Shown here one piece after another: positions 1 to 64,000 of a stretch of DNA of 64,000 nt; position 1 is the first letter of the stretch, and each line of letters starts with the position of its first letter. The notes beneath the pieces are model-generated. The model saw nothing but the letters and a program-made list of their open reading frames with translations, searched no databases and was not told the DNA's origin. Origin of the DNA: Macrolepiota albuminosa (Eukaryota; Basidiomycota; Agaricomycetes; Agaricales; Agaricaceae); NCBI GenBank assembly GCA_027475525.1, contig JAMWFC010000105.1:62001-126000 (forward strand), given 5' to 3'. The position numbers and the translations under genes are program-made.

Positions 1-1019
1 AAGCGTAGAGCCTGGATTACTGTCTTGTTTGACCGTTCACTCACACCGTCTGTCTGAGGATGGTAAGCAGTGGACATCTTCATCTTGACTCCAATGAGCC
101 TGGTAAGATGTTTCCAGAAACGGGACACAAACAGGCGGTCACGATCGCATACAATATCCGCCGGGAGGCTGTTTTCACAGTACCAATGCTCGAAAAACAA
201 TTCGGCTAATTGTGGGGCAGTGAGGTCCGTGCGGGTTGGGACAATCCGAATATCAGAATGTAGACGATCTGTAATAGTTAAAATACAACTATAACCTTTG
301 TCTTCTGGCAGGGGGCCCACAAAATCCATTGCCACCGACTCCCCTCGACCATCTGGTATCGGCAATGGGTGCAAAGGTCCCATCGGTTTGGCAGTCGGTG
401 ACTTATACCGTTGGCACTCTGGACACGCAGGAATATATCCCAACTCAAGGTCACGGCGCATTCGTGGCCAGTAATATGCTCAACGCAAGGCCTCATATGC
501 CTTTTTAAAGCCAAAATGGCCCAACAAATCGTGAGCCCACCGAAATAAATGCTCGCGAATATCTCCCATGCACGGTACGAGCAGGCATGATCCGCAGAAC
601 CACAGTCCATCACGATTTACCAGAGTCGTCATACCCCTTGCCGCGGATATCAATTTTTGACACCAAGGGTCTGTCCTATAGCCATCTTTTAACTGTTTTA
701 TGAAGTCGTTGTCCATGGTTATGGACAACTGAGGTGCTGTAGCACAAACCAACACATTGCCCCCAATGACATGCGACAATGCAAACGCTGACTCAAACGG
801 TGAATTCATACCGTGTGGGAGTATTGCTCCAATGCATTCCGAGATAAGACTTTCATCATTCATTATGTCCACTAAAGTATGTGCTGTTTTGACCGCGTCT
901 GTTGAGTCAGGGAGGTCGTAAGGAAGTCGAGACAGTGCATCCGCGACAGAATTGTCCTCCCCCCTTACATAGACCATTCTACAATCAAATTGGGACAGAA
1001 ACTCCATCCAACGTGCCTG
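1..1019 (-). pseudogene. pol: Integrase of element G, partial at left edge
   Basis: The frame resumes with RNase H end and linker, then the zinc-binding HHCC region (HDLLGHFGF ... CPECQ), interrupted by a TGA at 477-479. The DDE core follows: first Asp in AMDFVGPLPE (about 330), second in IVCDRDRLF (about 150) and Glu in QTDGVSERSN (about 45). All three catalytic acids are present. The frame is open to the window edge, so the C-terminal domain and 3' LTR lie outside. Confidence 0.9.
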
Positions 1020-1022
1020 TCG

Positions 1023-1709
1023 TCATGATAAATCACGTTGTTGCTGGAAGTTTAGCAACGTTTTGTGGTCCGTAAAGACAACGAAATTGGCACCGAATAA
1101 GTCTGCACGCCATTTTTTCAAAGCACAAACAATTGCAAGAAGTTCCTTTTCGTGCACTGGGTAGTTAAGTTCAGCGCCTTTAAAGGTCTGACTTTCGAAG
1201 GCGACAGGTCGAGCCGTCTCCCACGTTTCACCAAATGACAGCACACCTCCCAATCGGAAATCACTGGCGTCCGTTGTGACAAATATGGTCTTCGACGTGT
1301 CCTTGTGATCAATCGTAGTCAGACAGTCTCGCCCGATGACTAAGGCTTTTACTGCATCAAAGGCAGTTTGATGTCTCTTTGACCAAGGAGGGAATTCCGC
1401 ATCACATTCTTGTGTAGTCAGTGCATGCAATACTCTTGTATGTTCAGCCAATCCTGGTAAAAATGCCGCTATGTATCTTACCAGTCCCAGAAACGCTTTG
1501 ACATCCTTAGACGACATGGGCGTTGGCCATGCCAGAATGCGATCGACCTTCTTACAGTCTGCTTCAATGCCATTAGCTGAGATCTGATGCCCCAAAAAAT
1601 CAATGCTTGTCTTATACAGATGCGATTTCTTTACATTAACGAACATGTGAGCTTTTCTGAGAGCCTCCAATATCTTTTGAACATTTTGATGATGTTCTTC
1701 AATGTTATC
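1023..1709 (-). pseudogene. pol: RT thumb/connection and RNase H of element G
   Basis: The frame continues between stops at 1710 (TAG) and 1020 (TGA). It contains the thumb motif FLGHQISANGI and FLGLVRYIAAF, then RNase H with TTDASDFRLGG (first catalytic Asp), KELLAIVCAL (Glu) and VFTDHKTLL (second Asp). The closing TGA stands where neighbours have CGA (DLS-R-RQARWMEFL), consistent with a C-to-T change at CpG. Confidence 0.9.
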
Positions 1710-1712
1710 GGA

Positions 1713-3092
1713 CTATATAACGATGTCATCCAAGTATACATGACAGATAACCCCAATATATTCTCGCAACGCCACCGTTACTCTACGTTGCTGAATGGCC
1801 GGAGCATTCCGCAGGCCCATTGGCATCACCAGCCACTCGTATAACCCATACGGTGTAGAAACAGCAGTGAGATGCATATGATCCGGGTGCATAGGAGTCT
1901 GAAAAAAGGCGTTTGTCAAGTCTAAGACCGCAAATATCTTTCCTTTGGCACAATCATGCAATATGTTTTCAATGCGCGGTATTGGATGATTATCCGGGAC
2001 AGTTGCCGCATTTAGATCCCTGTAATCATTCACCCACCATGGCAATGCTGTAGGGTCCGATTTCGGAATCAGGAAGGCAGGTGACGCAAATGCAGAAGAA
2101 GAAGGACGGATACGCCCTGCCTCCAGATGATCGTCTATTAACGTTTTCCATGCCTCTCTATATTTACGAGGACACTGATATGACCGTGTCTTAATACAAT
2201 GATCTGCATTCTTTAAACGAATCTCAGCCAGAACATTGCGCGGTAGGTCACGAACATTGACGATGGGTTCAAAGACGTCTCTAAATCGGTCTTTCATTTT
2301 TACATCGAACTTTGACAATGTCTCCTCAGCCGCAAGCTGTTCAATACACTGCTGCACTGCCGCGATGACATTAATTTCCGCGACGGACTCAAAGAGACCC
2401 ATGCGCTCCATTCGTTCCAATCTCATTGAGCATACAAATTTTAATTCTTTTACGAGCAGTTTTCTCTGTCGCAACGTTTCATCAAACTTCTTTCGCATGG
2501 GCATGAATGCACGCGCCGGAGGACTCTTTCGGAATTCTGGATTTAACAGGTCATACTGACACGATTTGTCAATAGCCATACGTTCGTCAACGTCAACCAC
2601 AATTTTATTAACCTTTAAAAAAGGCAACCCTAATATTACAGGACAACACAAGTTCGATGCAATCACAGCGTGTACAGTACGAGAAGTCCAAGTCCCATCT
2701 ACAGACGTAACGGATAATTTGCAATATTCAGACAGTGTAGTAGACACCCTTTCACTAGAATTCGAAATAGCAACGTCGACCGTTAAAGGTTTTTGCAAAC
2801 GACGGCGACGCAGCCCTAAACGGTCAACTAAGCCTGTATCAATCAAAACGATGTGAGATCCATCGTCTAACAGCATTGTAATTTTAAGAGGAAAATCGAC
2901 ATGGGGACTCGCAATCATACCCGTCCATAATAAATGAGGAACAGTAATCGGTATTTCACTCACATTGGAATCGGAATCAGTGTGCATAGACTCAACACGG
3001 GAGACAGCAGCAGGCGATTGCGGTAAAACGGCAGCAACAGTTATAGGGGACGGAACGGCGTTGGCGTTGGTGACAGCCGCAACTGGCCTGGA
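1713..3092 (-). pseudogene. pol: Protease and reverse transcriptase of element G
   Basis: Same frame as gag, downstream of the TGA at 3093-3095. A retropepsin-like segment with the active-site variant LLDDGS lies near 2870, followed by ILGLPFLKV near 2630. The reverse transcriptase shows the template-grip segment WWVNDYRDLNAA, LDLTNAFFQTP and the catalytic YLDD box just before the stop. A TAG at 1710-1712 stands where related polymerases have tyrosine after VI (IYSDN), so it cuts RT from its thumb. Confidence 0.9.
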
Positions 3093-3095
3093 TGC

Positions 3096-4235
3096 TCAAG
3101 CACCAGCAGCTTTCGCCGCATCAACCCGCACCTGTGTCAATAGCTGGTATTTCGTTGGATCCGGGAACGGTTCAACGCAGTTACTCGTCCTGCACGATAC
3201 AAAAGGACGACGGCAACGGAAACAACCACTGTTTTCACGTAGAAGACGTTTCTCTTCCTCTGTTAACGGGGGAAGCCTTCCTCTTCCACCAGTTGAAACT
3301 CCTTGAGACGTCGATGTGTTAGACCTATTCGCAGTTGTAAGAGGCTTCTTAGCTTGACGGTAAACTTCATCCGCGATTTCCCGTGCACGCTTTTCCGTTT
3401 GACGACGAGCTTCATCAATAAGTCGGATGCTATTGAGCCACGCATGAAAATCAGTCGTAGCGTCCAACTTGCGCTCAAAATAAATGACCGACAAGGCAGA
3501 ATCCAATTTCGCTTCGATTTGGGTATGCAATTTATCTAGTTCAAAATGCGACGGAGTGCCAAGCAAAAGGGAATTCTGTATCTGAATATACGACGCGAAA
3601 TCCCAAAAGGTCTGTTTCCTATGGTTGAAATTGGCAGACAGAATTCGGATTCGAACTTTCGGTTCCCAGTCGTGCGGAAGATATTTCGACCTGATCTCCT
3701 TCATAAATTCATCGAACGATAACTTGACAATACGGTCCCGCTGTCCAGAGATCCAGTCGCGCATACGATGGTCCTTGATCCTGACCAGTACGCGACGGAC
3801 TTGGTCATCCTCATCTATCTCCTTCGTATCAAAAAAGTCATTGCAGGCAGTCTCATAATCCTTTGCAGTTTCGGGGCTGAGGTCTCCCTCCGTCAAAATG
3901 GGCGGCTTTGTATAACGATCCTCTACTGTAGCCTGTTTGAGGCCGGCAGCGTCTGTATTTGTATTCATTCTGCGAGTAATAGGAGTCGGTGATGATGAAC
4001 TGTCTGAAAAGAGTGTACGCTTTCGTCGCACACGAGACGGTACTGGAGAGAGAATAGATCCATCTTCCAGCGCGTTCGTATCCGCCGTGGATGGAATCGA
4101 CGACAACGGTGACGACAACTCTGTCTGTTTCCGCGTAATGCTACGCGTCGTCAAAAGAATCAAAACTGAGGGCGTACGAGGCAGTTTGATATTTACTGTA
4201 TGACGTGGCACCTCCCACAAAGGCGATGCGCACAA
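3096..4235 (-). pseudogene. gag: Gag region of element G
   Basis: The frame is open from 4235 to a TGA at 3093-3095. Residues from about 100 on look like a fungal Ty3 capsid (acidic, many DxF/W and R-rich helices). The C-terminal part carries a Cys-rich segment CFRCRRPFVSC near residue 345, a likely degenerate zinc knuckle. The open frame runs back into the proposed LTR, so the true start is further in; the Met at 3968 (MNTNTDAAG) is one candidate. The same frame continues past the TGA into protease, so Gag and Pol were probably one polyprotein. Confidence 0.75.
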
Positions 4236-4606
4236 TATATGCGTTCAAAAAACTAGCGAGTAATCCAGAAAATGTGTAGAGAACCTTCAGGTAAGGCATC
4301 GTAAGGGAAAAAATGGTCCAAACATCGCCCAAAGTCGTCCTAAGCTTCTAGACCAAACACCACTCGCAAAGGTCGATATCGTCAAAAAAGTGTAGGACGA
4401 AGTCCTCACTTTAAGCAGAGCCACACGACCAGACGATAAAACCCCGCTATATTGTCCTAGCGGTGAGCACGTACGTACGTAGTAAGACGAGATAATATGA
4501 GTGTTTCGGAAGAAGAATAAGTACCCCTCCGCCCTAACGTGGATGTAAATGTAAAATGACAAGTAAACTGGTACAAATACTTAGGTGTCGTAATCCTAGG
4601 ATTACA
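4197..4606 (-). repeat. 5' LTR of element G (proposed)
   Basis: Read on the minus strand the segment begins TGTAATCC and ends CATACA, a TGTA/TACA terminal pair expected of an LTR, and it sits directly upstream of gag. The first bases after it on the minus strand (AAATATCAAACTGCC) could be a G-to-A decayed primer binding site of the TGGTATCAGA type; this is weak. No second LTR is in the window, so the edges are inferred. Confidence 0.5.
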
Positions 4607-4648
4607 CCTGGCTAACCATCAACCACATGTCAGTCTATAGAACGACTA

Positions 4649-4795
4649 TTAGTGCATGTTTATTAGGCAGGAGTGCTTACATTTTACCAGGTCCTTCAAC
4701 TGTTCTTTGAGTTGATGCAGGTCTCCTCTGAGAGCAAGGTATAATACTTGAACATCTGCATTAATGACTCGTTGGTGGAGTTCTTCATTAGACAT
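4649..4795 (-). CDS. Small unrecognised frame in left arm, twin of 10020-10166
   Basis: Exact mirror of the right-arm frame, starting at 4795 on the minus strand and encoding the same 48 residues. Both copies are intact, which says the arms are young or kept alike; it does not by itself prove coding. Confidence 0.3.
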   Translation of the reverse strand: MSNEELHQRVINADVQVLYLALRGDLHQLKEQLKDLVKCKHSCLINMH

Positions 4796-5304
4796 GGCGA
4801 ATGGAGGATTAAAGAAATGGATGAGAACTTTACACGAAGCAAGTTCTGAAAATAAATATCATGTGACTCTATTTAAATTATAAAAGAAATTTGATTTATT
4901 GCTTGACAAACTTTACTTTGTTTATCATACTGTGTAGTATATTAATAACAATTAGCTCAGCAGGTCAAAAATGCAGAAGTCTTAATGTTTATTGCACTAA
5001 GCAGAAGTCGAACTGGCCTAATGCAAGACACAATGAATACCCATTGATAATATTCCACTACATCAAAGATGACTACAGAAACCTGCTATGATATAAATAA
5101 ATATCAGTCTAATATTTCATGTATAGTAAATAACAATTAGCTAAGCAAGTCCAAAGTTCCTGACAGTTTGACGTAAATGCAGTAGTGGGAGTTAAATCCG
5201 CCAACTACAAGATACAAGAAATACAAATTGGGAATATTCCACTACACCACAGATGCTTACTGTACAGAAATCAGCTACACCTCATGTACAGGATACCATT
5301 TTAG

Positions 5305-5636
5305 TGTTGAAATTGCCTGTTGCATGCATTCCATTATGATCATCATTCTATCCCAAGTTAATTCTATCACATGTATCCACATGTGATTATACTTTATCAC
5401 ATGTATCTACATGTGATTATATTCTATCACATGTATCCACATGTGATTATTCTTTATTCACATGTATATAGTTTTCCAGTAGTATATAAACTGTAGATAG
5501 ATCATCTGAAGTCCTCACTCTTTCTGACTTTGGACTTCAGGTTAGTAATACTTTACTTGCTCAATATACTCTTTCTGACTTTGGACTTCAGCTTTAGTGA
5601 CAGTTTCTGTCCCCTGTGCTTTGCCTGTCTTCAACA
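5305..5636 (-). repeat. LTR-like segment in left arm
   Basis: Inverted twin of 9179-9510. On the plus strand it begins TGTTGAAATTGCC and ends CTTCAACA. Confidence 0.45.
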
Positions 5637-5639
5637 CAA

Positions 5640-5930
5640 AAGGGCCCTGCAGACCTATGCAGGTCTACACAAGCTACCAGCAGACATCTACACAGACATA
5701 TGTTGACAGACTCAAACCAACGTGGGCCCATGCAGGCCTGTGCAGGGCACCAGCAGACATCCGCAGAGGCCTACATAGGTTCACAGGGGCTGGTTGGACC
5801 AAAGAAAAAGATACAACTTCATTCCCATTGTATGTCTGTGGGGGAAATCAAACCTCTGGCCTTGGGAAAGCCCCCAGCAATGGAATACACTGACGATTTA
5901 ACCATTGCACCACAGGTCCGTTACTAACAG
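5640..5930 (-). mobile_element. tRNA-derived SINE
   Basis: On the minus strand a perfect A box (TGGTGCAATGG, complement of 5902-5912) and a B box GGTTTGATTTC (complement of 5844-5854) form a tRNA-like head with a long variable region, as in class II tRNAs. An unrelated 200-bp body with repeated AGCAGACATC and TGCAGG motifs runs to about 5640. No terminal duplication was identified, so the edges are approximate. Confidence 0.55.
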
Positions 5931-6510
5931 ATAGAATCAAAGATCGGATAACACAATGAATGGCCACTCATCTATGTCTCTGCAGGTCCCCATATGAATA
6001 TTTTGAAGTGGAAGGGGGGTGGCATACCTCCTAAAAGAGTTTTTGTGACTTGAAAGGGGTGTTGGCATCATCTGCCATCAGCTGGCATCCATCAGCATTT
6101 GTTGGCATCCACTGAATATCTGCTAATATCCATTGGCATCCACAGAAATCCATTGGCAACCTCCAGCATCACCCAGCATCAGAGCAGAAGAGAAGAAAAA
6201 GGGATGCATGGGCATCTGCCACATGGTGTGGCATCTTAGAGAGCATGGAGAGTGGTGGAAGAGGGATAGAAGTGGGGAGGAGTGTGGGTGTCTGCTGGTA
6301 CACCAGCAGATGTCAGGTCAGAGGGGAGGAGGAAAGCGGAGTGCATGTGGTAGATGGGAGTGGTGTGTGAGGTAGTGTGGGGAGTAGAGAGGATGGCACT
6401 AGGGAGAAAGAGGGGGAAGGGCAGAAGAGGGTGCATAAGTGTCCGCTGTCTGCTGGCATGCCAGCAAATAGTAGACATTGGCATGTGAGCCAGCTGACAT
6501 CAGCAGTGCA
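5931..6510. other. Low-complexity spacer with degenerate GGCATCCA repeats
   Basis: No gene seen. From about 6060 to 6180 the motif (T)GGCATCCA recurs in degenerate form, and 6180-6430 is purine-rich (GGGGAGGAG-type). Reading frames here are low-complexity and unconvincing. Confidence 0.5.
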
Positions 6511-6511
6511 A

Positions 6512-6592
6512 CCAGTTCTAGTGGTTCAGTGGAATATTCGTGTATTGATATTCAATATTGTATACAGCGGCAGGTTCTACTTTCCCTACTCT
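6512..6592 (+). repeat. tRNA-like module in composite centre (1)
   Basis: Perfect A box TGGTTCAGTGG at 6522-6532 and B-like GGTTCTACTTT at 6573-6583. Shares CAGTGGAATATT with the other modules. Confidence 0.45.
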
Positions 6593-6667
6593 CCCTTAAT
6601 GGGGTCTAATGGTATGTTTTTATACAGGTCCATTTTTGTTCTACATATACACCATACTAACTTGTAG

Positions 6668-6752
6668 CAAGTACCTGTGGTACAATGGAATATTAATAGA
6701 CTGCTATTTCATATTGTGCACAAGAGGCGGGTTCAACTCCTGCTAGTGCATA
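6668..6752 (+). repeat. tRNA-like module in composite centre (2), best boxes
   Basis: A box TGGTACAATGG (6678-6688) and B box GGTTCAACTCC (6730-6740) both match the Pol III consensus fully, 41 bp apart. This is the best-preserved member of the family and the likeliest to be transcribed. Confidence 0.55.
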
Positions 6753-6782
6753 TTATACAAGAGCAGCAGGCTGCTGACACCT

Positions 6783-6888
6783 GCTAGCATCATTTATTTG
6801 ATCCATTCAAAACTCCAGAGATTACTTGATTGCCCTAGCAAGTAATCTCTGAAATTTTAAACAGATCAAATAAATGACATTAGTAGAC
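6783..6888. repeat. Imperfect foldback of about 100 bp
   Basis: Nested complementary blocks: CATTTATTTGATC (6791-6803) pairs with 6864-6876, and AGAGATTACTTG (6817-6828) pairs with 6839-6850 around a 10-bp loop. Weaker pairing continues outward to about 6765 and 6897. It looks like a MITE or a structured spacer. Confidence 0.55.
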
Positions 6889-6939
6889 ATTAGCAGATAA
6901 TATACTGACTTGTAGTAAGCCCCAGTAAATTATCCATTC

Positions 6940-7016
6940 TGTTAAAGACAGGCAAAGCACAGGGGACAGAAACTGTCACTAAAGCTGAAGTCCAAAGTCA
7001 GAAAGAGTGTATTGAG
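6940..7016 (+). repeat. LTR-like fragment (77 bp)
   Basis: Begins TGTTAAAGACAGG like 9179 and is nearly identical to the first 77 bp of that segment, then is cut off by another copy starting at 7017. Confidence 0.7.
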
Positions 7017-7095
7017 TGTTAAAGACAGGCAAAGCACAGGGGACAGAAACTGTCACTAAAGCTGAAGTCCAAAGTCAGAAAGAGTGTATTGAGCA

Positions 7096-7204
7096 ACCTC
7101 TGCAGTTGAACAAGCTGATAGCGCCAAACCGATCACGCGTTACGTAACGCGTGACCAACATATATTCTGATGAGGGAGAGGCGAAAAGCGACAGTAAGGC
7201 TAAA
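7096..7204 (-). repeat. Split direct repeat B2
   Basis: 109 bp at the other outer end of the element, with the same 22-bp palindrome at 7133-7154. Confidence 0.9.
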
Positions 7205-7240
7205 CTACTATACAGGGTGAGGAGGGAGGGTTGACGAAAA

Positions 7241-7772
7241 AGATTTAAAATAAACTAGAGAGATACTAGAATGGAAATGTAAGTGAAGGCCCGCGCGATC
7301 TTCCCATCGCTTGCTTACTATTAGAAATTTCGTCGTAATGCAACGATTTTTAATGGTGAGAGGACGAAATGTCTAAGGTGAGAGGTGAGCCCGGCCCACC
7401 GAGTGGCCATGTAAAAGGGAGAGTCTCACCGATGAAAAGCAGAAGTAAGTTACACTAAAAGAATAAATAAACGTGATAAAACACTAAAGAAGGAAGGATG
7501 TGCGGTGAGAACGGCTAACAACGTGAGAGAGCGCAATAGCGCTCACCTGGGTAGCAGACGAGGAGAGGGGAAGACGGAAGAGAAGGCTACCCGAGATGTC
7601 TGAGACTGCGTCCCATGCTGACCACGCCACGGCAACTGCCAGACCCTGGCACCGTGCCGCGATCGGCACACAGTCGAGGGAGAGAGATGTACGGACGAGA
7701 TCGGAGAGAACTTTCGCGCACGCAGAGGCCTCCGAAAACGCTCGCCACCTTCGGCGCTCGCCTTTACGCCGA
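7241..7772 (-). repeat. Split direct repeat A2
   Basis: Second copy of A1, directly abutting B1 at 7770-7772 as the B1A2 junction should. A 36-bp segment (7205-7240) separates it from B2. Confidence 0.9.
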
Positions 7773-7881
7773 CCTCTGCAGTTGAACAAGCTGATAGCGC
7801 CAAACCGATCACGCGTTACGTAACGCGTGACCAACATATATTCTGATGAGGGAGAGGCGAAAAGCGACAGTAAGGCTAAAA
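7772..7881 (-). repeat. Split direct repeat B1
   Basis: Repeats 7096-7204 with one extra A in a run (7857-7865 region). Contains a 22-bp perfect palindrome at 7809-7830, half-site TCACGCGTTAC. Confidence 0.9.
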
Positions 7882-8100
7882 GAAGCTGGATAGGCGAGAG
7901 GTGGGGTGGAGGTGGTGAGAAGATGATGCGGGAGCTGAGCCGAGAGTGATTGAATGTTGCTTATACGTGAATAGAATGAAGGCGTTTTAGCGTGATCAAG
8001 ATGGTCGTTTTGTTGCCTATACGTGAGTAGACTGCAGGCGTTTTAGGATCGAATCTCGCGTGAATATCGTGGTAATTTTTATATGAGTGGGGAAAGAAGT
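7882..8100. other. Non-coding spacer between YR fragment and B1
   Basis: Contains two related 28-30 bp stretches ending TGCAGGCGTTTTAG / GAAGGCGTTTTAGC around 7975-8045. No gene seen. Confidence 0.4.
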
Positions 8101-8400
8101 TCAGCGTATGTTCGAGGAACGACCGTATCCGTGTATACAATCGCGATCGATTCGAGACGTGTGAAATAAATTACGAGACAGGCGCTGATGGGAAGCGGGT
8201 GGAGGAAACCACTTGTGTTTCAAAGAGGCTAATTGAAGTTCGGCACGCACAGATGGATTATCCCTGAGATAAGTCTTCCATGCTTGAGAGGTCCAGCGAC
8301 CGATCGCCATAATTATGTCTTCAGACAAGCCAAGGGAGGCGTAATACGTCGCGCCTCCAGCTCTAGCTGAATGGCCGCCATAAGATCTATCAAGGAAGGA
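8101..8400 (-). pseudogene. C-terminal fragment of a tyrosine recombinase
   Basis: The minus-strand frame enters from the A1 border and reads FLDRSYGGHSARAGG, then IGRWTSQAWKTYLRDNP. This gives the H-x-x-R pair (His at 8371-8373), the Trp of the GRW box (8293-8295) and the nucleophilic Tyr (8269-8271), in the order of the tyrosine-recombinase C-terminus. The first catalytic Arg and the whole N-terminal part are missing. The frame then runs about 55 residues to a stop near 8100. Its position immediately before B1 is where YR lies in Ngaro/PAT elements. Confidence 0.8.
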
Positions 8401-8932
8401 AGATTTAAAATAAACTAGAGAGATACTAGAATGGAAATGTAAGTGAAGGCCCGCGCGATCTTCCCATCGCTTGCTTACTATTAGAAATTTCGTCGTAATG
8501 CAACGATTTTTAATGGTGAGAGGACGAAATGTCTAAGGTGAGAGGTGAGCCCGGCCCACCGAGTGGCCATGTAAAAGGGAGAGTCTCACCGATGAAAAGC
8601 AGAAGTAAGTTACACTAAAAGAATAAATAAACGTGATAAAACACTAAAGAAGGAAGGATGTGCGGTGAGAACGGCTAACAACGTGAGAGAGCGCAATAGC
8701 GCTCACCTGGGTAGCAGACGAGGAGAGGGGAAGACGGAAGAGAAGGCTACCCGAGATGTCTGAGACTGCGTCCCATGCTGACCACGCCACGGCAACTGCC
8801 AGACCCTGGCACCGTGCCGCGATCGGCACACAGTCGAGGGAGAGAGATGTACGGACGAGATCGGAGAGAACTTTCGCGCACGCAGAGGCCTCCGAAAACG
8901 CTCGCCACCTTCGGCGCTCGCCTTTACGCCGA
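8401..8932 (-). repeat. Split direct repeat A1
   Basis: 532 bp repeated at 7241-7772 with an offset of exactly 1,160; no difference seen in the stretches compared. It forms the outer end of the element. Confidence 0.9.
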
Positions 8933-9178
8933 GTAAAGTATTACTAACCTGAAGTCCAAAGTCAGAAAAAGTGAGGACTTCAGATGATCTATCTACAGTT
9001 TATATACTACTGGAAAACTATATACATGTGAATAAAGAATAATCACATGGAGGACTTCAGATGATCTATCTACAGTTTATATACTACTGGAAAACTATAT
9101 ACATGTGAATAAAGAATAATCACATGGGGAATATATGTGATAGAATGAACTTGGGATAGAATGATGATCATAATGGAA

Positions 9179-9510
9179 TGTTAAAGACAGGCAAAGCACA
9201 GGGGACAGAAACTGTCACTAAAGCTGAAGTCCAAAGTCAGAAAGAGTATATTGAGCAAGTAAAGTATTACTAACCTGAAGTCCAAAGTCAGAAAGAGTGA
9301 GGACTTCAGATGATCTATCTACAGTTTATATACTACTGGAAAACTATATACATGTGAATAAAGAATAATCACATGTGGATACATGTGATAGAATATAATC
9401 ACATGTAGATACATGTGATAAAGTATAATCACATGTGGATACATGTGATAGAATTAACTTGGGATAGAATGATGATCATAATGGAATGCATGCAACAGGC
9501 AATTTCAACA
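9179..9510 (+). repeat. LTR-like segment in right arm
   Basis: Begins TGTTAAAG and ends TTTCAACA, near-inverted termini of LTR type. The start is a genuine repeat boundary because it recurs at 6940 and 7017 after unrelated sequence. Three near-copies of a 30-bp palindromic unit (ATCACATGTGGATACATGTG) lie at about 9365-9455. An AATAAA occurs at about 9357. Whether this is an LTR, and in which direction it is read, is not settled: a better TATA (TATATAAA) reads the other way. Confidence 0.45.
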
Positions 9511-9554
9511 CTAAAATGGTATCCTGTACATGAGGTGTAGCTGATTTCTGTACA

Positions 9555-9640
9555 GTAAGCATCTGTGGTGTAGTGGAATATTCCCAATTTGTATTTCTTG
9601 TATCTTGTAGTTGGCGGATTTAACTCCCACTACTGCATTT
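9555..9640 (+). repeat. tRNA-like module (A/B boxes), right arm
   Basis: A perfect Pol III A box TGGTGTAGTGG at 9566-9576 is followed 40 bp later by GATTTAACTCC (9617-9627), a B box with two changes. The spacing is that of a tRNA, but stems are decayed. Its inverted twin has the A box at 5239-5249. Confidence 0.5.
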
Positions 9641-9739
9641 ACGTCAAACTGTCAGGAACTTTGGACTTGCTTAGCTAATTGTTATTTACTATACATGAAA
9701 TATTAGACTGATATTTATTTATATCATAGCAGGTTTCTG

Positions 9740-9822
9740 TAGTCATCTTTGATGTAGTGGAATATTATCAATGGGTATTCATTGTGTCTTGCATTAGGCC
9801 AGTTCGACTTCTGCTTAGTGCA
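9740..9822 (+). repeat. Second tRNA-like module, right arm
   Basis: A box TGATGTAGTGG at 9750-9760 and B-like AGTTCGACTTC at 9801-9811, spaced as in a tRNA. It shares the GTAGTGGAATATT core with the neighbouring module, so the two are tandem relatives. Twin in the left arm with the A box at 5055-5065. Confidence 0.45.
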
Positions 9823-10019
9823 ATAAACATTAAGACTTCTGCATTTTTGACCTGCTGAGCTAATTGTTATTAATATACTACACAGTATGATAAACAAAGT
9901 AAAGTTTGTCAAGCAATAAATCAAATTTCTTTTATAATTTAAATAGAGTCACATGATATTTATTTTCAGAACTTGCTTCGTGTAAAGTTCTCATCCATTT
10001 CTTTAATCCTCCATTCGCC

Positions 10020-10166
10020 ATGTCTAATGAAGAACTCCACCAACGAGTCATTAATGCAGATGTTCAAGTATTATACCTTGCTCTCAGAGGAGACCTGCAT
10101 CAACTCAAAGAACAGTTGAAGGACCTGGTAAAATGTAAGCACTCCTGCCTAATAAACATGCACTAA
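10020..10166 (+). CDS. Small unrecognised frame in right arm (48 aa)
   Basis: ATG at 10020 opens MSNEELHQRVINADVQVLY, a charged, helical 48-residue frame ending TAA at 10164-10166. A GTAAAATGTAAG near 10128 could be a splice donor, which would make this a first exon. It could be the start of a gag-like or other element protein. I do not recognise it, and an inverted twin lies in the left arm. Confidence 0.3.
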   Translation: MSNEELHQRVINADVQVLYLALRGDLHQLKEQLKDLVKCKHSCLINMH

Positions 10167-10202
10167 TAGTCGTTCTATAGACTGACATGTGGTTGATGGT
10201 TA

Positions 10203-10242
10203 ATTGCCTGAAAGCATGCCAGTAATGATTTGCCCTGGGTTG
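10203..10242 (-). pseudogene. gag: Fragment of element B gag
   Basis: The minus strand reads NPGQIITGMLSGN, matching NPGQIVTGTLSGN in the intact B element near 63,400. It is separated from the next piece by a C-type LTR. Confidence 0.8.
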
Positions 10243-10549
10243 TGTAAGGGCAACCTCTAGAGGCTGTGGCTAGTTACATAGCTAGCAGAGGGAGATCCAA
10301 AGTGTATTAGAGTATGTACTGACAATATCATAATAACTACTCACCTGGCAGAGGGAGGTCCAAAGAAAACAAGTCTAAGGATTCTTTATGCCAGGTTGGA
10401 CGCTTCTGGGGCCTCTAAAGCATGGGAAACAATTGTACAGTACAACAAAATCTTAAAAACTCAAAAATTGCCTACACAAACAATTGCGCAAATAAGAGGC
10501 CAGAAGAAATAAGGAGTGAAAGAAGGAAGAAATGAGGAGTCTCCTGACA
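10243..10549. repeat. Solo LTR of family C, copy 1 (307 bp)
   Basis: Begins TGTAAGGGC and ends CTCCTGACA. Flanked by GGTTG (10238-10242) and GATTG (10550-10554), a 5-bp duplication with one G-to-A change. It splits B gag. Compared with copy 2 at 27663 it lacks about 210 bp in the middle. Confidence 0.8.
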
Positions 10550-10645
10550 GATTGCGCCTATGCCATTCATCTACCCATTCCTGATAGGTTTTGAGTTCTG
10601 GGTAGTTCAGGATAATAGTGCCAGTGGTCAATACAACCTTGCTGT
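10550..10645 (-). pseudogene. gag: Fragment of element B gag
   Basis: Minus-strand VVLTTGTIILNYPELKTYQ followed by EWVDEWHRRN matches the intact B gag (IVLTTGATIPNYPDKKSFQ, RVDEWHRRNP). The piece ends at the D LTR border. Confidence 0.85.
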
Positions 10646-10844
10646 TGATGATGCCCAAATTGAGCTGAGCACTGCATGCACTATTACTAGTACCGCTACT
10701 TAGCCAATATAGCTTTGGGCATGCTAAGTGTGTATGAGAGTCCTGGACAGGTCCCAGAGAACACACAGTAAAAAAGAGGCTGGCAGCAAGGAAAGTGGAT
10801 GATTGGAGGCACTTGTATAAGGCTCCAAAACATGGCTACAGGAT

Positions 10845-10980
10845 GCTAAGAGTTGCTAAGGAAGGTTGCTAAGAGGTGCAGAAAAGGGTCGCTAAGAGGT
10901 GCTAAGAGGTGGAGAAGAGAGTCATTAAGGAAAAGCGCTAAGAGATGCAAAAGAGGGTCACTAAGAGGCACTAAGTGTTA
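10845..10980. repeat. Degenerate GCTAAGAGGTG tandem array
   Basis: About ten imperfect units of GCTAAGAGGTG / AGAGGGTCRCTAAGAGG inside the D LTR. Unit edges drift, so the count is approximate. Confidence 0.7.
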
Positions 10981-11241
10981 GCACTTAGAATGAGACAATA
11001 AAAAGACAAGGTTGCTTAGCAGATCTAAGCATAAAAGCCAAGCTGTAGTTGCAAGGTGCTAGAGAGAGAGAGAGAAAACTAAAGCAGAGTCCCCTTGCCT
11101 AACATGGTCAACAAGAGGTAGTCCATTGCATATGGTGACCAAAATGTTGGGATACGATCTCCACTGCCAAATTGATGCTGTACTACTAACAAAAAGTAAA
11201 TAATTATAGTGAAGAAAGTTAGCCGATGCTAAAAGGCTAAG

Positions 11242-11862
11242 TGTCAGGTTCTGCTGAGTCAGGGGCTTTCTGAGAAAGCAACACCCTTACAAGGCGGACT
11301 TGATCTACATGTACCCAGGTGTTTGGAACTCTGGACTGTGCTCCAGGGTTCAAGACGCAAACAGGGGATTCCCAGGATGAGGAACTTAGTCCGGGGATTA
11401 GGTGAAATCAAAAAGGATTAAATAAATAAGGTCAAGTCAAGAACTGGAGGTTCTAAGACAAGACCCAGTTAGTAAAGTTTAGGTCACGAAGTGCATACCA
11501 ATCTTAAGAGCATGCAAACAAATTGAGTGTGCCAGTCAAAGTGTGCCAGGGAGTGCATACCAATCAATCAAAGGGCATGCAAACAATTAAATGTAATATC
11601 AAAACTAGTAAATACAAGGAGGGGGCTACTCTATAAGTACTACGGGATTCTGAGATGTCTGAGGCAAGTTCCGAGAGGCATTGAGTGACAGAAAAGGACT
11701 GTATACCAGGGATTGTGCATGCAGGGCACATGATCAATTGGCATGGAGGTGGACTGTGATGCGTGATGTGTGATGGCCAGGTTGAATGGCATGATCCAAA
11801 GGGGCTCTGGATAGAGTTCCAGGGGTGTCCTGGGGTGGTTCCGGGCAGGAGAGGTCATGACA
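11242..11862 (-). repeat. 3' LTR of element E (621 bp)
   Basis: Plus strand begins TGTCAGGTTCTGC and ends GGTCATGACA. Collinear with 22333-23103, which holds about 150 bp extra near its right end. Confidence 0.9.
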
Positions 11863-11874
11863 TCACCCCCCCTC
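11863..11874 (-). promoter_or_regulatory. Polypurine tract of element E
   Basis: TCACCCCCCCTC on the plus strand, i.e. GAGGGGGGGTGA on the minus strand, abuts the LTR start TGTCATGACC. This is the plus-strand primer position and confirms that 11242-11862 is the 3' LTR. Confidence 0.85.
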
Positions 11875-12089
11875 AGCGCTGAGACCCTCTGAGGTGTGTG
11901 TTGCCAGTAGTTCAGACTGGGGGTCAAGCATGGGAATTGTCCCCCCTCCTGACACGTAGTGAAAAAAATTTTTACCATCAACTTGACATGTCACACACAC
12001 TGATGCATTTCCCAATGCCTCCGCCTACAAATGAAGTCACCCCTCTTGTCAAGTGGGAGGCCTGAGATGCCCAGTATTGGTGCCACCTG

Positions 12090-13420
12090 AATCGAGAGCA
12101 TGTGGCGGTGCTCATTCAGCAATGTGAGTGTTCTTGTGCTGTCCTGCTTGTCATGACTGATCTTTCTTTTTCAGAACAATGCGATATTCCTGTCCCAGAG
12201 GTGGGTCCTAGTCATCTCCTGAAGCCTGCCCCCAAGGCAGGCCCAGGTGGTTCTTCAGAGTCAGGCCCTAGTTGTCCTGCATCTACCTTTGTGTGAATGA
12301 CTGTCCGTTCTTCTACATAGCCTCACCTTGCTGCCCCCTGCTTCTGGCGGTCCAGGATGGCCCCAGGGACCATTTCTGTGGTCCCAGAGAACCAGCACAT
12401 CTTGTGGGCAATCATGTTGCAGGAGCAATTTGAGCAGGCTCTGGAGAGGCTTTGGGGTCTGCCTTCCTATGCCTGGTGCATTAGCAATGGGCTGGTAAGT
12501 AATCTCATACTTCTGATTCCACGGCTGACCTGGGCATCTAGTGTCTTCACTGTATCTGCCAGGTGGTCCTGTGTCTGTTTGAGGCCCCAGTCTCTTTGTC
12601 TCGGTGGGACATGTCAGTGTGCGAGGCATGTTGCCTCAATCATGAGCGCTGCCTGCCCTCTGGAACCCTGCTCCTGGCCTCCCCCCACATCTTTTTCCAG
12701 CAATCTTCTCTCCTCTGTCAGGGCGTCTCTTGAGGGTGGTGGATATAAAGGCATTGCAGGAGCATTCAGGGTGGGCCAAGTGGGGGCAGAGAAAGCACAA
12801 GAAGGGCCTGGAGAAGGAGGCTGAAGTTCAGGGGGTTGGGAGATGGCGCTCTGAGAGTTGGAGGAGGCCAGGGTTGCCCAGAGGGAGGTGGAGGCTGAGC
12901 TGGATGTCCTGAGGGCCTGGCTGGGGCAGGGGGTGGGGTTTCTGAAGTGGGCTTCCCTGAATCAGAGGCTAGTAGAGGCCTTGCACCAGGATATTGTAGT
13001 GGTGTGCATGGCATTGCTAAGTGAGTGTTCTCCTTTCCAGTCTGACTTTGGCTGATATTTTTAGGTTGGGCTTGGGAGCACTGTCTGCTCCTAGACAGAG
13101 TGGCTGTGGTGCTTGCATCCTTGTGGAAGAGGCAGCGTTTGGAGTTGACAACCCCCAGAGTGGAGTGGGGCCTTGACATGTTGGGGAGGATGGTGGCAGC
13201 CCACTGCCAGAGGAACATACCTACTCCTAGACCTTAGTTCAAGCAGGTGTTGGACAAGGATGAGCCACTCCCATCCTGGGATCAGCTGGCGGAGAAGGTG
13301 TCATGGAAGCATGGCCTAGGGGAGATGGGGGAGGAGTTCTGGGATTGGTCTGGAGAGGAGAAGAGGAGAGCGAGGAAGGTCCAGGGCCCTGGCATTAGGG
13401 GGTCCCATGTTTGTTTTCTT
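12090..13420 (+). pseudogene. Antisense accessory gene of element E with a Zn2Cys6-like cluster, decayed
   Basis: Lies between pol and the 3' LTR, on the strand opposite to pol. Three good introns are visible: 12124-12174, 12495-12541 and 13021-13064 (44-51 nt, GTRAGT starts, pyrimidine-rich ends). After the second intron, which is phase 0 relative to ATG 12357, the first codon is Cys, opening a cluster C-x2-C-x6-C-x15-C-x2-C-x6-C (CLHCICQVVLC, then CEACCLNHERC). The pattern is close to fungal binuclear zinc clusters. Frames are broken further on. The gene in element B has the same location, orientation and intron-cluster junction. Function unknown. Confidence 0.6.
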
Positions 13421-13689
13421 GTCTCATTGTTTTTTCTTTTTTTTTTCTTATTCATTGTTTCGACCTGTACTGTAGATAGTATAAGTATAGCAAAATGTGT
13501 ATACTTGGCCTCTTGAAGCTAGAAAAGTAAGTAATGTAAAGAAACAAGTCGAAAAGCTAGGAAGAATTGTTGGTCTTTTAAAAGTATTAGAAGAATGAAG
13601 TATAGAGATGGAAAACAGGAAATATATGTGGGAGTTGAATCCCTGTTAAGCTCAGAGGTGGGGGTTATGCCCACTACTGCCGTTTGTGA

Positions 13690-13890
13690 GTCCTGCACCC
13701 ACTTCCTGGATGCCATTGTTGGAAATCCCAGAGTTTGTCAAGGGCACCCTTGAGGTTTCAGTGTGGCTTCCAAGTATCGTCTTCCAGGCCATATCCCTTC
13801 CATCATATAAGGAAGTGGGGTCATCCACGGATGTTCTAGGAGTTGAGGTTGTAGTGATATTCGTTCTTGACCTCAACTGGGGAGGGCTCA
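13690..13890 (-). pseudogene. pol: Chromodomain at the end of element E pol
   Basis: The minus strand reads VEVKNEYHYN, three stops, WKGYGLEDDTWKPH, stop, NLKGALDKLWDF. The aromatic and WKGY-DxTW pattern is that of the chromodomain appended to chromovirus integrases, which directs insertion to marked chromatin. Four stop codons show it is dead. Confidence 0.75.
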
Positions 13891-15699
13891 GGGCATTGTT
13901 TGGGGAAGGGCTCTGGGAGGTGTTATTCCAGGAGGCGGATGTGAAAGACCAGGTGCAGACCTTTGAGTTTCAGGGAGAGTTTGATTTTGTAGGCATGGGA
14001 TGAAACTTTCTTCAAGATCTTGAATAGACTGAGGCGCTTGTGATCGAGTTTTAGAGAGGCCAGTGGGTGTGGAGATGACGTCGATCTAACCATACCTTTG
14101 TCCTGGAGGCCCAATCAGGAGTGTCCTCTCGCTTCTAGTCAGTGTGTTTTGTGTAAGCCTGGTTTGTGGTGTTGATCTCTTCCTGGAGGAACTTGTGAAG
14201 GGACCGGAGATCCTGGATGACTTCATGGGCAATATGCAATGGGATGTTCCAGAGCGAGAGTGTTAGTTAGGGGTGGTACCCTTTGTTGGCAAAGAAGGGT
14301 GATACTCCAGTGGCGGAGTGTGGCATGTTGTTGTAGGTGAACTCAGCCAGGGGGAGCTCAGTGTGCCAGTAGTCATCCTGCAGGTAGTTGACATACAGCC
14401 AGAAGTACTGCTTGAGAGACTAGTTGACCCTTTTAGTTTGGCCATCAGTTTCTGGATGGTAGGCAGTAGAGAGGTTAGTTTTTACTTTGAGGGCCTTACA
14501 CAAGGAGGTCCAGAACTTGGACACAAAGAGCGGGTTACAGTCAGAGATGATGTCGTCTGAGAGTCTATGCTTGACAAAGACATGCTTAAAGAATAGTCGG
14601 AAAGTCCAAGGTGGTGTCTGTAGTGTGGCAGAGTAGGAAGATGCCCTGTTTGGTCAGCCTACACACAACAATGAGAATGGCATCAAACCCTTCAGATTCT
14701 GGGAGTTCAACAATGTGAACTATAGATATGAAGGACCAGGAACATCATTCGACTAGCAAAGGTTTCAGAAGTCTGTAGGGCCAGTGTTGGGGGACCTTGG
14801 CCCAAAGGCAGGGTTTGCATGATTGAATGTAGCAGTTCACATCCTTTTTCAGTTCTGGCCAAAAGTAAGTCCAGGAGATGAGCTAGCCCTCAGGGTCTTA
14901 TGTATCTCAGGATGTCTCCAGAGTTTGTAGTCATGATGTTGGTGAAGGACATTGTATCAAAGTCAGGCGTGATCCAGGATGTAGATGTGACCATTTTGAA
15001 GGAGAAGTTTTTTGTTGGAAGACAAGGAGAAGGCAGTGTCTAGGTCAGTTCTATTGAGGGGATTGCAGGGGTCATGATTGGTGAAGTACTTGTCTTGGGG
15101 GGCACAGCAGATCTGGCTTAGAGTCCTTTCATCATTTAAAATCAGTACAGCATTCAGATGTTTGGAAGGGATCACCATATAATGGTTGAATGCATTGTGC
15201 TCTGCCTCAAATGACTTCTTGGGATAGATGTTGGGTCGCCGGGTGAGGGCATCAGATTTAGCTCTGAGTTGTCCTGGTGGTACTGGATCATGAAGTCATA
15301 TTCTGAGAGGATCTTGGACCACCAGGCCTGTCATCAACTAAGTTGCTTGTTCGTGGTGAAGTATTGCAGGTTGTTGTGATCTGAGTAGATCTGAATCCGG
15401 TGCCAGGCTCCTTCAAGATAGGCTCACTACTGTTTGAAGGCTTCAACAATGGTGAGAAGTGCCTTATCATAGATGTTGTAGTTGAGCTCGGCATTGATCA
15501 TAGACCAGGTGTAGAAGGCAACTGGCCAGGGTTCTCTGCCATTGGGTCTCATTTGCAAGAGAATTTCAGTGATGGTGTAGTCAGAGGTGTTGCATTCCAG
15601 AATGATCAGGAGGGCAGGGTCATAATGCCGGAGTACGGGGGAAATTGTGAAAGCTTTCTTGAGCAGGTTAAAGACACTCTGGCACTTACTGTCCCAGTT
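13891..15699 (-). pseudogene. pol: RNase H and integrase of element E
   Basis: Broken frames give RNase H near 15,600-15,420 (MRPNGREPWPVAFYTW, AELNYNIYDKALLTIVEAF), SDHNNLQYFTTNKQLS near 15,350, then integrase to about 13,920. The integrase C-terminal segment LDHKRLSLFKILKKVSSHAY with HLVFHIRLLE matches the GPF/Y-type module before a chromodomain. Frameshifts separate the parts. Confidence 0.75.
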
Positions 15700-17518
15700 T
15701 CATGTGACGTCCTTGCACGTGAGCCAGTTGAGAAGTTTTGTGATATTGGAGTAGTTGTCTATAAACCTCTGGTAGAAGTTAGCAAAACCCAAGAAAGATT
15801 GTACTTCCTTGATGTTCTGGAGTAATGGCCAGTTGACAATGGCTTTGACCTTGTGGGAGTTCATATGAACACCTTTTGGGAATACTATGATGCCAAGATA
15901 CTCAATCTCTTCCATGTGGAACAAGCACTTCTTGGGCTTGGCATAGAGGTTGTGTTCTTAGAGGCGTTCAAGGACTTGCCAGACATGCTTCTGGTGGTCC
16001 TCCTTTGAGTCAGAGTAGATGAGAATGTCATCCAGGTAAATGATGACAAAGATATTGCTTCATATCATAGAAGATGTCATTCATGAAGTATTGGAATGTG
16101 GCAGAGGAGTTGGTCATTCTGAAAAGCATTACGAGGTACTCAAACAGACCATACCGTGTGCAAAACGCTAATGACGCCAACTGTAGTTGGGTGCACTGGA
16201 CGTATACGCAGTACAACGCTGTCTCTAGCGCCTGGCATACGGGTTTGTGAGGAGTCCTGGCAGGGTCCCGGTGTGCTCAAGCAGAGGTGATAGGGCGATG
16301 CGCTAGATGATAGCGCCTCGGGTGCTACCTAGCAAGTGGTAAGCGTCGTAGTTTAGGAGAAGTTATAGAGAATAAAACGAATAGCGCAGCGTAGCGTGCC
16401 CGTAGGTGGCACCGTAAACGACGAAGACGAGATAGACAAAGCTAGCGCCGAACTTGGTGGCAAAGTCAGGCAACGCTAGCGCGATTTGAACGCTAAGTGT
16501 AACTGGGTGCTCAAGAGGTTACGATTCGTTTTTATATACATGGCAAGTAGCTAGTTTTTATACTATGCGCTACGGTATTTCCAAAATAAGTCCATTGACG
16601 GCGCTACCAATTAGCACTTCTCTTCGTGGCTGTAGCTAACGGCCACCTGTCAACAGCAACCTGCAGCACATGGGTGACGGCGACCAACGGCGACTCTAAA
16701 ACTACTTAGAAATGGTACGAGTTTGCTCACTTTTTGATGTAATTTAATTGGCCATGCCATCCTGGGGTATAGTCGGGAAATCCTCGACAGACGCCGTGAG
16801 CGCTAATTTTGGCGCTAAACATTGTACCATCTTTTGATAGATTTAAATGTTGGGTCTGCGTGTATCCTGTCTTGTCGTCATTGATTCCTTTAGACTTCTG
16901 ATTGAAGTGCCTCAGTGATTGACAGCGCCAATTGCTAACTTCTTTCAGTATTGATCGGGGTTTGGTCAGAGTCACCTCCCGCCATTGTGCTAGCGCTATG
17001 AGTTCTGAGCCTCCTTCATCCTTGGGATAGGTGAATGGAGTGTGCTGAAAGCTTGGTAGCTAGTGGTTAGGATAAATGTCTAAATCCTGTAGTCGGTTGC
17101 CAGAGCTAGAGCTGCTCTATATTCCCAACTGGTCGCTAGAGTCCTCAGTACGTCAAGTGTTGGTTGGCCTATAATGTCCCTTAATGCGCTTAGTCTGAGT
17201 AGAAGCCTATCAACACAGTTTTTCACTCATGTCCTGGGGCGATGTGGACATTATTGTAGCCAGAGCAGAGGTCAATTTTTGTATAAACCTTGGCACTGCA
17301 GAGTCAATCAACCAGATTGCCAATGAGTGGGAGTGGGTAGCAGTTCTTTTTGGTGATCTTATTGAGTCTCCAGTAGTTGACACAAAGTCAGAGCAAGCCA
17401 TTCTTCTTCTTGGTGAATAGACTGGAGCTTCAGCAGCAGAGGCCAAGAGGCAGATGAATCTCTTCCTGAGCATTTTGTTGAGGTAGTCCTGGAGGGCACA
17501 TAGTTTGGTTTCTGACAT
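15700..17518 (-). pseudogene. pol: Reverse transcriptase of element E, split by LTR A1
   Basis: Right part (17518-17217): MSETKLCALQDYLNKMLRK and, in a second frame, IDLCSGYNNVHIAPGHE. Left part (16164-15700): CTRYGLFEYLVM, FQYFMNDIFYDM, the YLDDILIY region near 16,030, then EEIEYLGIIVFPKGV and EVQSFLGFANFYQRFIDNY. The two parts join exactly across the solo LTR at 16169-17212, in the residues between HEWKTAF and CTRYG. Confidence 0.85.
16169..17212. repeat. Solo LTR of family A, copy 1
   Basis: Begins TAATGACGCC (expected TGATGACGCC) and ends GCCTATCA. Target duplication ACGC (16165-16168) / ACAC (17213-17216), differing by one CpG decay. Sits inside E reverse transcriptase. A TATATAAAAA element reads on the minus strand near 16,530-16,540. 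Confidence 0.9.
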
Positions 17519-17624
17519 GTTGTATATCTAGCATTTTGTTGAGATAGTTCTTGAGGGCACGTAGTTTGGTTTCCGACATGTTGTATACCTTGCCAAAGGG
17601 TGGCTTTGGGACTGGTTTCAGGGC

Positions 17625-18014
17625 TCAGAGTTTGGGTGTTGGGTCGCTTTCGAGGGCCCAGAGGTGTATGGTGGTCGTCAAGTGGTCCTTGAGTCCTGAA
17701 AACATCATGGTGAGTGTTCTCCAGTCAATGTCAGAGTTCACATCCTGCAGCCAGGGGAGCCCTAGTATGAGTGGGGTTGAATTGTGAAGCTGTGTAACCA
17801 GGAAGTCTGACGTGAATTTGAAACTGTTGTCCAGGGTCATGTGCCCTGGGTAGGACCTCCTGATGGGGCTGGAGGAGGAGGGGGTGCCATTGAGCCATTG
17901 TAGATTGAGGGGTTGCTCAAGAGGGTCATGGAGGAGATCAAAGGTGTCACTGACAAAGACCCTAGTGGCTCTGCTGTTGATGAGGGCCGATAACGGTCCT
18001 GGGGTGCCATCCAA
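17625..18014 (-). pseudogene. pol: Retropepsin of element E, active site lost
   Basis: Minus-strand frame of 129 residues with ALINSRATRVFVSDTF near its start and PLILGLPWLQDVNSDIDW later. In retropepsins the first motif is D-S/T-G-A; here Asp has become Asn and Gly has become Arg, both G-to-A type changes on this strand, so the enzyme is inactive. The hydrophobic-ILG motif typical of the family is kept. Confidence 0.8.
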
Positions 18015-18599
18015 CCTGGCATTGATGATGAAGGATCTCGATGAGCAAGACTGGAGCCCGGGAAATGTTGTGGTCCCATCTGGGGGGTTCCTTTGGGATT
18101 GAATCAGAGCTTGGAGAATTGGAGATGTTGAAGAGGAGCTGCTGGTTGTTGGTTGTTGGTTTCTGATTCAGGCAGAGGGTGAGGTGTTGCCAGTTGATGT
18201 GGAGATTGGTGTCCCAGAGCCAGAGGTGCAGAGGGGTGGAGTTTGGTCACCAGCATCCAGAGAGTGTGAGTTTGTCCATTAGGCATATGCACAAAATGAG
18301 TGATATCTCCAGCCGTGGAGGCATCTCCATTGAAGAGGCAAAGTCAGACAGGGATCAGGAGTTGTTGGGTAGGCTCCGGAGCAGTGAAAGACCAGGCCTC
18401 ATCAATAAAGTTGTCTGTGGCATCACTATCAACAAGGGTGTTGAGAGGGTCTCTGAAGGGGGTGATGCAGGTTTTCAGGAGAAGGGAGTGTAAGGAGTGG
18501 GAGGGTAGGTAAGCTGTGAGAGAGTCTTGTATGAGTGTCATTGAGCGTAGGTGAGAGACCAGGGCAGAGAAGATGTCGGGCTCAATTCTATAATTTAGT

Positions 18600-19335
18600 A
18601 TGTCTTTCAGGTCTAAATTGCCAGGTTGTTTTCCGAGTATTTGTAGGTGGTGTCTTCTCCCTCAAAAGTCCAGGTGGCATGTCCCATGGTCTGTCATTGG
18701 GAGCACTCAGAGATGAAGTGATCTTTCTCACCGCAGAGTATACAGACACTCTTCCTTCTCCATTGATCCTGCACATCCTTTGGGACCTTGATCCAAGGCC
18801 ATCTCTTCTTCTGGAGTTGGTTAGCCCAGAGGGCCTCTTCATTCTACTTATTGGGAAATTTGGGGTCATCCAGGTCTTTCAGGGGCTCATTGGGGCATAA
18901 ACTGTCACCAAGATCATTGACTGCCATGGCGGTGTTGAGCTAGGCCTGGAGGTGGGCACCACTGCCAGGGTTAGCATTGGGGAGACCACGACTTATCAGA
19001 GGGCAGCCACTGGAGGAAGGGGGTGGGCCAGGGTTCTGGTTCAGAAGATTAAAGTGTTCCTCAGAGGATCAGGGTGAGCCTCCTTATAAATTCCAGAGAG
19101 CCCAGAAGTTCAAGTATTTGCTGCAATCTTCTCAGTAGCATTGGTCGATTTGCATGACAAGGGCCTTGTATCTATCATAGGAGAGTTGTTTTGGAGTGAG
19201 TCAGAGAACGTCCTTGATGTGTTGTGGCAGTGCACAGCAGAGGGCATACCAGAGAGCACTATAATTCCAGCCTGTCTTGTAAGCTTCCTTTTTAAAACAT
19301 ACGATAAAAGTGGTGAAGCGTTCTTCAGAATGCAT
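18600..19335 (-). pseudogene. gag: Gag C-terminal half of element E with CCHC knuckle
   Basis: CILCGEKDHFISEC on the minus strand (about 18702-18745) is a canonical C-x2-C-x4-H-x4-C nucleic-acid-binding knuckle. Upstream, SEERFTTFIVCFKKEAYKTG at about 19,330-19,270 is capsid-like and joins across LTR A2 to the rest of gag. Stops and shifts throughout. Confidence 0.75.
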
Positions 19336-19339
19336 CCAG

Positions 19340-20400
19340 TGATGATGCCAACTGTAGTTGGATGCGCTGGACGTATACACAGTACAATGCTGTCTCCAGC
19401 GCTTGGCATGTGTAGTTATGAGGAGTCTCAATAGAGTCCTAGTGTGCTTGAGCAAAGGTGATAAAACAACGTGCTAGATGATAGCGCCTCACGTGCTACC
19501 TGGCAAATGGTAAGCGTTATAGTTTATACAAAGATATAGAAGAAAAGATGAATAGCACGGCATAGTATGCCCATAGGTGGCACCGTAAATGACGAAGATG
19601 AGATAAACAAGGCTAGCACCTGACTTAGTGACAAAGTTCGAGCAAGCTAGCGCAATTTGAACACTAAGTGTAACTTGGATGCTTAAGAGGTTACGATTCG
19701 TTGTTATGTACATCCAGAGTAGCTATCTTTTATACTATGTGCTACTATATTTTTAAAATGAGTCCATTTATGGTGCTACCAATTAGCACCTCTCCTTATG
19801 GTTGTAAGTAACAGCGACCTGTCAATAGTAACTGGTATCCATAGGGCAACGGCGACCAACGGAATTATAGCCCACTGGCCACGGCAACTCTAAATTGACT
19901 TAAACTTTGTAGGAGTCTGCTCACTTTTTAGTGTAATTCCAATTGGCCAGGCCTTGGCAGGGTATGGTCAGAAATCCTTGACAGACACCATGAGTTCTGC
20001 TGCCAGCGCTAGTATCAATTCTTGGTGAATAAAATGTTGGGCTAGAGTATATCTTGTTCCGTCGCTGCTGATTCTTTAGACTTCTGATTAAAGTGCCTCG
20101 TCCAATGGCAGCACCTAATGCTAACTCCTTTATGGAACTGATCAGGGTTTGGTCAAAGTTGTGTCTCCGCTGTCATGCTAGCACCCTGAGTCTTTGGTCT
20201 TCTAATCCTCCAAGGTCAATAAATGGTATATGCTGAAGGCTTAGTAGTGGTGGTTTAGACTGATAACCAGCGCCTATAATTGAGCGCTAAGGTCTGTGGT
20301 TTCCTGTGTCCAAGAAGATCGCTAGGGTCTCGAGTATGGCCTGTGTTCGTAGGCCTGTAGTGTGCCCCTTGATGCGCTCAGTCTGAGTATAAGCCTATCA
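19340..20400. repeat. Solo LTR of family A, copy 2
   Basis: Begins TGATGATGCCAACTG and ends AGCCTATCA with perfect 4-bp duplication CCAG (19336-19339, 20401-20404). Inserted in E gag between NNLFNL and WMHSEERF. Collinear with copies at 16169 and 25673. Confidence 0.92.
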
Positions 20401-20404
20401 CCAG

Positions 20405-22110
20405 AGGTTGAAAAGGTTGTTCTCAGCCTCTGCCATGGTGTCATAGATCCTGAACTTTCCAGAGAACTCATCAACAAAGGCTTGCTAGCAGGAGAGTGCC
20501 AGGTTGTTGGAGTCAAACTGGATGAGGGCCGTGTAGTAGTTGAAGGTGATCCCCTGGAGGTACAAGGCAGCAAAGGCAACACTGGAGCTGTAAACCTGGA
20601 ATGTAAGTGGCTTTGCCTGAAATGTATTAAGACACTGAGTTAGGAATGTACACCATTTCTGGGGGTCCCAGCCTGTAAACGCATCAGGCTTCTGAATATC
20701 CAGACGTCCTTTGCAGGCAAGGGCATTGTGGGCATTGTCCAGTCATGTGGTGTTGCAGAGAGGGGGTCCTGCATTGTAGTAGTAATAATAGTGGTTACAC
20801 CCCTCTTCTTGGAGAGGAAAGGCACTGAGTGCAGAGCCTCTTCTGGATGGCTCACCTGGGGATCTATGGCCTGGAGGTCTGTTGTCTCAAGGGGGTTTAT
20901 TTTTGTCAGGGGGAGGTCTGGGTCTCCATGCAGAGGGTGGTGGGGGTGGCAGGCATGGGGTTGTTCTTGGAGGTTGACCGGAGGCAGCGAAGGCAGTCGG
21001 GGAGGGTTTGGTGGTGCTGGGTCAACCTGTAGTGGGCCAGATGCTGGGTCGGGTGCTGGGTTGTGTAGAGGACGTTCAACTTGAGATGGTCAAGCTTGTA
21101 CCGGGGGCTGTGAGGGGTCATGACAGAAGGTTGGCTTGGGAGGGGCTGGAGCAGTCATAGGTGGCGGTGCTGGGGTCATCGTGGGTGCAGGGTGTTGTTT
21201 GTTGTCACTTCAAGTAAGCTTGTTGATATAGCACAGCATGTTGTCTGTACTAGGGATGTTGGCCTGGAGTCTTCTGAAAGTCACTGGGGGTGGGGGTCAG
21301 GCATTGTCTGCTCATGGGAGCAGTTCTAGGGGTCTCTGGGGCTGTTCCCAGGTCTTAAAGGTGCTAGAAACAGAGTTAGTCTTACAGCAAGTTGATAAGC
21401 CTACCATGCAAGCAGCAAGCTGATCAAATAGCCCTCCCATCAGGTTGAGAGACTGGAAGATGGTCAAGACATTCTGCTGTTCTTCCTACTGTCTTTGCTT
21501 TAGAGTTGGGACTCCAGGAGCTGTCAGGGTCGGTTTCAGAGGTTCCTATTAGATGTGAATTGAGCAACTGGGGTCTGCAGGGTTATTGAGAGATCAGGGG
21601 GAGGATGATGCATGGACTTTGTTGAGTAGTTGCTGCAGTTCCTTACAAAGGATCATGTTGCACCCATACTTTACCATAGTCTGCTCCAGAAGTTCTCCTT
21701 GAGTGAGCCAATTCTCAAATTTGAACAGTCCTCTGAAGTGCCTTTGAAGTTGTTGTGTCCAAATTCTATGAGTAACATCCTTGTCTGCTGCATAAAGTTC
21801 TCTGGCAAGATCTTGAGTGAGCAAAGCACTTTGTCTCATTGACGTTCGTACTCCTTGAAGCATTGTCATCCCATTGGCAATGGAGGGGTCTGTGCAGGTG
21901 GGGCAGCAGCTGGGTAGTGTCGAGGGGGGTAGTCATAGTTGGGAGGTCCACAGAGTTGGGGGGCAGAATGGGGGCAAAGAGACCTTTGCTGGAAAGAATC
22001 AGGCAAAGTCCACTGAGGATGAGTGGGATTTCCAGTAGACTCCTGAGAATGCTCTGGTACAAGAGGGCCTTCATGGGTCAGGCCATGGCTAGGTTGGATG
22101 GAGAGGCCCA
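20405..22110 (-). pseudogene. gag: Gag N-terminal half of element E
   Basis: Decayed minus-strand frames from about 22,100 down to the LTR A2 border, including a 91-residue piece at 21594-21869 (LARELYAADKDVTHRIWTQQ) and MAEAENNLFNL next to the border. A related gag lies at 26889-28524, which supports identity. The start codon is not clear. Confidence 0.65.
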
Positions 22111-22332
22111 GCTGGCTGAGGGCCCCAGATTATAGAGGGATGGATCAGGGGCCTAGTGGCAGTAGAGGCATTGGTGTTCATACAGGAGAGATGGATAGAT
22201 AGGGCAGGGGGTCTGTGCAGAGTAGTGGTTAGGGACCAGACATCTGTAAAGGTTGGTCTGGTAGCCCATGAGGTAATAGGTGTAAGTATACGTAGCCATC
22301 AAGAACGGTGTAAAGAGAGAGTTTTAATATTA

Positions 22333-23103
22333 TATCAGGTTCTGCTGAGTCAGAGGCTTTCTGGAAAAGCAACGCCCTTATGAGGTGGACTTGATCTATG
22401 TGTACCCAGATGTCTGGAACTCTGGATTGTGCTCCAGGATTCAAGATGCAAACAGGGAATTTCCAGAGTGAGGGACTTAGTCTGGAAATTGGGTGAAATC
22501 AAAAAGGATTAAATGAATAAGGTCGAGTCGAGAACTGGTGGTTCTAAGACAAGATCCAGTTAGTGAAGTTTAGGTTGTGAAGTGCATACCAATTTTAAGA
22601 GCACGTGAACAAATTGAGCATGCCAGTTGAAGCATGCCAGGCAGTGTGTACCAGTCAATCAAAGGATATGCAAGCAATTAAATGTAATATCAAGACTAGC
22701 GAATATAAGAAGGAGGCTACTCTATAAGTACTATGGGATTCTGAGATGTCTGGGACAAGTTCTGAGAGGCATTGAGTGATGGAAAGAGACTGTATACTAG
22801 AGATTGCACGTGCAGGGCACATGATCAATTGGCACAAAGGTAGACCGTGATGCATGATATATGATGGCCAGGTTAAATGGTGTGATCTGATCATTGATCA
22901 TGGAGAGTGGTTAGATTGTTGGGTAGTCCCAGGGTCTGTGATGCGGGGCTGTTGGGGGTACTGTGTGATGGCAGGCCTTGATGCTTGTGATGGTGGTGTC
23001 AGCGGTCATCATGGTGGGGAGTTGTGTTATGAAGTCAGAGGAGGGGCCCTGGATAGAGTTCCGGAGTGTCCCAGGGTGGTTCCAAGTGGGAGGGGTCATT
23101 ACA
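22333..23103 (-). repeat. 5' LTR of element E (771 bp)
   Basis: Begins TATCAGGTTCTGC (TG changed to TA) and ends GGTCATTACA on the plus strand. About 150 bp around 22,885-23,040 is absent from the 3' LTR, so one LTR has an insertion or the other a deletion since transposition. Confidence 0.88.
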
Positions 23104-23536
23104 CTAAGCACCGCTAGAGGGTGGTAAACTGATAAAAATGTAAGTAAATGCAGTGAATTGAATTGTATAGTAAAAAAGTCTATAATGATGCTGTCATGAA
23201 AATACTTCATCATTCCATCCTGTAAGCACTGCCACTGGCTAAAAGCATTATTCCAGATTGACTAATGCCAAGTGTCTGTGTAAATATATATATAGCCTTG
23301 GAGTGCAAGTGGCAAGATGCAGCAAGGTGTTAATAGTGGTGTGAAGAATAAGTAGTGCTATAAAAAGTGGTCTAAGAGTAATTGAAGTCTGTAGCTATGA
23401 GTTATTAGTGTAAAAATATAGGAAAAATAGTGCTGGAAGCGCTAGAGCATGGCGCTTCTGATGGTACCAGTGGACTAATGTGAGGTGTAGATATTGGTGC
23501 TATCTGTGGCCAGCCATAGTAGGAGCTCATCACTGT

Positions 23537-24840
23537 TGATAGCCCTGCGTACTTTTTACCTTGCTGAATATAATTTTCCAGGGTGGTGCAGTGTTCTCAT
23601 GTTATAGTATGCTCTATTTCACCACAGAAGTGGCAATTGTTGGATACAGGAGCATTAGCGATGTGGATAGTGGTGATACTGGTGGCAATCATAGTTTTGA
23701 TTTGTGTCATGGTGAAGGCAACAGCAGTGTTAATGGCAGCATTGAGGTCTTTCTTCTTGACAAAGTTGGTAGTGGAAGGAGCAGCAGGAGTTGGGATGAG
23801 AAGGATACTATTTGAGTGCTCAGATAGAGTTGTCCTAGCACATTGCATACCAATGCTGATGTTTGTGATGTCAGTAACCACATAAGATTCCTCAGAATAA
23901 TGAGTTAGTTGTACAATTTCTAAATGCCTAGCAACACAAATTCATAGCAATGTTGGGATGCCCTGCTGGAATAGGCAATGTTCCTTGTTAATATAGAGTT
24001 TGCTGTTCTATAAAGCCATCTGGTGACCTTCTGGAATTCCTGATAGTACATGGAGAAAGCGCCAAGAGAGTACATGCCATTGTTGAAAGAGTCCTGAACA
24101 AGTTTCTGGAATTCATTTACCGTGTACTGAGTAGCTTCTTCAGTACCAGGGTAGAGCTGGATAACTGCTGTTTTCCATTGCTTGTAGGTCATGCCAATAG
24201 CTGGTTGTGCACCAGGCATAGAAGTGGCAAACTCAGGAAGACCAGTCCAGATTTCTGCCATGTCATATGAAATATAGTGTGCTGTATATTCCTTCATTTG
24301 AGTGAAGTTGGTAATCCCACAGTCTCTAAACAGATATTCTAATTCCTTGAAGTATTGGAAGAGTTCCTGTGGCTTGGACTCATCTCACTTTGGTGCAGAG
24401 AAATGATTGTGTGGCAGCATGTGCTGGGAAGGCAGTTCTATAGTGATCGTACTGCCATGTAGAGGAAACAGTAGCAGAGATGGAGTTCTGAGAATTGGAG
24501 AAGGGGTTCTAGGAATTGGCAACAGAATAAGAGAAATAACAAGTCAGGAAAGAGGGGTTAAAGGAGTAGAAGGGATAACAGGTTGTGGTACAGCAAGCAG
24601 CAATACTAAGAGATCATTAGTGCTAAAATCAAGAGAATGCGGGAAGAGACCAGGAAAAATTGTCTACAGTGGCATTCTGTAGTTTCTGTATGAGAGAGAG
24701 ACCCAGTAAGACACTAGGTAGTTGAGGAGTTGATGGGTGAGAAGGGGCTATGCCTTCTGCCAACTGCTCTAGCAGACAGCATTTATGCTAGAGACAAGTT
24801 TCTGGCAGAATTCTGCTCTAAAATCCCTTGCAGTGGGCTC
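23537..24840 (-). pseudogene. gag: Gag of the decayed B element
   Basis: The minus strand reads NCHFCGEIEHTIT (knuckle region), NFVKKKDLNAAINTAVA, and a 125-residue capsid piece at 23920-24297 with WKTAVIQLYPGTEEATQY. These match the intact B gag at 62142-64000 (CHFCGEIGHTMT, DFVKKEELNAAITAAVA). Leftward the frame continues after the D/E nest at 10641. It lacks the CpG-rich codons of the intact copy. Confidence 0.85.
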
Positions 24841-24845
24841 CAATT

Positions 24846-26888
24846 TGATGATGCCTAAAAGTAGATTAGTAGCAGATGCAGTTTACAGCTACTAACCTGT
24901 ATAAAATATGTTTGAGCATGCTAAAGGTTGAGGGAATCCTGGGCAGTTCTCAGAAAACAAGTCAGAAACTGAGTTGAACAGCAATATTTAGTTAAAGTCG
25001 ATAATGATAGTCAGTAAGGATGGGCAGTAAGGAAGATGCACTAATGACAAAGTGCATCTAAAGAATAAGAAGAAGTAGATAGGAGTAAGTGCGGCAAAGG
25101 ATGCGGCAAGAAAACTAGAGGCTTAGCAATGACTAAGCTGCATGATGCCTGCCATAGGTGCAAGGCACATAGATTTCATAAGCGTAACTGCAACAAGCAG
25201 GCTAAGAGTGTTTACACAGTTGGTAACTATAAACTTAGTCAGCTCAAAAGAAATCTGAACCTTGAGGTGAACTGAGAGGTGTAAACTGGGGTACTCTGTT
25301 TTTTCTTTAACTAGTGACAACAATAAATATTTATAGTAAAATGAGTTCACCATTGCTAAGTGGCTAAGCATTGCCAAGGAGCAGTGAACTGAAAAAAATG
25401 TAAGCAGTTGCCATGCATTAAATTAAATATTGAGAAGTTAATGAGAATACTGTTTGTCTAAGTAAAGAAAAAGCACTAAGCAGTGCCAGGCACCAAAGTG
25501 AAATACCAGGCTGTCAGTCACAAAGAAATACTATCATTCCTACTCATATGTACTGCCACCAGCTAATAATACCATATGCTGCCTGAGTGATGCCATCTGT
25601 CAATGCTTGCCAACAGCATAATGCCTGCTATTACTTGTTATTCCAGCTGCTGTCAGCACTATTACTAATCGGTGATAGGCTTCTCCTCTGAATGAGTGCA
25701 TTAAGGGGCACACTACAGGCCTATGGACACTGGCCATACTGGAGACCCTAGCGATCCTCTCGGACACAAGATACCATGGGCCTTAGCACTCAGTTATAGG
25801 TGTTGTTTATCAGTCCAAACCACTATTATTAAGCCTTCAGCATACACCACTCATTGACTTTAAAGAATTAAGAGATCCAGGACTTATGGCACTAGCATGA
25901 TGGCAGAGAAGTGACTTTGATCAAACCCCAATCAGTTCTATAAAGGAGTTAGCATTAGGCACTGCCATTTGACAAGGCACTTCAATCAGAAGTCTAAAGA
26001 ACCAGCAATGACAGAACAGGATATATTCTAACCCAACATCTTATTCATCAAGAATTGATACAAGGTTTAGCGCTAATATTAGAACTCATGGCATCTGTCA
26101 AGGATTTTCTGACCATATCCTGTAAAGGCCTGGCCAATCGGAATGACACCAAAAAGTGAGCAGACTCATACAAGTTAAAGTCAGTTTAGAGTCGCTGTGG
26201 CTAATGGGCTATAACACCGTTGATCACCATTCCTCTATGTGTGCTGGTCACCGTTGACAGATTGCCGTTAATTGTAACCATAAGGAGAGGTGCTAATTGG
26301 TAGTGCCATATATGGACTTATTTCAGAAATATAGTAGCAAATTGTATAAAAAATAGCTACTCTGCATGTATATAGCAACGAATCGTGACCCTTAAGTATC
26401 CAAGTTACACTTAGCATTCAAATCGCACCAGCTTAGCCCAACATTGTCACCAAGTTGGGTGCTAACTTTGTTTATCTCATCTTCATTGTTTGTGGTGCCA
26501 CCTATAGGCATGTTACATTGCGCTATTCATCTTTATCTCTCTATATCTTTGCTTAGGCTGTGGCACTTACAGTTTGTCAGGTAGCATCCAAGGCACTATT
26601 TTCTAGCACGTTGCCCTATCATATTTGCTCAAGCATACCAGGACTCTGTCAGAACTCCTCCCAACTATACATGCCAGGTGCTGGAGACAGTGTTGTACTG
26701 AGTATATGTCCAGTGCATCCAACTATAGTTGGCATCATTATTGGGTACATTGCTTGCCATACATGGCCATTGGAAATGGCTTAAAATGGATAAATTGCAT
26801 GTGCCAAGTTCAGAATGAGTGTGGCAAGATGTCCAGAGCTGATGCTGAGCCTGCTGTTGATGCACCTAGCCTGTGTGGAGTTCTATCA
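24846..26888 (-). repeat. 5' LTR of the decayed B element, interrupted by LTR A3
   Basis: Begins TGATGATGCCTAAAAG and ends GTTCTATCA; collinear with the intact B LTR at 54633-55585 at several anchors (GCCTGCCATAGGTGCAAGG; TGATGCCATCTGTCA; CTGCTGTTGATGC). LTR A3 occupies 25673-26740. It adjoins B gag on the left, so it is the 5' LTR of the minus-strand copy. Right flank is E2 gag. Confidence 0.8.
25673..26740. repeat. Solo LTR of family A, copy 3 (opposite orientation)
   Basis: Begins TGATAGGC and ends GGCATCATTA, the reverse complement of copies 1 and 2. Target duplication TCGG (25669-25672) / TTGG (26741-26744), one CpG decay apart. Inserted in the B LTR at the site that reads GATCGG near 55,420 in the intact LTR. 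Confidence 0.9.
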
Positions 26889-28524
26889 TCAAATTGTTAG
26901 GAAAAGGCCTAGGATTTTGGGATTCATCGATGTAGGAGAGGGTATTCTCCAAAATGTCATTGTCATTGGGGGGTAGGGTTGTCTTTTGGGGGCAGAGAAT
27001 TGCCTTCTGCTACCTATACCCATGTGTTGAAGGTGCTGGGCACCAAGTAGGCCTGGGAGCAGGCTGAGAGCCTGATGGGGTGAGCAGCAAGTTGCTCAAA
27101 GAGGCCTCTGGTCAGGTTCAAGAATTGTAGGGTGGTGGAGGCAGCATTGAGCTCTTCTTGTCACTGTTGGTTTGGAGTGGGGAGTCTTCTTAGATATCAG
27201 TCTGGGGCTTGTCCCTCTGAATGTGGAAAGAACAGGCCAGATCCAAGTGGTCCTTGAAGCAGCAGGGATTGGGGCTGGTGTGGATTTCATTGATAAGGGC
27301 CCAGAGTTCACTCTGGAGTGCCAGGTCTATTTGCAGGGTCTTTTTGGTGTTGTTGGAAAAAGTTCTCTTCTGAAACTGATTGTGGAAATGTAGAAGGTGA
27401 TTGGCCTATTCTTCCAGAGTGCCCCAGAGGTTGTGGTTGCTGAGAGTGACTAGGAGGGCATGTGTGCATTGGGCAAATTCTGCAGGGGAGGTTTGGAGCA
27501 CACATAGCACCTCATCTTATTGTCAGAGGTAGTCCTCTGTCTGTTGTTCCAAAGGTCAGAGGTCAGGTCAGTGGAGCTGCCATGGGGTGGGGTCAGTTCT
27601 GGTAGAGAAGTTCAGGAGTTTTGGTAATTGATGGGAAATACTGAAGTTGGACAGGCTGAGGTTGTAAGGGCGACCTCTAGAGGCTGTGGCTCAGTCACAC
27701 AGCTGGCAGAGGGAGATCCAAAGTGTATTAGAATATATACTGACAATATCAAGGTAGCTACTCACCTGGCAGAGGGAGATCCAAAGAGAACAAGTCTGGG
27801 GATTCCCTATGCCAGGTTGGACACTTCTGGGGCCTCTGAAGCGTGGGAAACAACTGTACAGTACAACAAAACCTTAAAAACTCGAAAATTGACTAACCAA
27901 ACAAGTGTGCAAACAAGGGAGGAAAACTCCGGACTTTAGAAGTCAGAAAGGCAAACTCCGGCTTATCTAAGCAGCCTGGAGCGGTGCTGAAGGGCCCACA
28001 CTTGTCTGAGTGATAGCTAAAGAACCAGAGCACCTCAAAGGTTGAGAATAGTACTAACAGATAGTGTTGAAAAAGTAGTAACAGCAAAATGAGAGAATGA
28101 TAGAAGAAATAAGGAAGTGAATGAAAGGAGAGTGAAGAAATAAAGAGTGAAAAAAGAAAGGAATGAGGAGTCCCCTGACAGAGGTCAAGATGCAAATAGT
28201 CCTCTACTGGCAGGAGGCAGGGTGGCCCTCTACAAGGTTTTGAGGAGTCTCCTGGAGACTATTCTGTAGGAGCTGGAAGTGACAGAGAGGTTGGTATACA
28301 TCCACCAGTCCAGAGGGTGCAGTAGCTGGCTGGCAGAGGGTCTGTAGGCCCAGAAGCAGAGTGCCAGATAGACTCCAGAAATTAGAGGTGGGTATAGGAG
28401 TTGAGTGTGCTGTAATTGTATTGTTTGGGTATTGTGTGACTATAGATGTTGGTCTGGTAGCCCACAAGATAGTAGACAGTAGTGTATGTAAACATTGAGA
28501 ACAGAGTAAGAAGTCTTGATATTA
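26889..28524 (-). pseudogene. gag: Gag of chromovirus 'E2', interrupted by LTR C
   Basis: Parallel to E gag on the minus strand: the stretch around 27,080-27,330 (TLQFLNLTRGLFEQLAAHP-type) matches 21,400-21,500, and 28,200-28,520 matches 22,130-22,330. LTR C copy 2 splits it. The rest of the element is not seen in the window; B is inserted at its left edge. Confidence 0.65.
27663..28180. repeat. Solo LTR of family C, copy 2 (518 bp)
   Basis: Begins TGTAAGGGCGACC and ends CCCCTGACA with a perfect 5-bp duplication GAGGT (27658-27662 and 28181-28185). Inserted in E2 gag. Longer than copy 1 by about 210 bp. Confidence 0.92.
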
Positions 28525-29138
28525 TATCAGGTTTTACTGACAATAGAGGCTTCTGATAGCAAGCAAGTTCTTACTAAGCAGACTCAAAGTCTATGGGGTG
28601 CCTCCAAGCAACAATGGGACAAGCTCCAGGTAGGGCAGAAAGATCATGAGGTGAGAATTGGAGGGGAGACTGAGACTGGAAAATGGAAGAGAAGATTGAA
28701 GTGAGACTTAGTGAACTGGGAGACTTTGTGAAAAAAGAAGATAGATTGAGCAAGTTGTACAACATAGACAGATGAGTATAGAGGCAGAAGTTATGGCAAT
28801 ATCAAGACTACTATAATGAGTTGCTGGCTACAAGCTAAATACCTTCAATGGGCAAGATCTAGAGCATCTAAGTGAGCTCCAGGGTGGTGTTCTATGTGGT
28901 CAGTCCTGTGCAGTGTATTGTCTGGATACAGGTGTGGTGCCAGGAGGATTGGTCAGGGCCCATTGTGGCATTGGGGAGATTGGTTGGGGCCTGTCAGCTA
29001 GGTAGGCCTGTGTGCTGGAGATAATCAGTGGGATCCAGAGCTTGTGGATGAGCACCGGTACTGGCTATCTGGTTGGCAAGCAAGGGCGAGGTGCCAGAGG
29101 TGACAAGTGGTATGCCAGGGGGTAATGTATGGGTGACA
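28525..29138 (-). repeat. Probable 5' LTR of E2
   Basis: Begins TATCAGGTTTTACTGA, alignable with TATCAGGTTCTGCTGA of the E 5' LTR and preceded by the same gag leader (ATATTATATCAGG). Proposed end ATGGGTGACA at 29138. The inside is strongly diverged, so the end is tentative. Confidence 0.45.
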
Positions 29139-30610
29139 GGCTATAATAGGACACAAGCTGCACAAGCCACACAGGTTAGACTCCAAAGCATGTCACTAGA
29201 TGTTGATTGTTTGAATAAATATGCTAAGTAATCTTTCTGGGCTTGGAAGATTATTGAGGGCCAATTTTCTTTAGTGTTGTTCAAACAAGCAGTAGAAGCA
29301 ATTGAATCCAATGATAGCATAAGATCAGATACAGCCTGTTTCTATAAAGGTGGACAGTGTTGGGTGATATGCTTGTGTAAAATGTAAAGAATCATGTGTA
29401 TCATACTGTACATTCAAAACATCAAGAAATATCTATGCACATACCAGAGTCAAATGAAAACCAAAATCTCAAACTATGAATGCTCAAATATAAGTGGCAG
29501 ATAAGAGGAATAAAACTAGGGAAGCTATGGGACACAATGCAAAACAAGCAGGATTTTTAGAATAATCAGTGCAACATCCTTGCAAAGTGTGAACAATAAT
29601 GTCTTTCAAAATTTATCACTATCACCAGCAGCAGAAAGACCATAGGCAGTGATGAGCCAAAAGGAGTCAAAATGCAAAATACAATGCAATGTAGTCAGGA
29701 AAGAGGAAATCAAGGCAGCATTAGTTTTTGAGAATTTATTCAGGAAATCCACAAGTAGTGCATGACTGTACAGAAGGTGATCCAAGTCTAAAGCTCTGTA
29801 AATTGAGCACACTTCCACAATAGGCGTGTTCTCATTGACAGTGTGATTAATAATGGCCTTGCATACAATGTTCTTCAACTTCAGTAGGTCATCAAATGGT
29901 TCATATGTTCTACATTCATGACCAAGAGACACAGCACAAAGGCTATTTAATAGCTGATGTATTAAAACCATTTTGAGTATCAAGAACATTTGACTGTTTG
30001 TGTAAATCATGGCCTGCAATAGCTTGATACAGCATGTCAAACAAAAATGACAAGAGTGTAAAAGTATTCAAATCATCAAGCAAAAATAATGTTTACAAAG
30101 TTTTCAAAACGAAATCAGAAACCAAAGCCAAAGCTGTCTGGCCATGAATGGCAGGTATAGAAAACAAGATCATTTCAGAACAATTTTGATCTGTAGAATT
30201 GTCAGAGTGGGAAGCAGAAATTAAAAATGTGCAAATCATTATTGAGGGCAAGGCAGATGGAATTGGATGGGTCAAGAAAGTAGAGATCCTCAACAGAAAC
30301 TGAACATTGGCTGGTGGTAATGAAGTATTTGCAAAAATGTGCAAATCAGTTAAGACCAAGAGAAACAACAGAATTACTGCCAGGAAATATAACAAAAGGC
30401 AAGAGACAGAAAAATAAAATCTGGAGATGGAATGACATGACCAGAAATGTGGGCTGCCCACTGTGACCAGAAGACAATAATCCAAGCCTTGCAGAAAGGG
30501 TAGTAGAGAAACTGCTGAAGGTCACAGAGCAATCAAAGATGACAGAAAATGTAGATGAATCCAAGGTGACACTCATAAAAATGGAATGCTGTAACAGATG
30601 TTGAGAAACA
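29139..30610. other. Unrecognised AT-rich sequence
   Basis: No gene could be identified. A 144-codon minus-strand frame (29606-30040) and hydrophobic minus-strand frames at 30093-30690 show no familiar motif. The plus strand from 30,470 reads as charged helical fragments (VEKLLKVTEQSK). Probably old repeat. Confidence 0.4.
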
Positions 30611-30618
30611 TTGAGAGC

Positions 30619-31150
30619 AATGAGAAAGCACCAAGAAAGTAGCAAGGCTATCACAGTACACTTAAAAAGAAGCAGAAATAAAACAGACACTTAAAGAAAA
30701 AAGGGAAAACAATGACACATTTGAATAGAAAAAAGGGGTTCCAAAATGGAGACAAATTGGCAGACAAATGTTGAAACTCACTGAAGTTTACAGGCCATAA
30801 ACCCTCTGAAAAATAGTGGAGGGGTTTTGAAATAAGAATGTCATGTGATCAATTGTCAATCAAATACTGAAACCCACTGAAGTAGGTTGACAGCAATGAG
30901 AAAGCGCTAAAAAGGTGGCAGGGCTATTGCACAAGACTTAGAAAGGAGCTGAAACAAGCCAGAAGCTATTGGCAGGAGAAAAAAGAGTTCCAAACTGAAA
31001 ACAAATTGTCAGACAAATTTTGAAATCCACTGAAGCTCATGGGCCATAGACCGACTAAAAAATAGTGGAGGGGTTCTAAAACAAAGATGACATATGATGA
31101 ATTGTCAGATAAAAATTGAAACCCACTGAAGTTCACAGGCCATAAACCCA
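30619..31150. repeat. Diverged tandem duplication, about 276-bp unit
   Basis: Two units start AATGAGAAAGC at 30619 and 30895. Shared blocks include GTGGAGGGGTT and CAGGCCATAAACCC-type segments at a constant offset. Roughly three quarters identical by eye. Confidence 0.65.
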
Positions 31151-31159
31151 CTACTAAAG

Positions 31160-31531
31160 TAGCAGGAATCCGTCTAACAAGAGTCAGCAATGTTTATAAG
31201 GATAGCAATTCTTCTCAAGCTAGCAAGGATGGTAGTGGTTGTCATACTTGCCCAGAATACATGTCTAATTTCTTTTGCCCATTATGTATGTTCTGATGAT
31301 GTATTATCAGAGGTTAATGCACTGTGAAACTGTCAGCATATTTAACATTCTGATAGTGTGATAACAGAGATTACTACCCTATAACACTGTTAGCCACAGA
31401 ACAGAGCTACAAACTTGAAATACCTAGCCACCAGTGGCCAATGCAACTGGTCATTATATGTCATTTACACATACAATTAATCCAATCAGACTGAACTTGC
31501 TTATATGCATAAGAATTCTGGTACATATGGT
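31160..31531 (+). repeat. Dispersed repeat J, copy 1
   Basis: Closely matches 53810-54181 in the same orientation, from CAAGCTAGCAAGGATGG to CTGGTACATATG, then the flanks diverge. Contains two related 46-bp blocks beginning TTCTGAT. Could be an LTR; no TG/CA termini are obvious. Confidence 0.75.
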
Positions 31532-32300
31532 TGACCCATACCAACCTTTTAGGAGTGGCAGAATTCATAATAGCTACTGATGTATATAATCATTTGTACA
31601 CTTCCCTGCAATTCTGATACATATCTTACAAATTTCTCTCAATATCAGGGATTGCAACATCTTGTCTGAACCCTGACAATTCATTTCCTGATGAAATGGT
31701 ACTTGCTCTTCAGGAGAAAATTGAAGCAACAGATGCAAATCAGTCTGGGGCACAGAATGGAGTCCTTATGAAGGAGATGGTTACACAGACTCACAGTTAA
31801 TTGTTGAATGAACATAGTCAATAGGTAAATTGTGAGGATGCCAGGATAACAATGTTGATATAAGCAGATTGTTAGTTTGTCTTCACTAGCTCGAGACTGT
31901 AAACTGGAACATGATATATTTTTATGTGAGAAAAAACTAAGACTTTACTTCTACCCTCCCACTTCTTTATATGCACTGTCTCACTCAAAATAAGGTTTCC
32001 TTCTACCTCAATCTCTCCCCTATTCCTCCGATCGAGGCCCCAATCCTTCAATCAAAACTTCCCCCTATTCCCATATCTGTATAGTGGTAAGCGGACTCCG
32101 CTTACACTCGTCAACCTCCTGAAAAATACTCTAATTTGTGAGTGTCTGTTTTTCTTTCTTTTTCTTCTACTCATCCAACGCAATTGTGTCTTCCATTTCC
32201 TGCCCACTCTTCCATTTGTCATAATCAGTGCCATACCCTTGCCATCTGACAAGATACTACATTCCACAACCTCTTTTGCGTTTGTCCAATATACAGTCTA
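31532..32300. other. Unassigned sequence with a short gag-like frame
   Basis: At about 31,680-31,800 the plus strand reads FPDEMVLALQEKIEATDANQ and more, ending in a stop, possibly an exon of an element gene. 31,900-32,200 is pyrimidine-rich. Nothing else recognised. Confidence 0.35.
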
Positions 32301-32329
32301 TGAAATGCTCCAATTGTCTGTTTTCTTGC

Positions 32330-33737
32330 TGAGATGCTTGAAGGTGAATCACCTTTGTCCCAGCCCCCTAGCCTGGGCAATGACGACTTCCGCATAGAAG
32401 TGGTGCGGGCATATGGACATGATTCTCTCTTCACTGAGATAATCACCAATCTTGACGACCACCCTTGGTTCAGGCAGAGGCCTGGTAGACTAATCATGAC
32501 AGAAAACCGTCAAGGAGTGGTAGTGGTCTGCCTTCCCCATACGCAAACTATTGTTATGTGAGTACTGGATCAGGCCCATGCACTGGTGGGGCACTTCAGT
32601 GCCACATGAATATTGGGATACATCTGTAGATAGTACTGGTGGCCATATATGGCCCAAGAGGTTAGCAAGTTCTGCGCATCATGTGCAGCGTGTCAGAGGG
32701 CAAAGTTGCCCTCTGGAGCCCCTGCCAGAAAGTTACACCAGCTACCCATTCCAGTAAAACCTTGGAACTCCATTGGAATGGACTTCATAGGTCCCTTTCC
32801 CAAGTCTAGAGGATTTGATTACCTCTGGGTGGTGATATGCCACATGACAAGCATGGTGCACCTTATACCAGTGTGAACTATGCTGACAGCTAAGGAGCTG
32901 TCATGGATCTACCCTCAGGGAGATTGTTAGGCTGCATGGGCTGCCAACCATGGTATAGGCCAGATCTTGAGGACAGTTGTTTGCCCTGATCAACAAGACT
33001 GGGTGGACTGGTGTCCACTCACTGAGTTTGCGATTAACACAAGTATCTCAGATACAACAGGGTATGTGCCCTTTGAGCGCAATGGAGGGTACTTGCCCTC
33101 CATGCTGCACAAAATTTGTGCGGATGTGGTGGCCCACCAAGGAGTTATTAAGTTCGCCAGGCAGGCCCTGGAGAATATTGCAGTGGTGCATGACACCATC
33201 ATCGAGATGTGAGTCTTTCAGGTGAAAATTGCCAATCACCGTAGGCAAATGGACCTGCCAATATCAGTAGAAGCATTGGTCTATTTGTCAATGCATAACC
33301 TGAAACTTCCAAAGGAATGAGCAAGTAAACTCTGCCCAAAATGGGTAGGCCTGTACCACGTGCTAGATGCAGAGCCAAGTACTTCCAACTATGTGCTGGA
33401 GCTGCCTCAGACATTACAGGAACAACAAATTGTTCCAAAGTTCCATGTGTCGCTGTTGTGACCATATAGCGCATCCAACGATGTGCTATTCCCTAACAGG
33501 GCGACCCCAGGCCCCTATGACTTTGGAGCATGAGACGATGACAAATGGTTTGTCAAGTGCATTATAGGGCACCAGTGGACTGAGTGGAATACACTCAACC
33601 TTGAGGTACGGTGGTCCCTTAGGGACACAACATGGGAGCCATACTCCCATTGCTCCAAGTTGGCAGCACTTGTCCGTTATTTGGAGTTGAAGGGTGTTAA
33701 GCGCCCACATCAGTTAGATAAGCATGCTGGCACTTAA
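32330..33737 (+). pseudogene. pol: Integrase and chromodomain-like end of gypsy element H
   Basis: The plus strand begins in the RNase H-integrase linker (EGESPLSQPPSLGNDDF), then the HHCC zinc region (HALVGHFSATR ... CASCAACQRAK) and the first catalytic Asp in GMDFIGPFPKSRGFDYLWVV. Between GLPTM(V) and GQILRTVV about 45 residues are missing, taking the second Asp and the Glu of the DDE triad. The C-terminal part (WVGLYHVLDAE, VPKFHVSLL) is followed by VRWSLRDTTWEPYSHCSKL, a chromodomain-like end. About ten stops. Protease, RT and RNase H are absent, so the element is 5'-truncated. Confidence 0.85.
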
Positions 33738-33840
33738 TTTGATCAGCAGTGCTGATCACGGCTTGGCTGAGTTGGTCAGCAACTGTGGCTGAGACATGTC
33801 TAAAATTTGAAATTTCTTTTTTCCTTTCTTTTCTTAACCA

Positions 33841-36737
33841 TGGACAACATGCTCGTGGACTCCAGTGAGCAGCAGCAGCAGCAGCAACAGCAGCAACAGC
33901 TTGAGTTTATGCCATTGGCTGAAGAGGAGGGCAGATAGCTCCTCCACTGACCCCAGTGGCTATCCACCACAACAACTCATGCAGGGCAACTTTATGCTCC
34001 AGAACGCACATGTGGGCAGTTTTCTGCCTCATCAGATAGCACAGGGTGCTTATATGCCACATCATGCTGAGGGCCAATCCCAACAGGCCTAGTACGAGGG
34101 GCTATTTAGCCCTCAAGCAACATCAGAATAGAGGCAGCTTGCCCCCATACTGGCAACAGGGCCAATGGGAGCACATCCTTTTCTCCAGTTTACTGCCCTG
34201 GCACACTACCCTGGCATGGGTGGTGCGCCTGTAATGATGCCGTACTCCCCAGCTTGGATAGAGGCTTGGGGCACAATGCCCCAGTATGATGCCTTGTATG
34301 AGGCGCTAGCCAAGAGAGACAAGTCAGCTTCCCTGTCGACCACAGTATCAACTGACAACATAGAGGGACGCCAAGCATCTCTTGTGCAGGCCCACATGGC
34401 CATTGAGAGCACAGAAACTCTCAATACAGAACAAGGCACCACCTCTTTGGCTGATGCGCTGATGGAGAGCCTGGCTAGGCTCTCCTTGCTACAGCGGCTG
34501 AAGATGCCGCACCAACCTGAGCCCAGCTTGGAAGAAGAGTCACGTCCTTGATGCGACAAAGAAAAAGCACGGGCTGTCAAGCCCAGTCTCAACCAGGACT
34601 TAGTCCTGGCTACTCTTCTCCAATGTCTGGGGGACAATGGGTATGACATATCTGCAGAGTCGTCATTTCTCCACAATGCAGAGGCCATTGTCCTCATCAG
34701 CTGGATGATGGATCACATGGATCACATGTGCGCTCAGCGCAAAACTGATCTCCTTGCTCTATCGGCCACTCATAAGCGGCAGACTACACCTCTGAGTTGG
34801 GATACCAACTCCAGTAAAAGGGTACATCAGCAAGGAGTGGAGGACGTGCCCTCCTACTTGACTCAGTCAAGCGTTGTCGTTCCCAGTCAGGAGGCCGGTC
34901 TAGGGCAGAATATTCTTCCCTATGAAGATGTCCCTGCTCTAGCCGCCCCCTGGCTGATCCAGCACCTTGCTAGTGGCACATCTGAGGTCACGTCTTCGCA
35001 ACCACTATCTGTAGTATCTACCATGCACATGTGGGCAATGGACCCATGTTTGGAGAATGCTGGGCCAGAGAGGCTGCCATCCCCATCCTCTGATAATGAA
35101 TGGTATGAGGAGCCTGAAGAGGCTCATATGGAATCCCCAGTGCCACACAAAACTGCAGCACAACGTATGGCGCATGAGTAGTGCAACAGTAATTGGTGGG
35201 CCAAGATGGACCATCGGGTGCAAGATAGTGCCAAACAAGGAGCTGTCCTCCTTGAAGATGAGACTGGGCGCATCCCTGATGCGCTCAGCATTGTGATCTA
35301 TTGTGATCACACTATCGAGTGTCAGAACTCATTCTTCAGCATGGGGTTGTCTCCCCAATTCTACTAGTCACCAGTGACCAACACTATCTTCATCGGGCAA
35401 GAAGCCTGCACAGCCAGGGCCTTCAAGGCTGACAAAGAGAGCAATGCCATGCATATGCCCCACAACAGTAAGGTGTACCAAGTTGCATCTTGTGGGTTCC
35501 CCCGCAGCCCTCAAGAGCTCTGCAGGCTCCATGCACTGGTGAACAACCAGTTTACACTAATTTGTTAGTGTCAGTTGGGCTATCTCCTGCTCAACAAATT
35601 CAAACGGGTGACTATGAACTGTCATCCCACAGCCTGAGACAGAGTAATATCTCAATTACTCGAGGAGGTCCTGTACAAGACCATTGTGGTACCTTTTGCA
35701 AGTTCAGAGGAGCAGAAGAAAGTCCCACAGATGATTGTTTCTTCATGGATCTACCACTGCAAGAAAAGTGGAAGGCTGGCCTTCATTGGCCTGACTCCTC
35801 CTGACCCAAAGCAACCCTTTGCTTTGGACTATCTGGGCTCATATGCCCTTTTCTATGGGCATCCTGGGATGCCCAATGTGTGGACCAGTCTGGCCATGGA
35901 CCGTGCTATGCATATTCATTGGTACAGCCTCTTTAGGTTTGCGCTTGTATGCGCTCTCTGCGTGAGCCACTCATCCAAGTTCATGGTGCACAAGCACCTG
36001 GCTTATGTCTTTGCATGGCCAGGCCTCTATAAAGAGGCTGTTGCCAAATACAAGGCGGCTACAGGGCAATCCTTTGTGCCCTTTTCCACTGAGGACCTGA
36101 ACTTTGAGGCTTGGGCGATGGACATCATTTTACCACTTCGGACACGTTATGTGTCCTTCTTCACAATCAAATCCCGGTCAGCTGGGCTGACCATGCATAC
36201 ACCGATGGGGTCACCTACTTGGCCCACATTTTCTTCAGTGACAGCCAGCTCTACAATGAGGCGGCTGCCATCAACAACAAGAAGCTGCAACGCCTCAATC
36301 ACTACAGGACACTTCAGTCCCTTGCTCAGTAGGATAGGTGGTGTGAAGCCATCATTGGTGACCATCAACGACTAATGCTCCAGCAACAAGAGAGTTGTTG
36401 TGTGTTTGATGACGTGTTTACCAAGGGAATGTATCTCCTCATTGAGCAAGACAATCACGTTTGAGAAATCTGGATGCACCAGTACCCATCCAACAATGGG
36501 AATCTTCCTAATCCCCAACCCCCTACTCCAGGGCCAACTTTCGACCTCACTATTATGCTGTCTCCGCTACAGGACTATAATGACTCCCTGCCTCTGACAG
36601 GGCCATCAGGCACCTCTTATAAGCCCATACCCGAGGATGAACTCCTCAACTACAATATGGACGACGCGACTACCAATTCATTCCAGGAGCCCAGGGACTC
36701 TTCAATTGCCCCCGTCCTTGACTTACTGACAGCCTAA
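33841..36737 (+). pseudogene. Accessory reading frame downstream of pol in element H
   Basis: From ATG 33841 (MDNMLVDSSE plus a poly-Gln run coded by CAG/CAA) to the TAA after DLLTA at 36735-36737, long plus-strand pieces line up with only about six stops and a few frame changes. The main pieces are 34165-34551, 34705-35181, 35686-36375 and 36474-36737. Composition is that of a protein of roughly 950 residues with Ser/Thr-rich N half and an aromatic-rich C half (LDYLGSYALFYGHPGM). No known domain was recognised. It lies in sense between pol and the 3' LTR, where an envelope or extra gene would sit, but no signal peptide or membrane anchor is evident. Confidence 0.55.
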
Positions 36738-36770
36738 CTGTCAGAGTATTTTGAGACCATAGTTCGGTCT

Positions 36771-36781
36771 AATTGGGGGTG
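36771..36781 (+). promoter_or_regulatory. Polypurine tract of element H
   Basis: AATTGGGGGTG directly precedes the LTR start TGTAGCGTAG, fixing the plus orientation. Confidence 0.75.
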
Positions 36782-37357
36782 TGTAGCGTAGTCCACTATG
36801 TGGCGTTGGCCACATAGCTTTTACTTACTTTAGTAGTCAATAATATATTATATTATTGTAATATATTATTATTATTTACATTATTATAAATAGTCTTAAC
36901 CTGCTGCTTATTAAGCAGCTTACTTTTTGTTTATACTATATAGTCAATAGACTGGACTGGTCTGATTCTGTGCAGTATGAACCTTAAGCTCCCACATAAC
37001 TGTAACTTCATTACAAATAAGCATGTAATGAGAAGGTTATGGTGACTCTTTGCTTACAGTTTTTACTTCTAGTTTTTTTAGTCTATTTCTAGTTCCTTTT
37101 TTAATCAACCCTCTCTTCTTACTCTTTTAATAATCTAGTTACTTATATAGTCAGCTAGCTATTAGCTTTGCCTTAAGCCTTATTAATATATGTGGCACTA
37201 TATTTTTCACATCTTCATTCAATGGCAGAGGCATAGAAGTAAGTACCATAAAATAGTTGAATTTTAAAAATATTCTTTAAAATGACAAAAATGATTTTTT
37301 TTACCAGATATGTCACATGTGACACATTCAACATTCTTATTGAAAGCTGAGGCTACA
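36782..37357 (+). repeat. 3' LTR of element H (proposed)
   Basis: Starts TGTAGCGTAG after the polypurine tract. The proposed end is GAGGCTACA at 37357, giving complementary TGTAGC/GCTACA termini and 576 bp. No second copy is present to confirm the end. Confidence 0.5.
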
Positions 37358-37849
37358 TGCCATACCAGCTAGCCTAGCATAAAATAAGGGAGGTAACTAA
37401 TAAGGGCTGCTCTATTTCCTTTTATAGTCATGCACTTGTATGAGTACAATATGAAACTTTACTGGTTTCACTATCTTCTCTATAACATATTTGTTTTCTG
37501 AGGGTATCCACTACTTACCAACTGCAGTTGCTCCTGTGCACAGAGCACATGCTCTTTCACCAAAACTTTATATTCTGTTTTATTTTATTTCAACTTCTGG
37601 CATGCCTGCATTCAACCTAGCCTTATTTATTTTTATTTATCTTAATTATTCATTGCAGTGTGCACATCCTTAAAATAAGGTTTATTAAGCATTAATATAA
37701 TTAGTAAGTATTATCTGTATATTTTAATATTACAATTAATCCTCTTTATTTATAAAGTTCTCTATTTCTTCATTATTAACATTCTTCAGTATTATCTCAG
37801 TTAAAACTGCAATTGGTACTAGTTTGGATTTCAATAGTCAAGTAGGATG
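37358..37849. other. AT-rich spacer
   Basis: No gene or clear repeat seen between the H LTR and the pogo-type transposase. Confidence 0.4.
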
Positions 37850-39540
37850 CTTTAAAAGATTCTTCTTCATTGTACCTGCTGCAATAAGCTATTCACATTG
37901 TTTTGTCCAAACTTGCAGATCCTTTTTGTAATATTTTTTGATTTTCAGCCACTCATTTTTCAATTTTATTTTTTTAGCTTTTCTTCTTTTTCTACGCTCC
38001 TTTGCACTTTTTTTAGCCCTCTTTCTTCTTTTCTTTTCTTTTTCTCTTTTTTTTATCATCTGTACAACTTCAGAATATATCAGGACAAGCTCTTTTCCAT
38101 TTATAAAAAATGAAGTATGTTTTATTGTTTTCAGCCTTTAATATTGAAAAGACTTCAGTTCAGCTCAGGAAGGGATTTTGGCTGTTTTAGGACTAATGAT
38201 TTTACTAATTCTTATTCTAATGATGTTGAGCCAAGAAATAATACTAAAATCTGCATTTGTTTAAATAATGTGTACAGCAAAGGATCAACCTTAGCATTAA
38301 GCACCTGATGGTATGATGGAGTGAAAGTTGTATTAGCTAGAGTATGAGTTGATAAAAAGTGCTCAAATGCTATAAAAGGACAATATCAAAATGTGGCTAT
38401 AATGGCTTGAGTAGAGCTTGTCTGAGGAAAAGAAAACAAGGCCTTGACAGATATCTTATTATTTGGCTTTATTTGTTTAGCCTTGATAATATCAGAGTTG
38501 TAGGAATACATCTCAATTAAGCTAAATGCAGCTTTGACAAGATCAGAAGTAAATGCACTGAGGTAAGCAATTTTCCAGACTTGTGCAAAATCAGATTTGT
38601 TGATATCATGCTTCTCATGGTCTTCAAAAAGGTAGATCTCATGCTTCTACACTTCTTTTATCTTAGCAAAGCATGCAACATCAAGACCTTAAAGTGCATG
38701 TGTGCAGTATAAGAGATAGCCAATAATTTTAATATTATTTTCTATAGTGTAGTGTAGCAAATCGAATGTACAGTGTGAACTGTATCTATTTATAAACAAA
38801 ATGCATCTATGTCTAGCAGCTTTCTCTTTTGTTTCAGCATCAAATATTTTCTCAATCCATTGTCTTGCTATAGAACTATTAGTTCAGCTTGCAGCAGAAA
38901 AACCTAAATGCTTTTTAATTTTAGCACACATGTTAAGGTAATAGACTTATGCAGCCTCTAATACATTTTCTCTCTGCCATGCCTGCTGAAACTTCTTTCT
39001 CTTAAAGATTATTAATAGCTTAATTATTGTTCTATTTGCACAGACTATTACAAGCACCATAATATTTTTTTATTTGCAGCCTTGTTTATGCCAAGTCTTT
39101 ATTCCTTGCCTTCTAGCAACACATTGTGTTCTCTGATCAGATGGGGAAAAAGAAAACCACTTTCATTTATTTTCTACATGTCCTCTGGTAGAACATCTGT
39201 AGTTTCCTTTAAAATTAATTAATATCAATGCTCTACCACTTCTGAATTGAATTAAATGTTCATGCCCAGTTTGTGTCAAGTGGTTTGCTCCAGTGCACCT
39301 GAATTTCATTTTGAAATATAGCAAGGATTTTTAGATACAGACTGCACCTTCCATTTGCAAGATTGAGAACTGTTTATAATTAACCCTATGCCTAGCTGCA
39401 ATGGGCCATGCACTAAGGCAAAATTCAGCTGGCTTGAGCTGTTGAGATTTATACTCATCAATAGCAGCCTGGAGTTTACAATTAGCAACTTGATAATGTT
39501 TGATCTTTTTAATGTATTCTGAGAGTGTGTACTTAGTCAT
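37850..39540 (-). pseudogene. pogo/CENP-B-type DDE transposase, decayed
   Basis: Minus strand: N-terminal MTKYTLSEYIKKIKH with a helix-turn-helix-like ARHRVNYK region, VHWSKPLDT, then IKTWHKQGC, ANRTIIKLLIIFKRKKF, HRCILFINRYSSHCTFDLL (the D-G-H-x-S-H box with Asp-Gly changed to Asn-Arg), YLLYCTHALKGLDVACFAK (PPH-x-T-H-x-LQPLDV-like), FSLIEMYSYNSDII (GI-x-P-x-N-like) and a Lys/Arg-rich tail at 37,940-38,060. This order is typical of pogo/Fot DDE_1 transposases. At least six stops and a frame change. Terminal repeats not identified. Confidence 0.8.
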
Positions 39541-40019
39541 TCTGCTGTAAGAATGCCAAATCTAAAAAAAATGTATGTCCAAGAGCCTAAAAGGAGATGA
39601 GTTTGTTTGTTGATCATTTTATGCATGAGAGTTGATCAATGCAAATATACTGGTACTTCCTGTGTCATACCTTTCATAGGCCTGATAATACTTTGAACGG
39701 TTACAATGCATTCCAGACTATTTACTCTATGTTTTTGGCTTGTCATGCTCATATATTTATACTACTTAAGATAGCTGCTTGTGCGTTAAAAATACAAGGC
39801 AAGATTAAAGGGCTAGGTATCTCTTCAGTTTAGACAGCAGTTTGCGAATATATCGTGATAAGCCTGCATAGGATTATTTCAAAACTATGACAGCCAGTTC
39901 TTCTGACCAATTGTTTTATTGAAATGGATTGTCATATATCATTGAGAAATCTACTTGTGATACATATAGTGCGCTATAGTCTTGCTGCATCAGTCTTCTA
40001 TTATTATTAGTTTATTTAT
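39541..40019. other. Spacer between pogo-type transposase and Helitron
   Basis: AT-rich, no gene seen. One of the two elements' ends should lie here, but neither TIRs nor a Helitron 5' end could be fixed. Confidence 0.4.
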
Positions 40020-42588
40020 TTGTATTTATTAGATTGTCCTTATCTTGATAGTCTGGTATATGGAGATAAGAAAACGGCATCTGAACTCAAGTACTTTTTA
40101 TCGCATATATCACCTCACCTAGATCACAACAATCCTAAGAATGATGCTGTTTACAAAACTCTTGCATACAGCAATGAAGACAATTTTGATAATGACTTTG
40201 AATCTTCTAATGAGGCTATAAATGAACTATATTTGCATCAGTCTTCAGATTCTGAATTCTTACCAGAGAAAACTGTTTTGCCATCTAATTGTTGTTTGCA
40301 ACAGAAAGGATCACCAATCCATCTGACTGCAGAATTTGCTTGAAATATTTGCAAACGAGATTGTCTGTCTTTGACTGTATTGGAACACACTCACTGCTAA
40401 GATACATCTTTATAATTGGAACATGTTTATATTATCAGATGGTTAATCAATCATTTGTTGTAGTCTATTTCTAAATTACATTATTTGACCCCTGACTCTA
40501 TATTATTGTCATTTGTTGTGCTTAATAGTTTATATTTGTTGTATCAAAAAAAAAATCTTGTATTTGCATTTATATACTAATATAAATATTTGTGTGTTTT
40601 GCTAATACATTGTTGTGTCACAAAGTAATATGAATTGTATACTCAGTGGTTGTCTATACAAATGATTATATAACAATAAATTATAGGTCTTACTGAAAGG
40701 TTGTCTGTTTTGATGCTTGTATAACAAATACTATATTTCAAGTTATTAGTATGTGACTCATCACCTTTTTTGTCAAGCAATAGGCTAGTTTCTATTTGCT
40801 TGTCATATGCAGACTATACATCTTTGTTGTATCTGCAAATGCATATAATATTAGGTCAGTTATATTCTATTAATTGATGTGTCACATACACATTGAACTG
40901 AATGCAAACTAGACCTCCTTTACATAATATAAAGCCTGTTAAACCACATTATATGGTACACAACATTTCAAATACAACCTGCATACATTCAGAATACAAT
41001 GTATCATGCATGTGACTCGATCATAGTGGTTCTGCACCTCTTATAGGTTTATGCACCCACTATATCAATCAATGTGATTATACTGAGGTAAATTAGCACC
41101 ACTCTCATGTTGCCCTTTTATGTTACATGTGTTCACATTTATACACATTCCAACATCTTTTATAGTGTTTGCATATCAAACTAGATATTGTGTTAATTAA
41201 ACAGCTGTTTGTTTATCTAGACAGATAAATGTACAATCAATGGTCTCTTCATAGTTACATTGACATATGCAATTTGCTATACCCTTGGATATATATCTGC
41301 CAATTCTGGACTGGTATGCACACTGCAAGAACGTGCCATGCTTTATAAGTTCTATCAACCAGAAGACATGTCTTATAGTACGATGTTGCAATTTCCTTGA
41401 GGAACTGTGTGTCCAGCATCAATATATTTTGACTTGCTGTAAAATATGGCTCGTGTGATGCTGCAGTAATTGTATGTTTAATTGAAGAAGATATTAACTT
41501 TCCTGATGGCTGGCTGTCTTTTGTTTATATACTCATACTTAAGCATGTAATTTTTACTATAAAGTGTGCATATAATGTACTCTGTCCATCATTCATTTTA
41601 CAAAACCATGTTCATACACTTCACTACTCAAAAAGAGACATATCGTGTTTTGTACTTCACTTTGGTGGTAGCAAGTTCTATTCATTTCCTGTAAAGGCAG
41701 TTAGTCCATATGTGTCTGCTGGTCATGATTATATCCTGGTAGATCAGGTGTTTAAATATGTTAATCATATAGATGCGAGCAGTCTCATGTCATATCCTAT
41801 AACAAAAGGCTTTATGCATATACAAATGCCTGTACAAGAGTTAATTAATCACTTGTCTATAAAAAATATCCGTCTGGTTGCCTACATGCATGGTGTTAGT
41901 ATGAGTAGTTCTATATTGAAAAAAGAATTACTCTTTAAGTTTGATGGTCACAGTCGCCCATTGTATGTCATCAATACTATGGTGTTATAGTCTGAACTAG
42001 ATAAACAAATTAAAGACGCAGCATAGTAGGCAATTGCCCATTGCACATATAAACAAAGACAATCTTCATATCCTTGTTGTTATGGTACTTATAGACATAC
42101 CTATAAATCTACATGCATTGAACAAAGCATCGCCGTACCTCTTGAATAAGAATATCTGGATCTAGATAAAAGTGTAGTATTTCCACCATATCTGCTTAGT
42201 AAGTCACAAACTATAAATATTGTAGAAAATTCTTATTCTGGCACAAAACAAAAATACGTGAAAAAAGCAAGTTGTGTGGTGTATGGTCTCCTACATCCTG
42301 TAGCCAATATGAATACTCTCAAGAGTATGAAAGGTTATTTAAACATATTCTGCGTTTCAGAAGTCACTAAAATAGAATGATTATTCAATACAGATTATGT
42401 TAGAAAGCTGAGAGGACCAGTAATTAATTACTCATGTAAACATATTTGTCGATTGTGCACACAGCAATTGTTCAATGGGCTAGTTCCAAAAAACATGCTA
42501 GTCAATAGCTTTTGGATTGGCCTTATATTTGACATGTTAAAACACCTTAATTGAATCGAACAGATCTTAGTTGCTAGGATAAAAAAGT
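40020..42588 (+). pseudogene. Upstream part of the Helitron region
   Basis: A 107-codon acidic frame at 40020-40343 is unrecognised. The frame at 41712-41990 (YILVDQVFKYVNHIDASSL, NIRLVAYMHGVSM) and pieces to 42,560 (CRLCTQQLFNGLVPKNML, Cys-x2-Cys-like) look like the region that precedes the helitron-like N domain. Assigned by position and style, not by firm motif. Confidence 0.4.
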
Positions 42589-42590
42589 CC

Positions 42591-43830
42591 TTGTGTTATA
42601 CTTATGTTTTAGCCTCTGGTCTGAGCAAGATAAAGGCATATCTTATTGCTTTTGAGTCATCTATTCAGAAGGTATATCAAGTACTTCCACATCCTGTAAC
42701 CGATCTTGATAATGTGATTGCAATTTTATTTTCTGATCTTTGCAAGCCATTTGCTAAGAGGTTACAAAGACTATCTTTGCTTGTGAGTAGAAGGAATGTT
42801 CAGTGTGCATTAAAATAGCTCAAACTTAACCATTCTTCATATAGCGATCTGGATATATTGTACAGCAACTTAGAGGAATATCCTGAAGATGTTCCTTTTA
42901 TGTTTATTGTTCATCGCCAAAGCGCTGACGAGGCTGGTATGATAGACCCACCTGTACATAAAGATAATAAGAATTCTAGTGTGAATGTGGATAATTGCCT
43001 CTTTGTTGTTCATAGCCTCACTGATGATGCTTTATCAGCCAAGACTATGAACAAACTTAAAGGACTTGCAATGCAACATTGGATGTCTAACAAAAAGTCT
43101 CTGCCTATTGGTCATTCTATATACCCTAAAAATACATTTAGCAATCCGAATTTGTATCTGTAGATGTTTTCTTGGCTGTTTCCCTATAGTCTGAGTGGCA
43201 TAGGCAGTAACAAGTGTGGTGTATCAGTGTGCGCTTATAAAGCCAACTTGCTTATATATCATAATAAATGCTTTTAAACAGATACTGCATTCCTATTCAC
43301 TACTTTCAGCTATGAACAGATAAAGGCTGCTACTAGTGGAGGCTATTTAGCAACAGAACGTGCAAATTTTAACAACATTTCTGACCATCTTACAACTATC
43401 AATTCAAAAGTGTTTTTTGACCTTTCTTAGTATATCACCTTATCGCCTGCCAATGTAAAACACCCTATATATCTTTATTATGCAAATAGCAAGATATTCT
43501 TCACACTATCTGTGCTTTATACTTTGGACGATGCTTACTGTCTTATATCCAAGAATTCTGTTGCTGGCACACATTTCTTTTATTTTATGATAAATGTATT
43601 TATAATTCATATATTAGGAACAGATTCAGATAATCCAGGATTGTATGGGCATACTTCAGCATACTACGGTATCATAAAGCAACAAAGTAGGCTTACCCTT
43701 TATTTACACATGCTTTTGTGGATTTGAGGAGAGTTAACTTCAGATGAAGTCAGAGAAAAAATCATGAATCCGTCATTAAAATTTCAAAAGGCTATCGTGG
43801 AATATTTTAGAATCAGTACATCGAGGCAAT
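42591..43830 (+). pseudogene. Helitron helitron-like N domain and Rep N-terminal half
   Basis: Pieces read in order: LCKPFAKRLQRLSLLVSRRN; EDVPFMFIVHRQSADE; LKGLAMQHWMSNKKSLPIGH; MFSWLFPYSLSGIG; YEQIKAATSGGYLATER; ITLSPANVKHPIYLYYA; FYFMINVFIIHILGTDSDNP; GLYGHTSAYYGIIKQQSRL; TLYLHMLLWI. The last piece is the HUH box, where the first His of the usual H-x-H is Tyr here (TAT from CAT). Stops separate most blocks, several at CGA-to-TGA or CAG-to-TAG positions. Confidence 0.85.
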
Positions 43831-44940
43831 TTCTTGACTGAAACACTGGAAGACGTCAAAAAGCATATATTGTTAAATAAAGCTGCACTAAGATATATGG
43901 ATCTCACTAGATTGCTTTCAGAATAGCTGTCTATTCCTTGCAAAGAAAAATGCTCATTGTGCGCAGCATGTGCTAATGCAGCAGGATGGTGGGATTGCTT
44001 TTGTTATATGGTGGACAATCTGCTGTACCAATTAAACATACATATATGTACTTCCACTAAGGACAAAAATAGCATACAGAAAAAAAAATAAGGAACATGA
44101 AGGATGTCTTAATAACTCATAAGGTAAATATAGAGCAAGATTCCCTCATTTATTGTATGTGCACATAGAAGTTGATCCAACTACTGGTGCTTTAAACATG
44201 CAGAAGACAGAACTGTGACTCAATATGTTTACAAGTCCTCTTATTTATTTGTTTCAATGCAATACTGATGTAATGAGTCTCTGCTCTGGGACAGCCATCA
44301 AAACTGTTTTGTTGTACATCACTAAATATGTTACAAAGCCCACCCTCAAAACATGCATTGTATTTGAGGTGGTTGCTTCAATATTCACTAAACATGCAGA
44401 TATACTGAACAGAGAAAGCCCATATACAAATGACCAAGATAGCTAATGTTTTTAGTGCTAAAACAGAAATGGGATCGCCAATAATTTGCATGTATCTATT
44501 AGGCAATCCTGATTATTATACTAATTATAATTTCTTGAATTTGTATTGGCCTACTTTTGTTCAAGAGGCCAAATGTCCTTGGACAGACAATGCTACTGAC
44601 CAGTTACATAACAAGTTTTCTGATAAGTTGGCAATAATTAAGAAACAAGGATGAGTAATAAGACTATCACTATTTTCAGAAGACCGGAGTTGGACTGAAT
44701 AACTTTGTACGAGTGGTTGTCAAAATGTAAGAGAGTCAAGTTGACCAACAGAACATGTAATATATTGGTCAATGATGACGATATATCTCTTGGTAAAATA
44801 AAAAATATGCAGAGTTTAGTAATTATTAAATTCTCAACTCATCATCCACTTTCTGATACTCATAGTATTTATGTGTATTCTTTCTTATATAAGCATGTCT
44901 CTAATTTAGTAAACAAAAATTTATTTAAGAAGGATTAATA
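43831..44940 (+). pseudogene. Helitron Rep C-terminal half with the YxxxY pair
   Basis: CKEKCSLCAACANAAGWWD is the Cys-rich linker. PHLLYVHIEVDPTTGALNMQ and SGTAIKTVLLYITKYVTK follow; the two catalytic tyrosines of the Rep nuclease (Y-x3-Y) are both present at about 44315 and 44327. MGSPIICMYLLGNPDYYTNY precedes the linker to the helicase. Several stops. Confidence 0.85.
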
Positions 44941-45099
44941 GGATAGTGAGTACTATTATGCAATCATGTTAAAGCTTTTCAAACCTTGGCATACAGGACA
45001 TGACCTTAAAAATACTAGAGAAATATGGGATTTAGCTTTTGAATCTACATTCTTCAATAAGCGTCAATTCACATTGCTCAAGAACATGAATATGAGTGC

Positions 45100-47280
45100 T
45101 TAGATGCAGTTGATAATTTTTATACTCAGCTGAAGAGCAGAGATGTATGTCTTACTAATTCAATGCTGACCAGAAATGAACTATCTAACATGATGTAGCA
45201 GGATAAAACTGAAAACTTTGAGGACATAGACAATGTAATTGCAGGTGTTAATAAAGAAACATTTGCTGTATTTGGCAAGAAAGAATTAAAAGATAGATCT
45301 TATATGCTGCAAATATCAGCAACTATGGCAGATCTGAAGTGGAAAGATCCTATAATGGACCAGGTGTTTCTTCAAATTGATGCCATTGAACCTATAAATA
45401 AAGAACATGACTCATCTTACTAGAAAGCTGTTGTTACAGCAAAGCAAGATGAGATGCTGAAGAGCCAAAATTCCAGCATACCTGCATGCAGTGGTAAGTT
45501 ACTAGGCAGTATACCAGAACTACCAGAACATGTCAATGTAGTAGATCAGAAGTATCTTCAGAAAATATATATAGACAATAAATGGAAACCTATTGCTATT
45601 ATATCTTCAGACTACAGGCTGAACAAAGAACAGCTAAGAGTATTCCACACTGTGGCTAATCACACAACATCGTATATGCCTGAGCAACTTGAATTGTATA
45701 TGGGAGGAATATGGGACCAGAAAAACCCAGGTGCTCTGAGCCCTCATTAAGTATTTTGAAGTTAGAGGAGAGGCATTGTCTGGCTATAGTTGCACCTACC
45801 AGCACTGCTGCATTGCTTATAGGTAGCTCAATATATTATTCAATATTTGGCATTAATTACATAGTTGGTATATCAAAGAAACAACTTGCTCAAATTAAAA
45901 CTCAACTACTAGATGTTAATTACATGTTTTTTGACAAAATATCTATGTTATTGTATTGAGACTTGTATAAAATTTCCACAAGACTAGCTCAGCTATCCAG
46001 TAGACTAGATATTTCTTTCAGTGGTATAAACATGGTATTGGCAGATAATTTCATTCAGTTGCCCCCTGTCACTGAGCACAAAGGATCCGCATTATATAGT
46101 AGAACTGTAGATTTAAATACCAAAACATTGAAGGATCAGGAGTCTGCCATAGACAAGGCTGTATGGCATCAGGTAATGATCATTATCATATTGCATAAAA
46201 ATATGAGGCAAAAAACTCAGTCTATGGAGGATGCGGCTTTGTATACTGCATTTGAAAACATGAGGTATAGAGCATGCATCAAAGAAGACATGAAGTTTCT
46301 TAGAAGCAGATCATTGGCTGTTTCTGATAGTTGCCCATCTATATCTGACAAATAGTTTAGAAACATTTCTATAATCATTGCACAAAATGTGGACAAAGAC
46401 ACTATTAATATTATAAGAAGTACTTAATTCACAAGCAAGAGCTGTCAAGAACTAGTATATTTTTACAGCAAAAATAATCTGTTATCCAGAGATGGCAATG
46501 AAACAAAAAACCATTCATCTAACTACATATGCTCTAAAAAAACCATGAGATTCCCTCCAACTATACAACGTGTGTTGTGGGACCAACCTCTGTCATCTTG
46601 CAGTGTTCAAGTCATGAGAAAGCTGTCATTGTGTATAGGCTTGCCTGTTATAATCAAGAATAATATAGCTACAGAATTATGCATCATCAACAGACAGGAA
46701 GGTTTTGTGTATAGTTGAAAAAGTTGCATTGGATTGGCTGAACAAATTATGCTGAATATGTTATTCATAGTACTCAACAATCCTTTGCAAAGAGTAAAAA
46801 TCAATGAACTTCCCAGTAATGCGGTTCCAATTGTACATACAAGAGTGCATCTTAAATATAGACTCTCTAACAACAACAGTGTGTCTTTGTCTCAATCACA
46901 GATAGAGGTATTGGTAAACTACGCTATGATGGATTATGCAAGTCAAGAAAAAACTAGATTTTACAATCCAGTAGACTTAGCCAAGTGTTAATCACACCAA
47001 GCCTACTACACTGCACTATCCTGCAGTGCTACAGCTGCATAAATGCTCATCATCCAAGGATTTGATGCTAACAAAATACAAAGCAAAGCAAGTAGTGCAT
47101 TGCACAGGGAATTTTGTAACTTGGAACTGCTTGATGAAATAACCAAACCCAGATATATGAACCAGCTCTTTAAAAGTTTTGTCGATTCACCTAAACAATC
47201 TAATCTAATTTATTCATTTAGACAATGCAAACAAAAAGGTTACATGCCCCTTAATCTTTATATAGCCTTACGTTGAAGTG
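45100..47280 (+). pseudogene. Helitron Pif1-like helicase
   Basis: YRLNKEQLRVFHTVANHTTS opens the helicase (Q motif region). A frame change at about 45,711 coincides with the Walker A loop, which reads MGPEKPR instead of GGTGKS. The Walker B region is FFDKISMLLY (DE to DK). FSGINMVLADNFIQLPPV, ILHKNMRQKTQSMEDAALYT and ISIIIAQNVDKDTI are the later motifs. The ATPase is clearly dead. Confidence 0.85.
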
Positions 47281-48094
47281 ATAAAGACTTTTACAATAAT
47301 GCATCATTCCTGGATATCAAATGGCAGGTTGCTAGTAAAGATAGACCTATTAGGCTATTGCAGTCCCTTAAAAGCAGATTTATTCTAGCTAAGAGCACTC
47401 AGCCCATAGTACATCCTCAACCAATACTAATATCTAGCAAAATAAACCAAAACTATGACAATAGTTCATCCAACTTGAAAATTTTGAAAAATATTATAAG
47501 TGGTGAACAGAAATTAAATCTGAACAGATGTGAAAGACTGGTTGGAACTAAGTAGAATGCCAACAGTTGCGTGTATGACATGGTGATAACTATATTGTAT
47601 AATATGTGGCAAGATGACATATTACTATGGTCAATAAATTTTTGATTACTTGGGACATCAATTATGTGAAGCATGGAAAGCAACTTCTTATCAACACACA
47701 AAAGTAAAATCATGCTAGAGGATGCAAAAGAGGATTTGAGAAATTATATGAACAATCACAATCTGAGAAACTTTTTGTATAGTGAACTAACAAATATTCA
47801 TGCTGTGATCGAAGAGTTGCTTACATATAGGCAAAATGTATACACATCATACATGTACTGTCCACACAGTTATGCAGTTACTAGAAGAGCTGTTACATCG
47901 AATTCATGTTAGATTGCCATACTAGATAATTCACAACTATCAATACAACATTTCCTAAGGAACATGGAATTTCTTACCAAATTTTGGTGCAGAATATGTG
48001 TGTCTGAATTAGTTAAAATAATGAGAACAGTATACATAGCACCAATACTGTCTTTTGATGTGGCATTGATTAACATTGCAATTAATAAATACAT
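47281..48094 (+). pseudogene. C-terminal extension after the Helitron helicase
   Basis: NANSCVYDMVITILYNMWQD and later Cys/His-containing pieces (YTSYMYCPHSYAV, KFWCRICVSELV) resemble the Cys-box start of a papain-like or ubiquitin-protease-like extension (N-x-C-x-Y-D) found after the helicase in some fungal Helitrons. Function unverified; interrupted by stops. Confidence 0.4.
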
Positions 48095-48406
48095 TGATGT
48101 GTAAATACATTGATGTGCTGGTTTATAGATCAGAAAACAAATGATAGATCCTAAAAAGTATCATATACTTTGCAAACAGTTATTTTACTTGTTGATATAT
48201 AAATTTGTCCTTGAGTGTGTGGTTCCATAATAGTTTAATTACTAGTAGAAAGTTGATTGTTAAAGAAGACAGTCTGGATACATTGAATATACGAGTCTGC
48301 AAAGATAGTAAAGCAACAATAGTGTTATACATTAGAGTGGTGTGATCGTATATTACCGATAGAGAGTTGTTTAATTTGAATTAAGTCTGTGTATTTAAGG
48401 CTATGT
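48095..48406. other. Flank left of the solo B LTR
   Basis: AT-rich, no gene seen. A 15-bp segment (AATACATTGATGTG) is duplicated at 48,085-48,118. The Helitron 3' end may lie here. Confidence 0.4.
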
Positions 48407-49421
48407 TGATAGGACCCCATACAGGATCAGCACATCAACGGCAGGCTACGGCAACACGGCACAGGCCCGGGATACCTTAGCGCACGCTAACTAACCAATT
48501 TTGGCAATATTTGATGGCTGCGCACGGCAAGAAGCAGATCCAATCAGTGATAGCACCGACGGCAGACAGAATGACAACTGACAGATGGCATCAGTCACTG
48601 ATGACAGCGCTTAGCAAGAAGCCTGATGATCTATTAAAAACTGACAGACAGCTTGGCGTTTGACCTTGGCGTCTGACACCGCTTAGCGCCTCGATCTGGC
48701 ACCTGACATCGCTAAGCATTTTGGACAGACAGAAGGGTGATGAATTGATGGTTTAGCTTCGTGATCTGTCGCCTGGCGTCGCTAAGGTCCTTGAATGGAC
48801 GGTAGGGATCTGAAACCGTTGGAGCTACCCCTATAAATTTTCTAGTTTACTGCACTTTGACAATAGTTGGTCACTGGCGACGGTGAACTCCTTGTAGTAT
48901 ATAAAGTACTTACCGACTTGTACATAAAAAAAAAAAACAATAGACCAGAGTTTCCTGCTCCCCTTACTTCAGTCTCCCTTACGCTTGAGATTTCATTTAC
49001 GGTCGGCAACATCGAACTCGTCGGCAGTTGCAGACTTCATCACTAGCCTTCGACCTATTCGCGCCTTGCAGCTACGGCAGGCATTTACGACGCTTAGACT
49101 TCGCTAAGCTTACCATACTCTTGCCACTCACGTTGCCATGTTCACTTACCGCTCCCTTCATAGGCGCTTTACTTTAGCGCGTTACGCTTGCTGACCCCCT
49201 TATCGACTCTTCCCCATTTTCATAGGCGTGTTCTCTGGGACCTGCCCGGGACTCCTCACATCACTTATAGCGCGCCCAACGCAAGCAATTGGTACGGTAA
49301 CACTATAACTATATTTGTTACTGACCAAACTTTGGGCGTCATCATAGCGCGCCCAACGCAAGCAATTGGTACGGTAACACTATAACTATATTTGTTACTG
49401 ACCAAACTTTGGGCGTCATCA
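48407..49421 (+). repeat. Solo LTR of family B
   Basis: Starts TGATAGGACCCC and ends GGCGTCATCA, the reverse complement layout of 54633-55585. Possible 4-bp duplication ATGT (48403-48406) / ATAT (49422-49425) with one mismatch. TATA box (GTATATAAAG) at about 48897. Keeps many CpGs, so it is a young insertion. Its last 77 bp are duplicated in tandem (49267-49343 and 49344-49420). Confidence 0.88.
49267..49420. repeat. 77-bp tandem duplication at the LTR end
   Basis: ATAGCGCGCCCAACGC... repeats with offset 77 and no difference seen. Both copies end GGCGTCATCA, so the LTR has two possible 3' ends. Confidence 0.9.
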
Positions 49422-50394
49422 ATATATAGGTCATATTGTTCAAACAACTTCTTGCAAAATGAGGATAGTTCACATAATTTTGAACAATGCGAGGTCATAT
49501 AATCTTCAAAAATCATTGGCGGTCATATATTCAAATGCTGACATAATATATGTTTAAACATGCTTATAGTAAATATAATTTATTTTCATTACCTATAGCT
49601 AACTAAGGACTAAGTAGTCTGTAAAGACGATCCTCAGTATATCTATCAAGTAAACGAATGTGCATGTTATATAAGTATTCAGTAGGATAATCAGTTTGCT
49701 TATATATTTTATTTATTTATTTATTTATTTTACTGCTGTTTAACTAGTACAAGACCATTTAGTCATGCATTCAAATGCTGATATAATATATATTCACATA
49801 TATTAAAATTGTGTTATTAGTTAATAATAATGAGTTTGAGCACATGATGTCTACTGTAGGCTCATATGACCAATTTCACAACTGTCTATGTTATCTGCTT
49901 TTTTAAATGTAATTGTATATTATATAAGCATTTAGTGAGACAATTAGTTTAACTATATTTATTTATTTATTTTATCATTATTGTTAATGATTATTAAATT
50001 ATAAAAGGAATAAATAGTAAAATTAAATAACAATTTCATAAATGTGCCTTTGTATTACATAATAGTTTGGTTAAATCACTGTTCAGAAAGTACGTAGCAA
50101 ATATACATATATATCTTTACTCGTTGTTATGCCACTTTGTACAAAGCTAGCCAACAAGAAAAACCGGTTTCTACTTGTAAATCTATATGTATATATTTTT
50201 TTTAAAAAAAATACAACTTTATGATATGTTGAAACAACTTATAATTTGTATATATTTGATGTTATATATTACTATTTTGTTTCTTATATATTACAGTATG
50301 TATGTAAGCCTTCACCTCTTCTTCTCCTTGTATGCTCTCTGTCATGACCCACAGCATCATGACACTGGATACTGCTTAAATAGTGCCTGCAACA

Positions 50395-50413
50395 TGTCAA
50401 GCCAGGCTTGACA
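50395..50413. repeat. Short perfect palindrome
   Basis: TGTCAAGCCAGGCTTGACA, two 9-bp arms around one base, just before an A-box-like TAGCCCAGTTGG at 50428-50439. Confidence 0.7.
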
Positions 50414-52105
50414 TTGTGGCCTTTTAGCCCAGTTGGTAGATCACTTCTATTGCAGGAGTTGTGGTCATCACACTCTCCACTTTCAGTCTGTTGTTTTCTT
50501 TCAGTGGTTTCTTATACTGGCTATATTATGTCTAGCTCACTTTTACAAAATGCTATTGCATGCTCTGGAAAATGCCTTCTCACTGCCACTTGGAGGTACT
50601 AGTACTAGTATTTTATGTTGCCATGGACTTGCTCGACGGACGTCTGCTGAAAGCAAATACCATTACTATATATCGACTTGGTACTTATTACTCGCTCTGG
50701 GCTCACATGATCTGATGGATAAAATTATGCAGTACAGAAAGTACGTCAGTCTGCTCGATTTATGGATTCATGTGAGTCAAACCAAAATATTTCTGCATGA
50801 ATATTTATGGAAAATACAATGTGTTACTCAAACACTGATAGGATAAACTACAATATACTAAATCAATAAACCAACTAATATGTTGAGTTATCAGTAAAAC
50901 ATATAATTAGTGTGAACTCACTCATTTACATGACAAATGTATGCTGTCAATATGTTCTCTCAATATACCTCCATATACATTTATACTTGTTATTCTATTC
51001 ACTTAACATTATGACTGCACTACCAATCGCTAGTATTCGGTGCTAGCACCTACACATGTCTGCCACCACCTTACACAGCATACAGATAAGGAAAAATGTG
51101 GCCAATAGATTAAGTATAGTTACCAGACTTTGACATATTGATATGTGCTAATGTTGTCGAACTTGTATTTTAGTAAGTTTTTCAGTCTGTTTTAGCATGT
51201 AGAGGCATTTTTATAATATCAATCTTGTATATTCATAGCAGCGCTTATACTCATTATAACTGAACTGCTCGACATCTTACAATCAAAGAGTTTGATCAAA
51301 ACAACTGCCTTGTTGCCACTTTTCATGTACATCCAAATGATAACAAGCAATGCTTCGACAAAGCATTCACATATTTCTTTTTGAGTGCTACACACAGCTA
51401 GACAGTGTGCAATATCATTGTTCAACATGTTGTTTTAAGACGCTTAACTGCTTGCTACATGTTCAATGAATCTTTGGAAGAGGTTGTGAGTATTTCGTTT
51501 CCTCTTCGGTTTACTTAGTGACTAATTTTATTAGTGCGGATATACTACAGACATTCTCACATGAGTGATTCCTATGTATTTTTTATAGGTAATTTGGTTT
51601 TATATGTAATGCTTAGTGGGCCTTATATTATAGTCATGTATTTTGCATATCATTATATCTTACATCTAATGTACTATAGTATATTAACAGACTTTTATAT
51701 ACCCAATATTAAAACCATTAAAAGGATTTATATGTGTATTTTAAAAAGGAAAAATATCTGAAAATAAATAAATATTAAAATTTAAATATGTAAAAAGACT
51801 GGTTAGTCATACTTTTCTGCTATTGTTTTTACATTGTCAAGAAAATATTTGTGAAGTGTGACGAACTGCAGAAGTGATATAATATATATTTGCAAATATT
51901 AAAAATGTTTTAATATTTATTAATTAATAATTTGGGCACATAGTTGTGGTCTTCACTGTTTCACATAACCAGATTCACATGATTGTTCTGTTATCTTATT
52001 TTAGATATATGATATATTACATAAGCATTTGGTGAGACAATCAGTTCACTTATATGTATTTATTTATGTATTTACTTTTACCTTTGCATACATTTGTAAA
52101 AGCAT

Positions 52106-52130
52106 AATAATAATAATAATAATAATAAAA
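52106..52130. repeat. ATA microsatellite
   Basis: About eight AAT units in a row. Confidence 0.85.
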
Positions 52131-52290
52131 TTATATTGTCAAGTTTGTGACAAGGTAGATCTCGGGCACACCATGCTAGCAACAGCCCATATAAGCAAGT
52201 ATTCTATCCACAAGCTGCCTTTAAAGGAGTATAACTAACAATAATCAATGCTGAGTAAGGTCTATGCATATAACTCATCAAAGGACTACT

Positions 52291-52790
52291 ATAAGATGAA
52301 GGACTCTTGACCCCTCCTGCACCTGTTCTAGCCTTGCCTGCAACATATCCAACTCAGCCTTCAAATTTCCACATGCAACAAGCACTGCCTCCCATTCTTA
52401 GAGCAGTGCCTGCTGGTCCTTCTCAGCTTGTTGCCAGGCCTCTGCCACCCACCTTTCCTTCTGCTCTGTGCACACCAGGTCTGCTCTAGCCTCTAAGAGG
52501 TGGTCTATTGTGTCAGGCTCAGCACAGCCATAAAGTGTCACTTGATGCTAGTCAACAGCCTCCCAAGCCTCCCAAGCCTCCCACTCTATCTAGGCCAAAC
52601 AATCTTGCAGCTCTCCCACATTGATTGACAGTGGGCAGCTCAACAAGGGTGAAAACACTACTGGAGAGAGCCAGGATGGTGATAATGGGACTAGTGCTAA
52701 ACATGTCCTCTTTGGTGCCAGTGTAGAAGCAGGCAAAGTCCAATGCTTCCTCTTGCCCTGGCACCCCTCTCAGTCCTCCCTAACTGAGGA
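52291..52790. other. GC-richer decayed segment of element origin
   Basis: Pyrimidine-rich on the plus strand with many CCTCCCAAGC-type runs, in contrast to AT-rich neighbours. The style resembles the CpG-depleted coding parts of element E. No motif could be named. Confidence 0.35.
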
Positions 52791-53099
52791 ACCATAAGTC
52801 ATAATAATGCATGTGTCTGCTCCAATATATAATTTTTGCGTGGTGGCGATTGTCTGTAATCTAATATTGTGTCCTGTTATGCCTGTACTAGGCAGGACAT
52901 AGAAAGACTTGCAATTAGTCAACAAAATAGGTTTATTTTTCAGAGACTGCTGGATCTATGGGTTGACTGGACATCCAATACATCTGGCAAGAAAAGAATG
53001 TCAGCCAAATAAAACATTGATTGATTGCAACATTATGGACTGAGTGGGTGTAGAGAACATATTAAAACAGACACAACCATAGCTACATTCTGGCATATG
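52791..53099. other. Spacer
   Basis: No gene or repeat recognised before the minisatellite. Confidence 0.35.
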
Positions 53100-53560
53100 T
53101 AGATATCAAATATTAACATAGTAATGCTAAAGAACACATGACGTTAAAAAGGGAAGATATTATTCATATATCTGTAACTATACAGATGAATGGTAGTATC
53201 ACATGACGTTAAAAATTGAAGACATTATTCCCATGCATCTCTGTAACCATACAGATGAACAGTAATATCACATGACAGTAAAAAGCAAAGACATTATTTC
53301 CACACATACCTAGTCTACTGCTGACTAAGTAACTGTACAGACAAATGGTATATCACATGTGTTAAAAATTGAAGATATTATTATACCTAGTCTACTGCTG
53401 ACTAAGTAACTGTACAGACAAATGGTATATCACATGTGTTAAAAATTGAAGATATTATTCCCATGCATATCTGTAACCATACAGATGAACAGTAGTATCA
53501 CATGATGTTAAAAAGTGAAGACATTATTCCCATGCTTATCTGAAGAAAATAATGGCAATG
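53100..53560. repeat. Minisatellite of about 60-85 bp units
   Basis: Six to seven units share ATCACATGACGTTAAAAA, GAAGAYATTATT and TAACCATACAGATGAAYAGT. Two adjacent units that include TACCTAGTCTACTGCTGAC (about 53305-53455) are almost identical, so the array has expanded recently. Confidence 0.8.
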
Positions 53561-53809
53561 AGAACAAACATAGTCACATGATGGCAAAAATCAAAGACAT
53601 TTTTCCCACACATAGTCTGCTGCACAGAAAAACCTCGATCTATTCTAGATCTCAGAATCTCCAGGCTGAACAATGGCAGTGTTCTTCTGGAACCTATTAT
53701 AAGCTGTTTAGCAATGTCTGACTGTTTAGTTAGCCTTGCTGGTCTCTTGCCTAACTCTTGCTTGCCTCTATGCTTGCTCTACTCCTGCTTGTCACTGGTG
53801 CTTACTGGC

Positions 53810-54181
53810 TCTGTGGAAGGAGTTCCACAGACATTAAGTATTTCTCTTACAAGTTCCCCTCAAGCAAGCAAGGATAGTAGTAGTTGTCATACTTGCCCAG
53901 AATACATGTCTAATTTTTATCATCTATTATATATGTTCTGATGATGTATTATCAGAGGTTAGTGCACTGTAAAACTGTCAGGCTTTAAGCAGAGTTAATA
54001 TTCTGATAGTGTGATACCAGAGGTTACTATCCTATGACACTGTTAGCCACAAAACAGAGCTACAAACTTTGAAATACCTAGCCACCAGTGGCCAATGCAA
54101 CTAGTCATTATATGCCATTTACACATATAATTAATCCAATCAGACTGAACTTGCTTATATGCATAAGAATTCTGGTACATA
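53810..54181 (+). repeat. Dispersed repeat J, copy 2
   Basis: Same orientation and same right end (TCTGGTACATATG) as 31160-31531, about 22.65 kb away. Left edge near the short palindrome CTGTGGAAGGAGTTCCACAG. Confidence 0.75.
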
Positions 54182-54632
54182 TGTCGCAGCATAAGGCAGA
54201 ATAAATATATATTTCACATATGTAGTACACTGAAGTTGGCGGATGGGTGGGTGGGCTCACAGCTGGTTAGCGTGTCGTGTTCTGTCGATCTTAGGATAGT
54301 CGTGTGAAAGTTCGGAGATGTGCAAAGAGAAACACGGTGGATTAAATTGATAGTGGAATATATTACTAGTGTCAATGTATACTGGTATCTCTGCAAAGGG
54401 AGGGAGGGTGGGTTAAAATGAAAATTGAAAGAAGTAAGAATAGTAGGAGTATCCAAAAAAGGAAAGAGCATGGTCCACACAGACCACCCGCCTTATCTCA
54501 TGCTGGGCTTACGGACAGGCCCGAAGCACAGCTTCCAATAAGGCTTGGTTTGGAAGGACGGGATAATAAGAGATATACAGGAGTTTGGCGGGAGGAACGG
54601 GGGGTTCCGTATGCAGAAGCAGCGGTGGGCGC
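54182..54632. other. Flank left of the intact B element
   Basis: No gene recognised. Contains purine runs (GGGAGGGAGGG at about 54400). The four bases before the LTR are GCGC (54629-54632); their partner would lie beyond the right edge. Confidence 0.4.
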
Positions 54633-55585
54633 TGATGACGCCCAAAGTTTGGTCAGTAACAAATGTAACGATTGTGTTACCGTACCAAGAGTGTGCGTTG
54701 GGCGCGCTAAAAGTAATTTGAGGAGTCCCGGGCAGGTCCCAGAGAACGCGTCTGTGAAAAAGGTGAAAAGTCGGTAACGGGTGCCGGCAAGTGTAAGCGC
54801 TAAGGTAAAGCGCCTAGGAAGAAGCGGTAAGTGAAGACGGCAAGGGTGAGCGGCAAGAGCACGATAAGCTTAGCGAAGTTCTAAGCGTCGATAATGCCTG
54901 CCGTAGTTGCAAGGCGCGAGTATGTCGAGTGTTGGCGAACGTCTGCAACTGCCGATGAGTTTTGACGTTGCCGACCGTAGCGTAAATGAGCTCTTGAGCG
55001 TAAGGGAGAGACTGAAGTAAGGGGAGTAAACTGTGGTCTATTCGTCTGCTCTCCAATGTACAAGTCGGTAAGTACTTTTATACTACAATAAGTTCGCCGT
55101 CGCCAGTGGCTAATGACGCCAGAGTGCGGTAAACTGGAAAATTTCAAAGGGGTAGCTCCAACGGTTTCAGATCCCTACCGTCCATTCAAGAGCCTTAGCG
55201 ACGCCAGGCGACAGATCGCGAAGCTAAACCATCACTCCATCACCCTTCTGTCCGTCAGAGTACCTAAGCGATGTCAGGCGCCAAATCGAGACGCTAAGCG
55301 GTGTCAGACGCCAAGGTCAAACACCAAGCTGTCCATCAGTTTTTGATAGATCATCAGGCTTCTCGCTAAGCGCTGTCGTCAGTGACTGATGCCATCTGTC
55401 AGTTGTCATTCTGTCTGCCGATCGGCGCTATCATTGATTGGATCTGCTTCTTGCCGTGCGCGGCCGTCAGAAGTGGCTTAAAATAGGTAAAACGCGTGCG
55501 CTAAGTTCGGAACGAGTGCGGCAAGGTTTCCGGAGCCGGTGCCGAGCCTGCCGTTGATGCGCCTAATCTGTATAGGGTCCTATCA
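54633..55585 (-). repeat. 3' LTR of element B (953 bp)
   Basis: Plus strand begins TGATGACGCCCAAAG and ends GGGTCCTATCA. Collinear with the solo LTR at 48407-49421 (inverted) and the decayed one at 24846-26888. A TATA-like TATAAAAGTAC reads on the minus strand at about 55,073-55,083. Confidence 0.92.
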
Positions 55586-55597
55586 TCTCCCCCCAAC
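55586..55597 (-). promoter_or_regulatory. Polypurine tract of element B
   Basis: TCTCCCCCCAAC on the plus strand (GTTGGGGGGAGA on the minus) directly abuts the LTR start TGATAGGACC, fixing the minus orientation. Confidence 0.88.
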
Positions 55598-55754
55598 TGA
55601 AAAATTGACTGTCCTCAGTCACCAAATAAGGCTACTGTTACCGCTTTTGTGACAGGTGGTCCGTGCGTTCTTGAGATTTTGTTTATAGTCCTGGCGCGTG
55701 AGTTTGGACTTCGTTTCTTCTCCCATCTTTTTCCTGGCGCTCAAATAAAAAAAT

Positions 55755-57603
55755 ATGTCTTTCCGTATTCCAACTCCGCCTCCAGTCCCGTCTCAGGCTG
55801 CTCAAGAAGCCGCCTACGCATACATCGCTAAGGCCAACCGGTTTATTCGGCACATCGAGGGCGTTGGCGCCGAGGCGTCTCAAAATTTGGTGGTTGGCGT
55901 CATGAAGCTGCTGGAGAAGTGGTATGAGGTAAGGGTCCTTGGCGTTGGCTGGGATCGAGAGATCGAGGTGCGGGAGTGGTGCCGGGCCCGCTATGTGGAT
56001 AATCGTGGCGCGGAGTGGTTAGCGCCGTTTTCTCGTTTTGTAAGTGCTTTTAGCCCTTGCCGTGTCGCTTAGCTAATTCCTCCCTAGGCGCCTCCCCCCG
56101 TCCTTACTATCGAAGATGAACTTGAGGACATCCTTTCTGGCGCGTTGCCGATGACCGTAAGCGCATCGGCAACAGAGTAAGTAGCTTCTGACCTTCCCTT
56201 CTCTAGCTATGGACTGAACTGTCTCCTCGTAGTAAGCAAGAGGTACTGGAGCCTCTTGCTCGATTGCAGATCGAGCAAGAGCAGGAGGAGGCTGCCGCTG
56301 CCGCTGCCGCGCACTCCTTGGCGGTGGCAAGGGCAGAGCTCGCCAAGGAGCAGAAGAAGGAGTCCGTTGCCGAGGGTTCCAGCAAGGGGTCTCGCGCCGG
56401 CAGTGTTCAGAGCCCCACACTGCCGGCAGGCACACAGGGTTCGCCTTCAAAGCCTGGAAAGGCTTTGAAGAAAAAGGTAAGTCTGCTGTCGTTGGCGCTT
56501 CTTCTTACCGGTGGTAACTGTCGCTAGTCTCGCAAGGGGAAGGGTCCTCAATACGAGGTACGCCGTCGTGACACTTTGCCGACCTTTTACTGACTCTCTC
56601 TCAGCTCCCTAGTCAGACCACTTTCGACGACAAGGAGTTGAAGGGTCTGCTCTTGCCGCGCCGGGAAGATGTCGTGATGGATGAGGGCATTGAGGGAGGA
56701 GTGGAAATCCCCGAGATGAAGAACAAGCGTACAGTTTCCTTGGCGACGCGCCAAGAGTTCAAAGATTCGCGGGGAGCGGTAAGCAACTTGTCTTTTATAA
56801 CTTTTCTTCCACTAGACTGGTCTTAGTGCGACAAATGTTGGGCTGACAACGACCCCGAAAGTTGTTGGTTTCCCACTGGCGCTCAACCGTGCTACCGATG
56901 CGGCACTCTCAAGCGTGCCTGTACCATTGATGGCGCCAAGAGTCGCGAGCGGGGCGGAGCGCCTGATGCCTTTGTCGAGAGGACCTTCTCTCGGGCGGTT
57001 TTGGTCAAGCGGGCGAGGGAGTTTGTTGAGGGGGAACGTAGGGAGGTTGCCGCTGGGAGGGCGGCGAAGATTAGCAAGTCCTCCTTGGCGCTGCCGACGC
57101 GCCAAGGAGATGAATCGGAATCGGTCGGCAAGCGCGGCGCTGGCGAGCGCCAGGAAAAACGCAAGGCCCCCTCCCCAAGCAAGGGCAAGGGTAAGGCCAA
57201 ACGTGTACGCATCGAGTCGCCCCCCTCCTCTCCAACTGCTGAGGACACGGAGATGAGGGAACTTGGAGAGGCCCTTGCCGCCAGTCGCCTCCCTGCCGTT
57301 AGCGGTGAGGCTGGCCCTAGCCGCCTATTGTCCCCTCTCTCCTTGCCTGAAAACGCGCCTGCCGACGTGTCAACAGCTGGCGCCGCAGGAGATGAGGGTG
57401 ACGTTGTAATGGGAGAGCCCGCTGGCGCGCAAGAGGTAGCTGGGGAGGAGGAGAAACGGGAAGGATCGCCGAGTCGCGAGGAGGTCGGGGGCGGCAGTGA
57501 AGATGCTGAGGGAGAGGCAGAGGAAACTTTGCGGGAGGTTCCTGGCGAGTCCTCGGAATTGCCGGCGGTGGAGCCTACCGCCCCCTGGCTAAGCGGCGAC
57601 TAG
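55755..57603 (+). CDS. Antisense accessory gene of element B, spliced, with Zn2Cys6-like cluster
   Basis: ATG 55755 (MSFRIPTPPPVPSQ) with five GT-AG introns: 56040-56087, 56157-56206, 56477-56527, 56558-56604, 56779-56826. All are 47-51 nt and phase 0. The spliced product is 534 residues ending TAG at 57601-57603. It has a helical N-terminus (1-95), an Ala/Glu/Lys-rich middle (to about 218), and then, opening exon 6, Cys277-x2-Cys-x8-Cys-x8-Cys-x2-Cys-x6-Cys308 (CDKCWADNDPESC, CYRCGTLKRAC), close to the fungal binuclear zinc-cluster pattern. Basic stretches (KRKAPSPSKGKGKAKR) could be nuclear signals; an acidic tail follows. Convergent with pol. DNA binding is inferred only. Confidence 0.72.
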
Positions 57604-57990
57604 TTAGCGACACAGCACTGGTTGAGCTCCAGTGGGCCTTCGTCTTGGACCCCCCAGCCTCAGCCAAGAGTTGCTGGCGACTCATACGAGTGGCTGGGGG
57701 AAGACTTGGTCTACCCGGTGGTCGCCTTGTACCCGCCACAAGTCATAGAGCGGATGGCGGTACGTGCGGCAAGCATGCGTGCAGTATTGGGTCGCGAACG
57801 CGAGCGAGTCCGGCAGCAAATTATGGCGTCGCGACTTCGATATGCCAATTTGACCCGTAGTATGGATGCGCTGCAAGAGTACCAAGCCGACTGTAATGAG
57901 GCGCTAGAGTGGCAAGCCCTCAACCACGTTCAAGTTGGCGATCTCCTACCCTTCGACGACTCCCTGCCTCTCACCGATAGCGAAAATTGA
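57604..57990 (+). CDS. In-frame continuation after the TAG of the accessory gene
   Basis: Same frame as exon 6, open for 128 codons after the TAG to TGA 57988-57990. Reads SYEWLGEDLVYPVVALYPPQ, an Arg-rich helix (GRERERVRQQIMASRLRY) and ends LLPFDDSLPLTDSEN. Either the TAG is a recent nonsense change in a 663-codon gene, or it is skipped by an unrecognised intron, or a separate protein starts at 57622. The coiled, charged composition suits a C-terminal dimerisation region. Confidence 0.5.
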   Translation, partial: LATQHWLSSSGPSSWTPQPQPRVAGDSYEWLGEDLVYPVVALYPPQVIERMAVRAASMRAVLGRERERVRQQIMASRLRYANLTRSMDALQEYQADCNEALEWQALNHVQVGDLLPFDDSLPLTDSEN

Positions 57991-58419
57991 CGGACCTTAG
58001 AGTAGATAGGCCGTCGTGTATATATTTTGTTTGTTACCGACTCGATTTATATAAATTGCCTGTTTCTTTGCCGAGTGGAAGAATTGAGTCCCGTAATCTG
58101 AGTTAGCGCAACAGCATGGAGCCAAGAAAGTAAAGTAAAGAGAAAGCAAGCGGCAAGCATTCTAAGATAGGGTTTTTAGCGATAGGAGTAGTATGAGAGG
58201 GACTTAGACAAATTTTTGAAGAAAAGGGAAACGCTCAGTAGATCATCATAGCGAAAAACCCTTGGCGAGAGTTGCGCAGGGCGCTAAGCGTTGGCGACAC
58301 GCTAGCGCTGCGGCTTAACTACGTAAGGAATGTCTGTTGAATATAGTATAATAAGTAGCGGCAAGAAAGATAAGTAAAGTAAGTAATAGAAAAATGAGAG
58401 CTTATCAATATAGTCTTTT
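57991..58419. other. Convergent intergenic region in element B
   Basis: Lies between the 3' ends of the accessory gene (plus) and pol (minus). No frame. Rich in GCGCTAAGCG-type words. Both transcripts should end here; no terminator motif is decisive. Confidence 0.5.
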
Positions 58420-61400
58420 CTAGTCAATTTCTTCTTCTTCAACTAAAGTCGGCAAGTCATCATCGTCCAATAGTTCGGTTTCTTCAAGTTCTCTCAGCTT
58501 GGCGGTGTCGATATCTAGCGCTTCAAGCGGCAAGTCAATTTGTTCCCTGGCGAGATACGGTAATAGGCGAAAGGCGGCAACAGGTCGATGTAGCACTGAA
58601 CCATCTAATTCACAGAGCACGTAAGCGCCTCCACGATTACGAGAGATAACTACCAAAGGTCCTAGATAGCGAGGGCGCATTTTCTTGTTGTATGAAGTTT
58701 CGATTTTGGAGTTGCGCATGAGCACTAGCGCCCCTCTCGGGAAGTTGTAATCTTTGATGGTAGCGCTATGCTCAGTTTCGAATCGTAGGGCTGCTTGGCG
58801 ACGGGCGCTAAAGACTACCTCGTGGAGTCGCTCTAAATCTTCTCTCCTTCGCTGGAGATCAATAGCTCGTCTGGCGATAAGATCGGTAGTCGCTAAGATG
58901 CTGTTGGGAGCTGGCTGAAGGTAGGTTGCTTCTATGATGTCGGCAGGGAGTAAAGGATGGGTGCCAGTAGCCGCGTAATAGGGAGAGCAACCCATGCGCT
59001 TACGAATAGTAACTCTTTCCGACCAGAATACTGAATACGTCGCCTCACTCCAACGAGACTCGTCGCCATCAACCGCCTTGAAGAGCGCTTGCCGGACGTC
59101 AAAGTGTGGTCTCTCTACCAGGCCATTGGCGCGCTTGTTGTAGCCAGATACTCGAATGTGGTGAATATTGTATTTCTTGGCGAGGTAAGTTAGCGCTTTG
59201 ATGATGGGCGCACCGTTATCCGTGACGATTTCTCTTAGCGCTCCCCATCGGCAGATGACGTCTTCAAATAGCCACTTAGCGACCGCCTCGGTATTTTCTC
59301 TTTGAAGCATGCGAAACTCAGGCCAGTGGATTAGCGAACAACGACCTTGAATGATGTACTTGTAGCGACCAGATTTAGGCATATGCATGGTGTCGACGTA
59401 GATTTTGCTGAAGAGGGGAGCTGGCGTTGCAACGGTTGGCGGTATGAGCACTTGGCGTGTCTGTTGAATTTGGCAGAGGTGGCAAGTCCTAATGTACCAG
59501 GCGATGTCGGCACTAGCGTGTGGCCACCAGAAGCGTTCTAACAGAGAAGCTCGGGTAGCGTACAGACCTCTATGTCCTAGCTCGTCATGCATAGCGCGCA
59601 AGACTCGTAAGCGACTTTCTGGTTTGATGATCAGCTTGTGAGCGCCGTCTCGATTTCGTCGCCAAAGTCGGTTGTCGGTAAAGAAGAAGTGGGTAGCATA
59701 GCGGATAAAGGTAGCGTATTGTTCGTCGGTAAGGTCTGGGGGTCGCTTAAGGTCTTGTATCCATTGCTCGACTACCAATAGGCGACTATCTTCCGCCTTT
59801 GCCTTGGCGGATCGGGGAACGGCATCGTAGGTCAGGTTTTTGCTGTCTTCTCTTAGCGACTGAGGTTCCTGTACGACTTTTACTGGAGGCAAGTTTTGAC
59901 TGTGGATGCTTGCCGTGTAGAACGTGAGGGGTGCGCTAAAGGTCTCGGGGCGGTAAGGGACTATGGGATGTAACAGGATGCTGGTAGGCTGTTGCCGTCG
60001 TAGTAAGGGAATTGGCTGTTGAATGAGGTGCACGAAACCATGTAGTCGGTCGATCCAGTCCTCGAAATCGCTATCAGCCTGTGGGTCCACTGCCGGGTCG
60101 CCAGGCTGCCGTGGTCGCCTAGAGAGTCCATCTGGGCCGTGGAAAGAGCTCTTGACGTGTACCAGCTCAAAGTGAAACATGAGGATAGCGACTACCCACC
60201 GATTCATGCTAGCGGATGGCTGGATATCGGGATTCTGCAGCATGCCTTTGATGTACCTAGCGTCGACCTCAACGATAAGGTTGCGCACGCCAATCAAATA
60301 CATCTTTAGCGACCGGAAGGCTTTGAAGAGCCCATAGAGTTCTAGCTTAGGCTGGCTGTAGCGAGACTCTCTGTCGTTTAGCGTGATAGACCCAAAGCGG
60401 TTGTAGCGTCGCTGTTTCCGATTGTCGCTAAGGCACTGGCACAGGAAGTAGCCAACAGCAATGTACGAGGTATCCACCGCCAAGATAACAGGGTCGGCAG
60501 AGGTATAATCGATGGGGACTAGGGGCTTGGCGTCCTGCAGAGCTTTTACTAAGTCGCGTTGTGCGGTAACCTGGTCTGGCCCAAATTCGAAGGGCTCGTT
60601 GGCGCGGGTGAGTCGGTTAAGAGCATGTGCGCGATGGGCAAAGTTTTTGACGAATATCCTGAGAACGCCAACGGTGCCAAGAAAGGCGCGAACTTCAGAT
60701 AAGTCGCGGCAAGGGCCCCATCGCTCCAGGAGTGCTAAGCGAGACTCGTCGGGAACGCGACCGTCGGGAGTGCAGATGTGACCAAGGATTTTGAACCTTG
60801 GCGCGCAAAGGAGAAGTTTGTGACCGCTAAAAGTCCCACCGCTATACTTCATACGCTGGAGGACTCGATTGAGCAGCTGGAAGAAGTCCCATAGCGCTAA
60901 GCGAATATTGGGGTTCTCGGGATGGGTCGCCGGTAAGCCGTTCATGAGTCGCCAGTCTTTGGGGCCTTTGACGCCAACGTCATCGATGAAGCTAAGGACT
61001 TTATGCGGTATCTCGGGTTGGAGGATGAAAGTGATGTCGTCATGGAATATGGGGACTGAGTTTGTCCAGCCCATCGGCAAGGTAACTAGGCGCAAGGCGC
61101 CAAACGGAGTTTGAAAGGTAGTGAGATCCCGGGAAGAGGGGTGTATCAGGCGTTCGTCGTAGCCAACGTAGAGATCAAGGGTGGCGCCACAGATACGCCC
61201 GGCAAAGGACTCGGCAAAGTGGTCAGGGAAAGGCGGTACGCCAGAGTGTCGTATGGTTACTCTATTCAGCGGCTCAAGACTGTGAACTATGCGTAGATTG
61301 CCGTTCTTTTTGAGGACACAGAACCAACGGGAGCGGTAAGAACTGTTTGAGGGCTCGTAGACGCCAGCCTGTATCTTAGTCCTAATAATCTGACAGACCT

Positions 61401-62169
61401 CGGCTTCGATCCCAGGCGGTAACGGTCGGTTGTGCTCAGTCCACGGCACGTGAGGAATAGTCGGGATTACAACAGGCGGGAAGAAATCTGTACGTAGGCT
61501 GCCGCGTTCGGAGTCCTCCCAAGCGAAGGCTTTGTCTTGCTTAGCGACAAGATCGGTAAGGACGTTTAACTCATCTTTGGTCAAAAATCCTGTGTCGTGC
61601 TCCTTGGCGAACTGCTGTTGGCGTTCCTCGGTAAAACGTCCTGTGGGCTGAAAGGGTGGCGGATTCGGTGATAAGGCCGGCATGTCGGCAAGAGGGTCGC
61701 CAATGATCTGGCGCTCGATTCTGAAAGTCTCGGGAGAGTGCGTAGCGATGGGTTTTGTTTTAAGCGCAACTGGCTTATATTTCTTTTTAACTTGAACCCC
61801 TTTCCTTTTGGGAGCGTTAGCTTGGTTATACACAGATGTGGAAAGGGGAACTGTAGCCTGAGGGGCGGCAAGTCCAAGAACGGCAGGAGACGAGGCTCCG
61901 GGAAGAGTGGTGAGATAAGTATCGGTAGACGCAATATTTTGAAATGACTCGGAAGCGGTAAGGTACAAGTAGGCAAGAGAGGAGTCGGTAATATTTTGGT
62001 TTTTCTGGGAAGGTTCTGCGTCGGTAGCGGGTAAAGTAGTTAAAACGTCTTGGTCAAGAAAAGCAGTAGACAAAACAGTTACAAGACCAGTTGAATGGTC
62101 AAATTCCAGCGTTAGCGCTACATCTCCGTGATCGTCGCCAATCACCTCCTTGATGGTCTGTGAAAACAC
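58420..62169 (-). CDS. pol: Pol of element B: reverse transcriptase, RNase H, integrase
   Basis: 1,249 codons without interruption. RT at about 250-430: NLRIVHSLEPLNRV, GATLDLYVGYDER, FQTPFGALRLVTLPMGW and the catalytic FIDD at 394-397 in place of the usual YxDD. RNase H at about 560-680 with AVDTSY, ELYG and VEVDAR acids. Integrase: His861, His866, Cys896, Cys899 zinc site; catalytic D926 (YVDTMHM), D984 (TDNGAP) and E1019 (LVERPH). No chromodomain is evident at the C-terminus. Belongs to a divergent Agaricomycete gypsy lineage. The frame starts at GTG 62169 only formally; it overlaps gag-protease in the -1 frame, so it is likely made by frameshifting. Confidence 0.92.
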   Translation of the reverse strand: MFSQTIKEVIGDDHGDVALTLEFDHSTGLVTVLSTAFLDQDVLTTLPATDAEPSQKNQNITDSSLAYLYLTASESFQNIASTDTYLTTLPGASSPAVLGLAAPQATVPLSTSVYNQANAPKRKGVQVKKKYKPVALKTKPIATHSPETFRIERQIIGDPLADMPALSPNPPPFQPTGRFTEERQQQFAKEHDTGFLTKDELNVLTDLVAKQDKAFAWEDSERGSLRTDFFPPVVIPTIPHVPWTEHNRPLPPGIEAEVCQIIRTKIQAGVYEPSNSSYRSRWFCVLKKNGNLRIVHSLEPLNRVTIRHSGVPPFPDHFAESFAGRICGATLDLYVGYDERLIHPSSRDLTTFQTPFGALRLVTLPMGWTNSVPIFHDDITFILQPEIPHKVLSFIDDVGVKGPKDWRLMNGLPATHPENPNIRLALWDFFQLLNRVLQRMKYSGGTFSGHKLLLCAPRFKILGHICTPDGRVPDESRLALLERWGPCRDLSEVRAFLGTVGVLRIFVKNFAHRAHALNRLTRANEPFEFGPDQVTAQRDLVKALQDAKPLVPIDYTSADPVILAVDTSYIAVGYFLCQCLSDNRKQRRYNRFGSITLNDRESRYSQPKLELYGLFKAFRSLKMYLIGVRNLIVEVDARYIKGMLQNPDIQPSASMNRWVVAILMFHFELVHVKSSFHGPDGLSRRPRQPGDPAVDPQADSDFEDWIDRLHGFVHLIQQPIPLLRRQQPTSILLHPIVPYRPETFSAPLTFYTASIHSQNLPPVKVVQEPQSLREDSKNLTYDAVPRSAKAKAEDSRLLVVEQWIQDLKRPPDLTDEQYATFIRYATHFFFTDNRLWRRNRDGAHKLIIKPESRLRVLRAMHDELGHRGLYATRASLLERFWWPHASADIAWYIRTCHLCQIQQTRQVLIPPTVATPAPLFSKIYVDTMHMPKSGRYKYIIQGRCSLIHWPEFRMLQRENTEAVAKWLFEDVICRWGALREIVTDNGAPIIKALTYLAKKYNIHHIRVSGYNKRANGLVERPHFDVRQALFKAVDGDESRWSEATYSVFWSERVTIRKRMGCSPYYAATGTHPLLPADIIEATYLQPAPNSILATTDLIARRAIDLQRRREDLERLHEVVFSARRQAALRFETEHSATIKDYNFPRGALVLMRNSKIETSYNKKMRPRYLGPLVVISRNRGGAYVLCELDGSVLHRPVAAFRLLPYLAREQIDLPLEALDIDTAKLRELEETELLDDDDLPTLVEEEEID

Positions 62170-64000
62170 CGGTGGGGAGGCTCGTTGGCGTGCTGGTCGG
62201 TAAACTCCGGGGGCTTAGCGCGGGCGCCTTTTCGTTGTCCCCTAGGGAACGTTGGCACCGTTCGTCGGATTCCGGAATTTGGGTCGCTAATTGTGAGGGT
62301 CGTTTCCTCGTCGGTAACCGTCTTGACGACTGATCGCGCCAAGACGTCGAAGGGTCTGCCGAGTAGTAAGTCGTAAGCCGGGGAGCGTAAAATGTGGATC
62401 TGAAGATAAAACGTAATGTCGCCAAGGGTGCACGGCACATTCTTGGCGAGGCCTAGGGATCTGTCTACCGTACCGTTAGCGCTCTGCATGTTTAGTATAA
62501 CGGTAGGGTCGTAAATAAGGCCTAGATCGTTAGCGACTTCTGCTGCCATAGAAATAATCTGAGACCCGCTATCCACGATTGCCTCTACTTCGTGCTTGTT
62601 GTCTACTGTTAGCGCTACCGAGCGGATAGCGTGCGATTCTTGAGCGACGGTAAGGATTGCGGGGTCCTCTCCATGGTCCACAGACCTAAGGTAGGTCTCC
62701 ACTGGGTCCACCGAGGTGGCGTTAGCGATGGAGTCGGCAGGAGAATCTTCAGCGTCGGGAGAGTCGATGGTAACAGAGAAACCAGGAAGCGCGTCGTCGA
62801 GTTCATCAACCTCGGCAACGGCTGTCGCCAAGGGTCGTCGAGGAGTGACTGCCGTCTTGACTTGGTTGCGGACGTCGGGAGCAATACTACAAAGCTCTTC
62901 TACTGATAAGGTAACATTGGTTTTCATGATGCGGTTAAAGACGTGGTTGGATTTCTCGATATCGAATATTGGCGCAGTAGGTCGGTAGCCACCCTCAGGA
63001 CGTTTCTCGGGAGCGGCAAAGTTTCGTTGTGCTGGTGCGTGATAACGGTCGGGAATCCCTGAGTAGGGATGGAGAGGCGGCAAAGGCGGTTCGGGAGCGG
63101 TAGCGGTCGATGATGGTTCTGGAGCGGTAGCAGGGGCAGCGGCAGGCGGTGCGGTAGGAGCAGGTGTCGGTAACTTGCTAGCGGGAGGCATCGGCTTGTA
63201 TCCTTTAAGAGGTTGTTTAGGCTGCTTAACTTCAACCCCATCAAAAACCTGATTCTTAAGCGAATCCAACTCCTGTTGGAGCTTGGCGATACGCTCTTCC
63301 CGCGAAAAAGTAGGGTGGTCGCCAACGCTGTCGAAATGTAGGACCTCGTGAATCATCTGCTGTTGGGTCGCCTGTTCGGGGTCGGGGTTGGCGTTGCCAG
63401 ATAGCGTGCCGGTAACGATTTGTCCTGGGTTGCGCCTATGCCATTCATCTACCCGCTCCTGGAAGGACTTCTTGTCTGGGTAGTTGGGGATGGTGGCGCC
63501 AGTGGTGAGGACTATCTTGCCGTCGATAGCCCTTCGAATTCTACCTTGGCGAACGTAATTCTCGAGGGTAGCGCAGCGTCCTCTAGTCATGGTATGGCCA
63601 ATTTCCCCACAGAAGTGGCAAGGGCCAGGCGCGGGTACGTTAGCGGGTCGGTTAGCCGTGAGGTTGGTGGTGATCATGGTTTCAATACGCGTCATAGCGG
63701 AAGCGACAGCGGCGGTAATCGCAGCATTGAGCTCCTCCTTCTTAACGAAGTCGGCAGCGGGAGGCGGGATGGGAATGATACCGTTAGTTCGCTCAGGTGG
63801 TGGGCTCGTCCTAGCGCGCTGCAGTCCAACGCCAGTGTCCGTTCCCTTGAGAACCCATTTACCGGCTTCAAAGACGTCGGCAACGTTATAGGGCTCGTCT
63901 GGGTGATGAGCCTGATGAACTATCTCTAGGCGACGAGCAATACGAGTCCAAAGCGAAGTCGGGATGCCTTGCTGGAACAGGCGACGCTCCTCGTTAATAT
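62142..64000 (-). CDS. gag: Gag-protease of element B, 5' end outside window
   Basis: Open from the right edge to TGA at 62142. Numbering from Met 63695: a zinc-knuckle-like CHFCGEIGHTMTRGRC (26-41; spacing C-x2-C-x4-H-x6-C, slightly unusual), KIVLTTGATIPNYPDKKSF, a Pro/Ala-rich linker (170-215), and a retropepsin with IVDSGSQII (Asp375) and YDLLLGRPFD (441-450). The frame continues upstream of that Met (DFVKKEELNAAITAAVA, RRLFQQGIPTSLWTRIA) to the edge, so capsid lies partly outside. Protease is in the gag frame and RT in the -1 frame; the overlap is at least 28 nt. Confidence 0.9.
   Translation of the reverse strand, partial: INEERRLFQQGIPTSLWTRIARRLEIVHQAHHPDEPYNVADVFEAGKWVLKGTDTGVGLQRARTSPPPERTNGIIPIPPPAADFVKKEELNAAITAAVASAMTRIETMITTNLTANRPANVPAPGPCHFCGEIGHTMTRGRCATLENYVRQGRIRRAIDGKIVLTTGATIPNYPDKKSFQERVDEWHRRNPGQIVTGTLSGNANPDPEQATQQQMIHEVLHFDSVGDHPTFSREERIAKLQQELDSLKNQVFDGVEVKQPKQPLKGYKPMPPASKLPTPAPTAPPAAAPATAPEPSSTATAPEPPLPPLHPYSGIPDRYHAPAQRNFAAPEKRPEGGYRPTAPIFDIEKSNHVFNRIMKTNVTLSVEELCSIAPDVRNQVKTAVTPRRPLATAVAEVDELDDALPGFSVTIDSPDAEDSPADSIANATSVDPVETYLRSVDHGEDPAILTVAQESHAIRSVALTVDNKHEVEAIVDSGSQIISMAAEVANDLGLIYDPTVILNMQSANGTVDRSLGLAKNVPCTLGDITFYLQIHILRSPAYDLLLGRPFDVLARSVVKTVTDEETTLTISDPNSGIRRTVPTFPRGQRKGARAKPPEFTDQHANEPPHRCFHRPSRR

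What the first reader, a model, noticed from the sequence alone, without database searches (positions are those of the whole stretch)
55755..57990. Spliced antisense gene with a Zn2Cys6-like cluster inside a young gypsy element
Between pol and the 3' LTR of element B, on the opposite strand, a gene with five introns reads as a 534-residue protein (663 if a TAG is read through). All introns are phase 0 and 47-51 nt with proper GT-AG ends, hard to get by chance. The cluster C-x2-C-x8-C-x8-C-x2-C-x6-C begins exactly at an exon start. A retroelement carrying an antisense, intron-bearing, putative DNA-binding gene suggests a captured host regulator, perhaps controlling the LTR or host silencing. 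Introns in an antisense gene survive retrotransposition, because the genomic RNA is the other strand and its splice sites are not recognised.
Basis: partly seen in the sequence, partly recalled or inferred. Interest (0 to 1): 0.88.

Follow-up and report, generated by a model that had tools for sequence, protein, structure and literature searches.

The report
Retrotransposon's spliced antisense gene plus motif
A jumping element in a mushroom-like fungal genome carries, on its opposite strand, a real intron-bearing gene kept by natural selection, and its DNA is peppered with one short word that this gene's protein may recognise, which would be a way for a genomic parasite to mark and manage its own copies.

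Summary
Between pol and the 3' LTR of a young Ty3/gypsy element (LTRs 952/953 identical), on the opposite strand, lies a six-exon gene. Over 39 distinct copies codon position 3 varies far more than positions 1 and 2 in every exon, introns drift, and median dN/dS is 0.10. The TAG is seen in 1 of 40 copies. All 40 keep the gene antisense to pol. Named relatives outside this genome are all Termitomyces proteins.

'Captured host Zn2Cys6 regulator' is not supported: the cysteines are conserved, but the spacing differs, PF00172 does not match, and no host source was found. Antisense genes in this place are known (plants; Boty brtn).

New: the element's four most over-represented hexamers are exactly CG[G/C][T/C]AA, 15.9 per kb against about 1 in the rest of the window, on both strands, in LTR, gag, pol and the gene, far beyond codon-preserving shuffles. 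A diverged sister lineage (protein 41-45% identical) shows the shifted motif CGSTA. Best reading: the gene encodes a DNA-binding protein acting on its own family's motifs, like plant VANC anti-silencing proteins. Binding and anti-silencing are inferred, not shown.

The parts
54633..55585 (-). 3' LTR of the element (gag-pol is read on the minus strand), TGAT...ATCA, 953 nt; its U3 end lies next to the antisense gene
   Evidence: 952/953 identical to the 5' LTR at G000:C51:126835-127787, outside the window; flanks share GCGC as possible 4-nt target duplication
55586..55594 (-). polypurine tract next to the 3' LTR (GGGGGGAGA on the minus strand)
   Evidence: read from sequence
55755..56039 (+). 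exon 1 of the antisense gene: conserved N-terminal part (95 aa), helical in the model of a relative
   Evidence: median dN/dS 0.039; helices at pLDDT about 75-87 in the model of Termitomyces relative P0020
56040..56087 (+). intron 1, 48 nt, phase 0
56088..56156 (+). exon 2
   Evidence: median dN/dS 0.056
56157..56206 (+). intron 2, 50 nt, phase 0 (alternative in-frame pair: donor 56177, acceptor 56232)
   Evidence: LWTELSP after it recurs in Termitomyces proteins P0003, P0007, P0010, P0018, P0020
56207..56476 (+). exon 3 (long helix predicted in the relative)
   Evidence: median dN/dS 0.082
56477..56527 (+). intron 3, 51 nt, phase 0
56528..56557 (+). exon 4
   Evidence: median dN/dS 0.037
56558..56604 (+). 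intron 4, 47 nt, phase 0
56605..56778 (+). exon 5
   Evidence: median dN/dS 0.073
56779..56826 (+). intron 5, 48 nt, phase 0; drifts most (0.44 differences per site between copies) while GT-AG is kept
56827..57990 (+). exon 6: six-cysteine cluster at 56827-56922, basic and acidic linkers, C-terminal long helix; copy-specific TAG at 57601-57603
   Evidence: median dN/dS 0.128, after the TAG 0.089; C-terminal helix with pLDDT mostly above 90 in the model of another copy's exon 6
58420..62214 (-). pol frame, 1264 codons (RNase H, integrase H2C2; SH3-like tail only a weak match) in sense with the element
   Evidence: Pfam; C-terminal 250 codons dN/dS 0.056
62215..64000 (-). gag side with zinc knuckle CHFCGEIGHTMTRGRC; the element continues past the window end to the 5' LTR
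54633..64000 (.). 149 copies of CG[GC][CT]AA (77 on +, 72 on -), spread over LTR, antisense gene, spacer, pol and gag

Best explanation
This is a long-standing accessory gene of a Ty3/gypsy lineage. It is transcribed against gag-pol, starting near the 3' LTR (the ATG lies 169 nt inside the LTR's U3 end), spliced at five small introns, and translated into a protein of about 660 residues with an N-terminal helical part, a six-cysteine (putative zinc) cluster, basic and acidic linkers and a long C-terminal helix. The protein most likely enters the nucleus and binds the short DNA word CGSYAR (best CGSYAA) that is written through the whole element, LTR and coding regions alike, so that it acts on its own family. 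The likeliest effect is to keep or make these copies transcribable (anti-silencing, as VANC does for VANDAL transposons). A sister lineage with a diverged protein carries a shifted word, CGSTA. Shown: gene structure, selection, antisense placement, motif enrichment at DNA level, motif shift between two lineages. Inferred: transcription, zinc binding, nuclear entry, motif binding by this protein, and the direction of the effect.
For: Selection on every exon in the spliced frame; 40 of 40 fetched copies (the window's own included) have pol antisense just downstream; the same layout in a lineage whose gene is 41-45% and pol 73-86% identical in protein; related gene models in Termitomyces (their DNA not seen). 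Motif: the four variants are the top four hexamers by z (11-13), together 149 in 9,368 nt against 58 in the other 54,632 nt; strands 77/72; pol 62 against 11.1 +/- 2.9 in codon-preserving shuffles, maximum 21 of 1000; gag 29 against 7.2 +/- 2.3, antisense CDS 20 against 5.5 +/- 2.1 (400 shuffles each); order-3 Markov 53.3 +/- 6.6; words with one of the first five bases changed occur at 0.5-1.6 of expectation while the motif is at 5.7. Shift: in the same 1,338 nt of pol, lineage 1 is enriched for CGSTA (23 vs 6.8) and CGSCA (19 vs 7.0), lineage 2 only for CGSTA (20 vs 6.1; CGSCA 7 vs 6.1).
Against: No transcript, binding or methylation data. The link between protein and motif rests on their joint presence and on a single contrast of two lineages. 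Lineage 2 still has somewhat more CGSYAA than its shuffles (8 against 3.4 +/- 1.7, equal to the maximum of 400). Within copies the motif is kept better than permuted CpG words overall (0.83 vs 0.625; 1 of 51 controls as high) and than all permuted words (mean 0.663; 13 of 308 as high), but in the LTR alone it is not distinguishable from controls (0.879 vs 0.842; 15 of 38 as high). The cluster is not a Pfam Zn_clus match. Fold searches gave nothing significant, and both models are of low overall confidence. Gypsy elements without the gene were not sampled as motif controls.
Confidence: 0.5

Rival explanations
1. The gene is an HBZ- or gene23-like regulator of the element's own expression or copy number (for example a brake on the LTR), and the element-wide word is bound by it for that purpose or is not its target at all.
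For: Placement next to U3 of the 3' LTR, antisense direction and conservation; the review of plant antisense ORFs proposes regulatory roles and cites nuclear localisation of the Grande protein.
Against: A brake on the LTR needs sites in the LTR, not 16 per kb through pol and gag; an element-borne repressor is harder to keep under dN/dS 0.10 unless it helps the element (inference).
Confidence: 0.2
2. The motif is unrelated to the gene: it is bound by a host protein, or by gag or integrase, or is selected for chromatin, packaging or recombination reasons; the gene does something else (for instance import or protection of the cDNA).
For: Motif spread through coding sequence is unlike VANC sites, which lie in non-coding tandem repeats; binding was not tested; only two lineages were compared; elements without the gene were not examined.
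Against: Symmetry between strands (77/72) speaks for double-stranded DNA, not for packaged RNA; the preferred word changes with the lineage while the host is the same.
Confidence: 0.25
3. A recently captured host Zn2Cys6 transcription factor.
For: Six conserved cysteines with a second half C-x2-C-x6-C like that family (family pattern recalled).
Against: No Pfam Zn_clus match; none of the 62 PF00172 sites found in the genome coincides with listed gene places (by eye); named relatives found are Termitomyces hypothetical proteins only; present in two diverged element lineages, so not recent.
Confidence: 0.04
4. Chance open frames or a splice pattern read into noise.
For: None found.
Against: Codon-position pattern in six exons, drift in introns, dN/dS 0.10 against 1.6-1.7 in shifted frames.
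Confidence: 0.01

Closest known systems
Antisense additional ORFs (aORF-3R) of plant Ty3/gypsy elements: Grande gene23, RIRE2, Retand (TRP28), PvRetro13
   Same: Between pol and 3' LTR, opposite to gag-pol, kept in most copies; a nuclear or DNA-binding role suggested (PMC7264820 parts 1-2 of 3 read; PMC11963269 passages).
   Different: No Pfam domain was found here; this one has five introns and a six-cysteine cluster and lies in a fungal element. The word 'intron' does not occur in the text of either paper as held.
brtn of Boty-like elements in Botrytis cinerea
   Same: Fungal gypsy element with an extra antisense gene (named in PMC7264820, PMC8365987 and PMC4227169; text or passages seen; the original Virology 2011 paper was not found in the library).
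   Different: The BRTN sequence is not at hand, so homology and splicing were not tested.
VANC anti-silencing proteins of Arabidopsis VANDAL transposons
   Same: An element-encoded protein plus short words accumulated in the same element family, with words that differ between VANC21 and VANC6 targets (PMC5735166, passages seen).
   Different: There a DNA transposon, words in non-coding tandem repeats, binding and demethylation shown; here an LTR element, words in coding and non-coding parts at dispersed spacing, binding not shown, no homology known.
HBZ of HTLV-1
   Same: Antisense gene with a nuclear product, antisense promoter in the 3' LTR (passages of PMC11963269 and PMC7264820).
   Different: bZIP protein of a retrovirus (recalled); no relation shown or tested.
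Fungal Zn2Cys6 (Gal4-type) proteins
   Same: Six cysteines in two C-x2-C groups.
   Different: Spacing 8 between C2 and C3, acidic stretch there, no PF00172 match.

Membership tests
Ty3/gypsy LTR retrotransposon | Two LTRs with target duplication | tested here: met
   952/953 identical LTRs; GCGC on both sides, only 4 nt
Ty3/gypsy LTR retrotransposon | gag zinc knuckle; RNase H before integrase in pol | tested here: met
[quoted passage not shown]
   40 of 40 fetched copies, chosen as best DNA matches; also L054 and C101
Antisense aORF between pol and 3' LTR | Coding sequence conserved like other element proteins | tested here: met
   median dN/dS 0.104 against 0.056 for the pol C-terminus
Antisense aORF between pol and 3' LTR | Transcribed from its own promoter | not testable with these tools
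   no RNA data
Fungal Zn2Cys6 (PF00172) | Match to the Pfam profile | tested here: not met
   E <= 1; 0 of 20 members at E <= 10, with HMMER's filters on
Fungal Zn2Cys6 (PF00172) | C-x2-C-x6-C spacing with basic residues (pattern recalled) | tested here: not met
   x8 with WADNDPES (sequence)
Fungal Zn2Cys6 (PF00172) | Binuclear zinc, DNA binding | not testable with these tools
   cluster has low confidence in both models
VANC-like sequence-specific system (works like, not member of) | Short word over-represented in the element that encodes the protein | tested here: met
VANC-like sequence-specific system (works like, not member of) | Word differs between sister families with diverged proteins | tested here: met
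   one contrast of two lineages only
VANC-like sequence-specific system (works like, not member of) | Protein binds the word and lifts silencing | not testable with these tools
   needs experiment
VANC proteins (homology) | Sequence similarity to VANC | not tested
   VANC sequences were not compared; Pfam found no family in the cluster exon
Boty brtn | Sequence similarity to BRTN | not tested
   sequence not at hand

The most novel reading that the evidence does not exclude
A sequence-specific self-recognition (probably anti-silencing) system in a fungal LTR retrotransposon: a spliced antisense gene makes a cysteine-cluster DNA-binding protein, and the element has rewritten its LTRs and even its gag, pol and accessory coding sequence with the protein's short target word, which drifts together with the protein between lineages (CGSYAR in one, CGSTA in the other).
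Probability: 0.42. Interest if true: 0.93.

Novelty: new variant of a known kind. Interest (0 to 1): 0.8.

Why it matters
What antisense accessory genes of LTR retrotransposons do is open (the review read here says their function is not known). A candidate target word, at 16 sites per kb and shifted in a sister lineage, turns that into a direct binding test. If true, it would be a VANC-type marking system outside plants and in a retroelement, with target sites selected inside coding sequence.

Tried and rejected
Captured host transcription factor: rejected for lack of any host relative found, no PF00172 match and presence in two diverged lineages. TAG as normal end: rejected, 39 of 40 copies lack it and the part after it is under constraint. 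Intron 2 at 56177-56232: first taken, then dropped because LWTELSP recurs in Termitomyces gene models and, among the copies, changes only silently apart from one following codon; as an alternative isoform it is not excluded. Codon usage as cause of the motif: rejected by codon-preserving shuffles. A distinct GCGCTA motif in lineage 2, my first reading, was replaced by CGSTA after the position-by-position test. IMG/VR scan: no relative. PDB sequence search: nothing. Foldseek in PDB and BFVD: nothing at E <= 0.001. Of the 105 profile hits many lack the cysteine pattern (28 of the 106 proteins P0001-P0106 carry it) and one (P0097) has no named source, so they were not counted as relatives. Searches scored only the 7,989 and 7,993 candidates sharing most words. 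No paper describing this gene, or a motif of this kind in an LTR element, was seen in the listings of the ten searches made; the library misses most subscription papers.

Full report
What is there. The window holds the 3' end (low coordinates) of an element whose gag and pol run on the minus strand. Its 3' LTR is 54633-55585; the 5' LTR lies past the window end at C51:126835-127787, and the two agree at 952 of 953 positions. Outside both LTRs stands GCGC, a possible 4-nt target duplication. Pfam finds RNase H and the integrase H2C2 domain in the 1264-codon pol frame, and the gag side has a CCHC knuckle. The ATG of the antisense gene lies 169 nt from the inner end of the LTR, and the gene ends 429 nt before the end of pol.

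The gene. The gene region matches 51 pieces in the genome, but only 40 of 523 candidates were scored; exon 6 as protein gives 161 matches, with 147 of 858 candidates scored, so copy numbers are lower bounds. Among the close copies in that list the exon-6 frame is mostly 387 codons long, against 258 for the window's own. I fetched 40 places, the best DNA matches including the window's own, so these are close relatives by choice. In all 40, pol lies antisense just downstream.

Selection. Over 39 distinct rows the differences per codon position show third-position excess in all six exons, while introns drift. Median dN/dS over all exons is 0.104, by exon 0.037 to 0.128, and all 715 pairs used are below 1; 26 of 741 pairs were dropped for dS <= 0.05 or saturation. 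Reading exon 6 one or two bases off gives 1.58 and 1.73. The C-terminal 250 codons of pol give 0.056 (732 of 741 pairs). Counted in the window's columns, 8 of 40 copies carry an in-frame stop (the window's own among them), 4 an exon-length change that breaks the frame other than by 77 nt, 7 a 77-nt exon duplication that looks like an assembly fault; by my reading of that table 20 of 40 are open throughout with usable splice ends. Six copies appear there with AG at the intron-3 start; in the three of them shown the intron begins one codon earlier, with GT.

Lineages. L049, L050, L051, L054, L056 and L057 are 57-77% identical to the window in the exon-6 protein over the matched parts. A second lineage at C101 (L053, L055) is 41-45% identical in the gene, and 73% and 85-86% in two stretches of pol, with the gene again antisense, between pol and an LTR whose end matches the window's. 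The accessory protein thus changes much faster than pol between lineages, though it is constrained within one. Named relatives in the protein database are all Termitomyces proteins: 19 of 19 hits and 29 of 29.

The protein. In the alignment of L010 exon 6 with 19 relatives C1, C4 and C13 of the cluster are invariant and C22, C25 and C32 nearly so. PF00172 is not listed for any of the 20 at E <= 10, though HMMER's filters drop most matches above 0.1, and the 62 PF00172 sites of the genome do not coincide with the gene places listed (compared by eye). AlphaFold2 gave an N-terminal helical part (pLDDT about 75-87, in P0020) and a long C-terminal helix (mostly above 90), the cluster itself being of low confidence; pTM is 0.29 and 0.25. 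No structural match was significant.

The motif. Ranking all hexamers of the element against a trinucleotide model put CGGCAA, CGCTAA, CGGTAA and CGCCAA first to fourth, z 11 to 13 (I had noticed the word by eye just before). Together CG[GC][CT]AA occurs 149 times in 9,368 nt (15.9 per kb): LTR 22.0, antisense gene 13.0, spacer 21.0, pol 16.3, gag side 15.1 per kb, against 1.06 in the other 54,632 nt, or 0.76 without the 2-kb bin that holds a solo LTR of the family. Strands are equal, 77 and 72. Shuffling synonymous codons leaves 11.1 +/- 2.9 in pol where 62 are seen (1000 shuffles, maximum 21), 7.2 +/- 2.3 in gag where 29 are seen, and 5.5 +/- 2.1 in the antisense CDS up to the TAG where 20 are seen (400 shuffles each). 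An order-3 Markov model gives 53.3 +/- 6.6, maximum 68 of 200. The word is sharp: changing any of its first five positions drops observed/expected from 5.7 to 0.5-1.6; the sixth allows G (3.0). In the 40 copies the fetched element part has a median of 15.2 per kb (10.0-16.8), 39 outer flanks 1.8, with 11 of the 39 at 7.3 or more, probably because copies sit in other copies (the reason is inference).

Is the motif kept? Among 22 comparison copies (14 of 40 left out for 77-nt duplications or other breaks; the reference, its near-identical L010 and L011, and one duplicate row not counted) 68 sites are retained at 0.832, against a mean of 0.663 for 308 permuted words (13 as high) and 0.625 for 51 CpG-bearing ones (1 as high). 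In the LTR alone the difference is not clear: 0.879 against 0.842, 15 of 38 as high. Support is moderate.

Does it change with the protein? Six further lineage-1 loci have 11.5 to 15.9 per kb, lineage 2 has 4.8. In the same aligned 1,338 nt of pol, lineage 1 shows CGSTA 23 and CGSCA 19 against 6.8 and 7.0 in shuffles; lineage 2 shows CGSTA 20 against 6.1 +/- 2.3 but CGSCA 7 against 6.1 +/- 2.1, and CGSYAA 8 against 3.4 +/- 1.7. LTR pieces of lineage 2 in the window agree: 16,001-18,000 has 19 CGSTA and 4 CGSCA. So the preferred word differs in its fourth base and in its last. This is one contrast only.

Interpretation. A dense, strand-symmetric, sharp word written through coding and non-coding DNA, changing between lineages in one host, is best explained as the target of a double-stranded DNA-binding protein that travels with the element. 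The antisense gene is the obvious candidate. Among known systems VANC of VANDAL transposons works this way: short words, element-encoded protein, other words for a related protein, loss of silencing (passages of PMC5735166). Its words sit in non-coding tandem repeats; here they are dispersed and inside genes. Antisense genes in this position are known in plants and in Boty, so the position is not new. What looks new is the five-intron structure, the cysteine cluster and, above all, the word. Binding, expression and effect remain to be shown.

Noticed in passing
window 49267-49420 and 53306-53459; L010, L012, L016, L017, L019, L020, L025 and other loci: Exact or near-exact 77-nt tandem duplications at unrelated places, always the same length, inside and outside the elements: most likely unmerged contig overlaps (k = 77) in the assembly; they break some copies' frames artificially.
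   Followed up: partly
window 56157-56232: Intron 2 has two donors and two acceptors, both pairings in frame (MTLWTELSPRSKQ or MTVSASATDKQ); donor 2 and acceptor 2 are intact in 39 of 39 rows, donor 1 in 37. Termitomyces gene models show both kinds (P0014 against P0019). Possible conserved alternative splicing.
   Followed up: partly
L035, L043, L047: Mosaic copies: the first 490-1,500 nt of the gene about 98% or more identical to the window's copy, the rest 85-88%: recombination or gene conversion between subfamilies, or assembly chimaeras.
   Followed up: no
window 48407-49421, 26773-26888, 16221-17212, 19392-20400, 25892-26667: A solo LTR and LTR pieces of the window's lineage (first two) and of the second lineage (last three) elsewhere in the window.
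   Followed up: partly
P0025 (Termitomyces sp. J132, 909 aa): A public gene model joins a stretch with PF14223 (copia-type gag, name recalled) to a relative of the antisense protein: a fused annotation or a nested insertion.
   Followed up: no
window 54772-54851 and 55279-55298: Within the LTR several motif copies are spaced exactly 13 nt apart in the same orientation (5 of the 10 such neighbouring pairs in the element lie in the LTR).
   Followed up: no
window 53139-53541: A short array of 104-nt imperfect repeats just outside the element.
   Followed up: no
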